Below are positions 1 through 64,000 of a stretch of 64,000 nucleotides of DNA, one piece after another; position 1 is the stretch's first letter; each line of letters starts with the position of its first letter. Location of the stretch: assembly GCF_017742215.1 (NCBI RefSeq), contig NZ_JAGHKP010000002.1:654737-718736 (forward strand), given 5' to 3'. The DNA is from Chitinophaga chungangae. Its GTDB lineage: Bacteria; Bacteroidota; Bacteroidia; Chitinophagales; Chitinophagaceae. The notes beneath the pieces are model-generated. The model was not told where the DNA came from. It searched no databases and saw nothing but the letters and a program-made list of their open reading frames with translations. The position numbers and the translations under genes are program-made.

Positions 1-1439
1 TGAACGACCTCGAGAACGACAGCTTTGAAAAGCATATCGAAGACACGCTGATCGCCGGCGACGGGCTTTGTAACGAGCAGGTGGTGGAGATCGTGGTGAA
101 GGAAGGGCCGGACCGTGTAAACGAGCTCATTTCCTGGGGCGCACAGTTCGACAAATCGCCGGACGGCGATTACTCCCTCGGCAAAGAAGGCGGCCATTCC
201 GAATTTCGCGTGATCCATCATAAGGACGTTACCGGCCGCGAGATAGAGCGCGCGCTGCTGGAAGCCATCCGCCGCAAAAAAAATATCGAGCTGATCACCC
301 ACTGCTTCGTGGTAGAGCTGATCACCCAGCATCATCTGGGTTTCCTCGTCACCAAATCCACGCAGGACATCGAGTGTTACGGCATCTACGTGCTGAACCT
401 CAAAACCAACAAGATCGAAAAGATACTGTCGAAGCTCACGCTGCTGGCCACCGGCGGCAACGGCCAGGTATACCGCACCACCACCAACCCCGTGATCGCC
501 ACGGGCGACGGCGTGGCCATGGTATACCGCGCCAAAGGGAGGATCGAGAATATGGAGTTCATCCAGTTCCACCCCACCGCGCTGTACCAGCCCGGTGAAA
601 ACCCCTCCTTCCTGATCACCGAGGCCGTACGCGGCGACGGCGGCATTCTCCGCAACATCAACGGGGAAGACTTCATGCACAAATACGACGAGCGCCTCAG
701 CCTCGCCCCGCGCGACATTGTGGCCCGCGCGATAGACAGTGAAATGAAGATCACCGGTACGGAGCATGTGTACCTCGATTGCCGGCATATGGACATGGAA
801 AAGTTCGTGCACCATTTCCCGAACATTTACGAAAAATGCAAATCCATCGGTATCGACGTCAGCAAAGACATGATACCCGTGGCGCCGGCGGCGCATTACA
901 GCTGCGGCGGCATCAAAACCGACGAGCAGGGCCGCACGTCCATCCGCAACCTGTACGCGGCCGGGGAATGCGCCAGCACAGGGCTTCACGGCGCAAACCG
1001 CCTGGCCTCCAACTCCCTGCTCGAAGCCATGGTATTCGCGCACCGCTGTTACCTCGACGCGGTGAAAACGATCGACAGCATCGGCCTGAAAGAAAACGTG
1101 CCGGACTGGAACACGCTGGGCACCAATGCGCCGCGCGAGATGATCCTGATCACGCAGAGCCTCAAGGAGCTGAAACAGATCATGAGCGACTACGTGGGCA
1201 TCGTGCGCACGAACGTGCGCCTGGAGCGCGCCATGCGCCGGCTGGACATACTGCATCTTGAAACGGAAGCCTTGTATAAGGAAACCGCCGTTTCGCCGCA
1301 GCTTTGCGAATTACGCAACCTTATCACCGCGGGATATCTTATCGTGAAAGGCGCCACCTTCCGTAAAGAAAGCAGGGGCCTGCATTACAACACGGATTAT
1401 CCATACAAGAGCGACCTGGTGCAGAACATTATCCTGTAA
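1..1439 (+). CDS. nadB: L-aspartate oxidase, 5' end outside window
   Basis: FAD-dependent oxidase that converts L-aspartate to iminoaspartate, the first step of de novo NAD synthesis. The reading frame is open from base 3, so the N-terminus with the FAD-binding GxGxxG lies left of the window. Visible family signatures are ATGGNGQVY, the FHPTALY substrate-site stretch, the RGDGG and APRDIVARAID block, and the C-terminal flavin segment GECASTGLHGANRLASNSL. The C-terminal helical domain is complete and ends at a TAA. An acyltransferase follows 23 bases later on the same strand; nadA and nadC are not in view. Succinate dehydrogenase and fumarate reductase flavoproteins are homologous, but the SLLEAMVFAHR ending and the overall length favour NadB. 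Confidence 0.95.
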   Translation, partial: NDLENDSFEKHIEDTLIAGDGLCNEQVVEIVVKEGPDRVNELISWGAQFDKSPDGDYSLGKEGGHSEFRVIHHKDVTGREIERALLEAIRRKKNIELITHCFVVELITQHHLGFLVTKSTQDIECYGIYVLNLKTNKIEKILSKLTLLATGGNGQVYRTTTNPVIATGDGVAMVYRAKGRIENMEFIQFHPTALYQPGENPSFLITEAVRGDGGILRNINGEDFMHKYDERLSLAPRDIVARAIDSEMKITGTEHVYLDCRHMDMEKFVHHFPNIYEKCKSIGIDVSKDMIPVAPAAHYSCGGIKTDEQGRTSIRNLYAAGECASTGLHGANRLASNSLLEAMVFAHRCYLDAVKTIDSIGLKENVPDWNTLGTNAPREMILITQSLKELKQIMSDYVGIVRTNVRLERAMRRLDILHLETEALYKETAVSPQLCELRNLITAGYLIVKGATFRKESRGLHYNTDYPYKSDLVQNIIL

Positions 1440-1462
1440 GACCGAAAAAGAGCGAAAGATCC

Positions 1463-2347
1463 ATGTATTATATTTTACTGGCATTCTGTTACAGCATTTC
1501 CATTCTTCCCCTGTGGCTGCTTTACCGCATCAGCGACGGGCTTTACGTGCTTGTGTACCACCTGCTCGGGTACCGCCGGAAAGTAGTACTGGAAAACCTG
1601 CGCCAGGCGTTTCCGGATAAACCGGAAAACGAGATCAGGCTGATCGCCCGCAAATACTACCGCAACCTGACCGATATGGTGGTGGAAACGATCAAATTGC
1701 TTACCATGAGCAGCGCATCGCTGAGCAAACGTTTCGACTGCGACCTGTCCGTTTTTCATAAGTTATACGCCCAGGGCCGGAGCGTACAGCTGCACCTGGG
1801 CCATAATTTCAACTGGGAATGGGCAAACCTGTTCGCGAAAAACGGTGTGGACTATTCTTTCCTGGTAGTGTTCATGCCCATTAGCAATTCCGCGGTAAAC
1901 CGCATGTTCAGGCATTTCCGGGAAAAATTCGGCACCGTGCTGATACCCGCCAACGACATGCGCAACGGCATGGCGCCCTGGATCGGGAAACAATACCTGC
2001 TGGGCCTGGTGGCAGACCAGAACCCCGGCAACCCGCGCCGCTGCTACTGGTTTCCTTTCCTGAACAAAATGACTGCGTTTTACAAAGGGCCGGAAATGAG
2101 CGCGCGCCGGTATAATATTCCCGTGGTGTTTGCAGACATCCGCAAGGTGAAAAGAGGGTATTACAAGGCAAAGCTGGAACTGGCCTTCGAAAACCCGATC
2201 AATGAGCCGGAAGGGCGGATCACGGAAGCGTTTGTGCAGTACCTCGAAAAAAACATCCGGGAGCAGCCCGAAGTGTGGGTATGGAGCCACCGGCGCTGGA
2301 AACACGAATACAAGCCCGAATATGATTTTGAAAATGCGGATGAATAG
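1463..2347 (+). CDS. Lipid A biosynthesis lauroyl/myristoyl acyltransferase family (LpxL/HtrB-like)
   Basis: A 294-residue inner-membrane acyltransferase of the LpxL/HtrB superfamily, which transfers an acyl chain to a lipid A precursor. An N-terminal hydrophobic anchor (about residues 1-25) is followed by the catalytic HX4(D/E) motif, seen as HNFNWE near residue 114. A conserved GLVADQNPG segment follows near 175, and VWSHRRWKH near the C-terminus is typical of the family. Length fits the family (about 290-310). It lies 23 bases after nadB and ends at a strong hairpin terminator, so it may be cotranscribed with nadB although the functions are unrelated. Which acyl chain it uses cannot be read from sequence; related ornithine-lipid acyltransferases are an alternative. 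Confidence 0.85.
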   Translation: MYYILLAFCYSISILPLWLLYRISDGLYVLVYHLLGYRRKVVLENLRQAFPDKPENEIRLIARKYYRNLTDMVVETIKLLTMSSASLSKRFDCDLSVFHKLYAQGRSVQLHLGHNFNWEWANLFAKNGVDYSFLVVFMPISNSAVNRMFRHFREKFGTVLIPANDMRNGMAPWIGKQYLLGLVADQNPGNPRRCYWFPFLNKMTAFYKGPEMSARRYNIPVVFADIRKVKRGYYKAKLELAFENPINEPEGRITEAFVQYLEKNIREQPEVWVWSHRRWKHEYKPEYDFENADE

Positions 2348-2361
2348 AAGACATTAAAAAA

Positions 2362-2391
2362 CCCCGGCCATCGCGGCCGGGGTTTTGTTTT
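2362..2391. terminator. Bidirectional hairpin terminator
   Basis: Stem CCCCGGCC / GGCCGGGG with loop ATCGC, flanked by an A-run on the left and TTTTGTTTTT on the right. It can end the acyltransferase transcript (+) and the convergent LysM gene (-). Confidence 0.85.
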
Positions 2392-2406
2392 TATGATCTG
2401 ACAAGG

Positions 2407-2781
2407 TTATGCCGAAGGTATTTTGAGTTTCCAGCCGGGCTGGATCATATCCGGGTCTTTGATCTTGTCTTTATTCGCTTCGAAAATCTTCTGCCAGGTG
2501 AGGCCGGGATATTTTTTTGCGATCTTGCTGAGGTTGTCGCCGGACTGTACTTCATATTCCTGCTCCGCGCCTTCGGCGAGGGAAATATTCAGCACGAGGT
2601 CTCCTGCGCGCATTTCGGGGTCCAGTTTTTCGTAGATGCCCCACAGCTGGTCCTTCACTGCGGAGGAAGGAGCCGTGCCGTTGACGTACAGCACGCCGTT
2701 CTGCTCGGCTACCTGCAAACCGGTAACCCCGCCGTTATTGGCTGCCTGAACGAGTTCTGCGTATTTGTCCTGTAATGCCAT
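2407..2781 (-). CDS. BON-LysM domain protein (Kbp/YgaU-like)
   Basis: A 124-residue cytosolic-type protein with no signal peptide. Residues about 15-70 resemble a BON domain (GLQVAEQNGVLYVNGTA). Residues about 75-122 form a LysM module (YEVQSGDNLSKIAKKY, then the PDMIQPGWKLKIP ending). The same architecture occurs in E. coli Kbp (YgaU), a potassium-binding stress protein of 149 residues. Whether this homologue binds potassium or peptidoglycan is not decided by sequence. It lies 46 bases downstream of a two-BON lipoprotein on the same strand, which suggests a shared envelope or osmotic stress context. Confidence 0.85.
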   Translation of the reverse strand: MALQDKYAELVQAANNGGVTGLQVAEQNGVLYVNGTAPSSAVKDQLWGIYEKLDPEMRAGDLVLNISLAEGAEQEYEVQSGDNLSKIAKKYPGLTWQKIFEANKDKIKDPDMIQPGWKLKIPSA

Positions 2782-2827
2782 GATCGTACTTTTTTTAAGG
2801 TTAATGGTGGATTAAAAAATCCGCCGC

Positions 2828-3322
2828 TTATTGCAGCGTGAGTTTGTTGTTGACCTTTTTGGGCTTGGCTTCGTTGGCTGCCTGCATCACTTTGCGGAGG
2901 TCCGCTTTTTTGATGGTGCCGGTGAGGGTCACTTCGCCGTTGGCGATGGTGGCCGTTACGCCGGTAATGCCTGCCGCGCTGAGCGAGGAATCTACGCTGG
3001 TTTTGAGAATGTCGTCGGGATTAATGGCAACCGGCGCGGCGGGCGGCGGCGGTGGCGGCGTGAGCATAACGTTGTTCACAACGGATTTAACGCCTTTTAC
3101 GCTTTTGGCGGCGTCTTCGGCGGTAGTTTTGGCTGCATCGTCCATCACTTCGCCACTAAGGGTGGCAACGCCTCCTTTCACTTCAGCGATCACGCCGGGA
3201 GCGGCGGTGGCCAGTTTGTCGTTCACTTCTTTCTGAAGTTTCGCGTCGCTCGGTTTACAAGCGTAAAGGAGCACGCCTATCCCAACCAGGAAGGCGAGCA
3301 AAATGGGTTTGCGTTGTTTCAT
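2828..3322 (-). CDS. Two-BON-domain lipoprotein
   Basis: A 164-residue predicted lipoprotein: hydrophobic N-terminus with a lipobox ending LLYAC and lipidated Cys at residue 22. Two BON domains follow, one at about 30-90 (GGVATLSGEVMDDAAKTTAE) and one at about 105-162 (GEVTLTGTIKKADLRK). They are joined by a proline-rich linker of PPPPPPAAP type. OsmY-like BON proteins bind membranes or phospholipids and are often induced by osmotic or envelope stress. It is followed by the Kbp-like gene on the same strand, so the two BON proteins probably form an operon. About 330 bases of AT-rich DNA upstream should hold its promoter. Confidence 0.88.
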   Translation of the reverse strand: MKQRKPILLAFLVGIGVLLYACKPSDAKLQKEVNDKLATAAPGVIAEVKGGVATLSGEVMDDAAKTTAEDAAKSVKGVKSVVNNVMLTPPPPPPAAPVAINPDDILKTSVDSSLSAAGITGVTATIANGEVTLTGTIKKADLRKVMQAANEAKPKKVNNKLTLQ

Positions 3323-3605
3323 ATGATTAGAATTTTAAAGGAATTTAACCAATTCTCCCCTAAACGACAATTATTTCTGTGTTTAATTAATTGTTAAGCA
3401 ATTATTTATGCAATAACAAAAAGAAAATGTAAGTGTATAAATTTATATGTGTTTTATCCGCAAACTATATGACAAAGGGAAACAGCGAATGCAAAGAGCT
3501 GCGGCCCGGGCGCAGCCGAATGGTTGACTGGAAGATTGCGTGAATAAGATAAATGGCTCCGTTGCGGCAGGGTTCACCGGGAAAGGCGTTTCGCCATTCC
3601 ATAAA
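3323..3605. other. Intergenic region upstream of the BON lipoprotein
   Basis: AT-rich for its first ~150 bases, probably holding the promoter of the minus-strand BON lipoprotein. The remainder is more GC-rich. A 64-codon minus-strand open frame here has no family signature and I do not call it. Confidence 0.5.
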
Positions 3606-3633
3606 AACGCCGGGAAACCATGCTCCCGGCGTT
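3606..3633 (-). terminator. Terminator of the CstB-like gene
   Basis: Stem AACGCCGGGA / TCCCGGCGTT with an 8-base loop; on the minus strand it is followed by TTTTTAT. It sits 23 bases past the stop of the persulfide dioxygenase gene. Confidence 0.85.
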
Positions 3634-3655
3634 TCAATATCTGTTACTGGTCACG

Positions 3656-5056
3656 TTAGTTCAGGATATTTTTTTCCTGCACCACGGTCAGCCCTTTCTG
3701 ATCTTTCATTTTACCAAAACCGCCGTTGACGTTGCGGAGATTATGAATGCCTTCGCGTTTCATGATAGAACAGGCGATCACGCTGCGGTAGCCGCCCTGG
3801 CAATGCACGTACAGGTTCAGGTGGTCGTCCAGGTCGGCGAGCGCGCCGGGATCTGTCATTTCGCTGAGGGTGAGGTTCACCGCGTTTTTGATGTGCCCGT
3901 CCGCATATTCCGCGGGCTTCCGCACGTCTACCACCACCAGGTTTTCGTCGTGCGGGATGTCCATCGCCAGTTCGTCCGGGTCAACGGAAATGATCATGTC
4001 GATCTTCTCCCCTGCCGCTTTCCAGGCTTCGAAACCGCCTTCAAGATAACCCTGCACTTTGTCGAACCCGACGCGCGCGAGCCTTACGATCGTTTCTTCT
4101 TCCTGTCCCGCCGCGGTAACGAGCAGCATCGGCTGGCCGAACGGCAGCAGGCTTCCCGCCCATTCCGCGAAACGGCCTTCCAGGCCGATGCTGATGGAGC
4201 CGGGCACAAAACCTTCCGTGAATACGTTCGCATTGCGCGTATCGAGTATCACCGCACCGGCGGATCTTTCCTTGAACGCTTGTATAGACAATGGTTTGAG
4301 GCTTCTTTCCATCACCGTGTTCATCGTATCGTACCCTTCTTTGTTGATCTGCGCGTTGATGGGAAAATATTGCGGAGGCGTAGCCAGCCCCTCCGTCACC
4401 TGTTTGATGAAATCGGCTTTGTCTTCCGCCAGCAACGCATAATTGCTGCTTTTTTCGTCGCCGATGGTGCTGTAAGTGTTCGGGCCGAGATTTTTACCGC
4501 AGGCGGAGCCCGGGCCGTGCGCGGGATATACGATCACGTGATCGGGCAAAGTCTTGATCTTGTTTTTCAGCGATTCGAATAATAAACCCGCAAGCTCTTC
4601 CTTGCTGAGGTCCCCGCTGAACAGGTCCGGCCTGCCCACGTCGCCGACAAAAAGGGTATCGCCGGTGAAGACCGCATTGGGCTCGCCGTTTTCGTCGAGC
4701 AGCAGGTAGCAGGTAGATTCCATGGTGTGGCCCGGCGTATGCAGCGCCTTCACCGTCAGTTTCCCGATTTTGAAATCTTCGCCGTCTTTCGCGATATGCA
4801 CGGGAAAACTGGTCACTGTTTCGGGGCCATATACGATGGGCGCTTTGGTGGCGGCCGCCAGGTCGAGGTGACCGGAAACGAAGTCTGCGTGAAAATGTGT
4901 TTCGAAAATATATTTGATGGAAGCGTTCCTTTCGTGCGCCAGTTCGAGGTAAGGCTCGATATCTCTGAGGGGGTCGATAATGGCGGCTTCTCCGTCGGAT
5001 TCGATGTAATATGCTGCCTCTGATAAGCAACCTGTGTACAACTGCTTAATGAACAT
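3656..5056 (-). CDS. CstB-like persulfide dioxygenase-rhodanese fusion
   Basis: A 466-residue three-part protein. An N-terminal metallo-beta-lactamase fold (about 1-240) carries THFHADFVSGH at residues 53-63, supplying the Fe/Zn ligands of ETHE1-type persulfide dioxygenases, and GHTMESTCYLL further on. A first rhodanese-like domain (about 260-350) lacks a catalytic cysteine. A second (about 365-460) has the active loop CQGGYRS with Cys near 417. This order, with a dead then a live rhodanese, matches Staphylococcus aureus CstB, which oxidises persulfides to sulfite and makes thiosulfate. The role is therefore probably sulfide or persulfide detoxification. An ArsR gene lies upstream on the same strand, but a terminator separates them. 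Confidence 0.9.
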   Translation of the reverse strand: MFIKQLYTGCLSEAAYYIESDGEAAIIDPLRDIEPYLELAHERNASIKYIFETHFHADFVSGHLDLAAATKAPIVYGPETVTSFPVHIAKDGEDFKIGKLTVKALHTPGHTMESTCYLLLDENGEPNAVFTGDTLFVGDVGRPDLFSGDLSKEELAGLLFESLKNKIKTLPDHVIVYPAHGPGSACGKNLGPNTYSTIGDEKSSNYALLAEDKADFIKQVTEGLATPPQYFPINAQINKEGYDTMNTVMERSLKPLSIQAFKERSAGAVILDTRNANVFTEGFVPGSISIGLEGRFAEWAGSLLPFGQPMLLVTAAGQEEETIVRLARVGFDKVQGYLEGGFEAWKAAGEKIDMIISVDPDELAMDIPHDENLVVVDVRKPAEYADGHIKNAVNLTLSEMTDPGALADLDDHLNLYVHCQGGYRSVIACSIMKREGIHNLRNVNGGFGKMKDQKGLTVVQEKNILN

Positions 5057-5172
5057 ATGGTTTTTGATTTTTGCAAAAATACGAAGAAGTTGCGCAAACG
5101 CGGGTAGAGGGATGTCAGGGGCAGGTCAAACTGTTATCCGGTAGGGTAAGGGGATTAAAGAGGACAAAAAAA

Positions 5173-5197
5173 CCGTCTTCCCCAAAGAGGAAGACGG
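5173..5197 (-). terminator. Terminator of the ArsR-family gene
   Basis: Stem CCGTCTTC / GAAGACGG with a 9-base loop; on the minus strand it is followed by a run of seven T. It lies between the ArsR gene and the CstB-like gene and argues that they are separate transcription units. Confidence 0.85.
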
Positions 5198-5260
5198 CCG
5201 GTTCAGTATGGTGCAGGGCCGCTCTGTCGGCCGCTTTAAAAGATAAGATTGTAAGATGGA

Positions 5261-5620
5261 TTAACCCACCAGCTCTTCGACAAACTTCGCTACTTCTGCA
5301 ATACGTTGCTTGTTGATGGTATAGTGGATGAACTTACCGTCTCTTTCGGTGATCACGATGCCCGCGCGGCGCAGGATGGCAAGATGCTGGCTCGCTACAG
5401 ACTGTTCCAAACGCAGTTTCACATAGATCTCCGTTACAGTCATGCGCTTATGGTCTTCCAGCAGCTTGATCATTTGCTGGCGCAGTTTGTGGTTGATCGC
5501 TCTCAACACCATCGCGGCCTTTTTAACGGCAATGTAATCCAATTTGATCTGATCTTTTTCATTGTTACCTCTAGAAATAATAAGAGTATTAGAAGAGGTA
5601 GTTAATAATTGTTTTTCCAT
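5261..5620 (-). CDS. ArsR/SmtB-family transcriptional regulator
   Basis: A 119-residue winged-helix regulator. The helix-turn-helix covers about residues 55-95 (MTVTEIYVKLRLEQSVASQH, recognition helix around SVASQHLAILRRAG), followed by the wing ITERDGKFIHYTI. It contains no cysteine, so it cannot sense metals or persulfides through thiols as SqrR/BigR or SmtB do. It more likely has a histidine/acidic site or no ligand. A neighbouring CstB-like gene tempts one to call it a sulfur regulator, but the absent cysteines and the terminator between the genes weaken that idea. Confidence 0.9.
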   Translation of the reverse strand: MEKQLLTTSSNTLIISRGNNEKDQIKLDYIAVKKAAMVLRAINHKLRQQMIKLLEDHKRMTVTEIYVKLRLEQSVASQHLAILRRAGIVITERDGKFIHYTINKQRIAEVAKFVEELVG

Positions 5621-5924
5621 CGCAAAATAGTTTTAAAAATAAATGAAATGACAGGGATCAACGGACAGTAAAACGCGACTATTAGACAACAATCACGGAT
5701 ATTGATTATACAAAATTATAATATCTGTCACAATAAAAAAAATTTCTATACCTTCTTTTCTAATATATAAACCGGAATATCCCGCCTTTTTCCACAATTT
5801 GACAGTCACATGACACTTCCGGGTGCGTTTTACCGTCCATTCGGCCGTCCTCAGATTATAACGCGTTTCAATGCGTAATATGATGCGGCGAAATGCTAAA
5901 AATCTGCTAAAAAATTGAAGGATG
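5621..5924. other. Intergenic region between ArsR gene and tsaB
   Basis: AT-rich spacer that should hold the promoter of the minus-strand ArsR gene and the 3' end of the tsaB transcript. I see no gene and no clear terminator hairpin. Confidence 0.4.
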
Positions 5925-6599
5925 TCAGGGTTTTCCCGGGGTGAAGAAGGCTTTGAGGTAGTGGGGAGCGAAGTAGGCTACATCCTGGAAATCCTTGCTG
6001 GCAAAGGCTTTTTCAGCCAGCGGCACCATATGTGCGGCAGAGATCTGGTATGCGGGAAAAACAGCATTGGTAGGCGATCCTAACAAACTCCGCCATTTCG
6101 GGGCGCCGTCGCCGAAAAAATACGTGGTTTTCCCGTCCAAAAACGACGCGAAAGATTCCGGCGTCAATATCATCGACTGAGGGGGCATTTCCGCCTTTAA
6201 ACCGGCATCGTACACCGCGGTGAACACTTCCATCCGCCGCGCGTCGATCATCGGCACATACCAGCCTTCTTCCCTTAATTCCGATTGCAGGCCGGAGGCC
6301 ATCATCTGCAAAGTGGAAATGGCGATCAGCGGTTTTTTCCAGGCGTAACACAAACCTTTCGCCGTGGCGGCGCCTACACGTAAACCCGTATACGAACCGG
6401 GACCGGCACTCACGGCAATTGCACCCAGCTCTTCATGCCGCACGCCATGCCCTTCGAGCAAACGGCGGATGAACAGGCCAACGGTGGCCGCATGGTCTTT
6501 CTGGTCTGCGTTATGCAGCGTTTCCAGTTCTTTTCCGTCTTTCGACAAACAAACGGAACCAAACGAAGTAGCGGTGTCGATATGTAAGATGAGTGCCAA
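5925..6599 (-). CDS. tsaB: tRNA threonylcarbamoyladenosine biosynthesis protein TsaB
   Basis: A 224-residue ASKHA-fold protein, partner of TsaD and TsaE in making the t6A37 modification of ANN-decoding tRNAs. It opens with HIDTATSFGSVCLSKDGK, and AVSAGPGSYTGLRVGAATAKGL near residues 62-83 is the family hallmark. No ATG is available in frame; a TTG is the best start and lies 11 bases after the stop of the preceding gene. Third gene of an apparent operon with RidA and a dehydrogenase-like protein. The length agrees with bacterial TsaB (220-240). Confidence 0.92.
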   Translation of the reverse strand: MALILHIDTATSFGSVCLSKDGKELETLHNADQKDHAATVGLFIRRLLEGHGVRHEELGAIAVSAGPGSYTGLRVGAATAKGLCYAWKKPLIAISTLQMMASGLQSELREEGWYVPMIDARRMEVFTAVYDAGLKAEMPPQSMILTPESFASFLDGKTTYFFGDGAPKWRSLLGSPTNAVFPAYQISAAHMVPLAEKAFASKDFQDVAYFAPHYLKAFFTPGKP

Positions 6600-6610
6600 T
6601 TGGAAATGTT

Positions 6611-7258
6611 TTATTGCGGCAGCGCTTCGTATTCCTCGCGCAACAATGGCGCGGGCCTGTAACGTTCATTGCCCGTTTCCTGGAAAACGGCCTGCAATAC
6701 TTCGTATACGTTGCGGATGCCGATCTTTTTGCTCCATTCAAAAGGCCCGGAAGGATAATTGGTGCCCAGTTTCATGGAAATATCTATGTCTTCCCGCGAA
6801 GCGGCGCCTTCCGCCGCGGTAAAATACGCTTCGTTCACGATCATACAGATCACTCTCGGCGTTACCAGTCCTGTGGCTGCTTTCACGGTTTCGTAGCGCC
6901 AGTTCAGTTCCTTCATCAGCGCTTCCAGCTTCGATGCTTCGCCGGCGGCGGACAATGCCGTTTCCAGCGGACTCATGCCGATGAAGCCGGGCAGCCAGTT
7001 CACCGCGTAAATATGCGCGTACTGCTCCCATACCGATGGCGACGTTTTCACGAGGCAGCCAAGCACGGACACTTCCGGTTTCATGGCATACAACATGAGA
7101 TTTTCGGGCCGCTCGTCGAGCGAGAGATCGACGATCACGTCTGCTTCGCCGCGGATCAATTGCAGCTCCGGCTCCCATGTCACGTTGTGGCCTTCGGTGT
7201 TCCTGTCTGCGCGGAATGCTTCCCAGCGCTGCGCGTCGCCGGTTACGAGAATGTCCAT
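6611..7258 (-). CDS. 3-hydroxyacyl-CoA dehydrogenase-like protein, degenerate NAD domain
   Basis: A 215-residue protein whose C-terminal half (about 120-205) matches the 3-hydroxyacyl-CoA dehydrogenase C-terminal helical domain, with GLVTPRVICMIVNEAYFTAA and LGTNYPSGPFEW. The N-terminal part is shorter than a full Rossmann fold and has no GxGxxG, so NAD binding and catalysis are doubtful. Full-length FadB/PaaH enzymes are about 280-300 residues. It sits 7 bases after the RidA gene and 11 bases before tsaB, which fits an operon. It may act as a non-catalytic or altered-function relative. Confidence 0.7.
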   Translation of the reverse strand: MDILVTGDAQRWEAFRADRNTEGHNVTWEPELQLIRGEADVIVDLSLDERPENLMLYAMKPEVSVLGCLVKTSPSVWEQYAHIYAVNWLPGFIGMSPLETALSAAGEASKLEALMKELNWRYETVKAATGLVTPRVICMIVNEAYFTAAEGAASREDIDISMKLGTNYPSGPFEWSKKIGIRNVYEVLQAVFQETGNERYRPAPLLREEYEALPQ

Positions 7259-7265
7259 CCGGTGT

Positions 7266-7646
7266 TTATTTAACGGCGATCATTGAGATCTCCACATTCA
7301 CGCCTTTCGGCAAAGCCGAAACCTGCACGGTTTCGCGGGCGGGGAAGTAACCGGAGAAATATTTGCCGTACACTTCGTTGATCTGCGAAAAGTCGTCCAT
7401 GTTCATGATAAAAATGGTGCTTTTCACCACGTCTGAAAAATCCATACCGGCTTCGGCAAGCACATTCCGGAGGTTCTGCATCACGCGGTGCGTTTCGCTG
7501 ATGATATCATCCTTTTCCAGCTGCCCGGTTTCAGGGTTCAACGCGATCTGCCCTGAAATAAAAAGCATGCTGCCGGCTTTGATGGCCTGGTTGTAAGGAC
7601 CGATCGGCGCCGGGGCGTTGTTGGTGTTGATGACCTGTTTTTCCAT
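7266..7646 (-). CDS. RidA family reactive enamine/imine deaminase
   Basis: RidA proteins hydrolyse reactive 2-aminoacrylate and other enamines released by PLP enzymes. The sequence has the family landmarks: an N-terminal APAPIGPYNQAI block, LFISGQIALNPETGQL, and the C-terminal active-site region around FPARETVQVSALPKGVNVEI with its conserved Arg. I start it at the ATG at 7646 (MEKQVINT); the longer frame from 7655 needs a TTG that overlaps the probable promoter -7 element. First gene of the RidA / dehydrogenase-like / tsaB operon. Confidence 0.93.
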   Translation of the reverse strand: MEKQVINTNNAPAPIGPYNQAIKAGSMLFISGQIALNPETGQLEKDDIISETHRVMQNLRNVLAEAGMDFSDVVKSTIFIMNMDDFSQINEVYGKYFSGYFPARETVQVSALPKGVNVEISMIAVK

Positions 7647-7652
7647 ATGCGG

Positions 7653-7678
7653 CAAAAATAAGATTTTAGATAACCAAA
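7653..7678 (-). promoter_or_regulatory. Bacteroidota-type promoter for the ridA operon
   Basis: On the minus strand TTTG (7678-7675), a 14-base spacer and TATTTTTG (7660-7653) match the TTTG / TAnnTTTG consensus, with a short spacer. The -7 element ends only 6 bases before the ATG, so the transcript may be leaderless. Confidence 0.5.
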
Positions 7679-7748
7679 TTGCTTATATTAGCATTATAGT
7701 GTCAACCAAAGAAATGCCATTTCCCGCATCAACATCATCTATCCGGTT

Positions 7749-8567
7749 ATGTATGTCAAAACCCTGAATGGTCTTTCATTAAACGGCGCATGGAAAATGC
7801 AGATCAGCCTGTATGCGGGCTGGATCGGGGGCGCGGGCTTGCTGTACTGTTTTACCGGCAGCGATCTGCTGCTGTACGCCCCGCTCCTTGTTACGATCTA
7901 CCTGCTCAGCGGCGTCAGCGTGATCCTTTGCACGCTCATCAATAAAAAAGATAATTTCCGGCTCATCCCCAAGATCAATATTTCAGTGGAAACCTTCCTG
8001 CTGGCTTTTTCCATGGCGCTTGCGCTGGTAATGGTGAAAGACGCATTGGGTTACCTGCTGCCCATCCCGCCCTGGCCCGAATTGTCTTTCACTTCCATTC
8101 ATACCGGTTCGGGTTATATGATCGTCGTGTCCGTTATGCTGGCCGCTTTTATGGAAGAGCTCGTTTTCCGCGGCATTATGATGGAAGCGCTGATGAAACG
8201 TTATTCGGGCGGCGTGGCGCTGCTGCAAAGCTCGCTGCTGTTCATGCTCGCGCATCCCGATCCCGCGCAGATGCCCGGCGCTTTCCTGCTCGGGCTGCTC
8301 ACCGGCCTGTTTTATCTTCGCCTCCGCGACCTTTGCGCCTGTTTCCTCATTCACCTCACCCACAACGTCGCCACGGCGCTGCTCGTGTCTGCAGGCACCT
8401 TCCAGTTCATGACCGCTTCCCCGGTGATGTATTCGATGATCATCGCGGGCTGTGTGACGGTGCTGTTCGCCGGTTACTTCATGATCCGGAAACTCGTGCC
8501 GGTTACGCCGGCGCTGCAGCAGGCGAAAAAAGCCGCGCACGGCAAACCGGTGTTACTTCCCAAATAA
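7749..8567 (+). CDS. CPBP-family intramembrane metalloprotease
   Basis: A 272-residue polytopic membrane protein with the Abi/CPBP signature: EE plus downstream R in MEELVFRG (about residues 135-142), a second motif in the LAHPDPAQ stretch and the HLTHN motif near 200. About seven to eight hydrophobic segments are visible. This family is related to eukaryotic Rce1 CaaX protease and includes bacteriocin-immunity-type proteins; the substrate is unknown. It converges with the L,D-transpeptidase gene and their last 15 bases overlap. Weak promoter-like AT-rich DNA lies between it and the divergent ridA operon. Confidence 0.85.
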   Translation: MYVKTLNGLSLNGAWKMQISLYAGWIGGAGLLYCFTGSDLLLYAPLLVTIYLLSGVSVILCTLINKKDNFRLIPKINISVETFLLAFSMALALVMVKDALGYLLPIPPWPELSFTSIHTGSGYMIVVSVMLAAFMEELVFRGIMMEALMKRYSGGVALLQSSLLFMLAHPDPAQMPGAFLLGLLTGLFYLRLRDLCACFLIHLTHNVATALLVSAGTFQFMTASPVMYSMIIAGCVTVLFAGYFMIRKLVPVTPALQQAKKAAHGKPVLLPK

Positions 8568-10175
8568 CAGCTTCGCCAGTTTCGCATCGTGACCGTACAC
8601 GTCGTCGCGGAAATTGAGGCGGCCCTGGCTGTCTACCCAGGCCGTGAAATACCCGATGTACACGGGCAGTTTGGTTTTCAGCGTCACATATTTTTCTTTT
8701 CCTGCGTTCATCGCGGCGTCTATTTTCTGTTCCGTCCAGCTGGAATCTTTGCGCAGCACCCATTGCGCCAGGCGTTTGGGCTCCGCTACGCGGATGCAGC
8801 CGTGGCTGAAAGAACGTTTGGTTTCGGAGAAGAGGTTTTTGGCCGGCGTGTCGTGCAGGTAGATGTTGTATTCGTTCGGGAACAGGAATTTCACTTTGCC
8901 GAGCGAATTGCTGGGCCCCGGTTTCTGCCTCACGGAAATATTGTTCCCGCTGCCGGTCATTTCCATGTTGTGCCGCTTCAGGTAAGCATTCCCGCTTTTG
9001 CGGATGCCGGGCAGCACTTCTTTTTTCAGGATGCCGGGCGGCACGTTCCAATACGGGCTGAATACGACGTATTGCATTTCCTTGCTGAAAATTACCGTGC
9101 TGGCGCCGGGCGTGCCCACCACCACGTTGCAGCTCCAGGCGAGTTTACCGTCTTCATACACATGCAGCCTGAACTCGGGGATGTTCACCAGGATATAGTC
9201 CGTTGTTACTTCCACGGGCACCCAGCGGAGGCGTTCCATGTTGAGCAGCAGCTGCTGCATGTAATGTTCCATCGGGCGGTTTAGTGCATCGATCGTTTGC
9301 TGGCGGATGATGCCGTCCGGCTTCTGCCCCATGCGGGTTTGATAATTGCGCAGGGCGGAATCGAGCAGGGGCGTGAATTGCGTCGTCGTATCCTTTTCCT
9401 TGAAATCGCCCCAGATAGCCAGGCGCGATTTCACGGCGGCGATCACCGCGGAGGAATCGCCGGATTTGTAGGTTTTCTTTTTATCGGCCAGTTTGATGGA
9501 ATCGTGCTGCGGGTGTTTTTTCACGAGGTCGCCCACACGGGTCAGCTCGTCGCGCAGAAGCCTGTATTGCCTGTTCACCGGCTCGTCTGCCGCCAGCGCG
9601 CGTTTAGGATAACGGATAATGGAATCCAGCAGGCTTTCCACATTGATCTTTTTGCGGGGGATGAACCATTCGAGGTCTTTGGCATTGTCGCTGGTCATGC
9701 CGCCCCATACCTTGTTCGCATACACGAAAAACTGCCCGGTGAGGCTCAGCTCTGCGATGGAAATAAGTGTATCCTGCCGGTTGAGGCTGTCGCCCATCAG
9801 CGCGATGGAATCGTACAGCGCGCTTACGCGGCTTTTATCGAGGGTACTGTCTTTGATGCCGCTTTCTTCGTCCTGCCGCATCATGTTGAGCAGGCCGCCG
9901 GCCTGTTCGGTAATGCCTTCTTCGTTGATCCAGGCGTAGTGGAAATCGCGTTTGCGGTAAAACTCGCGGATCAAGTCGCTGTAGGGCGCAAATTCCGCAT
10001 GCCGCGACAAAAATTCACCAACCTGGTTGCTGTCCAGCGCCTGGGCGATATATTCCTGTTTGGTGTAGTGAGTGGTATCGCGGTTGATGGCTTCGGACTG
10101 TTTTTTCACGCCCTGTTTACAGGCGGCGGCCAGGAGCATTGCGGCGAGCACGGGCAGCAGATAATTTTTCAGCAT
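8553..10175 (-). CDS. L,D-transpeptidase, YcbB/LdtD-type lipoprotein
   Basis: Makes 3-3 peptidoglycan cross-links or attaches proteins to the wall. From the ATG at 10175 the protein has 540 residues and begins with a lipoprotein signal (lipobox LLAAAC, Cys19); a longer frame to 10247 adds 24 residues that spoil it. The YkuD catalytic motif is SHGCIRV near residue 455, preceded by HDTPAKNLF and followed by the R/C-containing LAQWVLRKD. A peptidoglycan-binding-like helical module precedes it (LLDSALRNYQTRMGQKPDG). The architecture matches E. coli LdtD (615 residues). Its 3' end overlaps the convergent CPBP protease gene. Confidence 0.92.
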   Translation of the reverse strand: MLKNYLLPVLAAMLLAAACKQGVKKQSEAINRDTTHYTKQEYIAQALDSNQVGEFLSRHAEFAPYSDLIREFYRKRDFHYAWINEEGITEQAGGLLNMMRQDEESGIKDSTLDKSRVSALYDSIALMGDSLNRQDTLISIAELSLTGQFFVYANKVWGGMTSDNAKDLEWFIPRKKINVESLLDSIIRYPKRALAADEPVNRQYRLLRDELTRVGDLVKKHPQHDSIKLADKKKTYKSGDSSAVIAAVKSRLAIWGDFKEKDTTTQFTPLLDSALRNYQTRMGQKPDGIIRQQTIDALNRPMEHYMQQLLLNMERLRWVPVEVTTDYILVNIPEFRLHVYEDGKLAWSCNVVVGTPGASTVIFSKEMQYVVFSPYWNVPPGILKKEVLPGIRKSGNAYLKRHNMEMTGSGNNISVRQKPGPSNSLGKVKFLFPNEYNIYLHDTPAKNLFSETKRSFSHGCIRVAEPKRLAQWVLRKDSSWTEQKIDAAMNAGKEKYVTLKTKLPVYIGYFTAWVDSQGRLNFRDDVYGHDAKLAKLLFGK

Positions 10176-10248
10176 AGCATCGAACAGTTTACGAGGTATA
10201 ACAAAAGAATACCGGGTATGTTGCAAAGTCAAGCAACAATCATGCAAA

Positions 10249-10276
10249 AGGGCCTACCGTTTTTGTGGTAAGCCCT
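10249..10276 (-). terminator. Terminator after the RNase G/E gene
   Basis: Imperfect stem AGGGCCTACC / GGTAAGCCCT around an 8-base loop; on the minus strand it is followed by TTTT. It sits between rng and the L,D-transpeptidase gene. Confidence 0.55.
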
Positions 10277-10290
10277 TCGCAATATCTTTT

Positions 10291-11841
10291 TTATAATTTG
10301 ATCTCTTCGTCGTTGGCATCAAAGAAGTGGTATTCCGTGAGGTGGTAATTGGAATCCGCCCGTAGTTTGATCCACTTTTTGTGGGCGAAGTACCATTTCC
10401 ATTGCCGGCTTCGGAACGGCCATCCTTTGGTGAGGAATGCGTACAGGATGGGGTGTACGCGGATGGTGAGGCCCTGGTGCTGGTGATTGAGCAGGTACTG
10501 GAGATTTTTCTCGATGTCTTCCACGATGAGCATGGAAGCGCCGATCTTGCCGGTGCCTTTGCAGGCGGGGCAGTCTTCCGCGACGGAGATGGTGATCTCG
10601 GGTTTTACGCGCTGGCGGGTGATCTGCATCAGGCCGAACTTGGAGATGGGCAGAATGGTGTGTTTCGCCCTGTCGGGCGCCATGAATTTTTCCATGGCTT
10701 CGTACACCGTTTTTTTGTTCTCCGGCAGTTTCATATCGATGAAATCGATAATGATGATGCCCCCCAGGTCGCGCAGCCTGAGCTGGCGGGCGATTTCGGC
10801 GGCGGCTTCGAGATTGGAAGCGAGCGCGTTCTGTTCCTGGTTGTTGCTGGAGCTTTTGTAGCCGCTGTTCACGTCGATAACGTGCAGGGCTTCGGTGGCT
10901 TCGATGATGAGATAGACCCCGCTGTCGAGGTTGACGGTTTTGCCGAACGATGCCTTCACCTGGCGGGTAACGCCGAAGTGATCGAAGATGGGCGCGCCGT
11001 TGTGGTAATAGGTGACGATCTCCTGTTTTTCCGGCGCGATCTTCTGGATATACGTCTTGGTGTCCGTATAAATATTTTTATCGTTGATCACGATGCGGTT
11101 AAAACTTTCATTGAGCAGGTCGCGCAGGATGCTGGTGGTTTTCGTTTGTTCGCTCAGGATCTTTTGCGGCGCCTGGCCGTTGCGCAGGTTTTCCTGGATG
11201 GTTTTCCAGGTGCTCACGAGGGTGGTGAGGTCTTCGTGGAGCTCGGCGGTTTTTTTCCCTTCGGCGGCGGTTCGCACGATTACGCCGAAGTTGGGCGGTT
11301 TGATGGCTTCAACGATCTTCTGCAGGCGTTTTCGTTCTTCAGACGAGTGTATCTTTTTGGATACGGCTACGATATTGTTGAAGGGGGTGATAACGATGAA
11401 ACGGCCCGGCAGCGAGATTTCGCAGCTGAGCCTGGGACCTTTGGAGGAAATGGGCTCTTTGAGGATCTGTACGAGAATGTTGGGCTTTCCGCCGAGCACT
11501 TCGGTGATCTTGCCTGTTTTAACGATCTCGGGCTCGTTTTTGAACTTGCCGAAGTCGAACGTTTCCGATTTATCGGTGATGGATTGCTGGGTGAACTTCA
11601 ACAATGACCGGATGTAGGGGCTGAGATCGGTATAATGAAGGAACGCGTCCTTTTCGAAACCAACGTCTACAAAAGCGGCGTTAAGGCCGGGAATGAGTTT
11701 CTTTACTTTGCCCAAATAAAGGTCTCCCACTGCAAAATTAGGGTTGCCGCTTTCGTGGTGCAGCTCGACTAACTTCTTATCTTCCAGCAATGCAATTTCC
11801 ACACCGGATGGTGCTGCATTTATAATCAATTCCTTATTCAA
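10291..11841 (-). CDS. rng: Ribonuclease E/G family protein
   Basis: A 516-residue endoribonuclease of the RNase G/E family, used in 16S rRNA 5' maturation and mRNA decay. The N-terminal S1 domain (about 35-120) begins GDLYLGKVKKLIPGLNAAFV. The catalytic Asp pair is seen in HVIDVNSG (near 322) and IIIIDFIDM (near 365). The Zn-link motif is CPACKGTG near 425. The length matches RNase G (about 490-520) rather than RNase E, as there is no long disordered C-terminal scaffold. It is downstream of HU, a TPR gene and a 31-residue protein on the same strand. Confidence 0.95.
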   Translation of the reverse strand: MNKELIINAAPSGVEIALLEDKKLVELHHESGNPNFAVGDLYLGKVKKLIPGLNAAFVDVGFEKDAFLHYTDLSPYIRSLLKFTQQSITDKSETFDFGKFKNEPEIVKTGKITEVLGGKPNILVQILKEPISSKGPRLSCEISLPGRFIVITPFNNIVAVSKKIHSSEERKRLQKIVEAIKPPNFGVIVRTAAEGKKTAELHEDLTTLVSTWKTIQENLRNGQAPQKILSEQTKTTSILRDLLNESFNRIVINDKNIYTDTKTYIQKIAPEKQEIVTYYHNGAPIFDHFGVTRQVKASFGKTVNLDSGVYLIIEATEALHVIDVNSGYKSSSNNQEQNALASNLEAAAEIARQLRLRDLGGIIIIDFIDMKLPENKKTVYEAMEKFMAPDRAKHTILPISKFGLMQITRQRVKPEITISVAEDCPACKGTGKIGASMLIVEDIEKNLQYLLNHQHQGLTIRVHPILYAFLTKGWPFRSRQWKWYFAHKKWIKLRADSNYHLTEYHFFDANDEEIKL

Positions 11842-12156
11842 GCGTCAAAATTTTATCCATAAATACTTCACTTTAGTGTACCCGCTATCTAAACACGGGA
11901 TACAACATGCCCAAATGAGAGGCCGGGTTCTGGGGCCGGCGATTCACTACGAGGAGAGGATTGTGCAAAGGGTTTTAGTGATATACAGGATAAGTTCCGG
12001 AATCTGTACAGGCCGGACTACGAAAACAACCTGCATGACTTTAGCAATTTAACAATTAAAGCTAAAATCATGCAGGATCGCTCAAAAAAATTTATCGTGT
12101 CGGGCCCTACCGTCTACTTATACCTGTCAGTATAAATGGCGGGGAAACAGGAGAAT
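11842..12156. other. Intergenic region with a long inverted repeat
   Basis: A gene-free stretch between rng and the 31-residue protein. At 12030-12045 and 12061-12076 lie arms CCTGCATGACTTTAGC and GCTAAAATCATGCAGG, complementary at 15 of 16 positions with a 15-base AT loop. No T-run follows on either strand, so it is not a standard terminator. The rest may hold the rng promoter. Confidence 0.5.
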
Positions 12157-12252
12157 TTATTTCTTACCTTTTTTATGACGGTTTTTTCTCAACCTCTTTT
12201 TGCGTTTGTGGGTTGCGATTTTATGTCTTTTTCTTTTCTTTCCGCAGGGCAT
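12157..12252 (-). CDS. 31-residue very basic protein, AURKAIP1/COX24 (mS38)-like
   Basis: A 31-codon gene too short for normal ORF cut-offs. It begins MPCGKKRKRHKIATHKRK and ends KNRHKKGKK; nearly two thirds of the residues are Lys, Arg or His. Bacteroidota genomes carry a conserved tiny protein of this pattern (MPxGKKRKRHKxATHKRKKR) assigned to the AURKAIP1/COX24 C-terminal domain, the family of mitochondrial ribosomal protein mS38. A ribosome-bound role is thus plausible but inferred. It starts 34 bases after the TPR gene stop, on the same strand, with a purine-rich AAAAAGGT just before the ATG. Confidence 0.85.
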   Translation of the reverse strand: MPCGKKRKRHKIATHKRKKRLRKNRHKKGKK

Positions 12253-12286
12253 ACCTTTTTACGTTTTTAATGATTTATAAATATTA

Positions 12287-13144
12287 TTACTTAATGCTCT
12301 TTATATACTCGTCTATCTCAGCAGCCAGCGCCGGGTCTTTGATCAGTTTTCGGCATTGGCGGAGGAGGTCTATCGCTTTGTCGTTCTCTCCTTTGCTCTG
12401 ATGCGCCACGGCCAGCAGGAACATGGCTTTCGGTTCGTCGGGCTGGCGTTCCAGCACTTTTTCCATACGTTCGATGGCTTTATCGAACTGGCCGGAGGTG
12501 ATGGCGAAATTGGCCAGGGTAAGCTGAGCGTCCAGGAAATCGGGATTCCGTTCCGCAACTTCCCTCAGAATGCCGATGCCTTCCATAGGCGCCGTGCTAT
12601 TGCTGATAACGAGCAGCGTACCTTTCTTTACTTTCAGCGTGTCATTGTCTGGTTCAAGCGCTATGGCCCTGTCAAGCAACTCTTTGGCCGTATTGGCCTC
12701 CCACTGTCTTACGCCCGCGTCTTGCGTGTGCGAGAGATGGTCTAAAAATAAATTGGCTGCAAAGGTGAGGCTTTTTCCCGAATTTTCCAACTTGGCGGCT
12801 TCGGCGGCATAATGTGCGGCAATGGGCAGCTCGTTGAGGCCGTCCCAGATCGTGTACAATTGCCGGTATGCGGCGATCTGCTGGGTCTGGACATCGCCGC
12901 GTACGACAGTATTTTCAAGCCCGGTGATCTCCACCAGCTTGTCTGCAGGAACTTTTTCCTTTGCTTTTTTGAGCAGATCGTTAAAGTCTGCGGCCCTGGT
13001 TTCTGCCATGGGAGCGCCTTCAGCGCCGTGGTCATGACCAGCGTGATCATGCCCCTGCACTTTGGGCGTTATACGGCCAAACGCAAACAGCGCCGTAACT
13101 ACGGCAACAGCAAGGCCAAGAACGAGTAGTTGATTTCTTTGCAC
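12287..13144 (-). CDS. TPR-repeat protein with N-terminal membrane anchor
   Basis: 285 residues. A single N-terminal hydrophobic segment (LLVLGLAVAVVTALFAFG) is followed by a His-rich patch HDHAGHDHG at about residues 32-40, possibly metal-binding, and then helical repeats. Recognisable TPR units lie at about 165-275 (DAQLTLANFAITSGQFDKAI, KAMFLLAVAHQSKGENDKAI). TPR proteins are protein-protein scaffolds, and the partner is unknown. It lies 23 bases after the HU gene and 34 bases before the 31-residue protein, so it is probably in one operon with them. Confidence 0.85.
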   Translation of the reverse strand: MQRNQLLVLGLAVAVVTALFAFGRITPKVQGHDHAGHDHGAEGAPMAETRAADFNDLLKKAKEKVPADKLVEITGLENTVVRGDVQTQQIAAYRQLYTIWDGLNELPIAAHYAAEAAKLENSGKSLTFAANLFLDHLSHTQDAGVRQWEANTAKELLDRAIALEPDNDTLKVKKGTLLVISNSTAPMEGIGILREVAERNPDFLDAQLTLANFAITSGQFDKAIERMEKVLERQPDEPKAMFLLAVAHQSKGENDKAIDLLRQCRKLIKDPALAAEIDEYIKSIK

Positions 13145-13167
13145 CTAAAAAATGTTAGGATGCAAAT

Positions 13168-13455
13168 CTAAGAACTTTTGAGCTTTTTAACTTCTGCTAC
13201 AAACTCTTTAGATGGCTTAAATGCTGGAATGAAGTGTTCCGGGATCTCCACGGCCACGTTCTTCTTGATGTTACGGCCAATCTTGGCAGCTCTTTTCTTC
13301 GTGATAAAGCTACCAAATCCGCGAATGTAGATATGCTCGCCATTTGCTAACGCCTCCTTAACTTCCTTGAACATGGCTTCGAGTGTTACTAACACATCTA
13401 CTTTGGGGATGCCGGTTTTTTCAGCAATGTTGTTAATCAAATCAGCTTTTCTCAT
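13168..13455 (-). CDS. HU/IHF-family DNA-binding protein
   Basis: A 95-residue nucleoid protein. It starts MRKADLINNIAEKTGI and carries the family signature GEHIYIRGFGSFITKKRAAKIGRN with the DNA-minor-groove arm and a conserved Pro in VEIPEHFIPAFKPSKEF. It bends and compacts DNA as a dimer; HU and IHF cannot be told apart from sequence here. It leads the minus-strand cluster HU, TPR, 31-residue protein, rng and is divergent from mutY. Confidence 0.97.
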   Translation of the reverse strand: MRKADLINNIAEKTGIPKVDVLVTLEAMFKEVKEALANGEHIYIRGFGSFITKKRAAKIGRNIKKNVAVEIPEHFIPAFKPSKEFVAEVKKLKSS

Positions 13456-13481
13456 AATGAAGCGGAGGATTACTTGTTTTC

Positions 13482-13489
13482 CAAAGTTA
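13482..13489 (-). promoter_or_regulatory. -7 element upstream of the HU gene
   Basis: TAACTTTG on the minus strand matches TAnnTTTG and lies 27 bases before the ATG. No clear TTG -33 box is visible at the usual distance. Confidence 0.5.
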
Positions 13490-13680
13490 TTAAAAAAAAT
13501 TTAATTGCTGAATTTTCAAGCAAATAAAATTTATCTTTTTTTGTTATAGATACTGCGTTCTAAAAATACGTTTATTTGTACTCCCGGTAATGCCTAAATC
13601 GCTGCAAGTCAGCACTAATAAAGGCTTTGGGAACACGAATATATAAAAAAACATCGACATATATAAATTATTTTGCGCAA

Positions 13681-14730
13681 ATGACCGATACAAAAAGATT
13701 TTTTACTGACCGTATCCTGACCTGGAACCGCGCCCATAACGACCGGAACATGCCCTGGAAGAACGAAAAAAATCCCTATTTTATCTGGTTATCGGAGATC
13801 ATCCTGCAACAAACACGGGTGGAACAGGGCCGCCCCTATTACGAACGTTTCATCAGCGCATACCCTACCGTAAACGATCTCGCCAAAGCCCCCGAAGAAG
13901 AGGTATTCCGCCTCTGGCAAGGCCTCGGATATTACGCCCGCTGCAAAAACATGCTCGCCGCCGCCCGCTCCATCAGCGCCGCCGGCAAATTCCCCGACAC
14001 CTACGAAGGCATCGCCGCGCTGAAAGGCGTAGGCGCTTATACCGCGGCCGCCATCGCTTCTTTTGCCTATAATCTTCCCCACGCTGTGCTGGACGGAAAT
14101 GTTTACCGCGTGCTCGCCCGCTATTTTGGCATAGATACGCCCACAGACACTACCGCGGGCAAAAAACTTTTCACCGCTCTGGCCAATGATGTGCTCCCCG
14201 AAAACCAGGCTGGCATTTATAATCAGGCGATTATGGATTTCGGGGCCGTAGTCTGCAAACCTCAGCAACCACTTTGCAAAACTTGTGCGCTTGCGCCTCA
14301 TTGCGAAGCCTTTCAAAAAGGATTAACAGATCTTGTTCCTGTAAAATCCAAAAAATTAACCATAAAAAAAAGATATTTCCACTTTTTACTGCTCGAACAA
14401 AACGGGATGGTCTGGATCCGCAAACGCACCGCCAAAGACATCTGGCAGAACCTCCACGAATTCCCGCTCGTGGAAACCCCCGCCCCCGCCGATCTCGACG
14501 CCCTCCGCCAAACCGCTGGTTTTCAACAGCTCGTTCCGCCCAAAACCAAAGCCCTGGAGCCCGGCGTTCAACTCCGCCAGCAGCTCACCCATCAGACCAT
14601 TCACGCCAGCTTCACCCGCTTCAGCCTTTCCCCCGATTTCAGCCTGCCCGCGGATTATATGCTCGTGCCCGCCGGGCAGCTCGAAAAATACGCCTTCCCC
14701 AAAATCATCACCGACTACCTTCAACGTTAG
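13681..14730 (+). CDS. mutY: A/G-specific adenine glycosylase
   Basis: Removes adenine mispaired with 8-oxoguanine. From the ATG at 13681 the protein has 349 residues; an in-frame TTG 54 bases upstream is less likely. The catalytic domain shows EIILQQTRVEQ (catalytic Glu), the helix-hairpin-helix LKGVGAYTAAAIASFA and the catalytic Asp in VLDGNVYRVLARYF. The [4Fe-4S] cysteines are C192, C199, C202 and C208 (C-x6-C-x2-C-x5-C). A NUDIX-like C-terminal domain (about 225-345) reads the 8-oxoG. It is followed by ssb, gldE and gldD, a common Bacteroidota order. Confidence 0.96.
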   Translation: MTDTKRFFTDRILTWNRAHNDRNMPWKNEKNPYFIWLSEIILQQTRVEQGRPYYERFISAYPTVNDLAKAPEEEVFRLWQGLGYYARCKNMLAAARSISAAGKFPDTYEGIAALKGVGAYTAAAIASFAYNLPHAVLDGNVYRVLARYFGIDTPTDTTAGKKLFTALANDVLPENQAGIYNQAIMDFGAVVCKPQQPLCKTCALAPHCEAFQKGLTDLVPVKSKKLTIKKRYFHFLLLEQNGMVWIRKRTAKDIWQNLHEFPLVETPAPADLDALRQTAGFQQLVPPKTKALEPGVQLRQQLTHQTIHASFTRFSLSPDFSLPADYMLVPAGQLEKYAFPKIITDYLQR

Positions 14731-14821
14731 ACGACGTGCCGGAACGGCTTTAGTACCATACAAATACGTTCCCTTCCCCGTAAGCCTTGCCCGTCAACGG
14801 AAAACGTAAAAATTCTATTCC

Positions 14822-14847
14822 TTGATTGGAAAAAAATATTAACTTTA
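14822..14847 (+). promoter_or_regulatory. Promoter for ssb
   Basis: TTG (14822-14824), 15-base spacer, TAACTTTA (14840-14847), one base off TAnnTTTG. Spacing and sequence are the same as in the kbl promoter. It lies 58 bases before the ssb ATG. Confidence 0.5.
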
Positions 14848-14904
14848 GTAAGGTTGACCGTGAGATGAATAAATTATAATAGGACAGAATTAAAACCTAC
14901 AATT

Positions 14905-15381
14905 ATGAGAGGTGTTAATAAAGTAATCCTGATTGGCAATCTTGGCAGAGACCCCGATGTTCAATTCCTGGAAGGTAATATTGCAGTGGCTAAATTCTCC
15001 CTCGCCACCACCGAAACATTCAAAGACAGGGCCGGCAAACTGATCTCGCAAACCGAATGGCACACGGTTGTTCTCTGGAGAGGCCTTGCGGAGCTGGCGC
15101 AGAAATACCTCCATAAAGGCAGCCTGGTCTATATCGAAGGCCGCCTCCGCACCCGCAGCTGGGAAGATAAGGAAGGCAACAAAAAATTCGCCACGGAAGT
15201 GGTCGGCGATAACCTCGTAATGCTGGACAAAAGGATGGATGTCAACAACGGCGATCACCCCGTTCCCCATCACAGCACCGGCCAGTCGTCTTCCTCCTCC
15301 TCCGCGCCGCACCACGGGGAAGGTTACGCGGGGATGGACATACCGCCCATGAGCGAGCCCGCCGACGACCTGCCCTTTTAG
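14905..15381 (+). CDS. ssb: Single-stranded DNA-binding protein
   Basis: A 158-residue OB-fold protein that coats ssDNA in replication, repair and recombination. It begins MRGVNKVILIGNLGRDPDVQ, has the SQTEWHTVVLW and KGSLVYIEGRLRTRSWED core (residues 1-110), then a Ser/His-rich linker. It ends in the acidic tip DDLPF, which contacts SSB partner proteins. The arrangement mutY-ssb-gldE fits other Bacteroidota. It has its own promoter-like sequence upstream and a further -7 element downstream before gldE. Confidence 0.97.
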   Translation: MRGVNKVILIGNLGRDPDVQFLEGNIAVAKFSLATTETFKDRAGKLISQTEWHTVVLWRGLAELAQKYLHKGSLVYIEGRLRTRSWEDKEGNKKFATEVVGDNLVMLDKRMDVNNGDHPVPHHSTGQSSSSSSAPHHGEGYAGMDIPPMSEPADDLPF

Positions 15382-15435
15382 CCAGGCGCGGCAGGTTAAA
15401 TCTTTACGACTATCCGCCCGTAACGGTACATTCTT

Positions 15436-15443
15436 TATATTTG
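15436..15443 (+). promoter_or_regulatory. -7 element upstream of gldE
   Basis: TATATTTG matches TAnnTTTG exactly and lies 73 bases before the proposed gldE start, in the ssb-gldE gap. No good TTG -33 box is seen. Confidence 0.4.
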
Positions 15444-15515
15444 CATGCGGGAAAGCGATTCAATCATTACAGACCTGAATTACTTTCCCATTATTTTTGA
15501 CCAATACAACTAACC

Positions 15516-16868
15516 TTGGCTTACCTACCGGCTAGCATTATTCCGTTCAAGAGTGTTTTGTTACAAGAGCTGGCGCCGAACGCCGCCAATCTCAATATCG
15601 TGGTGTTCCTGCTGGTGATTTTTATCCTGCTGCTGCTCACTTTCATCGTTTCCGGGGCGGAAGTGGCCTTTTTTTCCCTCAATTACAAAGACCTTAACGT
15701 GCTCAAAACCCGGCAAAGCAACGCCGGTAAAATGATCACGCGGCTGCTGGAAAAACCCAAGTCACTGCTCGCTTCCCTCCAGATCGCGAACATCCTGTTC
15801 AACATCTCCTTCATTTTTATTACCAATTACCTCATATACCAGGTGGAATCCCTGCAGGAACTGGCCGTTGTGTCGTTCGTGGTCAGGATCGCCATCATCA
15901 CTTTCGTGCTGCTGTTTTTCGGCCAGATCCTCCCGCGCGTGTGGGCCACGCAGAACAACATGCGTTTCGCCACGTATTTCGCCTGGTTCGTGCATATCAT
16001 CTACGCCACGCTGGAACCGGTGAGCGACTTTTTCGTGAACATGAGCGAAGGCATCGAGGCCCGCCTGTTCCACCGCAATACCCGCCCCATCAACTACCAC
16101 GAGATCGACGAAGTGATCGAAATGAGCGTGGAGCCGGGCGCCTCGCAGGAAGAAAAGAACATCGTGCGCGGCATTCTCAAATTCGGCAACATCGCCGTAA
16201 AACAGATCATGCGCACCCGCCTCGACGTAAACGGCCTCGAATACGATATGGGCTTCAACGCCGTTGTAAAACAGGTGGCCGACCTTCATTATTCCCGCCT
16301 CCCCGTGTACAAGGTAAATCTTGACACGATCGTGGGCGTGGTGCATACCAAAGACCTGCTGCAGCACCTGGACAAAGGCGATAATTTCGACTGGCACGAA
16401 GTGCTGCGCCAGCCTTTTTTCGTGCACGAGCATAAACTCATAGAAGACCTCCTGAACGAGTTCCAGACCCGGCATATGCATTTCGCCGTAGTGGTAGACG
16501 AGTTCGGGGGCACCTCGGGCATCGTGACGCTGGAAGACATCATGGAAGAGGTGATCGGGGATATCAAGGACGAGTTTGATGAAGAAGAATTCAACTACAA
16601 CAAGGTAAACGAACATACCTACGTATTCGAAGGCAAAACCATGCTCAACGACGTTTGCCGCATCCTCAACATCGCGCCGGACACCTTTGAGACCGTTAAA
16701 GGCGAAAGCGATTCCCTCGGCGGGCTCATCCTCGAGCTTTCGGGCAAATTCCCCGAAGAAAACAGCGTGATCAGTTACGGGAATTTCGATTTCACCGTGC
16801 TGGAAGTCACAAAAATGCGCATCCAGAAAGTACAGGTGAGCATCAAATCTGGTATTGAAACTGAATAA
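15516..16868 (+). CDS. gldE: Gliding motility-associated protein GldE (CNNM/CBS domain)
   Basis: A 450-residue membrane protein of the CorC/HlyC-CNNM type. An N-terminal DUF21 transmembrane domain (about 25-190, with FIVSGAEVAFFSL) is followed by a CBS pair (about 205-330, with VKQIMRTRLDV and FAVVVDEFGGTSGIVTLED) and a CorC-HlyC domain at the C-terminus. GldE pairs with GldD in Bacteroidota and supports gliding and type IX secretion. The start is uncertain: an in-frame stop at 15498 leaves TTG at 15516 as the first usable codon, and no early ATG exists. Its end abuts gldD. Confidence 0.93.
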   Translation: MAYLPASIIPFKSVLLQELAPNAANLNIVVFLLVIFILLLLTFIVSGAEVAFFSLNYKDLNVLKTRQSNAGKMITRLLEKPKSLLASLQIANILFNISFIFITNYLIYQVESLQELAVVSFVVRIAIITFVLLFFGQILPRVWATQNNMRFATYFAWFVHIIYATLEPVSDFFVNMSEGIEARLFHRNTRPINYHEIDEVIEMSVEPGASQEEKNIVRGILKFGNIAVKQIMRTRLDVNGLEYDMGFNAVVKQVADLHYSRLPVYKVNLDTIVGVVHTKDLLQHLDKGDNFDWHEVLRQPFFVHEHKLIEDLLNEFQTRHMHFAVVVDEFGGTSGIVTLEDIMEEVIGDIKDEFDEEEFNYNKVNEHTYVFEGKTMLNDVCRILNIAPDTFETVKGESDSLGGLILELSGKFPEENSVISYGNFDFTVLEVTKMRIQKVQVSIKSGIETE

Positions 16869-16875
16869 TCCGGCC

Positions 16876-17478
16876 GTGAAAAATTTTTGCTACTTCCTGC
16901 TGGCAGCCGTTCTGCCCTTCCTCGCCGCTTCCTGCGGGCAAAAGGCCTATACGCCCAAGCCCCGCGGCTTTTTCCGCATAGACCTGCCGGAGAAAAAATA
17001 CCGCCTGTTCAACGAGCCGGGCTACCCTTACACGTTCGAATACCCGGTGTACGCCAACATCGTGAAAGACACGCTCTTTTTCGACGAAAAGGCCGAAAAC
17101 CCCTGGTGGATCAACGTAGACGTGCCGCAGCTGAACGGCAAGATCTACATGAGCTATAAACAGATCGGCGCAAAGAACAAACTGGACAAGCTGATCAACG
17201 ACGCATTCAAACTGACATACAAACATACCTACAAGGCGGAATCCATCGACGAGGAAGAGATCCGCACGCCCAACAGGGTGTTCGGCCTGTTTTACGAAGT
17301 AGGCGGCAACGCGGCTTCCGCAAAGCAGTTTTACGTAACCGATTCCACCGCGCATTTTATGCGCGGAGCTTTGTATTTTTACGCACCGCCCAACGCGGAT
17401 TCCCTGGCGCCCGTCAACAAATTCCTGGAGGAAGACATGCGGCACCTGGTACAAACGCTGAAATGGCGGGCAAACTGA
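16876..17478 (+). CDS. gldD: Gliding motility lipoprotein GldD
   Basis: GldD is a lipoprotein needed for gliding and for type IX secretion in Flavobacterium. From a GTG at 16876 the protein has 200 residues and opens with a lipoprotein signal whose lipobox is LAASC (Cys20). The alternative TTG at 16855 overlaps gldE and adds seven residues before the signal. Family segments include PKPRGFFRIDLPEKKYR, NPWWINVDVP and the C-terminal FLEEDMRHLVQTLKW. It starts 8 bases after gldE, so the two are translated from one mRNA. Confidence 0.93.
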   Translation: MKNFCYFLLAAVLPFLAASCGQKAYTPKPRGFFRIDLPEKKYRLFNEPGYPYTFEYPVYANIVKDTLFFDEKAENPWWINVDVPQLNGKIYMSYKQIGAKNKLDKLINDAFKLTYKHTYKAESIDEEEIRTPNRVFGLFYEVGGNAASAKQFYVTDSTAHFMRGALYFYAPPNADSLAPVNKFLEEDMRHLVQTLKWRAN

Positions 17479-17485
17479 GCGAACG

Positions 17486-18067
17486 ATGATAGTGATAGAC
17501 GACAAATACATCAGCGACGATGTAATTGAAAAGAACTTCGTATGCAACCTGAACGCATGCAAAGGGGCCTGCTGCGTAGCCGGCGACTGCGGCGCGCCGC
17601 TGGAAGAGGATGAACTGAAGATCCTGAAAAAGATCTACCCGAAAATAAAACCTTTCCTCCGCCCCGAAGGCGTCGAGGAAATAACGCGCACCGGCCTGCA
17701 CACCTGGGACGACGAGCACGGCCACGTTACCCCCATCATCAACGGCGCCATCTGCGCCTACGCTACCATCGACGACAACGGCCACGTTGGCTGCGGCATC
17801 GAAAAGGCCTGGAAAGCCGGCGCGACAGATTACCGCAAGCCGATCTCCTGTCACCTCTACCCCATCCGCATCACCAAATACGAGAGCTTCGAAGCGGTGA
17901 ACTACGACAAATGGAGCATCTGCAAACCCGCCTGCAAACTGGGCAACCAATTGCAGGTACCGGTGTACAAATTCCTGAAAGAAGCCATCACGCGCAAATA
18001 CGGCGAAGAATTTTACGAAGTGCTGGACAAGATCGCCGGCAAACAATACGAAAACGAAGCGGAATAA
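17486..18067 (+). CDS. DUF3109 family Cys-rich protein
   Basis: A 193-residue protein of the DUF3109 family, common in Bacteroidota. The N-terminal Cys cluster (CNLNACKGACCVAGDCG, about residues 20-36), a mid-protein GAICAY and GCGIEKAW, then ISCHLYPIRI and WSICKPACKLG give about ten cysteines. These suggest a metal or Fe-S site like that of YkgJ-type proteins. No enzymatic role is established that I can name. It starts 7 bases after gldD on the same strand, so it is probably cotranscribed with it. Confidence 0.88.
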   Translation: MIVIDDKYISDDVIEKNFVCNLNACKGACCVAGDCGAPLEEDELKILKKIYPKIKPFLRPEGVEEITRTGLHTWDDEHGHVTPIINGAICAYATIDDNGHVGCGIEKAWKAGATDYRKPISCHLYPIRITKYESFEAVNYDKWSICKPACKLGNQLQVPVYKFLKEAITRKYGEEFYEVLDKIAGKQYENEAE

Positions 18068-18189
18068 ACCGGTCCGGAGCAGGACGGTGCAGGATGACAA
18101 TGATATAATTTTTCTGAATATTGATAGAATAGGCGCAATCTTTGCCCCGCAAAAACAACCGGACACTTTTTGACTATCTTTACAGGCAT

Positions 18190-19569
18190 ATGAACAAGAC
18201 GGCAAGCACCTTTCTTTCAGAAAGCGAGATCAAGGCGGCTGATCTGGGTCACCGCAAAACGATCAACTTCAATATAGGCAAGTATAACGCCGCCGTGAAG
18301 AACGGCAAGCTGCAGTTCGCAGACCTACCCACGGCCCGCGAGCGCGCGAAAAACGTGAAGTGGAAAGCCATCGAGCACCTGGATAAACACCTCGAAGACT
18401 TCGAGATGAACTTCATCAAACGCGGCGGCAAAGTGATCTGGGCCGAAACCGCCGAACAGGCGCGTGAAGAGATCCTCGCCATCTGCAAGGCGAAAAACTG
18501 CAAGACCGTGGTGAAAAGCAAATCCATGGCCACGGAAGAGATCCACCTCAACGATTTCCTGCACGAACATAACATCGAAAGCGTCGAGACGGACCTCGGC
18601 GAATATATCCAGCAGCTGGACGACGAGCCGCCCTATCACATCGTGACGCCCGCCATGCACAAAAGCAAGGAAGAAGTGGCGCAGCTTTTCCACGAAAAAC
18701 TCGGTTCTTCTCCCACGCTCACCCCTGAGGAACTTACGCTGGTGGCCCGCGACAAGCTCCGCCAGAAATACCTCGACGCGGAAGTAGGCATCACCGGCGC
18801 GAATTTCATTATCGCGGATATCGGCGGCATCGCCGTTACCGAAAACGAAGGCAACGCGCGCCTCAGTACTTCTTTTCCCAAAACGCACATCGCGCTGATC
18901 GGCATCGAAAAAGTGCTGCCGTCCATCAACGACCTTGCGCTGTTCTGGCCGCTGCTGGCCACCTACGGCACCGGGCAGCAGATCACTTCTTACAACACCA
19001 TTCTCTCCGGCCCGCGCCAGGAAGGTGAAACGGACGGCCCCGAAGAAATGTACGTCATCTTCCTCGACAACGGCCGCACGAATATCCTGAAAGACGTTGA
19101 AGCCCGCGAAAGCCTTTACTGCATCCGCTGCGGCTCCTGTCTCAACGCCTGCCCCGTGTACAAAAACATCGGCGGCCACACTTACAAAACCACCTACAGC
19201 GGCCCCATCGGCGCGGTGATCACGCCGCACCTGCAGGGCATCGAAAAATACATGCACCTCAGTTTTGCGTCTTCGCTGTGCGGCAACTGCACGGAAGTAT
19301 GCCCCGTGCGCATCAACCTGCACGAACTGCTGCTGCATAACCGTCATAAAGCCGTAGAAGAGCATCATACCACCGGCGCCGAAAAAATGGGCTGGTTCGG
19401 CTGGAAACAGGCCTGCCTCAGCCGCCGTATGATGAACCTCGTGGGCGGTAAAACCAAAAACCTGGTGATCGGCAAACTGTTCGGCAAAGCCTGGGGCGAC
19501 GACGAAAGAGGGCTGCCCATTTTTGCGCCCAAGTCGTTTAACCAGCTGTGGAAAGAAAGGAAAAAATAA
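18190..19569 (+). CDS. lutB: LutB/LldF-type iron-sulfur protein
   Basis: A 459-residue ferredoxin-like protein of the LutB (YkgF) family, the electron-carrying part of the LutABC L-lactate oxidation system. From the ATG at 18190 (the upstream TTG at 18142 is less likely) it has the LUD domain (about 60-290). Two cluster motifs follow, CIRCGSCLNACP near residue 312 and CGNCTEVCP near 362. LutA and LutC are not adjacent, which is unusual because they often share an operon; they may lie elsewhere. It ends at a clear terminator. A quinone-linked dehydrogenase subunit is a possible alternative role. Confidence 0.88.
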   Translation: MNKTASTFLSESEIKAADLGHRKTINFNIGKYNAAVKNGKLQFADLPTARERAKNVKWKAIEHLDKHLEDFEMNFIKRGGKVIWAETAEQAREEILAICKAKNCKTVVKSKSMATEEIHLNDFLHEHNIESVETDLGEYIQQLDDEPPYHIVTPAMHKSKEEVAQLFHEKLGSSPTLTPEELTLVARDKLRQKYLDAEVGITGANFIIADIGGIAVTENEGNARLSTSFPKTHIALIGIEKVLPSINDLALFWPLLATYGTGQQITSYNTILSGPRQEGETDGPEEMYVIFLDNGRTNILKDVEARESLYCIRCGSCLNACPVYKNIGGHTYKTTYSGPIGAVITPHLQGIEKYMHLSFASSLCGNCTEVCPVRINLHELLLHNRHKAVEEHHTTGAEKMGWFGWKQACLSRRMMNLVGGKTKNLVIGKLFGKAWGDDERGLPIFAPKSFNQLWKERKK

Positions 19570-19590
19570 AACAAAAGGATCTTTTGATAG

Positions 19591-19617
19591 AGGGGCTGAG
19601 CGATCGGCCCCTTTTTT
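19591..19617 (+). terminator. Terminator of lutB
   Basis: Stem AGGGGC / GCCCCT with a 10-base loop, then TTTTTT. It lies 22 bases past the lutB stop and overlaps by two bases the stop of the convergent anti-sigma gene. Confidence 0.85.
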
Positions 19618-21097
19618 ATTGGGCGGGAACCAGCTCTATCGGCACTTTCAGGCGTACCGTCGATTTTTTACCGTTGGAAGCGGGAAGCCATTCAGGGCCG
19701 TCTTCCACATTTTTGATGGCGGCTTTGCCGGCTTCTTGATGGAATGGATGATGCGCTTTGAAGTTTTTCAGCGAGCCGTTCGGCATCACGGTGAAAGATA
19801 TTTCCACTTCCCCGGACTGTTTTTCTTTTAATCCTTTTACGGGAACGGTGCTGATGCCTTCGAGGTACCTGCGGTATGCGGTGTCGCCGTAATAAGGCAT
19901 GGCGGCCGTCAGCACTTTTTTACGGACGTTGCCCTGGCGAACCACCACTACTTCGCTGAGCGCGCTATTTCTGCCGGCCAGCCGCACGTTTACGTTACTG
20001 TCGTTGCCCGCTACCACTACGTTGGCGGGCTCGTAGCCGATATGGGAGAAGTCGAGGTTGACCTTTCTATTCGGTTCTATGCCTACCGCAAAATATCCCG
20101 CGGTATCGGTTACGGCGGCCCGCCTGGAGCCTTGCACACGGATCTGCACGCCGGTAAGGCGTTCGCCGCTTTCGGCGTCTATCACACGGCCGCTCAGGAT
20201 GCGGATGTCGTTCTCTTCGGAATAACGCGGGTATTTGGATTCCGCACCCGTTACAACGCCTTCTACCTTGTTGCCCTGCGCGAGGGCTTTACGCCGCGCG
20301 ATATCGGCGTTGTAGGCCATAAAACTGGTGTCTGTGCGTTTCCTGCCGATCAGGATCGTATCGATGTCGCCGTTCAGCGGCGCCACCGTTTTGGCGCCGG
20401 GCGCATAACCGAAGGTTTCGGGCTTGCGGGCCGCGGCGAGCGGCGGAGGCGGCGGAGCCACAGCCGTTTTGGCTTTGAGCAGTTCGCGGCTGTAGGCAGC
20501 ATTCACTTTTTCGCTGTGCTCCTTGTCCAGGCTGATCTTTTCACTTTCCGCAAGTTTTTTAGCAGCTTTTTCTTCGGCGGCAGGAGCGGCCTGCGGGGCG
20601 GCCAGGGCGGGGGCAACGGCGGAATCCTTTTTAAAAGAAAAATCGGTGTCCGTTGTTTCGGAATTATCGGGCAAACCTGGTTCCACGGATGCAGCCGTGT
20701 CTGTTGTTTTCGGCTGCAGTTCCTGCGCAACCTGCGGATTAGGTTCCCGGTTCAGCATTATCAGCCCGCCAACCGTTAAAATCACCAGCACAACGGCCGC
20801 TGCCGCCCAGCGGTAATCCAGGCGGCGAACCTTGCCCGTTTCCGGGGCGGCGGTGGGAACTGCCGTTACGGCTTTTTCGCCGCCCTGCAGCCTTTCTTCG
20901 AAACGGGAACGGAGATCCGCCACGGCGGCGGACTGGTCTGGCGGATGCATGGCATACCCTTCCAGCGCGTCCGCCAGCAACGGGTCGTCCAGCGCCTGTT
21001 TTTCAAGCGCGTGCATCGTCCGGTCGTCCAGCTCGCCGGCGAGATACCGGCGGATCAGGTCCGCAGTTGGTTTGATATGTTTCTGATTATCAGCCAT
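19616..21097 (-). CDS. Anti-sigma-like protein fused to carboxypeptidase-regulatory and TonB C-terminal domains
   Basis: 493 residues in four parts. The N-terminal ~80 residues resemble an anti-sigma domain (IRRYLAGELDDRTMHALEKQ, ADALEGYAM). A transmembrane helix follows at about 100-120, then a low-complexity periplasmic linker. A carboxypeptidase-regulatory-like (DUF4480-type) domain begins LSGRVIDAESGERLTGVQI at about 310-390, and the C-terminal 90 residues look like a TonB C-terminal domain (EVEISFTVMPNGSLK). I choose the ATG at 21097, which overlaps the sigma factor stop as TAATG; the frame upstream of it is read-through. Translational coupling supports a sigma/anti-sigma pair. Confidence 0.85.
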   Translation of the reverse strand: MADNQKHIKPTADLIRRYLAGELDDRTMHALEKQALDDPLLADALEGYAMHPPDQSAAVADLRSRFEERLQGGEKAVTAVPTAAPETGKVRRLDYRWAAAAVVLVILTVGGLIMLNREPNPQVAQELQPKTTDTAASVEPGLPDNSETTDTDFSFKKDSAVAPALAAPQAAPAAEEKAAKKLAESEKISLDKEHSEKVNAAYSRELLKAKTAVAPPPPPLAAARKPETFGYAPGAKTVAPLNGDIDTILIGRKRTDTSFMAYNADIARRKALAQGNKVEGVVTGAESKYPRYSEENDIRILSGRVIDAESGERLTGVQIRVQGSRRAAVTDTAGYFAVGIEPNRKVNLDFSHIGYEPANVVVAGNDSNVNVRLAGRNSALSEVVVVRQGNVRKKVLTAAMPYYGDTAYRRYLEGISTVPVKGLKEKQSGEVEISFTVMPNGSLKNFKAHHPFHQEAGKAAIKNVEDGPEWLPASNGKKSTVRLKVPIELVPAQ

Positions 21098-21660
21098 TAA
21101 TTTTTCTCCATACAAATTTTCAGGTTCCGCTTGCCGTTCTGTATATAACTTTTCACTTTCGTCATTTCATACCCCGTGATCTCAGACACCTCGCGGTAGC
21201 TTTTTTCCTGCAGGTAAAACAGGTTTACGCTGCGTTTCTGCTCTTCCGGCAAGGTTTCCAGGCACTTTTCCATGGCCTGGAGATTGGTTTCCAGGTTAAA
21301 CCCGTTTTCAGGATGATTATTTTCCCCGGATTCCATAAATCCCTGGTCGTCTATCGAAACAATCCTGCCTTTCTGCGCCCGGATCTTCATCAGGCAATGA
21401 TTTCGGCTCAGCACGTGCAGCCAGCCCCTGAAGTGCTGGATCTCGTGATTTTTCACTTTTTCCACCAGCTCCTCGAAGATCTGCATCACCGCGTCTTTGC
21501 TGCTTTCTTCGTCCAGGTATTTGAGGCACACGCCATACACGAGGTCCATATACCGCTCATACAACGCCGCCAGGTATTCCAGCCGGCCGGTTTGTTTGTA
21601 TTCCCGGACAAGCGTGGCGTCATCGGCTTCCTTCATCATATGTTGCTGCAAAAAGGGCAT
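21097..21660 (-). CDS. ECF-type RNA polymerase sigma factor
   Basis: 187 residues with sigma region 2 at about 25-90 (YERYMDLVYGVCLKYL, DAVMQIFEELVEKV, FRGWLHVLSRNHCLMKIRAQ). Region 4 lies at about 130-185 (LETLPEEQKRSVNLFYLQEKSYREVSEITGYEMTKVKSYIQNGKRNL), containing the helix-turn-helix that reads the -35 box. It has no region 1 or 3, as in ECF factors. It overlaps the following anti-sigma gene by one base (TAATG), so its activity is probably held by that membrane protein. Confidence 0.9.
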   Translation of the reverse strand: MPFLQQHMMKEADDATLVREYKQTGRLEYLAALYERYMDLVYGVCLKYLDEESSKDAVMQIFEELVEKVKNHEIQHFRGWLHVLSRNHCLMKIRAQKGRIVSIDDQGFMESGENNHPENGFNLETNLQAMEKCLETLPEEQKRSVNLFYLQEKSYREVSEITGYEMTKVKSYIQNGKRNLKICMEKN

Positions 21661-21687
21661 GGTGCGTTGGCAATACTACAAAAAAAA

Positions 21688-21711
21688 GGCTGCATCCGTT
21701 CGGATGCAGCC
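21688..21711 (-). terminator. Terminator of purH
   Basis: Perfect 11-bp stem GGCTGCATCCG / CGGATGCAGCC with a two-base loop. On the minus strand a run of seven or more T follows. It is 28 bases after the purH stop. Confidence 0.9.
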
Positions 21712-21739
21712 TGAGAAGTTTGAAAGCAAATCACAGCGA

Positions 21740-23257
21740 TCAGTGACGGAAGTGCCTCATGCCCGTGATCACCATCACCATGCCGTTTTCTTTGGCGAAC
21801 GTGATGGAATCGTTGTCGCGGATGGAACCGCCGGGCTGGATCACGGCGTTGATGCCTTCGGCATGTGCGATGCGCACGCAATCGTCGAAGGGGAAAAACG
21901 CGTCGGAGGCCATTACGGCGCCTTTCAGCTCAAAGCTGAACTGTTTGGCCTTTTCGATGGCATGGCGCAGCGCGTCGATGCGGGAGGTCTGGCCGCAGCC
22001 TTTGCCTACGAGCTGGCGGTCTTTCACCAGCGCGATCGCATTGGACTTCAGGTGTTTGCACACGATGTTGGCGAACTCGAGGTCGGATTTCTGCGCGGCG
22101 GTGGCGGGCTGTGCGCCGGTGTCGTTCCAGGCGCTGTAGCTGCCTTCGTCGTTATCCTGGACCAGCACGCCGTTCAGCACGTTCTTGAACATTTTCTCCG
22201 TTTTCAGCGGCTGTTTCTGCAGCAGCAGGATGCGGTTCTTCTTGGCCTGGAGTATTTCGAGGGCCGCGGGCTCAAAGCCGGGCGCGATCAGTATTTCAAA
22301 GAAAATTTCGCTGATGGACTGTGCGGAAGCCGCGTCTACCGGCTTGTTGCATACCAGCACGCCGCCGAAAGCGCTTTCCTTATCGCCTGCCAGCGCGGCT
22401 TCCCAGGCTTCGGCCAGCGTGGGCCTGCTGGCGATGCCGCATACGTTGGTGTGTTTGATCACGGCAAAGGTCGTTTCCTGGAACTCGGCGATCAGCTGAA
22501 CGGCCGCGTCTACGTCTACCAGGTTGTTGTAAGAAAGCTCCTTGCCATGCAGCTTGTCGAACAGGTCGTTCAGATTTCCGTAGAAAACGCCCTTCTGGTG
22601 CGGGTTTTCGCCGTAGCGGCAAACCTGGCCCTGGGGAACGGACAGCTGGAAATATTCTTTCTCTTCGTCGTTGCGCAGCCACCAGGAAGCGATGGCGGTG
22701 TCGTAATGCGCGCATACTTCGAAAGCTTTTGCCGCGAAGTGACGGCGCTGGTCCAGCGTAGTGGCGCCATTGCCTTCTTCCAGCGCTTTCTCGAGGTCCG
22801 CATACTGGTTTTTGGAAGCAACGATCACCACGTCTTTATAATTTTTACCGGCGGCACGGATGAGGGAAACGCCGCCGATGTCGATCTTTTCGATGATGGA
22901 CTGCTCTTCGGTGGTGCTTTTAACCGTCTCTTCAAAAGGGTACAGGTCTACGATCACGAGGTCTATCTCGGGGATCTCGTACTGGGCGAGCTGCTCCAGG
23001 TCCTGCGGATTTTCCCTGCGGGCGAGGATACCGCCAAATACTTTGGGGTGGAGGGTTTTAACACGGCCGCCCAGGATGGAGGGATAAGCGGTGAGGTCTT
23101 CCACGGCCACGCATTTCACACCCTGCTCTTCGATGAACTTCTGCGTTCCGCCGGTAGAGTAGATGGTTACGCCTTGCCGGCCCAATGTTTTAACGATATT
23201 CTCCAGGTTGTCCTTATAAAACACGGAGATCAAAGCTGACTTGATTTGCTTTTGCAT
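21740..23257 (-). CDS. purH: Bifunctional AICAR transformylase / IMP cyclohydrolase
   Basis: Last two steps of purine synthesis, AICAR to FAICAR to IMP. The 505-residue protein begins with the MGS-like IMP cyclohydrolase domain (SALISVFYKDNLENIVKTL, about 1-140). The transformylase domain follows, with LRYGENPHQ-type sequence seen as VCRYGENPHQKG, KHTNVCGIAS, and the catalytic DAFFPFDDCVRIAHAEG near the C-terminus. Typical length is about 510. It lies 12 bases after comEC on the same strand, so the two may be cotranscribed despite unrelated functions. Confidence 0.97.
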   Translation of the reverse strand: MQKQIKSALISVFYKDNLENIVKTLGRQGVTIYSTGGTQKFIEEQGVKCVAVEDLTAYPSILGGRVKTLHPKVFGGILARRENPQDLEQLAQYEIPEIDLVIVDLYPFEETVKSTTEEQSIIEKIDIGGVSLIRAAGKNYKDVVIVASKNQYADLEKALEEGNGATTLDQRRHFAAKAFEVCAHYDTAIASWWLRNDEEKEYFQLSVPQGQVCRYGENPHQKGVFYGNLNDLFDKLHGKELSYNNLVDVDAAVQLIAEFQETTFAVIKHTNVCGIASRPTLAEAWEAALAGDKESAFGGVLVCNKPVDAASAQSISEIFFEILIAPGFEPAALEILQAKKNRILLLQKQPLKTEKMFKNVLNGVLVQDNDEGSYSAWNDTGAQPATAAQKSDLEFANIVCKHLKSNAIALVKDRQLVGKGCGQTSRIDALRHAIEKAKQFSFELKGAVMASDAFFPFDDCVRIAHAEGINAVIQPGGSIRDNDSITFAKENGMVMVITGMRHFRH

Positions 23258-23269
23258 GCACAGTAATAA

Positions 23270-25318
23270 TTAGAGATTTACAACGAAGGCTCCCTGCTCA
23301 GGAACCGAAAAGCAGCGCAAAGGTAGCTCGTTGCAGGCATTTTTCCATTTTCTGAGCTGGAAAGCTGAATTGGAAGCGTCAAAAATGAGCATGTCGTATA
23401 TAAAAAATTCCTGCAAACGGCTGATATCGACCTTTGGATTATGTGATAACAATATATAATCTATTTTGATCTTTTTTGCCGGCGCGTTTGCGTAACGAAG
23501 GCCGCCGCTCAGCACCAGCAACCGTTTGCCGCCCGTGGCAACGATATAACCATTCCGTATATACGAATATTGCGAAACGCGGCGCACGCCCAGCTCCAGT
23601 TGCGCCGCCGCCAGCTGCGGGTGTTTCAGGCCCGCGCTGTCTCCCGCACGGCAACATTCCCTTCCTTCAATATACTCCACCACCGTGAGTTTCGGAAGAT
23701 TGTACACCACCAGCATACGCTGCCGCTGCCAATATATCCGCTGCACCGCGCCATATAGCACGAATATGGCCATCAGGCCCGCAGCGCACCACAGCGCGGC
23801 TTTCCGCTTCAGCAGCCAGGCCGCGATAAGGGCGATGGTAAAAACATACAATAAAAACATTTGCGTCATGTTCATCGGTATGCCGCTCGCCACGGCTCCC
23901 GGTATGCGGTCTATCCATTGAATGACCGTGTTCATGGCCACGATCCCCCATTCGAGCGCCTTTCCCACAAAACCCGCCGCAGGCGGCCATTCCGCCAACA
24001 TCATCAATACAATCTCGCCATACAACAGCAACGTGGAAAGCGGCACGGCCACGATGTTCGCCAGCAGGAAATAATTCGGGAACTGGTGGAAATAAAACAG
24101 GCATACGGGCCAGGTAAACGCCTGCGCGGCCAGCGATACGGCCACCATCTGCCAGAGTTTGTCCGGCCATTTGTAAGGGATCATCCACAGGTCATACAAG
24201 GGCTGGTAACACAACACGATGCCCGCCACGGCGAGGAACGACAGCTGGAAACCCGCATCCACCAGGAAAAAAGGATGGTAACACAACAACAGGAAAGCCG
24301 CCGCGGCCAGCGTGTTGAAAATATCGGAATGCCTTGCGATCACGAACTGCCCGATGGCGATAGTGGTAAACATAACGGCAGACCGAAGCACGGAGGCCGA
24401 AGCGCCCGTCAGTAAAGAAAATCCCCAGAGCACCGCGATCAGCAGCAACGCTTTTGCGATCTCCACCCATCGTTTGCGCGGCAGCCATTTCAGCAATTGC
24501 AGCAGGCTCACGTAGATCAGCCCCAGGTGCAACCCAGAAATGGCGATGATGTGCACCACGCCGGTGTTCGTATAAGCCTGCACCACATCGGGGTCCAGCT
24601 CGTCGCGGTAACCGACCAGGAGGGCCTGCGCCACGCCGTACGCCTCTTTCGATGGAAGATATTTCCGGAGCGCATCCAGCGCGTATTGCCGCGAAATGTT
24701 CAGCCAGCGGCCCAGCCGATGGCCGCCGTCGCCCGGGAGCTTTTGCCAGGATGCGGCGCCAAGGAAAACCTGGTGATAGATGTTCCTGTACGCGCAATAC
24801 CGCGCATAATCGAAAGCGCCTGGATTGCCGGAGCTCGTGATGCGCTGCGGCGCGCCGGAGAACAGCAGCCTGCTGCCATAATCCAGCGCGGGTTTTTCGC
24901 GGAAATACACCAACAGTTTCCCTTTCACTTCTTTCCATTTTTCAGCCCGCACCATTACGACCTCGGCTTCCGCTTTCCACGACTGCCGTTTTTTCACCGG
25001 CGGCTCTTTCAAAACCGCGATGCAATACATGCTGTCTTTTAATGAATGCCCCAGCCAGCGTGTATCGCGCCGCGCGTCGGACAGGGTGGTGAGCGCCATG
25101 CCCATGCAGCCAACCAGCATCAGCAGCGCCGCACCGCGGATGTTACGCCACGCGAATCGTTGCGGCAGGTTAAAAAATGAAGGGAGCACTAAAAACAACA
25201 TACAAACGGCCATACATGGCCAGGGAATGACCGGGAAAAACATCCCGGCGGTAACGCCCGCCACGAAAGGCAGCAGCAAACGCAGGAAGGGCGCGGAGCC
25301 CCAGCGGTTAACAAACAT
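23270..25318 (-). CDS. comEC: ComEC/Rec2 family DNA-uptake channel
   Basis: A 682-residue polytopic inner-membrane protein that imports single-stranded DNA in natural transformation. A DUF4131 N-terminal region (about 20-180) is followed by the ComEC competence domain (about 220-500), with NTGVVHIIAISGLHLGLIYV as its hallmark and some ten hydrophobic segments. The C-terminal beta-lactamase-like domain seen in Bacillus is shortened here: only about 130 residues follow (AALWCAAGLMAIFVLYG onward), without a clear HxHxDH motif. Many Bacteroidota have this shorter form. comF lies elsewhere in the window. Confidence 0.9.
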   Translation of the reverse strand: MFVNRWGSAPFLRLLLPFVAGVTAGMFFPVIPWPCMAVCMLFLVLPSFFNLPQRFAWRNIRGAALLMLVGCMGMALTTLSDARRDTRWLGHSLKDSMYCIAVLKEPPVKKRQSWKAEAEVVMVRAEKWKEVKGKLLVYFREKPALDYGSRLLFSGAPQRITSSGNPGAFDYARYCAYRNIYHQVFLGAASWQKLPGDGGHRLGRWLNISRQYALDALRKYLPSKEAYGVAQALLVGYRDELDPDVVQAYTNTGVVHIIAISGLHLGLIYVSLLQLLKWLPRKRWVEIAKALLLIAVLWGFSLLTGASASVLRSAVMFTTIAIGQFVIARHSDIFNTLAAAAFLLLCYHPFFLVDAGFQLSFLAVAGIVLCYQPLYDLWMIPYKWPDKLWQMVAVSLAAQAFTWPVCLFYFHQFPNYFLLANIVAVPLSTLLLYGEIVLMMLAEWPPAAGFVGKALEWGIVAMNTVIQWIDRIPGAVASGIPMNMTQMFLLYVFTIALIAAWLLKRKAALWCAAGLMAIFVLYGAVQRIYWQRQRMLVVYNLPKLTVVEYIEGRECCRAGDSAGLKHPQLAAAQLELGVRRVSQYSYIRNGYIVATGGKRLLVLSGGLRYANAPAKKIKIDYILLSHNPKVDISRLQEFFIYDMLIFDASNSAFQLRKWKNACNELPLRCFSVPEQGAFVVNL

Positions 25319-25356
25319 CGGTTACAAACAATGGTACTTCCCGAATGTAACAAAAA

Positions 25357-25389
25357 AACAGGCTGCCCCGCGAAAAGGAACAGCCTGTT
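25357..25389 (-). terminator. Terminator of carB
   Basis: Stem AACAGGCTG / CAGCCTGTT with a 15-base loop; on the minus strand it is followed by TTTTTTTG. It lies 23 bases downstream of the carB stop, leaving no room for more coding sequence. Confidence 0.85.
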
Positions 25390-25411
25390 TTCATATTTTT
25401 TTTGACCCGGC

Positions 25412-28228
<2,817 letters not shown>

Positions 28229-28299
28229 CTTTTTTATTAGCTTTTTGATAATGAAAAACCATGCGATCTTTCAGCCCACATGCGAACTAAAAAATCGTG

Positions 28300-28307
28300 C
28301 AAAGCTA
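28300..28307 (-). promoter_or_regulatory. -7 element upstream of carB
   Basis: TAGCTTTG on the minus strand matches TAnnTTTG and lies 72 bases before the carB ATG. No convincing TTG -33 box is seen upstream. Confidence 0.45.
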
Positions 28308-28401
28308 CGGGAATAATTATTTATTCCCCGGAGAAATTTGGGGATGCCGGAAAGAAATTATCGGTGTGTGTTTATTTTATATTCAAATAATTGCAAATGC
28401 T

Positions 28402-28833
28402 TTATTCATTCGTCGTCGCATATACGTATACGAGCTTCCATTCGCCGTCCACTTTCTGGAATTCGAAGTCTTCGATGGTGGCGGAATCTTCGTCCACCAT
28501 GGTCTTATCGTCTTCGCTGAGGGCCTTCCGGGCGCGGAGCAGGCCGTATTTGTTCACGAACTCGTCTTTGGCGGGCATATCGAGGTAACCGGAGAAAAAA
28601 CGGGGAAATTCCTGGCGGCCGATGGTTTGCACGGTATTGTCCGCCAGGTTCTTTTTCACGACAAGCGGGAATTCGATGTATTGGGAAACGGCGTTGTAGT
28701 CTTTTTTAACGATGGCGGTGTAGAGTTTTTTCCAGAAGACCTCAAACTCTTTCACTTCGGGCGCGGAAGCGGGCTGGGCCTTTACGACCAGCAGGCACAG
28801 GCACATGGCCAGGGATAAAAGGGTGCTTTTCAT
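28402..28833 (-). CDS. Secreted protein of unknown function
   Basis: 143 residues with a clear Sec signal peptide (LLSLAMCLCLLVVKAQ, cleavage around residue 20). The mature part has repeated aromatic and acidic residues (EVFWKKLYTAIVKKDYNAV, VDGEWKLVYVYATTN). Its layout of a helix followed by beta-strands ending WKLVYVY resembles small NTF2-like or DUF4440-like exported proteins, but I cannot assign it to one with confidence. It is divergent from the small-RNA candidate region and lies on the same strand as carB, 173 bases upstream. Confidence 0.75.
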   Translation of the reverse strand: MKSTLLSLAMCLCLLVVKAQPASAPEVKEFEVFWKKLYTAIVKKDYNAVSQYIEFPLVVKKNLADNTVQTIGRQEFPRFFSGYLDMPAKDEFVNKYGLLRARKALSEDDKTMVDEDSATIEDFEFQKVDGEWKLVYVYATTNE

Positions 28834-28955
28834 AGTTCCAGGGATAGCTTGTTATAAATATAGAAATGCTAATATATGTAATTGTGAGGAAATAATGAAA
28901 CGCCATGGCGGGGATTTTTCCGGGATATGCAAATTTTTTTCCCGAATCGCGCTGA

Positions 28956-28982
28956 TTGTAAAGGAGAAGGCGGGTATTTTTG
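28956..28982 (+). promoter_or_regulatory. Promoter-like sequence for a candidate small RNA
   Basis: TTG (28956-28958), 16-base spacer and TATTTTTG (28975-28982), which matches TAnnTTTG exactly. It faces a terminator-like hairpin about 60 bases downstream, with no gene between. Confidence 0.4.
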
Positions 28983-28987
28983 CGAAC

Positions 28988-29078
28988 GTTCGTCCTGGTT
29001 TGTTAACATCAGAAAATCCTGACCTGTGAGACCCTTGGAAGATGCTGTTGCCCCCGGCGGCGGCATCTTTTTCTTTTG
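28988..29078 (+). ncRNA. Candidate small RNA (about 90 nt)
   Basis: A Bacteroidota-type promoter is followed by about 90 bases with no reading frame. The 5' part has the palindrome CGAACGTTCG and a short TCAG / CTGA hairpin. It ends with a stem AGATGC / GCATCT (29040-29045 with 29063-29068) around a GC-rich loop, then TTTTTCTTTT. The minus-strand side of that hairpin has no T-run, so it is oriented to stop a + transcript. No known RNA family is recognised. Confidence 0.35.
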
Positions 29079-29086
29079 CGGGCTTG

Positions 29087-29656
29087 TTAGAGCGGCGGCT
29101 GGCCCCTCAGCCTGGAGATTTCCACCAGGGCTTTATTGTATTCTTCCAGCAGTTTGTAGTATTTGTCTTTCCAGCTTTCCACCTCCGGCTGTTCGGGATC
29201 ATCCTCCACCTGGCTGCTGCCGAGAAATTCCTTAGCGCTGATCTCGAGCACATGGCATACTTTCTTTAATTGTTCCGGCGTAAAACGCGGTTTTTCGATG
29301 AGGTTGTACAACGCGCGGCGGCTAAGGCTCATGCGGCCGGCGAGGCGGGTCTTGTTGAGGCCTTTTTGCTGGATAAGCTCGTCGAGGCGATGGCCCTGGT
29401 GCAGGTCCGATGCGGGCTGGGCGGCGGTACGGCGGGGATGCGTCCATGCATAAAATTCATCGAGGCTGATGCCCAGCAGGGTGCAGAACTCAAGCAGGGT
29501 ACCCCTTTTGATCGCTTCCTTGCGGAAATAATAATGGGCGATCTGGTTGGAGAAACCGGCCTGTTTTGCGAAATCAAGGATCTTGATATGTTTATCCCTC
29601 ACGATCTGTTTGAGCCGCGCGCCTTCGTGAATAATATTTTTTGGAATTATCTCCAC
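29087..29656 (-). CDS. Regulator with two helix-turn-helix domains
   Basis: 189 residues. The first HTH lies at about 10-65 (GARLKQIVRDKHIKILDFAKQ, then the QAGFSNQIAHYYFR recognition region). The second is XRE-like at about 88-140 (RLDELIQQKGLNKTRLAGRM, LSRRALYNLIEKPRFTP). A charged C-terminal helix (KDKYYKLLEEYNKALVEISR) could form a coiled coil for dimerisation. A divergent small gene lies 124 bases upstream, and the space between carries a 13-base palindrome and a longer inverted repeat, which are candidate operators. The ligand and targets are unknown. Confidence 0.75.
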   Translation of the reverse strand: MEIIPKNIIHEGARLKQIVRDKHIKILDFAKQAGFSNQIAHYYFRKEAIKRGTLLEFCTLLGISLDEFYAWTHPRRTAAQPASDLHQGHRLDELIQQKGLNKTRLAGRMSLSRRALYNLIEKPRFTPEQLKKVCHVLEISAKEFLGSSQVEDDPEQPEVESWKDKYYKLLEEYNKALVEISRLRGQPPL

Positions 29657-29675
29657 TGTAAATAAATTTTGTTAT

Positions 29676-29739
29676 ACTTGTAACAAGTGTCAATAAATAG
29701 TGTGACGCCCATAGTATCAATATAACATTTTTATTGACA
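29676..29739. promoter_or_regulatory. Candidate operator: palindrome plus spaced inverted repeat
   Basis: Perfect palindrome ACTTGT-A-ACAAGT (29676-29688) and an inverted repeat TGTCAATAAA (29688-29697) / TTTATTGACA (29730-29739) with 32 bases between the arms. Both lie between the divergent double-HTH regulator and the 80-residue protein, where an autoregulated repressor would bind. Confidence 0.45.
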
Positions 29740-29780
29740 TTTTGAGAAAAACTGAATCAAAATGACAAATTTAACTGCTA

Positions 29781-30023
29781 ATGGAAACTAACCAACTTTC
29801 ATCCAACAACCTTTTACTGGACCTGCATGCTGAGATGATCCAACTGCCAAAATCCTTTCGTGACAGCGTTTGTAAGGAATGTGGCTGGAGCGAGGCCACA
29901 TTTTACAGGAAAGCGAAGGGCACCTACCCTTTCAGCAATGCGGAAAGAGACAAGATCCTGGCCGTTGGGGACGGCCTGCTCAAACGTATCCGCGACCGGA
30001 GCAACAAATACCGCCCGAGATAG
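29781..30023 (+). CDS. Small unknown protein, possibly DNA-binding
   Basis: 80 residues, rich in basic and acidic residues, with two Cys (VCKECGW at about 30-36). The block SVCKECGWSEATFYRKAKG has the spacing of a helix-turn-helix (helix, turn at GWSE, helix ATFYRK). A Lys/Arg-rich end follows (KRIRDRSNKYRPR). I cannot place it in a named family. It is divergent from the double-HTH regulator and likely controlled by it. Confidence 0.6.
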   Translation: METNQLSSNNLLLDLHAEMIQLPKSFRDSVCKECGWSEATFYRKAKGTYPFSNAERDKILAVGDGLLKRIRDRSNKYRPR

Positions 30024-30107
30024 CTGCACAACAGCGTAAACATTTTCCCGCGGTATGAATGATTTTTTAATGACAAGCCCCATTTTTGACACCAAAACCA
30101 GCCACTT

Positions 30108-30383
30108 ATGCAACAAACTGAAACCAACCTGCGCAGCCAGATCTATGGATTTCTGAGGCATGTGCACGCAGCAGCGGGCAATTCCATCCAACATGTATCG
30201 ATCGTTGTGCATGGCCGGCACCTGGAAGACGATCTGTACACCGAGAACCTGGCCCTGAAAAAAGCCGAAGGCGCCAATTCCCTCTCGTACCAGCATTTCC
30301 GGCTCGATGCGCCGATCGACAACAATATCACGGTCGTTTCCATCGGCCGGGTAAAAACCCCGCCGCTCACCACCCGGCACTGA
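30108..30383 (+). CDS. Small hypothetical protein
   Basis: 91 residues, no signal peptide, no recognised domain. It begins MQQTETNLRSQIYGFLRHVH and contains VSIVVHGRHLEDD, a possible short beta-alpha unit. The ATG at 30108 follows an AT-rich gap of 84 bases after the 80-residue gene. Codon use looks like that of neighbouring genes, and I call it only on that basis. Confidence 0.5.
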   Translation: MQQTETNLRSQIYGFLRHVHAAAGNSIQHVSIVVHGRHLEDDLYTENLALKKAEGANSLSYQHFRLDAPIDNNITVVSIGRVKTPPLTTRH

Positions 30384-30617
30384 TCGCGACTTTTAATTTT
30401 CCCGCGGCGCCACCCGAACCGCCCGCCATACCGGTTCAGCAGGTCAACGAACGCCGCGCGCACCATTCCATCGCAATGTTTATCCCTCTCCCCATTGTGA
30501 ACATCCCGGGGCATCTCCGGTTTTCCATCCCGGCAGATGCCCCTCTTTTTAAAACTTATCAACTAAAACTTTCGTTAATAAAAACTAAATGCTTAGTTTT
30601 ATGAAAACTGAAGCCAT

Positions 30618-31763
30618 ATGCTCCGCAGAATCTCCGTATTATGCCTGTTATTATACAGCGCTGCCATCGTCAAAGCGCAGGACCAGCTCGATAAAAGCCT
30701 GCTGATGGACTACCTCCAGGAACAGCAATACGATCTTGTGATCCGTTATATGGAAGAAACCGTGAAACCTTCCCACGTAAACGGCCTCGCCATTCTCGCC
30801 AACGCATATCTCCAGAACGGGCAAACCGCCGATGCGGAAAAAACCTACCAGCTCGTGCTCGAAAAAGATTCCAACCATATCGCCGCGCGCCAGCAGCTGG
30901 GCAACATCGCCCGGGCCAAACAACAATACACGCAGGCCGTGGTGCATTATTCCAAACTCGTGGAGCTGCGCCCGGATAAAGCCATCTATTACCGGCAACT
31001 CGCCAGCGCCGCCTTTAACATCACCGGTTTGCAGGACACTGCGTTCGCCCTCATGAAAACCTCCTACCGTCTCAACCAGAAAGATCCCGCCGTGGTGCTT
31101 TTCCTCGCGGAAGAATATATCGACCGCAAAGATTTCCCCAGTGCAGACACCGTGCTCAAACAATACCGTCTCTTCGATTCCACCAACACCCAAGTGATCG
31201 CCACGCTCGTTAAATCCTGCTATATCCAGAAAAAATTCCAGGACGCCGTTGCTTACGGCGAACCGCTGGTGACCGCAAATGCCGTACAACCGGTTGCATA
31301 TCTCTATCTCGCCGTTTCACATTATTCGCTCAAACATTACGACAGCACCATCCGCGTGTACGATAAAATGATGGAACTGGTACAGGAAGCGCCGGAAACG
31401 CTGAAATATTACGCAGCACTGTCTTACGGCGAGCTGAAACAGTTCGAAAAAAGCAACGAGCTGCTCCAGGCCTGCATCGCTTCCGCCAAAAGCAAAGCGC
31501 TGGACGGCTATTACACCGCTCTCGCCAATAATTACGAACAGATGAAACAATACCGGCAGGCCATTGCGCACTACGACACGGCGTATTTCCTTTTCAAAGA
31601 GCCCATGCGCCAGTACGGCATCGCGCGCATCTACGACCAGTACGTGCAGGACCCGACGAGAGCAAAAAGATATTACCAGCTGTTCCTCAAAAATTCAAAA
31701 CCCGAAACCAAAGACGAAAAAAATATAGCGGCGTATGCGAAGGAAAGAGTGAAGAGCCTTTAA
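30618..31763 (+). CDS. Exported TPR-repeat protein
   Basis: 381 residues. An N-terminal signal peptide (ISVLCLLLYSAAIVKAQ, cleavage near 20) is followed by tandem tetratricopeptide repeats from about 25 to 350, for example ANAYLQNGQTADAEKTYQLV, LGNIARAKQQYTQAVVHYSK and ALANNYEQMKQYRQAIAHYD. Such proteins act as periplasmic or outer-membrane scaffolds in Bacteroidota; the partner is not known. It ends at a hairpin terminator and precedes acs in the same direction. Confidence 0.85.
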   Translation: MLRRISVLCLLLYSAAIVKAQDQLDKSLLMDYLQEQQYDLVIRYMEETVKPSHVNGLAILANAYLQNGQTADAEKTYQLVLEKDSNHIAARQQLGNIARAKQQYTQAVVHYSKLVELRPDKAIYYRQLASAAFNITGLQDTAFALMKTSYRLNQKDPAVVLFLAEEYIDRKDFPSADTVLKQYRLFDSTNTQVIATLVKSCYIQKKFQDAVAYGEPLVTANAVQPVAYLYLAVSHYSLKHYDSTIRVYDKMMELVQEAPETLKYYAALSYGELKQFEKSNELLQACIASAKSKALDGYYTALANNYEQMKQYRQAIAHYDTAYFLFKEPMRQYGIARIYDQYVQDPTRAKRYYQLFLKNSKPETKDEKNIAAYAKERVKSL

Positions 31764-31788
31764 ACTTCGATACACTTATTCCCTTTCA

Positions 31789-31815
31789 AAACCCGGCTAC
31801 TGCGGCCGGGTTTTA
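31789..31815 (+). terminator. Terminator of the TPR gene
   Basis: Stem AAAACCCGGC / GCCGGGTTTT with a 7-base loop, followed by ATATTTC. It lies 25 bases after the TPR gene stop, separating it from acs. Confidence 0.8.
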
Positions 31816-31933
31816 TATTTCAATTTGAAGTAATTCAATGTTATTCCTACATTATTTGATATTGTTCAATCATAAATCATTAAATTTAAGCCCCGTTAAA
31901 AAAACCGATAACAAATAAATCTTTTTGGGAATC

Positions 31934-33847
31934 ATGTCGTACCCATACCAACTCAAGAGCTTCGAAGATTACCAGCAGGCCTGGCAGCACAGCGTAACCG
32001 ACCCGGAAGGATTCTGGGCCGATGTGGCCGATCACTTTTACTGGCGCCGCAAATGGGACAAAGTGCTGGAATGGGATTTTAAAAAACCGGACGTGAAATG
32101 GTTCTCCGGCGCAAGGCTCAACATTACCGAAAACTGCCTGGACAGGCACCTGGGCACGCTCGGCAACCAGCCGGCGATCATCTGGGAGCCGAACGATCCG
32201 GAAGAAAGGCACCGCATTCTTACTTACCGCGAACTATATAACAAGGTTTGCCAGTTCGCCAATGTGCTTAAAAACAACGGCGTTAAAAAAGGCGACAGGG
32301 TTTGCATTTACATGGGCATGATCCCCGAACTGGCAATTGCCGTGCTGGCCTGCGCCCGCATCGGCGCCATCCACTCCGTGGTGTTCGGCGGTTTCAGCGC
32401 GCAATCCATCGCAGACCGCATCCAGGACGCGCAGGCTTCACTCGTGATCACCTGCGACGGCGCTTTCCGCGGCGCGAAGGATATTCCCCTCAAATCCGTG
32501 ATAGACGATGCTTTGATGGCCTGCCCTTCCGTGAAAAAAGTGATCGTGTGCACCCGCACCCGCACGCCCGTGAGCATGCTCAAAGGCCGCGACGTGTGGT
32601 GGGAAGACGAGATCAAAGCCGTGGAAACCATGGGCAACCCGCCCGTGCCCGCGGAAGAAATGGAAGCGGAAGACATGCTGTTCATCCTCTACACTTCCGG
32701 CTCCACCGGCAAACCCAAAGGCGTGGTGCATACCTGCGCGGGTTACATGGTGTACGCCAATTATACTTTCATCAATTCTTTCCAGTACAAACCCGGGCAG
32801 GTTTATTTCTGCACCGCGGATATCGGCTGGATCACCGGTCATAGTTACATCGTGTACGGCCCGCTGAGCGCGGGCGCCACCACGCTGATGTTCGAAGGCG
32901 TGCCCACTTATCCTGACGCGGGGCGTTTCTGGGATATCGTGGACAAATTCAGGGTGAATGTGCTCTACACCGCTCCCACGGCCATTCGCAGCCTCATGGG
33001 CTTCGGGCTCGGGCCGGTGAACCATAAAGATCTCAGCTCGCTCACCACGCTCGGCACCGTGGGCGAACCGATCAACGAAGAAGCATGGCATTGGTATAAA
33101 GACCAGATCGGCAAAGGCAAATGTCCCATTACCGACACCTGGTGGCAAACCGAAACAGGCGGCATCATGATCGCGCCCATCGCGGGCATTACGCCTGAAA
33201 AGCCCGGCTATGCCACATTGCCGCTGCCCGGCATACAGCCTATCCTCGTAGACGAAAACGGGAAAGAGATAGAAGGCAACGGCGTGAACGGCAACCTCTG
33301 CATCAAATTCCCCTGGCCCGGTATGATACGCACCACTTACGGCGATCATGAACGTTGCCGCACCACGTATTTCTCCACTTACGAAAATCTCTACTTCACG
33401 GGAGACGGCTGTCTCCGCGACGAAGACGGCTATTACCGCATTACCGGCCGTGTAGACGATGTGCTGAACGTGAGCGGCCACCGCATCGGCACCGCCGAAG
33501 TGGAAAACGCGATCAACATGCACGCCGGTGTGGTGGAAAGCGCCGTGGTGGGTTATCCGCACGAGATCAAAGGCCAGGGCATCTATGCGTTCGTGATCGC
33601 GGACAAACAGGTGAAAGACCCCGATCTGACGCGCAAAGACATTATGCAAACAGTGTCCCGCATCATCGGCCCCATCGCGAAACCGGACAAGATCCAGTTC
33701 GTGAGCGGTCTTCCTAAAACCCGTTCCGGCAAGATCATGCGCCGCATCCTGCGGAAGATCGCGGAAGGCGAACTGGACAATCTCGGCGATACCAGCACGC
33801 TGCTCGACCCCGCTGTGGTGGAAGAGATCAAGCAAGGCAAATTGTAA
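31934..33847 (+). CDS. acs: Acetyl-CoA synthetase (AMP-forming)
   Basis: Converts acetate, ATP and CoA to acetyl-CoA. From the ATG at 31934 (MSYPYQLKSFEDY; a TTG nine bases upstream is an alternative) it has 637 residues, as expected. The P-loop YTSGSTGKPKGVVHT is near residue 253, the adenylate-binding TWWQTETGGIMIAP near 403, and the hinge RVDDVLNVSGHRIG near 505. The catalytic Lys lies in KTRSGKIMRR near 600, the usual site of acetylation control. It follows a TPR gene with its own terminator and ends at another. Confidence 0.97.
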   Translation: MSYPYQLKSFEDYQQAWQHSVTDPEGFWADVADHFYWRRKWDKVLEWDFKKPDVKWFSGARLNITENCLDRHLGTLGNQPAIIWEPNDPEERHRILTYRELYNKVCQFANVLKNNGVKKGDRVCIYMGMIPELAIAVLACARIGAIHSVVFGGFSAQSIADRIQDAQASLVITCDGAFRGAKDIPLKSVIDDALMACPSVKKVIVCTRTRTPVSMLKGRDVWWEDEIKAVETMGNPPVPAEEMEAEDMLFILYTSGSTGKPKGVVHTCAGYMVYANYTFINSFQYKPGQVYFCTADIGWITGHSYIVYGPLSAGATTLMFEGVPTYPDAGRFWDIVDKFRVNVLYTAPTAIRSLMGFGLGPVNHKDLSSLTTLGTVGEPINEEAWHWYKDQIGKGKCPITDTWWQTETGGIMIAPIAGITPEKPGYATLPLPGIQPILVDENGKEIEGNGVNGNLCIKFPWPGMIRTTYGDHERCRTTYFSTYENLYFTGDGCLRDEDGYYRITGRVDDVLNVSGHRIGTAEVENAINMHAGVVESAVVGYPHEIKGQGIYAFVIADKQVKDPDLTRKDIMQTVSRIIGPIAKPDKIQFVSGLPKTRSGKIMRRILRKIAEGELDNLGDTSTLLDPAVVEEIKQGKL

Positions 33848-33864
33848 ACATTCAAACATATTGC

Positions 33865-33899
33865 AAAGCGTTCCGGGGCCTGGTTCCGGAACGCTTTTT
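33865..33899 (+). terminator. Terminator of acs
   Basis: Stem AAAGCGTTCCGG / CCGGAACGCTTT with a 9-base loop, then TTTTTA. It lies 18 bases after the acs stop. Confidence 0.9.
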
Positions 33900-33931
33900 A
33901 TTTTCATGCTCCCGGAAAAAACGAAAAAAAT

Positions 33932-33960
33932 AACGGCCCTCCTGTTGGCAGAAGAGCCGT
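33932..33960 (-). terminator. Possible terminator of the second L,D-transpeptidase gene
   Basis: Stem AACGGC / GCCGTT with extra pairing, and TTATTTTTTTCG after it on the minus strand. It is about 120 bases past the L,D-transpeptidase stop, so the link is not certain. Confidence 0.45.
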
Positions 33961-34083
33961 TTTCTTATTCGTCCATATCCGCGATGAAAATTATTTCTTT
34001 TGGGGGGTATTACCTGGTGAATGGTGGTTTAATAGTATTTACGAAAAAACGGGAACAACGGATCGTTGCACCCGGAAAGATAT

Positions 34084-34638
34084 TCACGGCCGTATCACCA
34101 CCGGCGTTCCTACTTTCACGACATCATAAATTTCATTGATGTCCCCGTTCTTCAGGCTTACGCATCCCAGCGTCCAGTTGATCCGCCGGTCGACGTAATA
34201 ATCGCGGATGCCCGACGCATATTCCACGCCATGCAGGCCGATGCCGCCGCCAATGTCCGCCCCGCGCGAGATCTGCCCGTTCGCCTGGCGTTGCTGGAAT
34301 TTCGAATACGATTCCGCGTTGGGATAATCCAGCAGCATGAACCGGCTCCACCGGTTGTCGTATCGTTTGGCGGAAATCCGGAAAGTGCCGTCCGGCGTGC
34401 GTTTGTCGCCCTGCACATATTTATCCGCGGTAGAGTTGCTGCCGAACACGACCTTGTAGATCTTGATCAGCGTTACGTCTTCATAAACGTACATCCGGTA
34501 ATCGCTTTTATCGACGAGCAGGAAAACCTTATCCGCATCGATCCTCGACGGGTTGAGCCTAACGGAATACAGGTCTGAAATATTGTGCTCAAACGCAAAA
34601 AGCGGTAATACGACAATCATCAAGCAATAGCGCCACAT
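34084..34638 (-). CDS. Second L,D-transpeptidase (YkuD domain), small form
   Basis: 184 residues with an N-terminal hydrophobic segment (YCLMIVVLPLFAFE) that may be a signal peptide. The YkuD fold fills the rest. GIGLHGVEYA near 135 supplies the conserved His and LGCVSLKNGD near 160 the catalytic Cys, here as a T-L-G-C form instead of S-H-G-C, as in YafK/ErfK-like relatives. DKSDYRMYVYEDVTLIKIYK is the usual first strand pair. Its substrate may be cell-wall peptide or an anchored protein. It stands alone between acs and an M16 peptidase. Confidence 0.85.
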   Translation of the reverse strand: MWRYCLMIVVLPLFAFEHNISDLYSVRLNPSRIDADKVFLLVDKSDYRMYVYEDVTLIKIYKVVFGSNSTADKYVQGDKRTPDGTFRISAKRYDNRWSRFMLLDYPNAESYSKFQQRQANGQISRGADIGGGIGLHGVEYASGIRDYYVDRRINWTLGCVSLKNGDINEIYDVVKVGTPVVIRP

Positions 34639-34700
34639 GAGACATAGGTGGTTTATCGACTTCTAAACGGCGGTTGAGTTGTGAATATTGTGTTAAAAAA

Positions 34701-34727
34701 ATGAGACGCGCCGGAAGCGCGTCTCAT
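34701..34727 (-). terminator. Terminator of the M16 peptidase gene
   Basis: Stem ATGAGACGCG / CGCGTCTCAT with a 7-base loop; on the minus strand it is followed by TTTTTTT. It lies about 27 bases beyond the stop. Confidence 0.9.
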
Positions 34728-34753
34728 GGCTGTATTTTTTATGCCGGGAATTA

Positions 34754-37690
34754 TTAATACCCGAACAATTCTTCAAGCGATACTTTCTGCACATCGCCGT
34801 ATTTCTTCAGATCGTCGAGGCTGACTTTTTTCTCGGAAGCCAGGATGCAATAGGAATAAGGTTTTCCGGCGATATTCAGCTGATGTAGTTTTTTCACGTC
34901 GTCGAAGTTCAGCTTGTCTACCGATTCGTACACGCTTTTGCGGATGTCCATATCCAGCCCGAGTTTTTGCGCGTTGAGATAGCTGAACACGATCGCGTCC
35001 TGCGTGATCCTTTCGGTTTCGAGATTTTTCTTGAGGCTGCTGCGCGCGGTCTCGAGGTTCTTTTCAGATTCGGGGATCACCGTCAGCAATTCGTTCATGC
35101 CGGCGATCGCTTCGTTGATCTTATCTGCCTGGCTGCCCACGTAGGCGAGCATGGCGTAACGGTCTGTTTTTTTATTCGGCTCGGCGTACACCGCGTAAGT
35201 AGAATAGGCGAGCGCTTTGGATTCGCGGATGGTCTGGAATACGATGGAGCCCATGCCGCCGCCGAAATAGTTGTTGAAAAGGTCTACCACCGCGGTCTGG
35301 TGCGGATCGTACACTTCGCCGTTGCGCACCCAGTTCACTTCCGCCTGCACCATATCGTAATCGGCAAACAGCACTTTGTTGGACTGCATTACGGTTTTTT
35401 CGAAATGCTGCTTCGGCATGTCTTCTTTAAATGAAGCCGGCAGGCGGTGCAGCTTCGCGATCTTTTCAGAAGCCGCGCCCAGTTCGTCCGGGCCGTAATA
35501 GATCACGGTGTGGCGGTAAGCGGGCAGATCATGCAGAATGGCCACCAGTTCTTCCGCGGTGAGGCTGTTCAGCTCATCGTTGCTCAATTGGTTGTTGAAC
35601 GGGTTTTTTGCGCCGTACGTGGCGTAGGAGCGCAGGCCGCTCATGATCTGCTGTTTGTTCAGCTTGCTGTCTGCACGGGCTTTCGCCAGCCTGTTTTTCA
35701 TCCCGGCCAGCACCTGTTCGTCTGCCTTGCAGTTGTTCAGCAGGTGGTCGAACAGTTCAACGGCTTTGTCGAAATTCTCCTGCAGGCCGGTAATGGCGAT
35801 GGTCGTTTCTTCGCTGCCAGGCTGCACGCTGAAGTTGCAGGCGATGTTATAGAATTGTTTGCTGATCTCTTCGGAAGAATATTTGTCCGTGCCGAGGTAT
35901 TGCAGGTATTGCGCCGCGAGTGGCAGTTTTTTGTTGTTCCAGCTGCCCATGTTGAAACGGTAATACAGGCGGAAGAGGCCGTTGTCTTTATTCTGCACGT
36001 ACAGCAGGTCTGCATTTCCCGCCTTGCCTTTCTGAATGTCTTTGGCATAATCCAGCCACTGCGGTTTCACGGCTGTTTCCGGCATTTCGGCCACTTTTTT
36101 CAGGAAGTCGGACTGTGCGTCGCGGTTCACTTCCACGGGCGTGATGGGCGGTTTTTCCACTTTCACGATGCTTTTGTCTTCGCCTTTGCGTTTGTAGAGC
36201 AGTACGTAATTGTTATTGAGATATTTGTTCGCGAAATCGACGATCTGTTTTTTCGTCACTTTGCCCATATCGTCGATGTAACGCACGTCGTACAGCCAGT
36301 TCTGGCCGCGGTGTTTGATGAAAGCGTCCATCAGGCTGTTGGCGCGGTTGCCGTTGTTTTCCAGGCCCTGGATCTCGTACAGTTTGAAGTTGTTGACGAT
36401 GGCGGTGATGAGGTTTTCGTCGAAATCGCCTTTGCGGAGGATGTCTACCTGCGCGAGCAGCAGGTCTTTCACTTCGTCCAGCGACTGGCCCTGTTTGGCG
36501 CGGCCGCTCAGCGCGAACACGGTATAATCTTTCCAGGGCAGCGTGCTCACGTTTGCGCCCAGTACTTTTTGTTGTTTGTTAAGGTTGAGGTCCATCAGGC
36601 CGGCTTTGCCGTTGTGCAGGATCTGCGACAGCACGGTGAGCACCACCGCGTTTTTCGTGTCCAGGGCGCCGGGCATGCGGTAGGCCAGGTTCACGTTCTC
36701 CGCGTCGGGGCCGAACACTTCTTTCACGATGGGCGCGGTGATGGGTTTTTCCACCGGGGCTTTGTATTCGGGCACCGGTTTTTTCTGCATCCATGCAAAC
36801 GATTCGTCGATGCGTTTGATCACATAATCCGGGTCGAAATCGCCGGCCATAACGATGGCCATGTTGTTGGGCGTATAATATTCGTTGTAAAACTTGCGGA
36901 TGGCGATCAGCGAGGGGTTCTTCAGATGTTCCACAGTGCCGATGGTGGATTGCTGGCCGTAGTTGTGCGTGGGGAACAGCGTGGCGAGCATGGTTTCGTA
37001 CATCTTGCGGCCATCGTTGTCCAGCCCGCGGTTCTTTTCTTCGTATACGGCTTCCAGCTCGGTATGGAAGATGCGGAACACGGGATCTTTGAAACGCTCG
37101 GACTGCACGGCCAGGAACTTGTCCACGGCCGTGGAGGGAATATCTTCTTCGTATACGGTTTCTTCCACCCAGGTATGCGCATTGGTGCCCTGGGCGCCCA
37201 TGTTAGTCATCATTTTATCGTATTCGTTGGCGATGGCGTATTTCGCCGCGAGGCCGGACACGCTGTCTATCTGGCGGTATACGGCTTTGCGCGCGTCTGT
37301 ACCGGTGGTGTGGTTGTATTTGTCGTACAGCGCGGTGATCTGGTCCAGGTAAGGTTTTTCTTTCGACCAGTCCAATGAGCCGAAATGCGTGGTGCCTTTG
37401 AAGAGCAGGTGCTCGAGGTAATGCGCGAGGCCGGTATGGTCTTTCGGATCGTTGTTGCTGCCGGCCCTTACGCCGATAAGAGTTTGGATGCGCGGGTCTT
37501 TTTTATTGACGCTGAGCATCACGGTAAGGCCGTTTTTAAGGGTATAGAAGCGCGCCTGCATGGGGTCGCCGGAGATGTAGCGGTAGGAATATCCCCCGGA
37601 GGAGGCTTCTTTCCATTCGTGTTTGCCCTGGGCCATGCCTTGCAGCGAAGCGGCCAGCAGGATAACGAGGAACAGCTGGATAGATCTCAT
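34754..37690 (-). CDS. M16 family zinc metallopeptidase, two-half secreted form
   Basis: 978 residues from the ATG at 37690, with a signal peptide (LFLVILLAASLQGMAQ). The inverted zinc motif HxxEH is H90-Y-L-E93-H94 in HYLEHLLFKG, and the distal ligand Glu lies in LEAVYEEKN near 175. The N-terminal catalytic half is followed by a catalytically silent half, as in insulinase/pitrilysin-type proteins. It is a likely periplasmic or outer-membrane peptide-degrading protease. The longer frame to 37741 adds a non-signal-like extension and is rejected. A -7 element TATATTTG sits at 37717-37724. Confidence 0.93.
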   Translation of the reverse strand: MRSIQLFLVILLAASLQGMAQGKHEWKEASSGGYSYRYISGDPMQARFYTLKNGLTVMLSVNKKDPRIQTLIGVRAGSNNDPKDHTGLAHYLEHLLFKGTTHFGSLDWSKEKPYLDQITALYDKYNHTTGTDARKAVYRQIDSVSGLAAKYAIANEYDKMMTNMGAQGTNAHTWVEETVYEEDIPSTAVDKFLAVQSERFKDPVFRIFHTELEAVYEEKNRGLDNDGRKMYETMLATLFPTHNYGQQSTIGTVEHLKNPSLIAIRKFYNEYYTPNNMAIVMAGDFDPDYVIKRIDESFAWMQKKPVPEYKAPVEKPITAPIVKEVFGPDAENVNLAYRMPGALDTKNAVVLTVLSQILHNGKAGLMDLNLNKQQKVLGANVSTLPWKDYTVFALSGRAKQGQSLDEVKDLLLAQVDILRKGDFDENLITAIVNNFKLYEIQGLENNGNRANSLMDAFIKHRGQNWLYDVRYIDDMGKVTKKQIVDFANKYLNNNYVLLYKRKGEDKSIVKVEKPPITPVEVNRDAQSDFLKKVAEMPETAVKPQWLDYAKDIQKGKAGNADLLYVQNKDNGLFRLYYRFNMGSWNNKKLPLAAQYLQYLGTDKYSSEEISKQFYNIACNFSVQPGSEETTIAITGLQENFDKAVELFDHLLNNCKADEQVLAGMKNRLAKARADSKLNKQQIMSGLRSYATYGAKNPFNNQLSNDELNSLTAEELVAILHDLPAYRHTVIYYGPDELGAASEKIAKLHRLPASFKEDMPKQHFEKTVMQSNKVLFADYDMVQAEVNWVRNGEVYDPHQTAVVDLFNNYFGGGMGSIVFQTIRESKALAYSTYAVYAEPNKKTDRYAMLAYVGSQADKINEAIAGMNELLTVIPESEKNLETARSSLKKNLETERITQDAIVFSYLNAQKLGLDMDIRKSVYESVDKLNFDDVKKLHQLNIAGKPYSYCILASEKKVSLDDLKKYGDVQKVSLEELFGY

Positions 37691-37716
37691 AATAGTCGGT
37701 TTGAAGATTTTCAAAC

Positions 37717-37724
37717 CAAATATA
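37717..37724 (-). promoter_or_regulatory. -7 element for the M16 peptidase gene
   Basis: TATATTTG on the minus strand matches TAnnTTTG, 27 bases before the ATG at 37690. Confidence 0.5.
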
Positions 37725-37810
37725 AAAATGCGCGGGCACATTCGGCGATGAAACCGTGAATTTGTTTGCGGGTATCGGGATGAGCGGTTAAAAAAGGCGC
37801 CTGCAACCGG

Positions 37811-38143
37811 TTACCGGTACATGAGGCTGGTAGCGAACACGCGATGGGGCACCAGGGGACGGAGATTTGCCTGCTGTACCGAATCCGTTTTGATGTACAG
37901 CACGTGATAATGATTGGTAACTAAAAAGTTATGATCGCCCTGGTAGGCCTGGAAAAGACTGTCTGGCATGTATACCAGCGATTCGGCGGCCCCGGGGACG
38001 GGCAACCTGGATGTACTTCCGGGGATATTCATTTCGGCGGCTGCCTCATTTCCGGCAACCTGACCTTCCGGCAGCTTTAATTTGCTTGCGTGCATAAACA
38101 CAATACCACTCACCACAGCAACAAACGACAAGATGGATCGCAT
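37811..38143 (-). CDS. Small exported protein of unknown function
   Basis: 110 residues from the ATG at 38143 (a TTG nine bases upstream is the longer alternative). A hydrophobic N-terminus (ILSFVAVVSGIVFMHAS) looks like a signal peptide. The C-terminal half has VTNHYHVLYIKTDSVQQAN, which resembles a short beta-strand pair. No family recognised. It is alone between the M16 gene and the barrel protein and shares their strand. Confidence 0.55.
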   Translation of the reverse strand: MRSILSFVAVVSGIVFMHASKLKLPEGQVAGNEAAAEMNIPGSTSRLPVPGAAESLVYMPDSLFQAYQGDHNFLVTNHYHVLYIKTDSVQQANLRPLVPHRVFATSLMYR

Positions 38144-38274
38144 ACTTCTCAAGTTTGGTTGTGTACAGTTTTAATAGGATAACTTAAACCATAGGATTGT
38201 TACCCAACCTATTCATATTCTTTTGTCCGGGTTTCCTTTACTTTTTGCTTTAATACGGACCGTAAAGGTAAGAA

Positions 38275-39207
38275 TTAGAATCCGTTAAACCGAAAACCGA
38301 CTGAAAAAGGGTATTGTTCCAGCCCGTAATCGTGTAACGGGGTCAATGCAAAATTGCTATAGAGCTTGATCGGCCCGTAAGCCACTTCGCCGGTAAGCCC
38401 GAACCGCCACTTGTTCAGGCTGAAATCGTCTGTCAGCCGCACTTTTCCTCTCTCTTCGCTCACCTGTTTAGTGCGGGATTTAAGCAGGTATCCACCCTGG
38501 ACGCCTAAACTTACTTCAAAACTCCTGCCAGGCCTTGCGGGGTTGGAGTTGAAGTTCAGCATCAGCGGGATAGACACGTATTGCGCGTATAGTTTGTTCT
38601 TTGAAAAGTCCACCGAATCGCGGATCACCATGGTGGAATAACCGGGAACGTAGGTGATGTTGCGGGCGAAGCGGTAGTTGTTCATTTCCAGGCCGAGCGC
38701 GTAGATCAGGTTCAGCTTGTGTTTCACGATATTCAGCCGCTGCATGATGACCCATACGTTGAAGTTGATGGACTTGGCGGGGATCAGCTTGAATTCCGCG
38801 GGGGTCAGCGGTTCGCTGGCCATCCTGGGGGCGAACTGGTTGAGTGCGATACCGGAATAATCGAAATTTTTATTGGCGTAACCCTGGGGATAAGTTTGCC
38901 CGAGATAATACGCCGCGCCATTGCCGGGGTGCAGCGACATCACCATTGCGCCGGGGTAATCGCTCTTGTCGCGGTAATTGTTGAACCCGAGATCGAACAC
39001 CAGCCATTTGGTATGGAGGTTCTTTTTCAGCTTCTGGCGGGCATAGCCGGTATCCTGGTAGGCTTTGAAAACACTCTTCCCCTCGGCCGTTTTCCCCTTG
39101 ATGATGATCAATCCCTTGATCTGTATGGTATCTATGGCCGCCTGTTGGGCAAATGCACCCGCAGACAGGAAGATGGTAAGGAGGGTGAGTAAAATTCTAT
39201 GCTTCAT
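38275..39207 (-). CDS. Outer-membrane beta-barrel protein
   Basis: 310 residues with a signal peptide (LLTLLTIFLSAGAFAQ). The mature protein is rich in alternating hydrophobic/aromatic strands ending in YPFSVGFRFNGF, the typical C-terminal aromatic barrel strand. It resembles PorT-like or OMP_b-brl_2 proteins. It is the third gene behind the sigma factor and anti-sigma genes (gaps of 26 bases each), so it is probably part of that regulon, perhaps the envelope sensor or target. Confidence 0.75.
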   Translation of the reverse strand: MKHRILLTLLTIFLSAGAFAQQAAIDTIQIKGLIIIKGKTAEGKSVFKAYQDTGYARQKLKKNLHTKWLVFDLGFNNYRDKSDYPGAMVMSLHPGNGAAYYLGQTYPQGYANKNFDYSGIALNQFAPRMASEPLTPAEFKLIPAKSINFNVWVIMQRLNIVKHKLNLIYALGLEMNNYRFARNITYVPGYSTMVIRDSVDFSKNKLYAQYVSIPLMLNFNSNPARPGRSFEVSLGVQGGYLLKSRTKQVSEERGKVRLTDDFSLNKWRFGLTGEVAYGPIKLYSNFALTPLHDYGLEQYPFSVGFRFNGF

Positions 39208-39233
39208 ATTTCTTCTGCCGTTTAAACGGTCCG

Positions 39234-40295
39234 TTATTTATTATTATTCCGTTTCCTTGAAAACAGTTTCGCCACGTTGGTGACCTTATCCAATACTTTG
39301 CTTTCCAGCCCGTTGCCGGTCACCGACATGATCAGTTCCCCGGGCGGCGGGGGGGGCGGCGGGGTGGCGAGCGGGGCGGTTTGTATGTCGATGGACGGTT
39401 TGTTGTTCATGGCTACCAGCGTTCCGTTTTCCTTCACCGCCGGAATGTCGCCGGAAAGATCGGCGCTGACGGGCGGGCGGGCGGCTACTGCGGCGGTCCG
39501 GGTACGAAGGCTGGAAAGGTCTGCCTCAGCAATGGCCTGTTCCGGCTCGTTAACGGCGGTTTCGGCCTGGCTGGCGTTATTCTGCGTAGCCCGGGCCAGC
39601 GCGCGGGGCGCGGGAGACGGCGTTGCCTGCTCTTCCACGGCTGTGTTGCCTGTGTTGCTTTCCTGCGCGAGTACGGCCGCGTCGGGTTGCTGTAGGGCAT
39701 CGGCTGCGGGAACCTGCTGCGGGGCGGGCGCCTGCTGCGCGGGACGGGCGGCGGGCTCGCTGGTGGCGGCTACCGTCGGGTTGGCGGTATCGTTCTGCGT
39801 AAAGGTGTTTCTCAGCAGGAATAAAGCGCCGGCCAGCATGGCGGCCGCGGCCCACCAGTAAGCGGGGCGCATGCGCACGGTGCGCGAAGTGTGGCGGTAA
39901 AGCGCCGGTTTGTTCTCGAATCGCACGGACAGATCGGGGACCAGTCGGGTCTTTTCCCAGATCTCCAGTTCCTGGCGGAGCGGCGGGTGCGCGTCCATAA
40001 AAAGTTCCAGTTCACGGGCGGCCTGCTGGTCCAGCTCGCCATCCATATAACTGAGCAGCTGTTCTTCGTAATTTTTTTCTTCCTGCCCGCTGCTTTTGTA
40101 CAGGGCGGCTTTGGCGGAAAAAACGAACTCGTCCGGATGGAGGCGGGTGGCCATCAGCAGGTCCAGTTCGGTACGGAGGTTGGGGTGCTGGTCAAGGAAA
40201 AGCTCCAGCGCCATGATCTCATCAGGCGTAAGTTCCCCGTCTACATAGCTGTAGAGATATTCCTCGTAGTTTGATATGTGAATGTCAACTGACAT
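39234..40295 (-). CDS. Anti-sigma-like membrane protein with duplicated N-terminal domain
   Basis: 353 residues. Two similar ~70-residue anti-sigma-like segments stand in tandem: YLYSYVDGELTPDEIMALEL (about 12-32) and LLSYMDGELDQQAARELEL (about 80-98). Each is of the type that binds sigma factors. A transmembrane helix follows at about 150-168 (YWWAAAAMLAGALFLL), then a long Pro/Ala/Gln-rich, low-complexity periplasmic linker with a PPPPPPP stretch. It lies 26 bases after an ECF sigma gene. Confidence 0.8.
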   Translation of the reverse strand: MSVDIHISNYEEYLYSYVDGELTPDEIMALELFLDQHPNLRTELDLLMATRLHPDEFVFSAKAALYKSSGQEEKNYEEQLLSYMDGELDQQAARELELFMDAHPPLRQELEIWEKTRLVPDLSVRFENKPALYRHTSRTVRMRPAYWWAAAAMLAGALFLLRNTFTQNDTANPTVAATSEPAARPAQQAPAPQQVPAADALQQPDAAVLAQESNTGNTAVEEQATPSPAPRALARATQNNASQAETAVNEPEQAIAEADLSSLRTRTAAVAARPPVSADLSGDIPAVKENGTLVAMNNKPSIDIQTAPLATPPPPPPPGELIMSVTGNGLESKVLDKVTNVAKLFSRKRNNNK

Positions 40296-40321
40296 AAAAG
40301 ACTGATTTTGAATACCTTTTC

Positions 40322-40807
40322 TTAAATCACGTTTTCCATTTTCACCAGGTACTCCTTCAAATGAGCCCTTGCCCTGTGCAGGTAAACTTTCACCTGCGAG
40401 GGGTTAAGTTTCATGATTTCGCCGATCTCTTCATAGCTGTACCCTTCGTAATCTTTCAGCACGATGAGGGAGCGCTGCACGTCGCTGAGGCGGTTAAGCG
40501 CTTTTTCGATGATGGCCCGTGCATTATGTATCTTCTGTTCCGTTACCTTCGCCTCTTCCCTGAACTCCTCCACCAGCGACACTCTCTTTGTTTTCCGCAC
40601 ATGATCGATCATATTATGGTACGCTACGGTAAACAGGTAACTTTTGGCCTTTTCGAAAGGCACATCATTACAATGTTTCCATAATATTTCAAACGCATTC
40701 TGTACCACATCTCTCGCATCTTCCGCGTGTTCCAGGTTCTTGACTATGAAACGGAAGAGATTATCGCTATACAGATCCACGCATTTGTTGTACTCCTTTT
40801 CCGTCAT
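40322..40807 (-). CDS. ECF-type RNA polymerase sigma factor
   Basis: 161 residues. Region 2 lies at about 10-80 (YSDNLFRFIVKNLEHAEDARD, NAFEILWKHCNDVPFEKAK, YLFTVAYHNMIDHVRK). Region 4 lies at about 105-155 (LSDVQRSLIVLKDYEGYSYE, EIGEIMKLNPSQVKVYLHRAR). First gene of a sigma / anti-sigma / outer-membrane barrel operon. It probably responds to envelope signals through the tandem-domain anti-sigma protein. Confidence 0.9.
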   Translation of the reverse strand: MTEKEYNKCVDLYSDNLFRFIVKNLEHAEDARDVVQNAFEILWKHCNDVPFEKAKSYLFTVAYHNMIDHVRKTKRVSLVEEFREEAKVTEQKIHNARAIIEKALNRLSDVQRSLIVLKDYEGYSYEEIGEIMKLNPSQVKVYLHRARAHLKEYLVKMENVI

Positions 40808-41201
40808 CCGGCGATAGGTTCTTTAGAGTGCTAATTTCCGACAATTTGTTGAATAGCGGCCGTCTTTCCCTTCGGATAAGGACCGGACCGGCCTGTATAT
40901 CACCAGTTTCATTGACAGAAATCGCACCATACGCCGCGCTAGAAAACGAAACCCCGCCCAGCAACAACCGGGGCCTCGGCGCAATCAGGCGGCCGCTGAC
41001 GGCAATTCCGGCCCCAAAATGGCCCTTTTGGCCGGGAGCGGAAAGGCGGACAGAACAAACCACCGGATCATGGGGCGAACAGTACTTTCGTCATAATCTA
41101 CCGTCTATGATAATTGTATGACGCAAACCGGCAAACAAATGTTACACCTCCGTCAAACTTTTTATCCTTCCCGTATTTACCCGCCGCACCCTGTCTAAAG
41201 C
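40808..41201. other. Intergenic region between the sigma operon and kbl
   Basis: About 390 bases, GC-rich in its first half. It should carry the sigma operon promoter on the minus strand. Open frames of 98 and 97 codons on the two strands overlap each other and I do not think either is real. No tRNA or repeat seen. Confidence 0.4.
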
Positions 41202-41227
41202 TTGATACATTTATTGCCCTAACTTTG
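41202..41227 (+). promoter_or_regulatory. Promoter of kbl
   Basis: TTG (41202-41204), 15-base spacer and TAACTTTG (41220-41227), an exact TAnnTTTG match. The ATG follows 28 bases after the -7 element. Confidence 0.6.
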
Positions 41228-41255
41228 TTAGTAACAGACCAAAACACTCAAGATC

Positions 41256-42458
41256 ATGAACCAAAATTTCATCAAACGTCTGCAAACTGAGCTGGATGAA
41301 ATCAATACTGCCGGGCTTTATAAGCGGGAACGGATCATTACCTCGGAGCAGGGAGCGGAAATTACCGTGAACGGCAAGACCGTGATCAACCTCTGCGCCA
41401 ACAACTACCTGGGCCTTTCCTCCCACCCCAAAACGGTGGCGGCGGCCAAAGAAGCCATTGATACCCACGGCTATGGCATGAGCAGCGTACGTTTTATCTG
41501 CGGCACGCAAGACATTCATACCGAGCTGGAACAGAAAATATCGAAATTCCTCGGCACGGAAGACACCATTCTTTACGTGGCCGCTTTCGACGCCAACGGC
41601 GGCGTATTCGAGCCCCTGTTCTCCGAACAGGACGCCATCATTTCCGACGCCCTCAACCACGCCTCTATCATAGACGGGGTGCGCCTTTGCAAGGCCCAGC
41701 GCTTCCGCTACGAGCACAATAACATGGCCGATCTCGAAGCCAAACTCAAAGAAGCCGCCGGCGCCCGCAGCCGCATTATCGTAACAGACGGCTCTTTCAG
41801 CATGGACGGCACCATCGCCCAGCTGGACAAGATCTGCGACCTGGCCGATAAATACGATGCCATCGTGATGAGCGACGAAAGCCACAGCAGCGGCTTCCTT
41901 GGCAAAACCGGCCGCGGCACCCACGAATACCGCGGCGTGATGGGCCGGGTTGACATTATCACCGGCACCCTCGGGAAAGCCCTCGGCGGCGCTTCCGGCG
42001 GTTTCACCAGCGGTAAGAAGGAAGTGATAGAAATGCTCCGCCAGCGCAGCAGGCCCTATCTTTTCTCCAATTCCGTGGCTCCCAGCATCGTGGGCGCTTC
42101 CATCGCCGTGCTCGACATGCTTAGCGAAACCACCGAACTGCGCGATAAACTCGAGTTCAATACCCGCTATTTCCGCGAAAAAATGACCGCCGCGGGCTTC
42201 GACATCAAGCCCGGCGACCATCCCATCGTACCGGTAATGCTGTACGACGCGAAACTCAGCCAGCAATTCGCCGACAAACTGCTCGCCGAAGGCATTTACG
42301 TGATCGGGTTCTTCTACCCCGTGGTGCCCAAAGGCCAGGCCCGCATCCGCGTACAGCTGAGCGCGGCGCATTCGCAGGCCCACCTGGACAAGGCGATCGC
42401 CGCCTTTACCAAAGTAGGCAAGGAACTGGGCGTGCTGAAAGAAAAAGCCGCCGTGTAA
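41256..42458 (+). CDS. kbl: Glycine C-acetyltransferase (2-amino-3-ketobutyrate CoA ligase)
   Basis: PLP enzyme of threonine degradation that cleaves 2-amino-3-ketobutyrate with CoA to glycine and acetyl-CoA. The 400-residue protein has the fold-type I landmarks: [10 protein letters not shown] near 48, [15 protein letters not shown] near 76, [16 protein letters not shown] with the PLP Asp near 207, and the PLP Lys in [15 protein letters not shown] near 240. Length equals that of E. coli Kbl (398). Serine palmitoyltransferase and AONS are related, but the RFICGTQ sequence favours Kbl. The usual partner tdh is not adjacent. Confidence 0.92.
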
Positions 42459-42507
42459 ATAGTACCCGCCGCCGTTTCGCAGACTGATACCCGATTAACG
42501 AAATTGG

Positions 42508-42676
42508 CCGGTCGAACGATAGATTTAGGATCGCCGAAGGAGAGCCGAAGGAGAGAAAACGCGCAAATACTATCAGACCGGGGAAGGGTTACACGGGCGT
42601 CTAACTTGCTGATGTTCAAAAAATACAAGATTATTACGGGGATGACGGGCAGAAACAAGCGCCCGTCATTCTTTTT
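42508..42676 (+). ncRNA. Candidate structured RNA with terminator, downstream of kbl
   Basis: Inverted arms CCGGTC (42508-42513) and GATAG (42518-42522) pair with CTATC (42570-42574) and GACCGG (42576-42581). The loop between holds a near-exact tandem 11-mer (GCCGAAGGAGA twice). About 60 bases on, a stem ATGACGGGC / GCCCGTCAT (42642-42650 with 42661-42669) is followed by TCTTTTTTATG. No promoter is clear, so it may instead be the kbl 3' UTR. Confidence 0.3.
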
Positions 42677-42691
42677 TATGACCGCTTGCCG

Positions 42692-42699
42692 TACTTTTG
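42692..42699 (+). promoter_or_regulatory. -7 element for the beta-lactamase-like gene
   Basis: TACTTTTG matches TAnnTTTG and ends 14 bases before the first ATG. The predicted leader is short (about 5-10 bases). Confidence 0.45.
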
Positions 42700-42712
42700 C
42701 CCCGTTAACAAA

Positions 42713-43525
42713 ATGAATATGATGAAATTGTCCGGCCTGCTGCTGCTGACCTTTGCCGTATTGTTCGGCGCCTGCACTCCCAATAACGTGAAAGACGCGA
42801 AAGAATGGGAGAAATACTTCGCCAAATACAAGGTGGAAGGCACTTTTATGATGTTCGACAATGGGCAGGGCTCCTTCAGGGTGTATAATATCGACCGGGC
42901 CAAACAACGTTTCACGCCCGCGTCCACTTTCAAAATATTCAATTCCCTCACCGCGCTGCACACCGGCGCCGCCAGCGATACCAATATGGTCATCAAATGG
43001 GACGGCGTGTACCGCCCGGACACCGTATGGAACCAGGACCTCACCATGGCGCAGGCTTTCCGTCTGTCTTCCGTGCCTTATTTCCAGGAGATCGCCCGCC
43101 GCATCGGGAAAGACACCATGCAGACCTGGCTCGATTCCGTGGGTTACGGCAACAAAAAGATCAGCAAAATAGACACCTTCTGGCTCGATAATTCCCTGCA
43201 GATCTCGCCGGACGAGCAGCTGGGCTTCGTCAAGCAGTTGTATTTCAACCAGCTGCCGTACCAGAAACGCGCGCAGCAGCTGGTGGCCGGCATGATGATA
43301 CGGGAAAAGACAGACAAATATATCCTCGCCTACAAAGGCGGCTGGGGCGTCACCGGCCGGAAACACATCGGCTGGATGGTAGGCTGGATCGAGGAAAACC
43401 TGCATCCCACCTTCTTTGTGCTGAATTTCGAGACCGAAGACCCGAACCCGGACATCGAGGGGATGCGGATGGACATTACCCGCGGCATTCTCGCGGAGGA
43501 AGGGTTTTTTAAAGGGGAAAAATAG
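42713..43525 (+). CDS. Class D (OXA-type) beta-lactamase-like lipoprotein
   Basis: 270 residues from the ATG at 42713; ATGs at 42719 and 42722 are close alternatives. An N-terminal lipobox ends FGAC. Class D serine motifs appear: S71-T-F-K in TPASTFKIFNSL, S119-S-V (RLSSVPYF), Y145-G-N. The third box, normally K-T/S-G, is K208-G-G (AYKGGWG). This box normally contacts the substrate, so activity against beta-lactams is uncertain; a BlaR/penicillin-recognising role is possible. It lies between kbl and batB and is not near any mobile element. Confidence 0.75.
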   Translation: MNMMKLSGLLLLTFAVLFGACTPNNVKDAKEWEKYFAKYKVEGTFMMFDNGQGSFRVYNIDRAKQRFTPASTFKIFNSLTALHTGAASDTNMVIKWDGVYRPDTVWNQDLTMAQAFRLSSVPYFQEIARRIGKDTMQTWLDSVGYGNKKISKIDTFWLDNSLQISPDEQLGFVKQLYFNQLPYQKRAQQLVAGMMIREKTDKYILAYKGGWGVTGRKHIGWMVGWIEENLHPTFFVLNFETEDPNPDIEGMRMDITRGILAEEGFFKGEK

Positions 43526-43565
43526 GCCCGCTGTTAAAAAACTCCTAAATCATTTCAAAACACTC

Positions 43566-43595
43566 TTGTAATACGTTATAAAAAAATTATTTTTG
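43566..43595 (+). promoter_or_regulatory. Promoter for batB overlapping a terminator-like hairpin region
   Basis: TTG (43566-43568), 19-base spacer and TATTTTTG (43588-43595), the best consensus spacing. Transcription would start near 43600, just before a GC hairpin (43603-43620) and T-run that end directly ahead of the batB ATG. Confidence 0.5.
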
Positions 43596-43602
43596 AACTG
43601 CT

Positions 43603-43630
43603 CCCCGGCCTGAGCCGGGGTTGCTTTTTT
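43603..43630 (+). terminator. Hairpin with T-run just before batB
   Basis: Stem CCCCGGC / GCCGGGG with loop CTGA, then TTGCTTTTTT. It is 77 bases after the beta-lactamase stop and 5 bases before the batB ATG, so it can terminate the upstream gene or act as an attenuator. Confidence 0.65.
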
Positions 43631-43634
43631 AACC

Positions 43635-44672
43635 ATGTTACGATTTCAACATACTGAATACCTCTGGGCATTCGTGCTCCTGATCATACTCGCGCTCGCC
43701 TTCGCCTGGGTTACCTGGTGGAAACGCCGTTCCATCCGCCGCATGGGCGACCCCGCCATGGTGGAAAAACTCTTTTCCGGCTATTCCCGCCGGCTGTTCA
43801 CTCTCAAGTTCCTGCTGCTTTTCATCGCCTTCTTTTTCGGCGTGATCGGCCTGGCCAACCTGCAGAAAGGCAGCCGTGTAGACAAGATCACCCGCAAGGG
43901 GGTAGACGTGATCATCGCGCTGGACGTAAGCAAAAGCATGCTCGCCACAGATACGAAGCCCGACCGGCTGACGCGCGCCAAACAGCTCGTAACCAAACTC
44001 ATGGAAAAGCTGGACAACGACCGTGTGGGCCTCGTAGTGTTCGCCGGCAACGCTTACCTGCAAATGCCGCTTACCATCGACTATTCCGCCGCCAGGATGT
44101 ACCTCGGCAGCATCACCCCCGACCTGATCCCGCGGCAGGGCACCGAGATCAACGAAGCCATCCGCGTGTCTGACGAGGCATTCAATAAAAAAGAACGCAA
44201 ACACAAAGCACTGGTGATCATTTCAGACGGGGAAGACCATAACGAAGGCGCTATCAACGCCGCCAAAAAAGCGCTGGAAAACGGCGTAGTGATCAACACC
44301 GTCGGCATTGGCTCACCCACCGGTTCACCCCTTCCAGATCCTGAAACTGGCGGGCTGAAAAAAGACAACGAAGGCAATACTGTCGTATCCAAACTCAACG
44401 AAGATGCGCTCAAATCCCTCGCCTCCACCGGCAAAGGCATGTACCTGCACCTCATGAACAATACAGACGAGGTGGTAGACGCGCTGGCGGACAAGATCGA
44501 CAAAATGGAACAGAAAGAGTTCGGCGAGAACGTGTTCACCGATTATAACAGTTATTTTCAATACTTCCTGGGCATCTGCCTGATACTCGTTCTGCTGGAA
44601 TTTTTCGTGCCCGAAGGCAGGCGGAAAAAAGCGGATGAACTGCCGGGGCTTAAAACCGTGGAAGCGAAATGA
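43635..44672 (+). CDS. batB: BatB-like von Willebrand A domain protein (aerotolerance operon)
   Basis: 345 residues. Two N-terminal transmembrane segments (about 10-30 and 55-75), then a VWA domain from about 88. The MIDAS site is seen as IALDVSKSMLATDT and the ISDGEDHNEG loop near residue 195. A final transmembrane helix (FLGICLILVLLEFFV) lies near the C-terminus. This is the Bat operon protein seen in Bacteroides aerotolerance and near MoxR. The downstream TPR gene overlaps it by four bases (ATGA), matching batC. batA and batD are not adjacent, so the operon is partial here. Confidence 0.82.
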   Translation: MLRFQHTEYLWAFVLLIILALAFAWVTWWKRRSIRRMGDPAMVEKLFSGYSRRLFTLKFLLLFIAFFFGVIGLANLQKGSRVDKITRKGVDVIIALDVSKSMLATDTKPDRLTRAKQLVTKLMEKLDNDRVGLVVFAGNAYLQMPLTIDYSAARMYLGSITPDLIPRQGTEINEAIRVSDEAFNKKERKHKALVIISDGEDHNEGAINAAKKALENGVVINTVGIGSPTGSPLPDPETGGLKKDNEGNTVVSKLNEDALKSLASTGKGMYLHLMNNTDEVVDALADKIDKMEQKEFGENVFTDYNSYFQYFLGICLILVLLEFFVPEGRRKKADELPGLKTVEAK

Positions 44673-45412
44673 GGAAATACATTTTTCATATAACCGTAGC
44701 CGTTATAGCGCTGATTATCGCGCAAACGCAGGCGCACGCGCAGGAAGGCACCAGCAAGCTGATACGCCGGGGCAACGCCCAGTATAAAAAGCAGCAGTAC
44801 GCCGATGCCGAAGCCAGTTATAAAAAGGCGCTCGAGCGCAACAACAAATCCGTGGAAGGGAATTACAATCTCGGCAATTCCCTCTACGAACAAAAACGTT
44901 TCGACGCCGCGCGCCAGCAATACGCCAACACCATCAAATCCGCCACAGGCAAGGCGGTGAAGGCAGACGCGAATTACAACATCGGCAATACTTTCATGGA
45001 AGACAAAAAGTGGGAAGAAAGTATCAAAAGCTATAAAAACGCGCTCAAAGCCAACCCGGCAGACGAACAGGCGCGCTACAACCTCGCTTACGCGCAGGCC
45101 ATGCTGAAAAAACAGAATCAGCAGGGCGGCGGCAAAGACGATAAAGAGAACAAAGACAAACAGAAGAACCAGAAAGATAAAAAGGACCAGGATAAAAAAG
45201 ACCAGGACAAAAAAGATCAGCAACAAAACCAGGACGAGCAGAAAGACCAGGATAAAAAAGACCAGCAGCAACCGCAGCCCAAACCCAGCAAACTGACGCC
45301 TGAAGAAGCCAAACGTCTTCTCCAGAACCTGGCGCAGCAGGAAAAGAAACTGCAGGAAGACAAAATGAAAAAAGTGAAAGGCACGCCCGGGCAGGTGGAA
45401 AAAGACTGGTGA
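44669..45412 (+). CDS. batC: BatC-like TPR protein with charged low-complexity region
   Basis: 247 residues. Signal peptide (HITVAVIALIIAQTQAHA), three or so TPR units at about 30-145 (RGNAQYKKQQYADAEASYKK, YNLGNSLYEQKRFDAARQQY, GNTFMEDKKWEESIKSYKN). A Lys/Asp/Gln low-complexity region built of KDQDKKDQ-like units follows (about 155-205), then a basic C-terminus. It starts inside the last codons of batB with an ATGA overlap, implying translational coupling. TPR plus a batB neighbour supports BatC. Confidence 0.8.
   Translation: MRKYIFHITVAVIALIIAQTQAHAQEGTSKLIRRGNAQYKKQQYADAEASYKKALERNNKSVEGNYNLGNSLYEQKRFDAARQQYANTIKSATGKAVKADANYNIGNTFMEDKKWEESIKSYKNALKANPADEQARYNLAYAQAMLKKQNQQGGGKDDKENKDKQKNQKDKKDQDKKDQDKKDQQQNQDEQKDQDKKDQQQPQPKPSKLTPEEAKRLLQNLAQQEKKLQEDKMKKVKGTPGQVEKDW
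45150..45273 (+). repeat. Low-complexity KDQ-type coding repeat in batC
   Basis: In-frame repetition of AAAGACCAGGAT / AAAAAAGACCAG-like units encodes KDKKDQDKKDQDKKDQ-style tracts. It looks like slippage-prone DNA inside the gene. Confidence 0.7.
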
Positions 45413-45445
45413 CCCGACACGCGCATCATTTTCAAAAACATAAAA

Positions 45446-45475
45446 AAAACCGTCCCGGTGAACCAGGACGGTTTT
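45446..45475. terminator. Terminator after batC, both strands possible
   Basis: Stem AAAACCGTCC / GGACGGTTTT with a 10-base loop and T-run on +; an A-run on the left gives a T-run on -. It lies 33 bases after the batC stop and about 130 bases past the AraC gene stop. Confidence 0.85.
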
Positions 45476-45607
45476 TTATTTCTACTTTCCTTTCCAAATA
45501 AAAAACGCGTCTCTAAACGCGTCTAAAGCATGGGTTCCGTTAAAACGATATGTAAAATTACTCCGCATTTATCCTCCCGGTTTGGACAAACGGAAGATTC
45601 ACTGGTA

Positions 45608-46480
45608 TTATTTGAACATTGTTTCCCTGAATTCGTGTGGCGAAGTATGGGCGTGATTCCGGAAAAAACGGCTGAAATAAGCGGGGTCTTCGAAGCCCAG
45701 TTCGTAACAGATCTCCTTCACGCTGCGGTTGCTGAAAGCCAGCTGGCGCTTCGCTTCGAGGATCAGGCGGTCGTGTACCATATCCGTCACCGTTTTGTTG
45801 ATCGCTTCCCGGGTGATCTCGTTTAACCGTTTGGGCGTCAGCGAGAAATGCTGCGCGTAAAAACCGGCCTGGTGTTCGGAGCGGAAATGTTTTTCCACCA
45901 GCCGCCGCAGCTGGATGATGCGGGCGTCGTGGTTCAGCAGGTCCGGCGAATTGGCGGCGTTATGTTTTTTCTCCCGCTCCGCCAGCAGCAAAAAGGCGTT
46001 CAGGTAATGTTTGATCACGCTGCTGCTGCTGCCTTCGAACTGGCTGGCCAGCTCCTGCCGCATCAGCGTGATGATCATGCCGAGATTGGCCGCAGCGGGC
46101 TTGCTGATATAGATCGGCGCATATTCCTGCGAATCGTCGAACAGGGTGGTGAAATCGTATAAGGTTTCGCGTTCGTGTTTATTGGAGAAATAAAAAGTTT
46201 CGGTGAAAGTGATGCTGAAACCGTAAAACCCCTTGGCGGGAAGCTGGTGCACCTGCCCCGGCCGCAGCAGGAACAGCATATTGTCCTTCATTTCGTAGGT
46301 CACGAAATCCACCACATGATCGCCGGCGGCCCTGGTGAACCAGAGGATCTGGAAGTCGTGGTGCCGGTGGGGAATGCCCGCCAGCTCCGTTTTGAAGGTT
46401 TCCAGCTCGAAAACGCTGAATTGACCGGTAAGTGGTAATTGTTGATAGGGTATCGAATTCACAGTATTGTTTTGCTGCAT
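45608..46480 (-). CDS. AraC-family transcriptional regulator
   Basis: 290 residues. An N-terminal cupin-like sensor domain (about 15-140, with HRHHDFQILWF and LFLLRPGQVHQLP) is followed by a pair of HTH motifs at about 190-285. They appear in LTPKRLNEITREAINKTVTD and VKEICYELGFEDPAYFSRFFRNHAHTSPHEFRE, the classic second-HTH signature. The sensor's ligand is not evident. It is divergent from ispG with about 160 bases between. Confidence 0.93.
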   Translation of the reverse strand: MQQNNTVNSIPYQQLPLTGQFSVFELETFKTELAGIPHRHHDFQILWFTRAAGDHVVDFVTYEMKDNMLFLLRPGQVHQLPAKGFYGFSITFTETFYFSNKHERETLYDFTTLFDDSQEYAPIYISKPAAANLGMIITLMRQELASQFEGSSSSVIKHYLNAFLLLAEREKKHNAANSPDLLNHDARIIQLRRLVEKHFRSEHQAGFYAQHFSLTPKRLNEITREAINKTVTDMVHDRLILEAKRQLAFSNRSVKEICYELGFEDPAYFSRFFRNHAHTSPHEFRETMFK

Positions 46481-46607
46481 ACAGGTTCGGTTAAATAGCT
46501 GGTTACAAACAAATTGACACGATAAAACTAGGAAAATTAAGACCGTGTGCGTTACCGCTCATATAAAATAACAAAATATGAGGCAGATGGATCGGGGAAT
46601 ATTTTGC

Positions 46608-46615
46608 TAATTTTG
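46608..46615 (+). promoter_or_regulatory. -7 element upstream of ispG
   Basis: TAATTTTG matches TAnnTTTG, 23 bases before the ispG ATG; no good -33 box seen. Confidence 0.4.
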
Positions 46616-46638
46616 TTGAACAATTTAGATTCAATTTC

Positions 46639-48627
46639 ATGCAATTATATAGCCCTTCGCTGACTAAATACGAGCGCCTGGCCACACTGGAAGTTAAAGT
46701 GGGGGACCTTACCATAGGGAATTTCAACCCAATCCGCATTCAGACGATGACGACCACCGACACCATGGACACCCTGGGCACCGTGGAGCAGTCCATCCGT
46801 TGCATCGAAGCGGGCGCCGAACTGGTGCGTATTACCGCGCCCAGCAAAAACGAGGCGGAAAACCTGCTCAACATCAAGAACGAACTGCGCAAAAGAGGCT
46901 ATAACACCCCGCTGGTGGCCGATATCCACTTCACCCCCAATGCCGCGGAAGTGGCGGCCCGCATCGTGGAAAAAGTGCGCGTGAACCCGGGCAACTACGT
47001 AGACAAAAAGAAATTCGAACTGCTGGAATATACCGACGCCGAATACCAGGAAGAGATCGACCGCATCCGCGAGCGTTTTACCCCGCTGGTGAACATCTGC
47101 AAACAATACGGCACCGCGATGCGCATCGGCACCAACCACGGCTCCCTCAGCGACCGCATCATGAGCCGCTACGGCGATACGCCCATGGGCATGGTGGAAA
47201 GCGCCATGGAGTTCCTCCGCATCGCCGAAGACCTGCACTACCGCAACATCGTGCTGAGCATGAAAGCCAGCAACCCGCAGGTAATGGTGCAGGCTTACCG
47301 CCTGCTGGTGAGCACCATGCAGCAGGAGCTAGGCCACTGTTACCCGCTGCACCTCGGCGTAACCGAGGCCGGCGACGGGGAAGACGGCCGCATCAAATCC
47401 GCCGTGGGCATCGGCACGCTGCTGGAAGACGGTGTGGGAGATACCATCCGCGTATCGCTCACCGAAGACCCCGAATTTGAGCTGCCCGTTTGCCGCGACA
47501 TCGTGAAACGTTACACCGGCCGCATTTCCCACGCGCCCATACAACCGCTCTCCCAGCCGGACAAACTGCCGTATTCGCCTTTCAACTTCGCCAAAAGGGA
47601 AAGCATCGCGGTGGATAACATCGGCGGGAAACAGGTGCCCGTTGTTGTGGCGGACCTCAGTCATCTCAAATCCATCACCCACCACGACCTGCGCGGCATC
47701 GGCTATTATTACGACGAAGCCACCGATAAATGGAACATCGGCGACGCGGCCGCGGATTATATTTTCACCGGTCATCACCTATTGCCGTTCGCTTTGCCCG
47801 GCACGCTGAAAGTGATCGTGCAGCATCCGGCATGGCTGCACGCGGAAGACAAGGAAAAATATTTCCCTTACCTGGACATTCACGGCTACATGGCCGCACG
47901 CAGCGCGGGCAATCTCTCGAAAATGAATTTCGTGGCCACGCATGCGGACGATTTCGGCACGCCTGAATTCAATGTTTTCCTCGAAACGCTCCGCACCGCT
48001 ACAGACGTTGTGCCCGTGGTCTATTCCAATTCCGCGCACGCCATGGCGATGGTAAGGCGCACGCTGATCGCCATGATGGAACAGCAGATCGCCCAGCCGG
48101 TCGTGCTGATGTGCAACAGCGGTCATGATAATGCGGACGACGACCTTATTCATTACGCCACCGAAACCGGCGCACTGCTGCTGGACGGCTTTGGTGAAGG
48201 GCTCTGGCTCAAAGCCTTGCCTGATCAAAAGTTGAACCGCCAGCCCGGCGCCGTGAAGGAACCGCCGGAACTGATCAACAACATTGCTTTCGGCATCCTG
48301 CAGGCCACCCGCTCCAGGATCTCGAAAACGGAATACATCTCCTGCCCTTCCTGCGGCAGAACGCTTTTCGACCTGCAGGAAACCACGGCCCGCATCCGCG
48401 CGGTGACCAATCATCTCAAAGGCGTGAAGATCGCCATCATGGGCTGCATCGTGAACGGCCCAGGCGAAATGGCCGATGCGGACTTCGGTTACGTGGGCAG
48501 CGGCGTTGGAAAGATCACGCTGTACCGCGGGAAAGAAGTGGTGAAACGCGGCCTCAGCAGCGATGTGGCAGTAAGCGAACTGATCAACCTGATCAGGGAT
48601 AACGGCATGTGGGTGGACGTAAATTAA
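46639..48627 (+). CDS. ispG: 4-hydroxy-3-methylbut-2-enyl diphosphate synthase, long form
   Basis: Penultimate step of the MEP isoprenoid pathway, reducing MEcPP to HMBPP with a [4Fe-4S] cluster. The 662 residues are almost twice the E. coli length (372). The TIM barrel (about 10-290) and the cluster domain (YISCPSCGRTLFDL near 570; IMGCIVNGPGEMADADFGYVG near 605) are separated by an inserted domain of about 250 residues. This arrangement is the known three-domain form of plants, Chlamydiae and Bacteroidota. The cluster ligands are the two Cys of CPSC, the Cys of IMGC and the Glu of GPGE. Confidence 0.96.
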   Translation: MQLYSPSLTKYERLATLEVKVGDLTIGNFNPIRIQTMTTTDTMDTLGTVEQSIRCIEAGAELVRITAPSKNEAENLLNIKNELRKRGYNTPLVADIHFTPNAAEVAARIVEKVRVNPGNYVDKKKFELLEYTDAEYQEEIDRIRERFTPLVNICKQYGTAMRIGTNHGSLSDRIMSRYGDTPMGMVESAMEFLRIAEDLHYRNIVLSMKASNPQVMVQAYRLLVSTMQQELGHCYPLHLGVTEAGDGEDGRIKSAVGIGTLLEDGVGDTIRVSLTEDPEFELPVCRDIVKRYTGRISHAPIQPLSQPDKLPYSPFNFAKRESIAVDNIGGKQVPVVVADLSHLKSITHHDLRGIGYYYDEATDKWNIGDAAADYIFTGHHLLPFALPGTLKVIVQHPAWLHAEDKEKYFPYLDIHGYMAARSAGNLSKMNFVATHADDFGTPEFNVFLETLRTATDVVPVVYSNSAHAMAMVRRTLIAMMEQQIAQPVVLMCNSGHDNADDDLIHYATETGALLLDGFGEGLWLKALPDQKLNRQPGAVKEPPELINNIAFGILQATRSRISKTEYISCPSCGRTLFDLQETTARIRAVTNHLKGVKIAIMGCIVNGPGEMADADFGYVGSGVGKITLYRGKEVVKRGLSSDVAVSELINLIRDNGMWVDVN

Positions 48628-48629
48628 AG

Positions 48630-48652
48630 CGGGCCGTCCTTTCAGACGGCCC
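48630..48652 (+). terminator. Hairpin after ispG
   Basis: Stem GCGGGCCGTC / GACGGCCC with a short CTTTCA loop right after the stop. It has no T-run, so it is a weak or Rho-assisted end. Confidence 0.5.
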
Positions 48653-48749
48653 TAAAACTGTAACTGGGGTTAACAGAACAGTGTGTACCTTAACTTTTCT
48701 TATTCTGAACTGCTTATTTGGGGTTATATGCACTTCTAAAGCATGTCAC

Positions 48750-48789
48750 AAAACTACTACCCTCCAGAGGGTATATCAAGCGTAGTTTT
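48750..48789. repeat. Nested inverted repeat in the ispG-lipoprotein gap
   Basis: Outer arms AAAACTAC (48750-48757) and GTAGTTTT (48782-48789); inner arms TACCCT / AGGGTA (48758-48763 and 48768-48773). GTAGTTT recurs at 48804-48810, followed by CCCTCC, which also occurs at 48760-48765. It could be a protein-binding site or a structured leader; no other feature lies in the 280-base gap. Confidence 0.4.
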
Positions 48790-48908
48790 ACGCATTTTGC
48801 CGCGTAGTTTCCCTCCAAATCATGTTATTGCTGTAATACTATTCTCCCGACGGTTGAAACTTTGGTATTCGTATTGCGTTAATTTCTTTACAAACTAAAT
48901 TGAATTGT

Positions 48909-49496
48909 ATGAGAAATCTGCTTTATGCCGCGGGGCTGCTGGCATTGCTGGCAGCCGGTTGCGGGCCGAATACCTCGCAGTCTACCATTACCCAGGAAGA
49001 AAAACAGGCGCAGGGAGACACGATCAACGAGCTGGTGGCTTTTCAGAAAGACATCGTGATCAGGCCGCTGAGCGGTTATTTCGTGAAGAACACCATCAAG
49101 CAGAACGACAGTATCGTTTGCTGGGTGATCAACAATCCGAAGGAAATGCAGCAGGTGTTCGGTATGGCGAAAACGGTCAACAATGTGATCGATACCGTGG
49201 ATTTCAACAGCCAGCTGCTTACCGCGCTCACATTGCGCATTAGCTCGCTCGTGCAAAAGATAGAGCTGATCAGCAGCAAACAGGAAGGCAGCACGGTGGA
49301 GCTTCATTTCAAAATTTACGACGAAGAACCGACCGTCAAATCTTTCAGCATGGCCGCGGCCTGGCTGGGCGCCATCCCGAAAACCCCGGAAGTGAAGACC
49401 GTGAAATTCTACAACGGGGATAAACTGATCCAAAGCGTGGACGTAGGGTTGCTGGAAGAAGTGATGAAAGAAGACAGCACGCTGAAAAAATACTGA
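48909..49496 (+). CDS. Lipoprotein of unknown function
   Basis: 195 residues from the ATG at 48909 (a TTG nine bases upstream is the longer choice). Lipobox LLAAGC, Cys18. The mature protein has a strand/helix mix (INELVAFQKDIVIRPLSG, TALTLRISSLVQKIEL, VELHFKIYDEEPTVKSF), but I recognise no domain. It ends at a good terminator and is convergent with metH. It may be an envelope protein specific to this family. Confidence 0.7.
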   Translation: MRNLLYAAGLLALLAAGCGPNTSQSTITQEEKQAQGDTINELVAFQKDIVIRPLSGYFVKNTIKQNDSIVCWVINNPKEMQQVFGMAKTVNNVIDTVDFNSQLLTALTLRISSLVQKIELISSKQEGSTVELHFKIYDEEPTVKSFSMAAAWLGAIPKTPEVKTVKFYNGDKLIQSVDVGLLEEVMKEDSTLKKY

Positions 49497-49506
49497 TGAA
49501 ACGAAA

Positions 49507-49536
49507 AAGCCCCGGAAATACTCCGGGGCTTCTTTT
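49507..49536. terminator. Terminator between lipoprotein gene and metH
   Basis: Stem AAGCCCCGGA / TCCGGGGCTT with loop AATAC and T-rich tail; the AAAAA on the left gives a minus-strand T-run. It can end both convergent genes. Confidence 0.85.
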
Positions 49537-49547
49537 ATGCATTCGTT

Positions 49548-52256
49548 TTACATGTCGTATTCAAGGTTGGGGCGAAGCCATCTTTCGGCTTCTTCCAGCG
49601 GCCAGCCTTTTCGCGCGGCATAATCTTCCACCTGGTCTTTTTCGATCTTGCCCAAACCGAAATATCTCGATTGCGGGTTAGCGAAATACCAGCCGCTTAC
49701 GCTCGCCGCGGGGTACATCGCCAGCGATTCCGTGAGCGTGATGCCGGTGGCTTCCGTAGCGTTCAGCAGGTCGAAAAGTTTGTACTTCTCGGTGTGCTCG
49801 GGGCAAGCCGGGTAACCGGGCGCGGGGCGGATGCCGAGATATTCCTCTTTGATCAGCTGGTCGTTGGTAAGGTGCTCGTCTGTAGCGTAAGCCCAGAACT
49901 CCTTGCGCACGCGCTCGTGCAGCAGTTCGGTGAAAGCCTCCGCCAGCCGGTCTGCCAGCGCCTTCAGCATGATGCTGCTATAATCGTCGTGTTCTTTTTT
50001 GAAATGTTCGAGCCATTTTTCGATGCCTTCGCCCGTCGTTACGGCAAAGCCGCCGATGTAATCCTGTTTGCCGGTAGCGGCCGGCGCGATATAATCCGCG
50101 AGGCTGACGTTCGGCTGGCCCGGCGCTTTTTTGATCTGCTGGCGCAGGAACTCGAGGGGCACTTCCGCGCCGTCTATCGCCGTTACGCTCACCGTATCGT
50201 CGGCAATGGCGTTGGCGGGGAACAGGCCGATCACGGCTCTCGCTCTCAGCCATTTTTCGCTGATGATGCGTTTGAGCATTTCCTGCGCTTCGTTGTAGAG
50301 GCGGGTGGCTTCTTTACCCACCACCTCGTCTTCCAATATCTGCGGGAATTTGCCGTGCAGTTCCCAGGCAATGAAGAAAGGCTGCCAGTCGATGTATTTG
50401 GCGATCTCGCCCAGGTCGTAGTTGTCGAACACCTGGGTGCCCAGCTGTGCGGGTTTTACAGGGTTGTACGCCGCCCAGTCGATGTCTACTTTCAGCTTGC
50501 GCGCTTCGGCGATGGGCAGGTATTGTTTGACGGGTTTTTTATTCCTGAACTGCTCGTTCAGTTTGGTGTATTCCGTTTTTACGTCCGAAAGGAAGTTTTT
50601 GCTGAGCGCTTTGTTCAGCAGGTTGCCCGTTACGGTCACGCTGCGGGAAGCGTCCAGCACGTGCACCACGCCGTTTTCGTATTCCGGCGCGATCTTCACG
50701 GCGGTGTGCGTGCGCGAAGTGGTGGCGCCGCCGATCAGCAGGGGAATATCGAACTGCTGGCGTTTCAGCTCCCGGGCGATGTGGACCATTTCGTCGAGGC
50801 TCGGGGTGATAAGCCCGCTGAGACCGATGATGTCCACTTTTTCTTCGCGCGCGGCCTGCAATATCTTTTCCGCGGGCACCATTACGCCGAGGTCCACGAT
50901 TTCGTAGCCGTTACAGCCGAGCACCACGCCCACGATGTTTTTCCCGATGTCGTGCACGTCTCCTTTTACGGTGGCGAGCAATATTTTACCGGCGGATTTT
51001 ATCTCGCCGCCGTTCTTCGCCTGCAGCTCCAGCTTTTCCGCTTCAATGTAAGGCGTAAGCACAGCCACGGATTTTTTCATCACGCGGGCGCTTTTCACGA
51101 CCTGCGGAAGGAACATTTTACCGCTGCCGAAAAGGTCGCCCACGATGTTCATTCCATCCATCAGCGGGCCTTCGATCACTTCCAGCGGGCGGGGATATTT
51201 CTGGCGGGCCTCTTCGGTGTCCGCTTCGATGTAATCGGTAATACCGTTCACAAGGGCGTGGCTGAGCCTTTGCTCAACGGTGCCGGCGCGCCATGCTTCG
51301 TCTTTTTCGACGGTTTTGCCTTTGGCCTTTACGGTTTCGGCAAATGCGATAAGGCGCTCGGTAGCATCTTCGCGGCGGTTGAGGATCGCGTCTTCGCAAA
51401 GCTCGCGCAATTGCGGTTCGATCTCGTCGTAGATCTGGATCATGCCTGCGTTAACGATGCCCATGTCCAGCCCCGCTTTGATGGCGTGGAACAGGAACAC
51501 GGCATGCATGGCTTCGCGCACGGCATCGTTGCCCCTGAAGGAGAACGATACGTTGCTCACGCCGCCGCTGATCTTGGCGAGCGGCATCAGCTGTTTGATC
51601 CGGCGGCAGGCTTCGATGAACTCTACCGCGTAGTTGTTATGTTCTTCAATGCCCGTGGCAATGGCGAAAATGTTCGGGTCGAAAATGATGTCCTGCGGAT
51701 CGTAGCCCACTTTATCGACAAGGATCTTGTACGCGCGGTGGCAGAAGCTCACGCGTTTTTCGAGGGTATCCGCCTGGCCGTTTTCATCGAAGGCCATTAC
51801 GACCACCGAAGCGCCGTAGCTCTGGCAGATAATGGCGTGCTCGATGAACTTTTCCTCTCCTTCCTTCAGGCTGATGGAGTTCACGATACATTTGCCCTGC
51901 AGGCATTTCAGGCCGGCTTCGATCACGCTGAACTTGCTGGAATCGATCATCACGGGGATGCGGGAAATGTCCGGCTCGGAAGCGAGCAGGTTCAGGAAAG
52001 TGGTCATGGCTTTTTCGCCGTCGAGCAGCGCGTCGTCCATGTTCACGTCCAGGATCTGGGCGCCGCTTTCCACCTGCTGGCGGGCTACTGAGAGCGCTTC
52101 TTCAAAATGTCCTTCACGGATGAGGCGGGCAAATTTTTTAGAGCCGGTAACGTTGGTCCTTTCGCCGACGTTGATGAAGTTGGTCTCGGGTCTTACAACC
52201 AGCGGCTCCAGGCCGCTCAGTCTCAGGTAAGGCTTGATCGTTTGCGTATTGTTCAT
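49548..52256 (-). CDS. metH: Methionine synthase, pterin/cobalamin/activation part (split MetH)
   Basis: 902 residues covering the C-terminal three modules of cobalamin-dependent methionine synthase. The pterin-binding domain is at about 20-280 ([20 protein letters not shown]). The B12 cap and binding domains carry [15 protein letters not shown] with the DxHxxG cobalt-ligand motif near residue 434. The AdoMet reactivation domain ends the protein ([16 protein letters not shown] near 809). The homocysteine-binding module is on a separate gene 19 bases upstream. Two-gene MetH occurs in other Bacteroidota, so this is a real split. Confidence 0.95.
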
Positions 52257-52275
52257 GCTAATTTCCTCGTTCTTC

Positions 52276-53292
52276 TTATGCCAGCGTAGTTTCCACTACC
52301 GGCAAGGGGCGCGGGGTAATGGTCTTTACATTTTCAGCGATGTGACGAATGTGATCGGGCGTGGTGCCGCAGCAGCCGCCGACGATATTAACGAAACCCT
52401 CGCGGGCGAAATCTTCGATGATGTGGGCCGTTTCGTGCGGCTGCTCGTCGTACTCGCCGAAGGTGTTCGGCAGGCCGGCGTTGGGGTAGCAGCTAACGTA
52501 ACAGCTGGCGATGTTGGCAAGCTCTTCCACGTAAGGCCTCATCTGTGCACCGCCCAACGCGCAGTTCAGGCCGATGGAGAAGGGTTTGGCGTGCATCACC
52601 GAAATATAGAACGCTTCCAGCGTTTGCCCGCTCAGCGTGCGGCCGGAGGCATCGGTAATAGTACCGGAGATCATGATGGGCAGTTCGGGCCTGCCGCTGT
52701 CCCGGAAATATTTTTTGATGGCGAAGATCGCGCCTTTGCAATTGAGCGTGTCGAAGATGGTTTCGATCAGCAGCAGGTCCGCGCCCGCTTCCGTCAGCGC
52801 TTTCACCTGTTCGTAATATGCGTTCACCACTTCGTCGAAAGTAACGGAGCGGAAACCGGGGTTGTTTACGTCGGGGGAAATGGAAAGCGTTTTGTTGAGC
52901 GGGCCGATGGCGCCTGCAACGAACCTCGGTTTGTCCGGGTTCCGGCGGGTATAATCGTCTGCCGCGCGCCTGGCTACCTGTACGGCGGCCACGTTCATTT
53001 CATAGGCGAGGCTTTGCATATCGTAGTCTGCCTGTGCAATCACGGTGCTGCTGAAGGTATTGGTCTCGATGATGTCTGCGCCGGCTTCGAGGTATTCGCG
53101 GTGAATGGCTTCAATAATGGCCGGCTGGGTGATCGAAAGCAGGTCGCTGTTGCCTTTCACGTCTGTGTGGTAGTTGGCGAATCGTTCCCCCCTGTAATCG
53201 GATTCCTGGAGTTTGTACCGCTGGATCATGGTGCCCATCGCACCGTCAATGATCAATATGCGCTCACGGGCGCATTCCTGTAATGATTTCAT
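52276..53292 (-). CDS. Homocysteine S-methyltransferase module of split MetH
   Basis: 338 residues equal to the N-terminal module of MetH, which transfers the methyl group to homocysteine. It has [10 protein letters not shown] near 18 and a TIM barrel. The zinc-binding Cys appear in [11 protein letters not shown] (near 246) and the Cys pair in [11 protein letters not shown] (near 315). It lies directly upstream of the pterin/cobalamin/activation gene with a 19-base gap, so the two subunits should be made together. Confidence 0.95.
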
Positions 53293-53509
53293 GGCAATAA
53301 CGTTTATTAGTTACGGTTTACAATGAACCCGGGGGCCGAACAATAAACAAATCTACCCGCGGGCATTTGCAAAGATAGAAAAGTCCTCACTAATAACCTT
53401 GAAACCTTCTTCCCCCGAACGCTGCTTTGGGGCCATAAAAATTTTGATCTCACAATTACCTGTTTATCAATTCATTAGAAACCCCTTTATTTTCTATCAT
53501 CAAAATATT
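53293..53509. promoter_or_regulatory. Region between metH operon and the divergent leader-peptide unit
   Basis: Holds the minus-strand -7 element TATCTTTG (53370-53377) of the metH operon, giving a leader of about 75 bases with inverted GC patches (CCCGCGGG, CCCCCGGG). I cannot match the leader to a known SAM or cobalamin riboswitch; it looks too short for a cobalamin one. Confidence 0.5.
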
Positions 53510-53540
53510 TTTGGATAGTCCACAAATCCTATTACATTTG
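53510..53540 (+). promoter_or_regulatory. Perfect Bacteroidota promoter for the leader-peptide unit
   Basis: TTTG (53510-53513), 19-base spacer and TACATTTG (53533-53540): consensus -33 and -7 boxes with consensus spacing. Start is expected near 53546. Confidence 0.65.
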
Positions 53541-53552
53541 TAGGGTAATACA

Positions 53553-53594
53553 ATGGAATCAAAAAAATACAGAAACCAACCGTTTAACTTATAA
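53553..53594 (+). CDS. Candidate leader ORF 1 (13 aa)
   Basis: MESKKYRNQPFNL, starting about 7 bases after the expected transcription start and ending 4 bases before the second leader ORF. Very short, so a chance ORF is possible. Confidence 0.3.
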   Translation: MESKKYRNQPFNL

Positions 53595-53598
53595 CACT

Positions 53599-53658
53599 AT
53601 GGCATTCTCCTACCATCACCGCGCCGCTGCCGGTTGTTGTTCAATGTGCCGCCGGTAA
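53599..53658 (+). CDS. Candidate Cys-rich leader peptide (19 aa)
   Basis: MAFSYHHRAAAGCCSMCRR and stop. Three Cys and a Met lie in the last seven residues. Tiny Cys- or amino-acid-biased peptides in a promoter-proximal leader are typical of ribosome-stalling attenuators. It lies divergent from metH, which fits a sulfur link, but no alternative-terminator structure is clear after it. Confidence 0.45.
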   Translation: MAFSYHHRAAAGCCSMCRR

Positions 53659-53705
53659 TTCAATCCGGGCAGGGAACACATTACAATCACCGAAAATTTT
53701 TAGTC

Positions 53706-53894
53706 ATGAACATTGAGGACGATTTAAGGCAATTAAGCCTCCGGCTGAAAAAGCTGGGACTGGAAGAGGTCGTTGCCGAAAGAAGCGCCCTGAGCGAGTC
53801 CTTCAGGGTCGTTTATGTGAACAAAAACGCTAAAGCCGCAGCGCAGGCGGGCCTCCCGAAAGGGAGCGATAACAAGACTTCCTCTAAGCTGTAG
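53706..53894 (+). CDS. Small protein of unknown function (62 aa)
   Basis: From the ATG at 53706 (the open frame to 53634 adds implausible residues). MNIEDDLRQLSLRLKKLGLE predicts an amphipathic or coiled-coil helix, then a Ser/Lys-rich tail. It contains no Cys and no known domain. It is the only gene in the small transcription unit between a consensus promoter and a strong terminator; the two leader ORFs precede it. Confidence 0.55.
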   Translation: MNIEDDLRQLSLRLKKLGLEEVVAERSALSESFRVVYVNKNAKAAAQAGLPKGSDNKTSSKL

Positions 53895-53943
53895 TTGACA
53901 TAATGCAACAATTGCGTATTCATAACGTGGAATAGTTACCAGA

Positions 53944-53973
53944 GACAGGTGTTTTCGAACACCTGTATTTTTT
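53944..53973 (+). terminator. UUCG tetraloop terminator of the small unit
   Basis: Stem ACAGGTGTT / AACACCTGT with loop TTCG, then ATTTTTTT. It closes the unit 50 bases after the 62-residue gene. Confidence 0.9.
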
Positions 53974-53978
53974 TGCGC

Positions 53979-54665
53979 CTACCTCGCCGCGCAGGCCAGC
54001 GCACAGGCGCTTACCCGAACCGCTTCTCCCGCCTGCAAAACCGCGTGGGCGCAGGCTTCCAGCGTGGCGCCGGTGGTCATCACATCGTCTACCAGCAATA
54101 TATGCGCGGGGCCTTCCAGGCGCCCGGTTTTCCATGCGAACATGTTCTCCACGTTGGCCCAGCGGTCTATCCTCGATTTGCGCGTTTGCGTTTCGGTGAA
54201 TGCGTTGCGCACCAGCGCGTGCGGCCATACGCGGCAGCCCAGCACTTCCGCCATGCCTTCGGCGAGCAGCGCGGCCTGGTTGTAACCGCGGTGGCGTTGT
54301 TTCATGGCGTGCAAAGGCACGGGCGCCAGTGCGGTCACGTCTTTCGCCCAGCCGCTTTCCTTCAGCTGAAAACCCAGCCTCCGGCCGAGGAAGATCGCGA
54401 TATCGCTGCGTTTTTTGTATTTGAAAGCATGCACCAGCTTTTGTAAAATTCCCTGGTGATAAAAGAAGTACCCGGCCGAAACGCGCTGCATCGGCACGCG
54501 GCCCCAAAACATTCGCTCGGCGGGATTTTCAGCGGTTTTATGAAAACCGGTGAGCGGCAATTGAAGGTCGCAGCGGATGCAGAGGATCTTTTCGGTACTG
54601 CTGAGCTCGCGCCCGCATCCTTCGCAGACGTGCGGGTAAAACAGTTGCAAGAGGGCCTGCAGCAT
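53979..54665 (-). CDS. comF: ComF family phosphoribosyltransferase
   Basis: 228 residues. An N-terminal zinc-finger-like pair (CEGCGREL, CIRCDLQLPL) is followed by a phosphoribosyltransferase domain with the PRPP loop ILLVDDVMTTGATLEACA near residue 190. ComF is a cytosolic competence protein. It sits 34 bases after radA in the same direction. Confidence 0.92.
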   Translation of the reverse strand: MLQALLQLFYPHVCEGCGRELSSTEKILCIRCDLQLPLTGFHKTAENPAERMFWGRVPMQRVSAGYFFYHQGILQKLVHAFKYKKRSDIAIFLGRRLGFQLKESGWAKDVTALAPVPLHAMKQRHRGYNQAALLAEGMAEVLGCRVWPHALVRNAFTETQTRKSRIDRWANVENMFAWKTGRLEGPAHILLVDDVMTTGATLEACAHAVLQAGEAVRVSACALACAAR

Positions 54666-54699
54666 AAAAAGAAGATTTCAGGTTAACAAACAGGTGCGG

Positions 54700-56076
54700 C
54701 TAGAAAAGCAGGCGGTACAATTCTTCCACCCTTCCCAGCGGCACCACTTCGATATTCAATTTAGTGAAATCAAGTCCTTTTTTGTGAAACTTGGAGATAA
54801 AAATCTTTTCAAAACCCAGCTTCTCCGCTTCGGCAATACGCTGTTCGATACGGTTCACCGCCCTGATCTCGCCGCTGAGGCCTACTTCGCCGGCAAAACA
54901 ATTTTTGTGCGAAACGCCGATGTCTTCAAACGACGAAAGCAGCGCTACCAGCACCGCCAGGTCGATAGACGGATCTTCGATGCGCAGGCCGCCCGCGATG
55001 TTGAGGAACACGTCTTTCACACCGAAATGAAAACCGCCGCGTTTTTCGAGCACGGCCAGCAGCAGTTGCAACCTGCGCAGGTCGAAACCGGTGGCGGTAC
55101 GCTGCGGCGTGCCGTATACGGATTGTGTAACCAGCGCCTGCACTTCCACGAGCATGGGCCGAAGGCCTTCGATGGTGGAAGCGATGGCTACGCCGCTGAG
55201 CATTTCGTCGCGCTGGGAGATCAGTATTTCGGAGGGATTGTTCACCTGCCGGAGGCCAACACCGGTCATTTCATAAATGCCCAGCTCGGCGGTTGAACCA
55301 AAGCGGTTCTTGATGGTGCGCAGGATGCGGTAGGCGTAATGCTGGTCGCCTTCGAACTGCAATACCGTATCGACCATATGTTCCAGCACTTTTGGACCGG
55401 CGATGGAGCCGTCTTTGGTAATGTGGCCGATCAGGAAAACGGGCGTGTTGGTCTCTTTGGCGAAACGTTGCATTTCGGCGGCTGTTTCGCGGATCTGCGA
55501 CACGCTTCCGGGCGCGGATTCGATCAGCGGAGACTGCAGGGTTTGTATGGAATCGATGATCACCAGTTCGGGCTGCAGTTTTTTGATCTCCTGGAAGATC
55601 ACCTGCGTGGAAGTTTCGGTAAGCAGGTAAAACTGATCGTTGCGTATCTTCAAACGGTCTGCCCGCATCTTGATCTGTTGTTCACTTTCTTCGCCGCTGA
55701 TATACAGTGTTTTAATATCCTTCAGCAACAACGCGTTCTGCAGGAACAAAGTGGATTTGCCGATCCCCGGCTCACCGCCGACCAATACGAGCGAACCCGC
55801 CACTATGCCGCCTCCCAGCACCCTGTTGAGCTCTGTGTCCGGCGTAAGCCAGCGTTTCTCTTCGAGCCCTTCAACCGCATCGAGATGAACGGTTCTGGGC
55901 GTTTTATACGCGCTGGTTGTTTCCGCTCTCCAGTCTGCCTGGCGCAACGGAATATCTTTCTGCACTTTTTCTTCGACAAAAGTGTTCCATTGATTGCATG
56001 AAGGACATTTTCCCGTCCACTTCGCTGATTCATATCCGCAGTTCTGGCAAAAAAAAGCTGTTCTGATTTTACTCAT
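54700..56076 (-). CDS. radA: DNA repair protein RadA
   Basis: 458 residues from the ATG at 56076; the longer frame to 56193 adds a low-complexity segment and is rejected. An N-terminal zinc finger (FFCQNCGYESAKWTGKCPSC), the Walker A motif GGEPGIGKSTLFLQ near 105, a DnaB/RecA-like ATPase core and the RadA-specific KNRFG motif (near 252). A Lon-like C-terminal domain follows. Branch-migrates recombination intermediates. It leads the radA-comF pair. Confidence 0.95.
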   Translation of the reverse strand: MSKIRTAFFCQNCGYESAKWTGKCPSCNQWNTFVEEKVQKDIPLRQADWRAETTSAYKTPRTVHLDAVEGLEEKRWLTPDTELNRVLGGGIVAGSLVLVGGEPGIGKSTLFLQNALLLKDIKTLYISGEESEQQIKMRADRLKIRNDQFYLLTETSTQVIFQEIKKLQPELVIIDSIQTLQSPLIESAPGSVSQIRETAAEMQRFAKETNTPVFLIGHITKDGSIAGPKVLEHMVDTVLQFEGDQHYAYRILRTIKNRFGSTAELGIYEMTGVGLRQVNNPSEILISQRDEMLSGVAIASTIEGLRPMLVEVQALVTQSVYGTPQRTATGFDLRRLQLLLAVLEKRGGFHFGVKDVFLNIAGGLRIEDPSIDLAVLVALLSSFEDIGVSHKNCFAGEVGLSGEIRAVNRIEQRIAEAEKLGFEKIFISKFHKKGLDFTKLNIEVVPLGRVEELYRLLF

Positions 56077-56673
56077 GCAACAAAGTAAAATGAAAAAAAG
56101 GAGAAGAGAATATTTGTTGCTGATTGATGAAGAGAAGGATAAAAATCCGCGTTCCTTTTTGTTGAAAAAACGCTGAAAAGAGAAAAGAGCCAACGGAAGA
56201 TTCCGCTGACTCTTTCTACTTACTAACCCATTAAATTCAGGACTAAATTACTAAATGGGTTCAGAATAAAAAAGTTTATTTAATGGATGTTAATAACTTT
56301 TAAAGTGTTAATTCTTTTGGCAGTCAGTCGGCTGTAAGCCTCTATTGTAGCCTGTTTCGCCTGTAAATAATTTTCTATAAACTTTCGTAAAATATTGATA
56401 GCGAGGGATGGTAATATGCGGTTTGATATATTAATTTTTGAATATATTATAAATAAAAATAACTATTAATATTGCATGGAAAATGGGGGTTGGAAGGGTT
56501 TGTTCCGGCCAAAGTGGCAGTGTTAATTTTTTGTGCTGACAAAGCCCATGCGTAACCGGCGGGTTACATGACAATTCTGACAATTTTACCAACTGGTAAG
56601 GGATTTGATGGGAAATAAGGGTTAATTTTATGGTAGTAACCAATTCGATCAGTAAACTAAACAACGATAGATA
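56077..56673. other. Gene-free region upstream of radA and the Zn-peptidase
   Basis: AT-rich, no convincing ORF. Notables: an imperfect stem AGAGCCAACGGAA / TTCCGCTGACTCT at 56186-56213; a GTAACC / GGTTAC hairpin and a TTACCA / TGGTAA pair near 56550-56600; and a tandem TGACAATT at about 56568-56585. Probable promoters of the divergent genes are here. Confidence 0.4.
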
Positions 56674-57363
56674 ATGACACCTGGTGTAATGATCATTTCC
56701 CTGATTTTCGTGGGCATCAGTGCGCTTGTGAGCATGCGGCTGAGGAGCAAATTCAAGAAGTACAGCGAGATCCGGACCTCTTCCGGCCTTACGGGCGCGG
56801 AGGTGGCGGAGAAGATGCTGCACGACAACGGGATCTACGACGTAAAGGTGGTGCAGGGCCAGGGCTTCCTCAGCGACCACTATAATCCCGCTACCAAAAC
56901 GGTGAACCTCAGTCCTGAAGTATATGGCACGCCCAGCGTGGCGGCCGCGGCGGTGGCCGCGCACGAGTGCGGGCACGCTGTACAGCACGCCACGGCTTAT
57001 CCCTGGCTGACAATGCGCTCCAAAATGGTGCCTGCGGTGCAGGTCAGCTCCTATTTGGTTCAAATTGTCCTGTTCGCGGGCATTTTGATGGTCCAGGCTT
57101 TTCCGCAGCTGCTGCTGGGCGGTATTATCCTCTTCGGCGTAACCACGCTGTTTTCCATTATTACCCTGCCGGTGGAGTTCGACGCGTCTAACAGGGCCCT
57201 GAAGTGGCTGGACAGCGCAGGCATTACATACAAGCAGGAACATGATATGGCGAAAGACGCGTTGTGGTGGGCGGCTATGACCTACGTAGTGGCGGCGGTA
57301 TCTTCCGTAGTGATTTTATTGCAATATTTATTAATATATCTGGGCGCCAGCAGGAGGGATTAA
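56674..57363 (+). CDS. Zinc metallopeptidase, YugP-like
   Basis: 229 residues of the Zn_peptidase_2 (YugP) family. An N-terminal transmembrane segment, then the zinc motif HECGH in AAHECGHAVQHATAY near residue 97 with a distal Glu in LPVEFDASNRALK near 168. More hydrophobic segments follow at about 125-160 and 205-225. The substrate is unknown. It is followed by a symmetric terminator. Confidence 0.9.
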   Translation: MTPGVMIISLIFVGISALVSMRLRSKFKKYSEIRTSSGLTGAEVAEKMLHDNGIYDVKVVQGQGFLSDHYNPATKTVNLSPEVYGTPSVAAAAVAAHECGHAVQHATAYPWLTMRSKMVPAVQVSSYLVQIVLFAGILMVQAFPQLLLGGIILFGVTTLFSIITLPVEFDASNRALKWLDSAGITYKQEHDMAKDALWWAAMTYVVAAVSSVVILLQYLLIYLGASRRD

Positions 57364-57387
57364 TCCTGTTCCCGCGGAAAAAAATTG

Positions 57388-57415
57388 AGAAAGGACCGCA
57401 ATTGCGGTCCTTTCT
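57388..57415 (+). terminator. Symmetric terminator of the Zn-peptidase gene
   Basis: Palindrome AGAAAGGACCGC AATT GCGGTCCTTTCT, with T-rich end; its high symmetry means it could act on both strands. Confidence 0.75.
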
Positions 57416-57555
57416 ATTGCCGGAAGCCCTGTAAAACCGGGCTATGAATAAGGTGTTGATAATTGTTTGTCAAAATTTTTATTGAAAATCAACTCATTAC
57501 AAGCACCCCTTCCAAAAAAGTCGTCCAAACTGATGGTTATATTCATTTAACCGCT

Positions 57556-57563
57556 TAGCTTTG
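57556..57563 (+). promoter_or_regulatory. -7 element of the rplM-rpsI operon
   Basis: TAGCTTTG, an exact TAnnTTTG match, 43 bases before the rplM ATG. Confidence 0.5.
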
Positions 57564-57606
57564 CACTCCCAAACATGGGCGAGATTAAATTTTATTCTAT
57601 TAAGCA

Positions 57607-58050
57607 ATGAATACTTTAAGCTTCAAAACAAAGTCTGCTAACGACGCTTACGTAAAGCGTGACTGGTACATCGTGGACGGTACCAACCAAACTGTGGGCA
57701 GGATGAGCGCCAAGATCGCGGCTATTCTGAGAGGTAAGAACAAACCTTACTTCACCCCGCATACTGATTGTGGCGATTATATCATCGTGATCAACGCTGA
57801 CAAAGTTGTTTTCACCGGCAACAAGCTCAACGACAAGACATACCTGACATATTCCGGTTACCCCGGTGGTCAGAAAGGCGAGGCTGCGAAGGACCTGCTG
57901 AAACGCCGTCCGGAAGTAGTGATCGAAAGAGCGGTGAAAGGCATGCTGCCGAAGAACCGTCTGGGCCGTGCGATGTATAAAAAACTCTTCGTTTATGCCG
58001 GTGCGGAACATCCGCATACTGCTCAGAAACCGCAGTCTTTAACTTTCTAA
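57607..58050 (+). CDS. rplM: 50S ribosomal protein L13
   Basis: 147 residues with the family core [19 protein letters not shown] and the [17 protein letters not shown] block, ending in [13 protein letters not shown]. Length is standard. It forms the usual rplM-rpsI pair with S9, 13 bases apart. Confidence 0.98.
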
Positions 58051-58063
58051 TCACACCTGAATA

Positions 58064-58453
58064 ATGGAAAAACAAAAAAATACTATCGGCCGTCGTAAGG
58101 AAGCAGTTGCCCGCGTATACGTGAGCAAAGGTACCGGCACCATTCTGGTGAACGACAAGGACTATAAAACATATTTCGCGCTGATTTACCTGCAGAACCA
58201 GGTTGAAGCGCCTTTCAAGACCATTGACGCGCTCGACAAATTCGATGTTAAAGTGAATGCACAGGGTGGTGGTATCAAAGGTCAGGCTGAAGCTGTAAAA
58301 CTGGGTATCGCCCGCGCACTGTGCGAGATCAACCCCGAGTTTCGCCCTGCACTGAAAGCTGCCGGCCTGCTGAAACGTGATCCGAGATCAGTTGAACGTA
58401 AGAAACCCGGTAAAGCTAAAGCCCGCAGAAGCTTCCAGTTCTCTAAACGTTAA
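58064..58453 (+). CDS. rpsI: 30S ribosomal protein S9
   Basis: 129 residues, starting NTIGRRKEAVARVYVSKGTG and ending with the P-site tail GKAKARRSFQFSKR. The core GGGIKGQAEAVKLGIARALCE is intact. It lies 13 bases after rplM; rpsB follows 45 bases later. Confidence 0.98.
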   Translation: MEKQKNTIGRRKEAVARVYVSKGTGTILVNDKDYKTYFALIYLQNQVEAPFKTIDALDKFDVKVNAQGGGIKGQAEAVKLGIARALCEINPEFRPALKAAGLLKRDPRSVERKKPGKAKARRSFQFSKR

Positions 58454-58498
58454 TGATTGTATCATTCAATTTTTGAACATCAATTCGATTAAAACAAC

Positions 58499-59509
58499 AT
58501 GGAAAATAATACTTCATTACAGCAGCAGTTACTGGAAGCCGGTGTACACTTCGGTCACCTGAAGAAAAAATGGAACCCGAAGATGCTGCCTTATATTTTC
58601 GCTGAAAAGAAAGGTATTCACATCATTGACCTCAACAAAACCGTTGAAGGCCTGCAGGAAACAGCGGCTGCGCTGAAATCCATCGCAAAAAGCGGTAAAA
58701 AGATCATGTTCGTAGCTACCAAAAAGCAGGCGAAAGAGATCGTTGCAGAAGCTGCAAAACGCGTGAACATGCCTTATGTTACCGAAAGGTGGCTGGGCGG
58801 CATGCTGACCAACTTCGCAACCATCCGCAAGAGCGTTAAAAAGATGCAGAGCATCGAGAAAATGCTGGCAGACGGCACTTTCGACAACATCACTAAAAAA
58901 GAGCGCCTGACGCTCTCCCGCGATAAGGACAAAATGGAAAAAGTGCTGGGCGGTATCGCTCAACTGGCACGTGTTCCGGCTGCCCTGTTCATCGTAGACA
59001 TCAGCCACGAGCACATCGCGCTGGCTGAAGCAAAACGTCTCGGTGTATCCACTTTCGGTATGGTAGATACCAACTCCGATCCTACCAGGGTAGACTTCGC
59101 AATTCCCGCGAACGACGACGCTACCAAATCCATCGCTATTATCGTTAGCTACATCGCTGCAGCTATCGCTGAAGGCCTGGCCGAAAGAGCCGTTGAAAAA
59201 ACCGACGAAGTAGAGGAAGAAGAAGCAGACAACAAACTGCGCAAGTTTGAGCTGGAAGGCGGCGACGAGCGCGGTGAGCGTGGACGCAGGCCTGGCGGCC
59301 CCGGTGGCAGAACTGGTGGTCCGGGCGGTCAGCGCGGTCCCGGCGGCCCCGGTGGTAACCGTGGCGGCGGCAACCGTCCTGGTGGCGGCGGCAGAAGCGG
59401 TGGCGGCAATCGTCCCGGCGGCGGTGGTAACCGTCCTGGTGGCAACCGCCCCGGCGGTGGCGGTGGATTCCGTCCCTCCGGCGCAGGCAAACCCGGCCCT
59501 GCCAGATAA
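58499..59509 (+). CDS. rpsB: 30S ribosomal protein S2 with Gly/Arg-rich C-terminal tail
   Basis: 336 residues; typical S2 has 230-260. Residues 1-230 are a normal S2 ([38 protein letters not shown]). After an acidic linker ([15 protein letters not shown]) comes an RGG-like tail from about 255 to the end, rich in G, R, N and P. The tail is in frame with an unbroken coding sequence, so it is not an assembly error. Gly/Arg-rich extensions suggest an RNA-binding or disordered role, which is inferred. Confidence 0.96.
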
Positions 59510-59626
59510 TTGATCAACATCAATATCAATAGTGAATCGTGAATGATACCAGTCGTTCACGATTCACATTATACCCCCCCGGTAAAAATTTTCATAAAAC
59601 AATAACATATAAACTGATTATATACG

Positions 59627-60451
59627 ATGGCAACAATTACAGCAGCTGATGTAAACAAACTGCGTCAGCAAACAGGAGCCGGAATGATGGACTGCAGGAA
59701 AGCGCTGGTTGAAACAGACGGCGATTTCGAGAAAGCAGTGGATTACCTGCGTAAGAAAGGTCAGAAAGTAGCCGCGCTGCGTTCAGACCGCGAAACCAAA
59801 GAAGGCGTTGTGATCGCAAAAACCACTGCGGACGGCAAAGCCGGCGTGGTGCTGCTGCTGAGCTGCGAAACCGACTTTGTGGCCAAAAACCAGGATTTCG
59901 TAGCCTTCGCCCAGTCTATCGCAGACCTGGCGCTGGCTAACAATGTTCAGACCGTTGAGGAACTGAACGCCGCAGCCCTGGACGGTGCTACCGTTGCCGA
60001 CAAAGTGAACGACCAGGTGGCCAAGATCGGTGAAAAAATCACCCTGAGCCGCTTTGAAAGGGTTGAAGCCGCTACCGTAGTGGCTTACATCCACGGTAAC
60101 TATCGCATGGGCGTACTGGTAGGCTTCAGCAAACCCGTTTCTGAAGAGACCGGTAAAGACGTCGCCATGCAGATCGCGGCCATGAACCCGCTGGCTGTAA
60201 GCGCGGAAGGCATCCCGGCCGAACTGGTTGCCCGTGAGAAAGAGATCGCGATCGAGCAGATCAAAGCTGAAGGCAAACCGGCTGAAATGGCTGAGAAGAT
60301 CGCTGCCGGCAAGATCCAGAAGTTCTACAAAGAAAGCACCCTGCTGCAGCAGGCTTTCGTAAAAGACGGCAACAAATCCGTGGCCGACCACCTGAAAAGC
60401 GTGGACGGCGAGCTGAAAGTGACCACTTTCAAGCGCGTAGCTTTAGGATAA
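59627..60451 (+). CDS. tsf: Elongation factor Ts
   Basis: 274 residues. It opens with the UBA-like N-terminus (AADVNKLRQQTGAGMMDCRKAL) and the TDF-type nucleotide-exchange core, seen as LLSCETDFVAKNQDF. The C-terminal dimerisation region is present. It follows rpsB by 117 bases, the standard order, and ends at a good terminator. Confidence 0.98.
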   Translation: MATITAADVNKLRQQTGAGMMDCRKALVETDGDFEKAVDYLRKKGQKVAALRSDRETKEGVVIAKTTADGKAGVVLLLSCETDFVAKNQDFVAFAQSIADLALANNVQTVEELNAAALDGATVADKVNDQVAKIGEKITLSRFERVEAATVVAYIHGNYRMGVLVGFSKPVSEETGKDVAMQIAAMNPLAVSAEGIPAELVAREKEIAIEQIKAEGKPAEMAEKIAAGKIQKFYKESTLLQQAFVKDGNKSVADHLKSVDGELKVTTFKRVALG

Positions 60452-60467
60452 TCGCTTTAAACGATAC

Positions 60468-60500
60468 AAAAGGAGAGATGAAAAATTCTCTCCTTTTTTT
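60468..60500 (+). terminator. Terminator of tsf
   Basis: Stem AAAGGAGAGA / TCTCTCCTTT with a 7-base loop, then TTTTTTG. Confidence 0.9.
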
Positions 60501-60598
60501 TGCATATACGTATTCAGGGGATATTTTTGAGTTCGGAATTGTATATTAGCACTATTCGAGAATAAGGAGAATCAGATCTTACAATAATCATAGCTGAC

Positions 60599-61312
60599 AT
60601 GTTGCCAAAGTACAAACGAATTTTGCTCAAGTTGAGTGGCGAATCCCTGATGGGAGACAGTAATTATGGAATTGATCCGAAAGTGATATCCCAGTATGCA
60701 CAGGATATCAAGGCGGTAACGGACCTTGGGGTACAGGTAGCCATTGTTATTGGCGGCGGGAACATTTACCGCGGGATGAATGAAGCGGAAACCGGTATCG
60801 AGCGGGCCCAGGGCGATTATATGGGGATGCTGGCCACCGTGATCAACGGGATGGCGATGCAGAGCGGTCTTGAACGCGCCGGTATGTATACCAGGCTGCA
60901 ATCGGCCATTAAAATGGAGCAGATCGCCGAGCCGTATATCCGGCGCCGGGCCATCAGGCACCTTGAAAAAGGCCGTGTAGTGATTTTCGGAGCGGGTACG
61001 GGCAACCCGTATTTTACGACGGATACCGCGGCTTCCCTGCGCGCGATCGAGATACAGGCAGACGTGATCCTGAAAGGCACGCGGGTGGATGGCATTTACA
61101 CCGCCGACCCCGAGAAAAACCCGACGGCCACCAAGTTTGAGACGATCACTTTCACGGAAGTATACCAGAAATCGCTCAATGTGATGGACATGACGGCTTT
61201 TACGTTATGCCAGGAAAACAACCTGCCGATCATCGTATTTGATATGAACAAGATAGGCAACCTGTTGCATGTGATCATGGGCAGGAATGTGGGAACGCTT
61301 GTAAAGGGGTAA
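60599..61312 (+). CDS. pyrH: UMP kinase
   Basis: 237 residues of the amino-acid kinase fold, phosphorylating UMP in pyrimidine synthesis. It starts [20 protein letters not shown]. The nucleotide-binding segments [11 protein letters not shown] and [15 protein letters not shown] are clear, and the C-terminal part matches PyrH. It has its own spacing of 147 bases after tsf and a terminator on each side. Confidence 0.97.
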
Positions 61313-61332
61313 TTTCCTTAAAAGATATATGG

Positions 61333-61358
61333 AAAAGCCGGGTTGCCCCGGCTTTTTT
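61333..61358 (+). terminator. Terminator of pyrH
   Basis: Stem AAAAGCCGGG / CCCGGCTTTT with loop TTGC, then TTT. Confidence 0.9.
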
Positions 61359-61359
61359 G

Positions 61360-62574
61360 TTTGGTGAAGTGTTGGCCTTTCCCATCGGAATGAACATATG
61401 AATTATCACTTTGAATATTGACAACACCTCATCTCCCTTGATCACGCTCTCTTTGATGTTCTCACCGTATCCCGGGATGAATAAACAAACGCAAATGCAT
61501 ACACGCAGTCGCGGTTAGTTCATCAAAAAATGAACAGCGTGAACAGCCTTTTTATTGATTTTGATTCCTAAATTACATGCATCGTTAACCTGCATTCTTC
61601 ATTTGCGATTCACATTACCCGGGTTGAATCTGCATCCGGGAAGGAAGTCAAAAAATATTTGTTAACCCGTTGTGACCGGAAAAAAGACGTTCACAACATA
61701 TCAAGTATGTTCATGAAAAAATATCATGCAGCAAAGAAAAAACCACGGCGATACGGCAGCCCGTGACATGGACGGGAGTGTTATACCCAGCCATGACAAA
61801 GCGTTTCAGTTATTCGGCATTTGCACAAAAAGACCGGGTTCCGGCAATAAATAATTATTTGTTCATAGTTCAGCCTGGAGAATCCAAGGGGGATTTGTAA
61901 TTGCGCCGGATAGCGCGCTCCGGGTGGATGGCCGGCAGGGTGATCGGTGCGGCTTACGTTCAGCATACACCAGGGCTAGTGTGTATCCGGGAATTTATGC
62001 AGCTGCTTCTTCAGTTGCAGTTCCTGAATGAACAGGTTAGGCAACGCAACGGAGCATCCCAGTACAACAACAATTATCTGCGCCGGCTATCCGCCAGGGG
62101 CCGCTATCCCGGCCAAATCCCTGGCAGCCCATGAAAAAATTCAGTCAATATCACTAATCGGCTTAAGTCATTAACAACCGGAAGAAAAGCGGGGGCTGGG
62201 TAAACGTGCGATCAAGGGATCGTCGCACCGCTACACACGGCCGGAGGGAAAAGAGAGGTCGTTATGGATTTCCAGCGGGCCGCAGGCCCCTGGGCGCCTC
62301 GAAATTCAGCCCGAAGGAGATATGATACAATGGACTGCAACCCGCGCTTCCGGTTGTTTAACACCTTGCTCAACCATGTCGGTGATTCGTTCGTACAACA
62401 GCGAACTTAGAATGAGTGAAATGCTCCGGGGGATTCTTCCCCTGGAAAATTTTCTCATGAAATGATTAGAACGAGGAAAGAGAAAAGTGAGCATGCTATT
62501 CGTGTGCTTCTTTCTCCTCACAGAAAGACAACACAATTAAATCGATGAAACAGAAAGGGTGAACGAAAAAGCGG
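61360..62574. other. 1.2-kb region without a convincing gene
   Basis: No complete gene found on either strand. Several short stretches on the minus strand read like gene fragments: 61976-62083 gives IIVVVLGCSVALPNLF-type hydrophobic sequence, and about 62284-62345 gives a YHISFGLNFEAPR-like barrel-strand ending, in different frames with stops. A GTGCGA / TCGCAC hairpin lies near 62205-62230. It may hold decayed genes, or be a long non-coding spacer. Confidence 0.4.
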
Positions 62575-64000
62575 TCACGCCATTTCGTCTTCCTCAAAAG
62601 CCGGCAAGGTATATTCAAACGTGGTATACGTTTCGCCGTCGCTGGATACGGTGATCGTGCCGTTCATCTTTTCAATAAAATCCTTGCAGATGATCAGGGC
62701 CAAACCCGCTCCCCTGCCGGTTTCCCTCGTAATGGCGCCGGGCACGCGGTGCGTGAAAATATATGGCATGTCCATTTCGGTGATGCCGCTGCCGCCGTTG
62801 GTCACGGTTACGATGATCCGGTCGCTTTTACGCCGCGCTTCGATCGTTACCGGGCTGCCCCTGCGCGAATATTTCACGGCGTTGTGCAGCAGGTTCCGGT
62901 TCACGAACTGCAGCATTTCACGGTCTACGCGAACGGTGAGGCCATAGGGAATCTTTATGTCGAGCAGCAAGGCTTTGTCTATGATGTCCGCCATCAACGG
63001 GTCTTTCGCATCGTTCCACAATTCCTGCAGCAGGTAGGGATGCGCTTTGTACTCAAACCCGGCCAGCTGCGTTTTTATCCAGCTCAATACGGTTTCGAAC
63101 AGCTGGAGCGTTTCCGATGCCATAGACGAAATACTGTTGGCGATCTCCTGGAACTGCTCGGGCTTGATGTCTTTCTGCTGGAAAAGATTGGTCACGCTGA
63201 TGATATGCGCAAGCGGCAACCGGAAGTCGTGCGCGAGGATCGACAACAGTTTGTTCTTGAAATCGTCGTGCCGCTGCAACTGTTTGTTTTTGTCCATCAT
63301 CATGCGGTTGATCTCTTTCATCCGTTTGGCGGCCATGTGCGATTCGCGTGTGGAGCGGGAATAGACGTACACCAGTCCCACGGCCAGCAGCGTGCAGATC
63401 ACGGCGAATACGATCAGCATCATGCGGTGACGGCCTTTCAGTTTATCGGAAACAAGCGTTTGCTCCTGCAATTCTTTATTCAGCCGCAAAGCACGCACTT
63501 CCTGTTCCTGGAGGAAAGATTCCATATAATCCTGCTCGCCTTGCGTGCGGAGGCCTTCCTGGTGGAGGGCTATCTCGCGGAGTACGTCGGCGTAGGGGAT
63601 CGCTTCGGCGGGGCCGATGGCTTTATAATATTGGTACAGCGAAGTAACGGGCCGTACCATCAGTTTTTTGTACCCGCCGAGGATGGCCGCGTCCAGCATT
63701 TGTTTGCGGTAAATGATAGAATCCGGGGTCTGGGCGTAAGTGGCGTAAATATCCATCTGCGCGTTGGCGTAGAGGGCGAGGTAATTGTATCCTTCTTTGA
63801 GGGAATGTGCCGCGAGCCGGCGGAGATTTTCCATGGCTTTTTCCAGCCGGCCGGCCTTTACTTCTTCATGCGCGAGGAACAATCCGGTGTAGGTTATGAT
63901 GCGGTCGTCGTGATACCGGGTAGCGATGTCGCGCGCTTTACCGAGCGCCCAGCGGGCGGAATCCTGGCGGAGGCTGTCTTCAGCGAATACGAGGTAATAA
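62575..64000 (-). CDS. TPR-sensor histidine kinase, N-terminus outside window
   Basis: The frame is open through the window edge at 64000, so the N-terminus is missing. The visible N-terminal part is helical-repeat (TPR-like) sequence, for example ARWALGKARDIATRYHDD and KAMENLRRLAAHSLKEGY. A transmembrane helix (MMLIVFAVICTLLAVGLVYV) and a coiled coil follow. The kinase H-box is in LAHDFRLPLAHIISV, the N-box NRNLLHNAVKYSRRG, and the G-box GRGAGLALIICKDFIEKM. The gene ends at 62575. It is probably an inner-membrane sensor; its response regulator is not in view. Confidence 0.9.
   Translation of the reverse strand, partial: YYLVFAEDSLRQDSARWALGKARDIATRYHDDRIITYTGLFLAHEEVKAGRLEKAMENLRRLAAHSLKEGYNYLALYANAQMDIYATYAQTPDSIIYRKQMLDAAILGGYKKLMVRPVTSLYQYYKAIGPAEAIPYADVLREIALHQEGLRTQGEQDYMESFLQEQEVRALRLNKELQEQTLVSDKLKGRHRMMLIVFAVICTLLAVGLVYVYSRSTRESHMAAKRMKEINRMMMDKNKQLQRHDDFKNKLLSILAHDFRLPLAHIISVTNLFQQKDIKPEQFQEIANSISSMASETLQLFETVLSWIKTQLAGFEYKAHPYLLQELWNDAKDPLMADIIDKALLLDIKIPYGLTVRVDREMLQFVNRNLLHNAVKYSRRGSPVTIEARRKSDRIIVTVTNGGSGITEMDMPYIFTHRVPGAITRETGRGAGLALIICKDFIEKMNGTITVSSDGETYTTFEYTLPAFEEDEMA

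Follow-up and report, generated by a model that had tools for sequence, protein, structure and literature searches.

A putative cysteine-responsive operon for a small protein and a candidate trans-acting small RNA in the genus Chitinophaga

Described leader peptides and small RNAs and the Chitinophaga unit

In the CIN1 locus of Rhodobacter sphaeroides, a 71-aa protein, CcaF1, is co-transcribed with the downstream sRNAs CcsR1-4, which are followed by a terminator, and protein and sRNAs are often found together in alphaproteobacteria (PMC10253847). Mycobacterial polycysteine leader ORFs located upstream of regulated genes reportedly respond to cysteine (Canestrari et al. 2020, as cited in PMC9094748), and leader-peptide attenuation has been inferred upstream of amino-acid biosynthesis operons in Flavobacterium psychrophilum (PMC9723704). 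The intergenic sRNA GibS of Bacteroides thetaiotaomicron (~145 nt) pairs around start codons through a conserved 5' seed and has targets in carbohydrate metabolism (PMC7366714). In Sinorhizobium meliloti, regulation in trans has been described for the amino-acid leader peptide peTrpL (PMC7298713), and in Bordetella pertussis, the copper-responsive uORF CruR specifies a DUF2946 protein that carries a CXXC and a RAPP motif (PMC9426467).

Here, we describe a unit from Chitinophaga chungangae, located in a 64,000-nucleotide stretch of DNA that was analysed as a whole (hereafter, the window). One transcript would comprise three functional parts, i.e., a Cys-rich leader, a 62-residue protein, and a 3' sRNA reaching down to the terminator. 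As in the CIN1 locus, a small protein of similar size would be co-transcribed with a downstream RNA that ends in a terminator; however, compared with that locus as its source describes it, the Chitinophaga unit has no DUF1127 match above the Pfam/NCBIfam cut-off, a different core, and a Cys leader in front, and its transcript holds one RNA, the related RNAs being unlinked and unaccompanied by the protein. With the mycobacterial ORFs it has in common a short Cys-rich ORF upstream, whereas the Chitinophaga leader is not leaderless, has an orphan protein and an RNA downstream, and is linked to cysteine by a putative response. The F. psychrophilum leaders belong to the same phylum, but the Chitinophaga leader precedes a small protein and an RNA instead. 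GibS, likened here by description and not by sequence, is an sRNA of the same phylum with seed pairing at start codons, although it has neither a leader nor a small ORF as described. The attenuator RNA rnTrpL acts as an sRNA. In the peTrpL case, as far as it is described, the acting molecule is the leader peptide or the attenuator RNA, whereas the RNA proposed for Chitinophaga comes from the opposite, 3' end of the transcript under control.

Leader, 3'-UTR sRNA, seed-sharing sRNAs, and decoy are each of a known kind, with counterparts in CcaF1-CcsR, the mycobacterial polycysteine ORFs, and GibS. Literature searches on Bacteroidetes cysteine leaders and sRNAs, Chitinophaga sRNAs, and seed sponges, judged mostly from titles, yielded no report of the combination or of the RNA family, and we know of no case in which an sRNA from a multi-copy seed family is produced by an operon that begins with an amino-acid leader peptide. 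We lean, with some reserve, towards reading the unit as a cysteine-responsive operon that would make a small protein and a trans-acting sRNA tuning target genes.

The unit and its ultra-conserved 3' RNA

All parts of the unit lie on the + strand. TTTG and TAnnTTTG are the consensus boxes of Bacteroidetes promoters, and the promoter of the unit (53510..53540), read directly from the sequence, consists of TTTG at 53510-53513, a 19-base spacer, and TACATTTG at 53533-53540. A similar arrangement is found in relatives: TTTG-N17-21-TAnnTTTG occurs at most 620 nt upstream of the core in each of 47 loci (L167-L213), and TNTG-N18-20-TAnnTTTG is present in 47 of all 78 unit loci. Thus, the promoter proposed in the preliminary description recurs beyond chance, and the rest of the anatomy given there (19-base spacing, two short ORFs, a 62-codon ORF, a UUCG-loop terminator, and a divergent metH) was also correct when read from the sequence. 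The intrinsic terminator (53945..53973), with a UUCG-loop hairpin at 53945-53966 followed by a T-run, shows pairing preserved by changes on both sides at three of nine pairs in 14 sequences. No internal promoter before the 3' RNA was seen by eye. A shared upstream operator was considered and rejected, as it matched the window (one mismatch) and one site with three mismatches against two control matches.

The first of the two short ORFs, MESKKYRNQPFNL (53553..53594, 13 codons, stop included in the coordinates), had been taken as one of a tandem pair of peptides. Because its ATG is not conserved (present in 1 of the 17 loci of the window's clade, namely the window itself), it is probably not a gene, and it was discarded as a sensor. 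A conserved ACCAACC stretch preceding the leader falls within this ORF; [AG]ACCA[AG]CC occurs in the 5' UTR of all 17 loci of the clade. The same motif (53574-53595 in the window) immediately precedes the core at 16 loci that belong to a different group (L192, L198, and L200-L213), and it is perhaps a translation element or a second pairing element.

The 62-codon ORF (53706..53894) encodes a member of a genus-restricted protein family. It is present at all 78 unit loci, i.e., in 78 of the 79 genus genomes, and residues M1, L10, G18, L19, F33, and N39 are invariant among 38 aligned members. Judged from dN/dS (0.07-0.31 in 10 of 11 pairs, the remaining pair being saturated), the protein is under purifying selection. 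The structural model predicts an alpha-beta-beta-alpha arrangement (mean pLDDT 73, pTM 0.46), for which a structure search of the PDB returned nothing with an E value of 0.001 or below. No Pfam/NCBIfam family matched above its curated cut-off, and the proteins of two relatives gave weak Pfam matches below the cut-off. The earlier label of an orphan protein holds with respect to these databases but not within the genus. A guess modelled on CcaF1 is that the protein may bind the RNA or process it.

With the 3' RNA as an anchor, the unit could be located in 78 of 79 Chitinophaga genomes (one per species); in the exception, G082, two core sites are present, both at the unlinked tandem locus described below. 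Neither the protein (294 genomes of the family) nor the RNA core (298 genomes of the order) was found outside Chitinophaga. A protein profile recovered all six genus members sampled among the 294 genomes, together with two marginal matches (E 0.0056 and 0.0070). A single-sequence protein search with one genome per genus matched 1 of 60, the window's genome only, and is insensitive, as it missed G006, which has the unit (L198). The RNA model gave 12 matches at E 0.01 among the 298 order genomes, six in the genus and six outside, and the core was absent from the matched stretch in all six of the latter. A scan of named records returned 48 stretches, 44 of which were titled Chitinophaga; the other four were one Clostridium, one Bacteroidales, one Flavihumibacter, and one [Flexibacter], with approx. 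two chance hits expected by an estimate from collection size. The Flavihumibacter and [Flexibacter] records correspond in length to contigs of the genus set (G129:C34 and G111:C99).

The N-terminal part of metH (homocysteine S-methyltransferase; 52276..53292, minus strand) is the divergent neighbour of the unit. It adjoins the unit in 75 of 78 loci, and in the other three (L201, L204, and L207) there was no metH match within the fetched stretch. The suggested tie to the methionine synthase genes stands, therefore, as synteny only. In the window, metH is apparently split into ORFs 49548-52256 and 52276-53292, with the homocysteine-binding part (PF02574) separate from the rest; PF02574 comes from a scan of the 52276-53292 ORF. 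comF falls inside the fetched stretch at 21 of 78 loci, a count that depends on differing flank lengths. It adjoins the unit in the window's clade and its nearest relatives and lies ~14-23 kb off in the other species compared.

The most conserved part of the unit is its 3' RNA (53893..53976), which was absent from the preliminary description: the sequence there of a small protein and then a terminator was right as to both parts but passed over an ultra-conserved RNA whose core is common to unlinked loci. Between the window and 11 clade relatives, mean identity is 63% in the 5' UTR and leader, 67% in the ORF, and 60% downstream, whereas 79 nt of the 3' RNA have a mean identity of 99% and are 100% identical in 9 of the 11. 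The covariance model built for this RNA (R1) matches all 79 genus genomes, at the unit or at an unlinked locus. Within it, the core TCATAACGTGGAAT (53920..53933; 14-mer, UCAUAACGUGGAAU) occurs in 2-6 exact copies per genome in 79 of 79 genomes, compared with a total of four matches in the same genomes for a reversed-pattern control. In the stretches compared with Rfam, every family stayed below its gathering score, and there were three unrelated sub-threshold matches at E up to 10. A conserved 3' segment of an mRNA that ends in an intrinsic terminator, as in 3'-UTR sRNAs, is thus present. The 3' RNA would be released from the transcript and act in trans, with a 14-nt core in common with unlinked sRNAs, chiefly those of an often tandem locus.

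The Cys-rich leader

The second short ORF, MAFSYHHRAAAGCCSMCRR (53599..53658, 19 codons, stop included in the coordinates), begins four bases after the 13-codon ORF. Leaders at the other loci were identified by a rule (an ATG ORF of 10-45 codons that ends 38-115 nt before the small ORF and contains at least two Cys), and 69 of 78 loci have a leader satisfying it, with 2-6 Cys each. This count arises partly by construction, as the rule itself selects for Cys. The likeness of whole leaders within clades, e.g., SYHHRAAAGCCYMCR or MQQNDRNIVIYP..MA.HQPSACTPC, does not follow from the rule. At least two Cys are among the last ten residues in 68 of the 69 leaders, and Cys accounts for 282 of their 2150 codons (13%). 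Both codons are used (TGT 149, TGC 133), which indicates that the residue, not the nucleotides, is kept, and the C-terminal Cys cluster stays while the sequence around the leader diverges. The earlier proposal of a Cys-rich leader is borne out at this level. It did not hold in the exact form CCSMCRR: the pattern TGYTGYWSNATGTGYMGNMG was found in 6 of 79 genomes and, among the matches listed, only that of the window is the leader of the unit (the contexts compared were L003, L005, L008, the window, and the own-genome extras L010 and L011, leaving out L006 and L007 on the minus strand). A search for the exact pattern alone would suggest that the leader is not conserved; its homology became apparent through the small protein and the RNA.

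The nine loci without a Cys-rich leader by the rule are L027, L028, L032, L172, L177, L190, L191, L193, and L198. At L027 the reading suggests a frameshift, and its genome is 65% complete; L028 has one Cys on reading, and five of the nine have in common a shortened leader region of 107-108 nt. Because of these nine loci, the leader does not appear to be indispensable. What is found is a short Cys-enriched ORF conserved amid varying surroundings, as in amino-acid leader attenuators. The genes that it precedes are not genes for the same amino acid: the orphan protein and the 3' RNA are downstream, and metH is divergent. By the proposed mechanism, when charged tRNA-Cys is scarce, the ribosome would slow at the terminal Cys codons of the leader and downstream expression would rise.

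How such slowing might be transmitted was considered at the level of RNA structure. A hairpin is predicted at 53630..53692, with the Cys codons as its 5' arm and a 3' arm just upstream of the start of the small ORF. Its folding z-score is -1.5 in the window and on average -2.8 in the window's clade (12 of 16 below -2), and none of 53 other loci falls below -2. Consensus folding of the region between leader and ORF, carried out for two clades, yielded four pairs that show no covariation in one of them and no pairs in the second, a terminator search of the window listed none between leader and small ORF, and no antiterminator was found at the unit, in agreement with the preliminary description, nor was a conserved attenuator structure found outside the window's clade. 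With a modelled stalled ribosome, the accessibility of the start region changes from 0.51 to 0.61 in the window's clade and from 0.54 to 0.53 elsewhere; the model does not discriminate, since a ribosome parked at the stop gives the same result (0.61 in the clade and 0.54 elsewhere).

The unit might also amount to no more than cysteine attenuation of the small protein, with a 3' block that acts in cis only, on stability or termination. A conserved leader, a small protein under purifying selection, and a block that ends in a terminator would all suit such an arrangement. However, it does not account for the presence of the 14-mer in 2-6 copies in every genome, at unlinked loci with other terminators and without leader or ORF, nor does it explain why sequence complementary to the core is found at some start codons and within a transcript beside icmF. 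We therefore regard it as improbable, although it fares best among the alternatives to a trans-acting RNA under cysteine control. Slightly less probable again is that the Cys cluster senses something else than cysteine supply, e.g., copper, zinc, or the oxidation state of the peptide being made, as in CruR. Metal binding is conceivable for clusters of the type CCC, CCPSGCCC, and CNCCC, and the Cys motif of a nascent uORF protein senses copper in Bordetella, where the Cys-containing nascent peptide controls downstream genes (PMC9426467, as far as CruR is described there), as the Chitinophaga leader may. In contrast to CruR, the Chitinophaga leaders vary from 12 to 39 residues, lack a constant CXXC spacing, and in none of 69 loci end in RAPP, and the near-constant metH neighbour suits sulfur amino acids.

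Possible partners of the core

Outside the unit, the core is found mainly at an unlinked locus in which a palindrome, CTAAAACGTTTTAG, and a -7-like box, TATTTTTG, are followed within a few bases by the core and then by a terminator; the terminators differ from that of the unit, and neither its leader nor its ORF is present. In many genomes, a second core copy follows ~130-250 bp on. The palindrome resembles LacI-family operators. In the window's genome, the tandem pair (L246, G000:C1:369000-374500) has cores at C1:371133 and 371364, with the palindrome before the first, and lies between ORFs that we take to be aminotransferase-like and carA-like. Of the exact sites listed, 33 that belong to neither the unit nor the tandem locus were read, and by eye the core is again followed by a terminator in L137, L232, L233, L235, L228, L229, and L237. 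The first four of these form a further core-plus-terminator group in some species (TTTTCATAACGTGGAATTAGA..., then a GC-rich repeat). In the window's genome, an exact core and a one-mismatch complement lie ~3 kb apart (L120 and L127, G000:C1:1610445-1613718), maybe in a prophage, as this region has an ORF that we presume to be RecT-like.

The core is likely an sRNA seed. It would pair with ATTCCACGTTATGA around the start codons of various genes, among them those for outer-membrane importers and for secreted enzymes that degrade glycans, and this pairing would lower the translation of these genes. In 6 of the 33 sites listed, the ATG of the complement starts an ORF of at least 150 codons, against a background in which 524 of the 8394 ATGA within the fetched loci do so (binomial p 0.015). 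The six ORFs comprise a TonB receptor, a NusG-like protein, an FAD oxidoreductase, a SASA esterase, a GFO/IDH/MocA protein, and one without family assignment.

Predicted targets were also sought in 0.86 Mb of the window's genome, from -60 to +20 around 680 predicted gene starts, and compared with permuted seeds, which keep composition and ATG but not natural start-site motifs. A complement of at least 9 nt was found at 11 starts versus 2.22 with permuted seeds (2 of 300 permutations reach 11), of at least 10 nt at 6 versus 0.51 (0/300), and of at least 11 nt at 3 versus 0.15 (1/300). The sense seed gave 1, and the complement inside ORFs gave 1, 0, and 0 at the three lengths. A first run with 200 permutations gave 0/200 at 9 and 10 nt; at a minimum of 8 nt there was no excess in this genome (17 versus 9.73, 27/200). 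The 9-nt threshold was picked from that first run and was fixed beforehand for two further genomes, in which the direction was the same and the excess not significant (3 versus 1.31, 41/300, in G124; 4 versus 1.44, 29/300, in G086).

According to Pfam, the 11 candidates are two TonB receptors, two ThuA proteins (in L329 and L328), an alginate lyase, an HGSNAT-like protein, a phosphodiesterase, a protein with a secretion-sorting tail, a DegT aminotransferase, a resolvase, and one without family. Six of the 11 are plausibly glycan-use genes, and five are of other kinds or without assignment. Genomes of this kind are rich in TonB and glycan genes, so the glycan theme may be partly a matter of base rate. 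The site lies at the ATG in one TonB receptor of the window's genome (L329) and likewise in a similar receptor of G086 (L377). In duplex energy, 0.3% of random segments pair with the 3' RNA of the unit as well as the icmF-side site does, and none of ~2000 random segments pair as well with the tandem-locus RNA. Six sites of the window's genome, each with a single mismatch to the 13-mer, are mixed, some being exceptional (L128 and L127) and some ordinary (L132 and L126, whose energies are reached by ~20% of random segments). A longer piece of the 3' RNA gives lower duplex energies, as raw values without background.

A complement of the core upstream of a gene that we take to be icmF, encoding a B12-dependent mutase, was found in 10 of the 33 sites listed, including the window's own genome (L122, G000:C7:1272966-1272979; also L145, L161, L163, L214, L219, L221, L223, L225, and L226). 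MeaB and B12-binding domains support the name at L122, whereas L226 was recognised by its first residues only. L215 resembles these sites, and icmF is not within its fetched stretch. A GC-rich inverted repeat is seen by eye between complement and icmF in L122, L214, L161, and L163, and the complement looks like part of a separate short transcript. This transcript is a candidate decoy (sponge) RNA, whose complement would occupy the core.

The core of 14 aligned sequences is predicted to form a 5-pair hairpin with an AAC loop, and a similar one is predicted in the tandem-locus RNA; such folding of the core on itself counts against its role as a seed. That the core is instead a recognition hairpin for an RNA-binding protein, which would fit this prediction as well as the perfect conservation, is nonetheless the least probable of the readings considered, as two of the five pairs are U-G, none varies, and the complement at start codons and beside icmF would be left unexplained.

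A possible link between sulfur amino acids and glycan use in Chitinophaga

With the trans-acting reading preferred, we are less sure of cysteine as the signal and of the repression of targets than of the core as a seed. In its widest and most tentative form, this reading, which we consider rather doubtful as a whole, is that the supply of sulfur amino acids is coupled to polysaccharide use by RNA only: the Cys leader would set the level of a 3'-UTR sRNA, its seed would be common to sugar-controlled sRNAs (the tandem locus behind CTAAAACGTTTTAG), the icmF-side transcript would serve as a decoy, and the small protein would be an RNA partner. If true, Chitinophaga would have a genus-wide RNA network with sequence-defined targets, in Bacteroidota beyond Bacteroides and Flavobacterium, and sulfur amino acids would be connected with the degradation of glycans.
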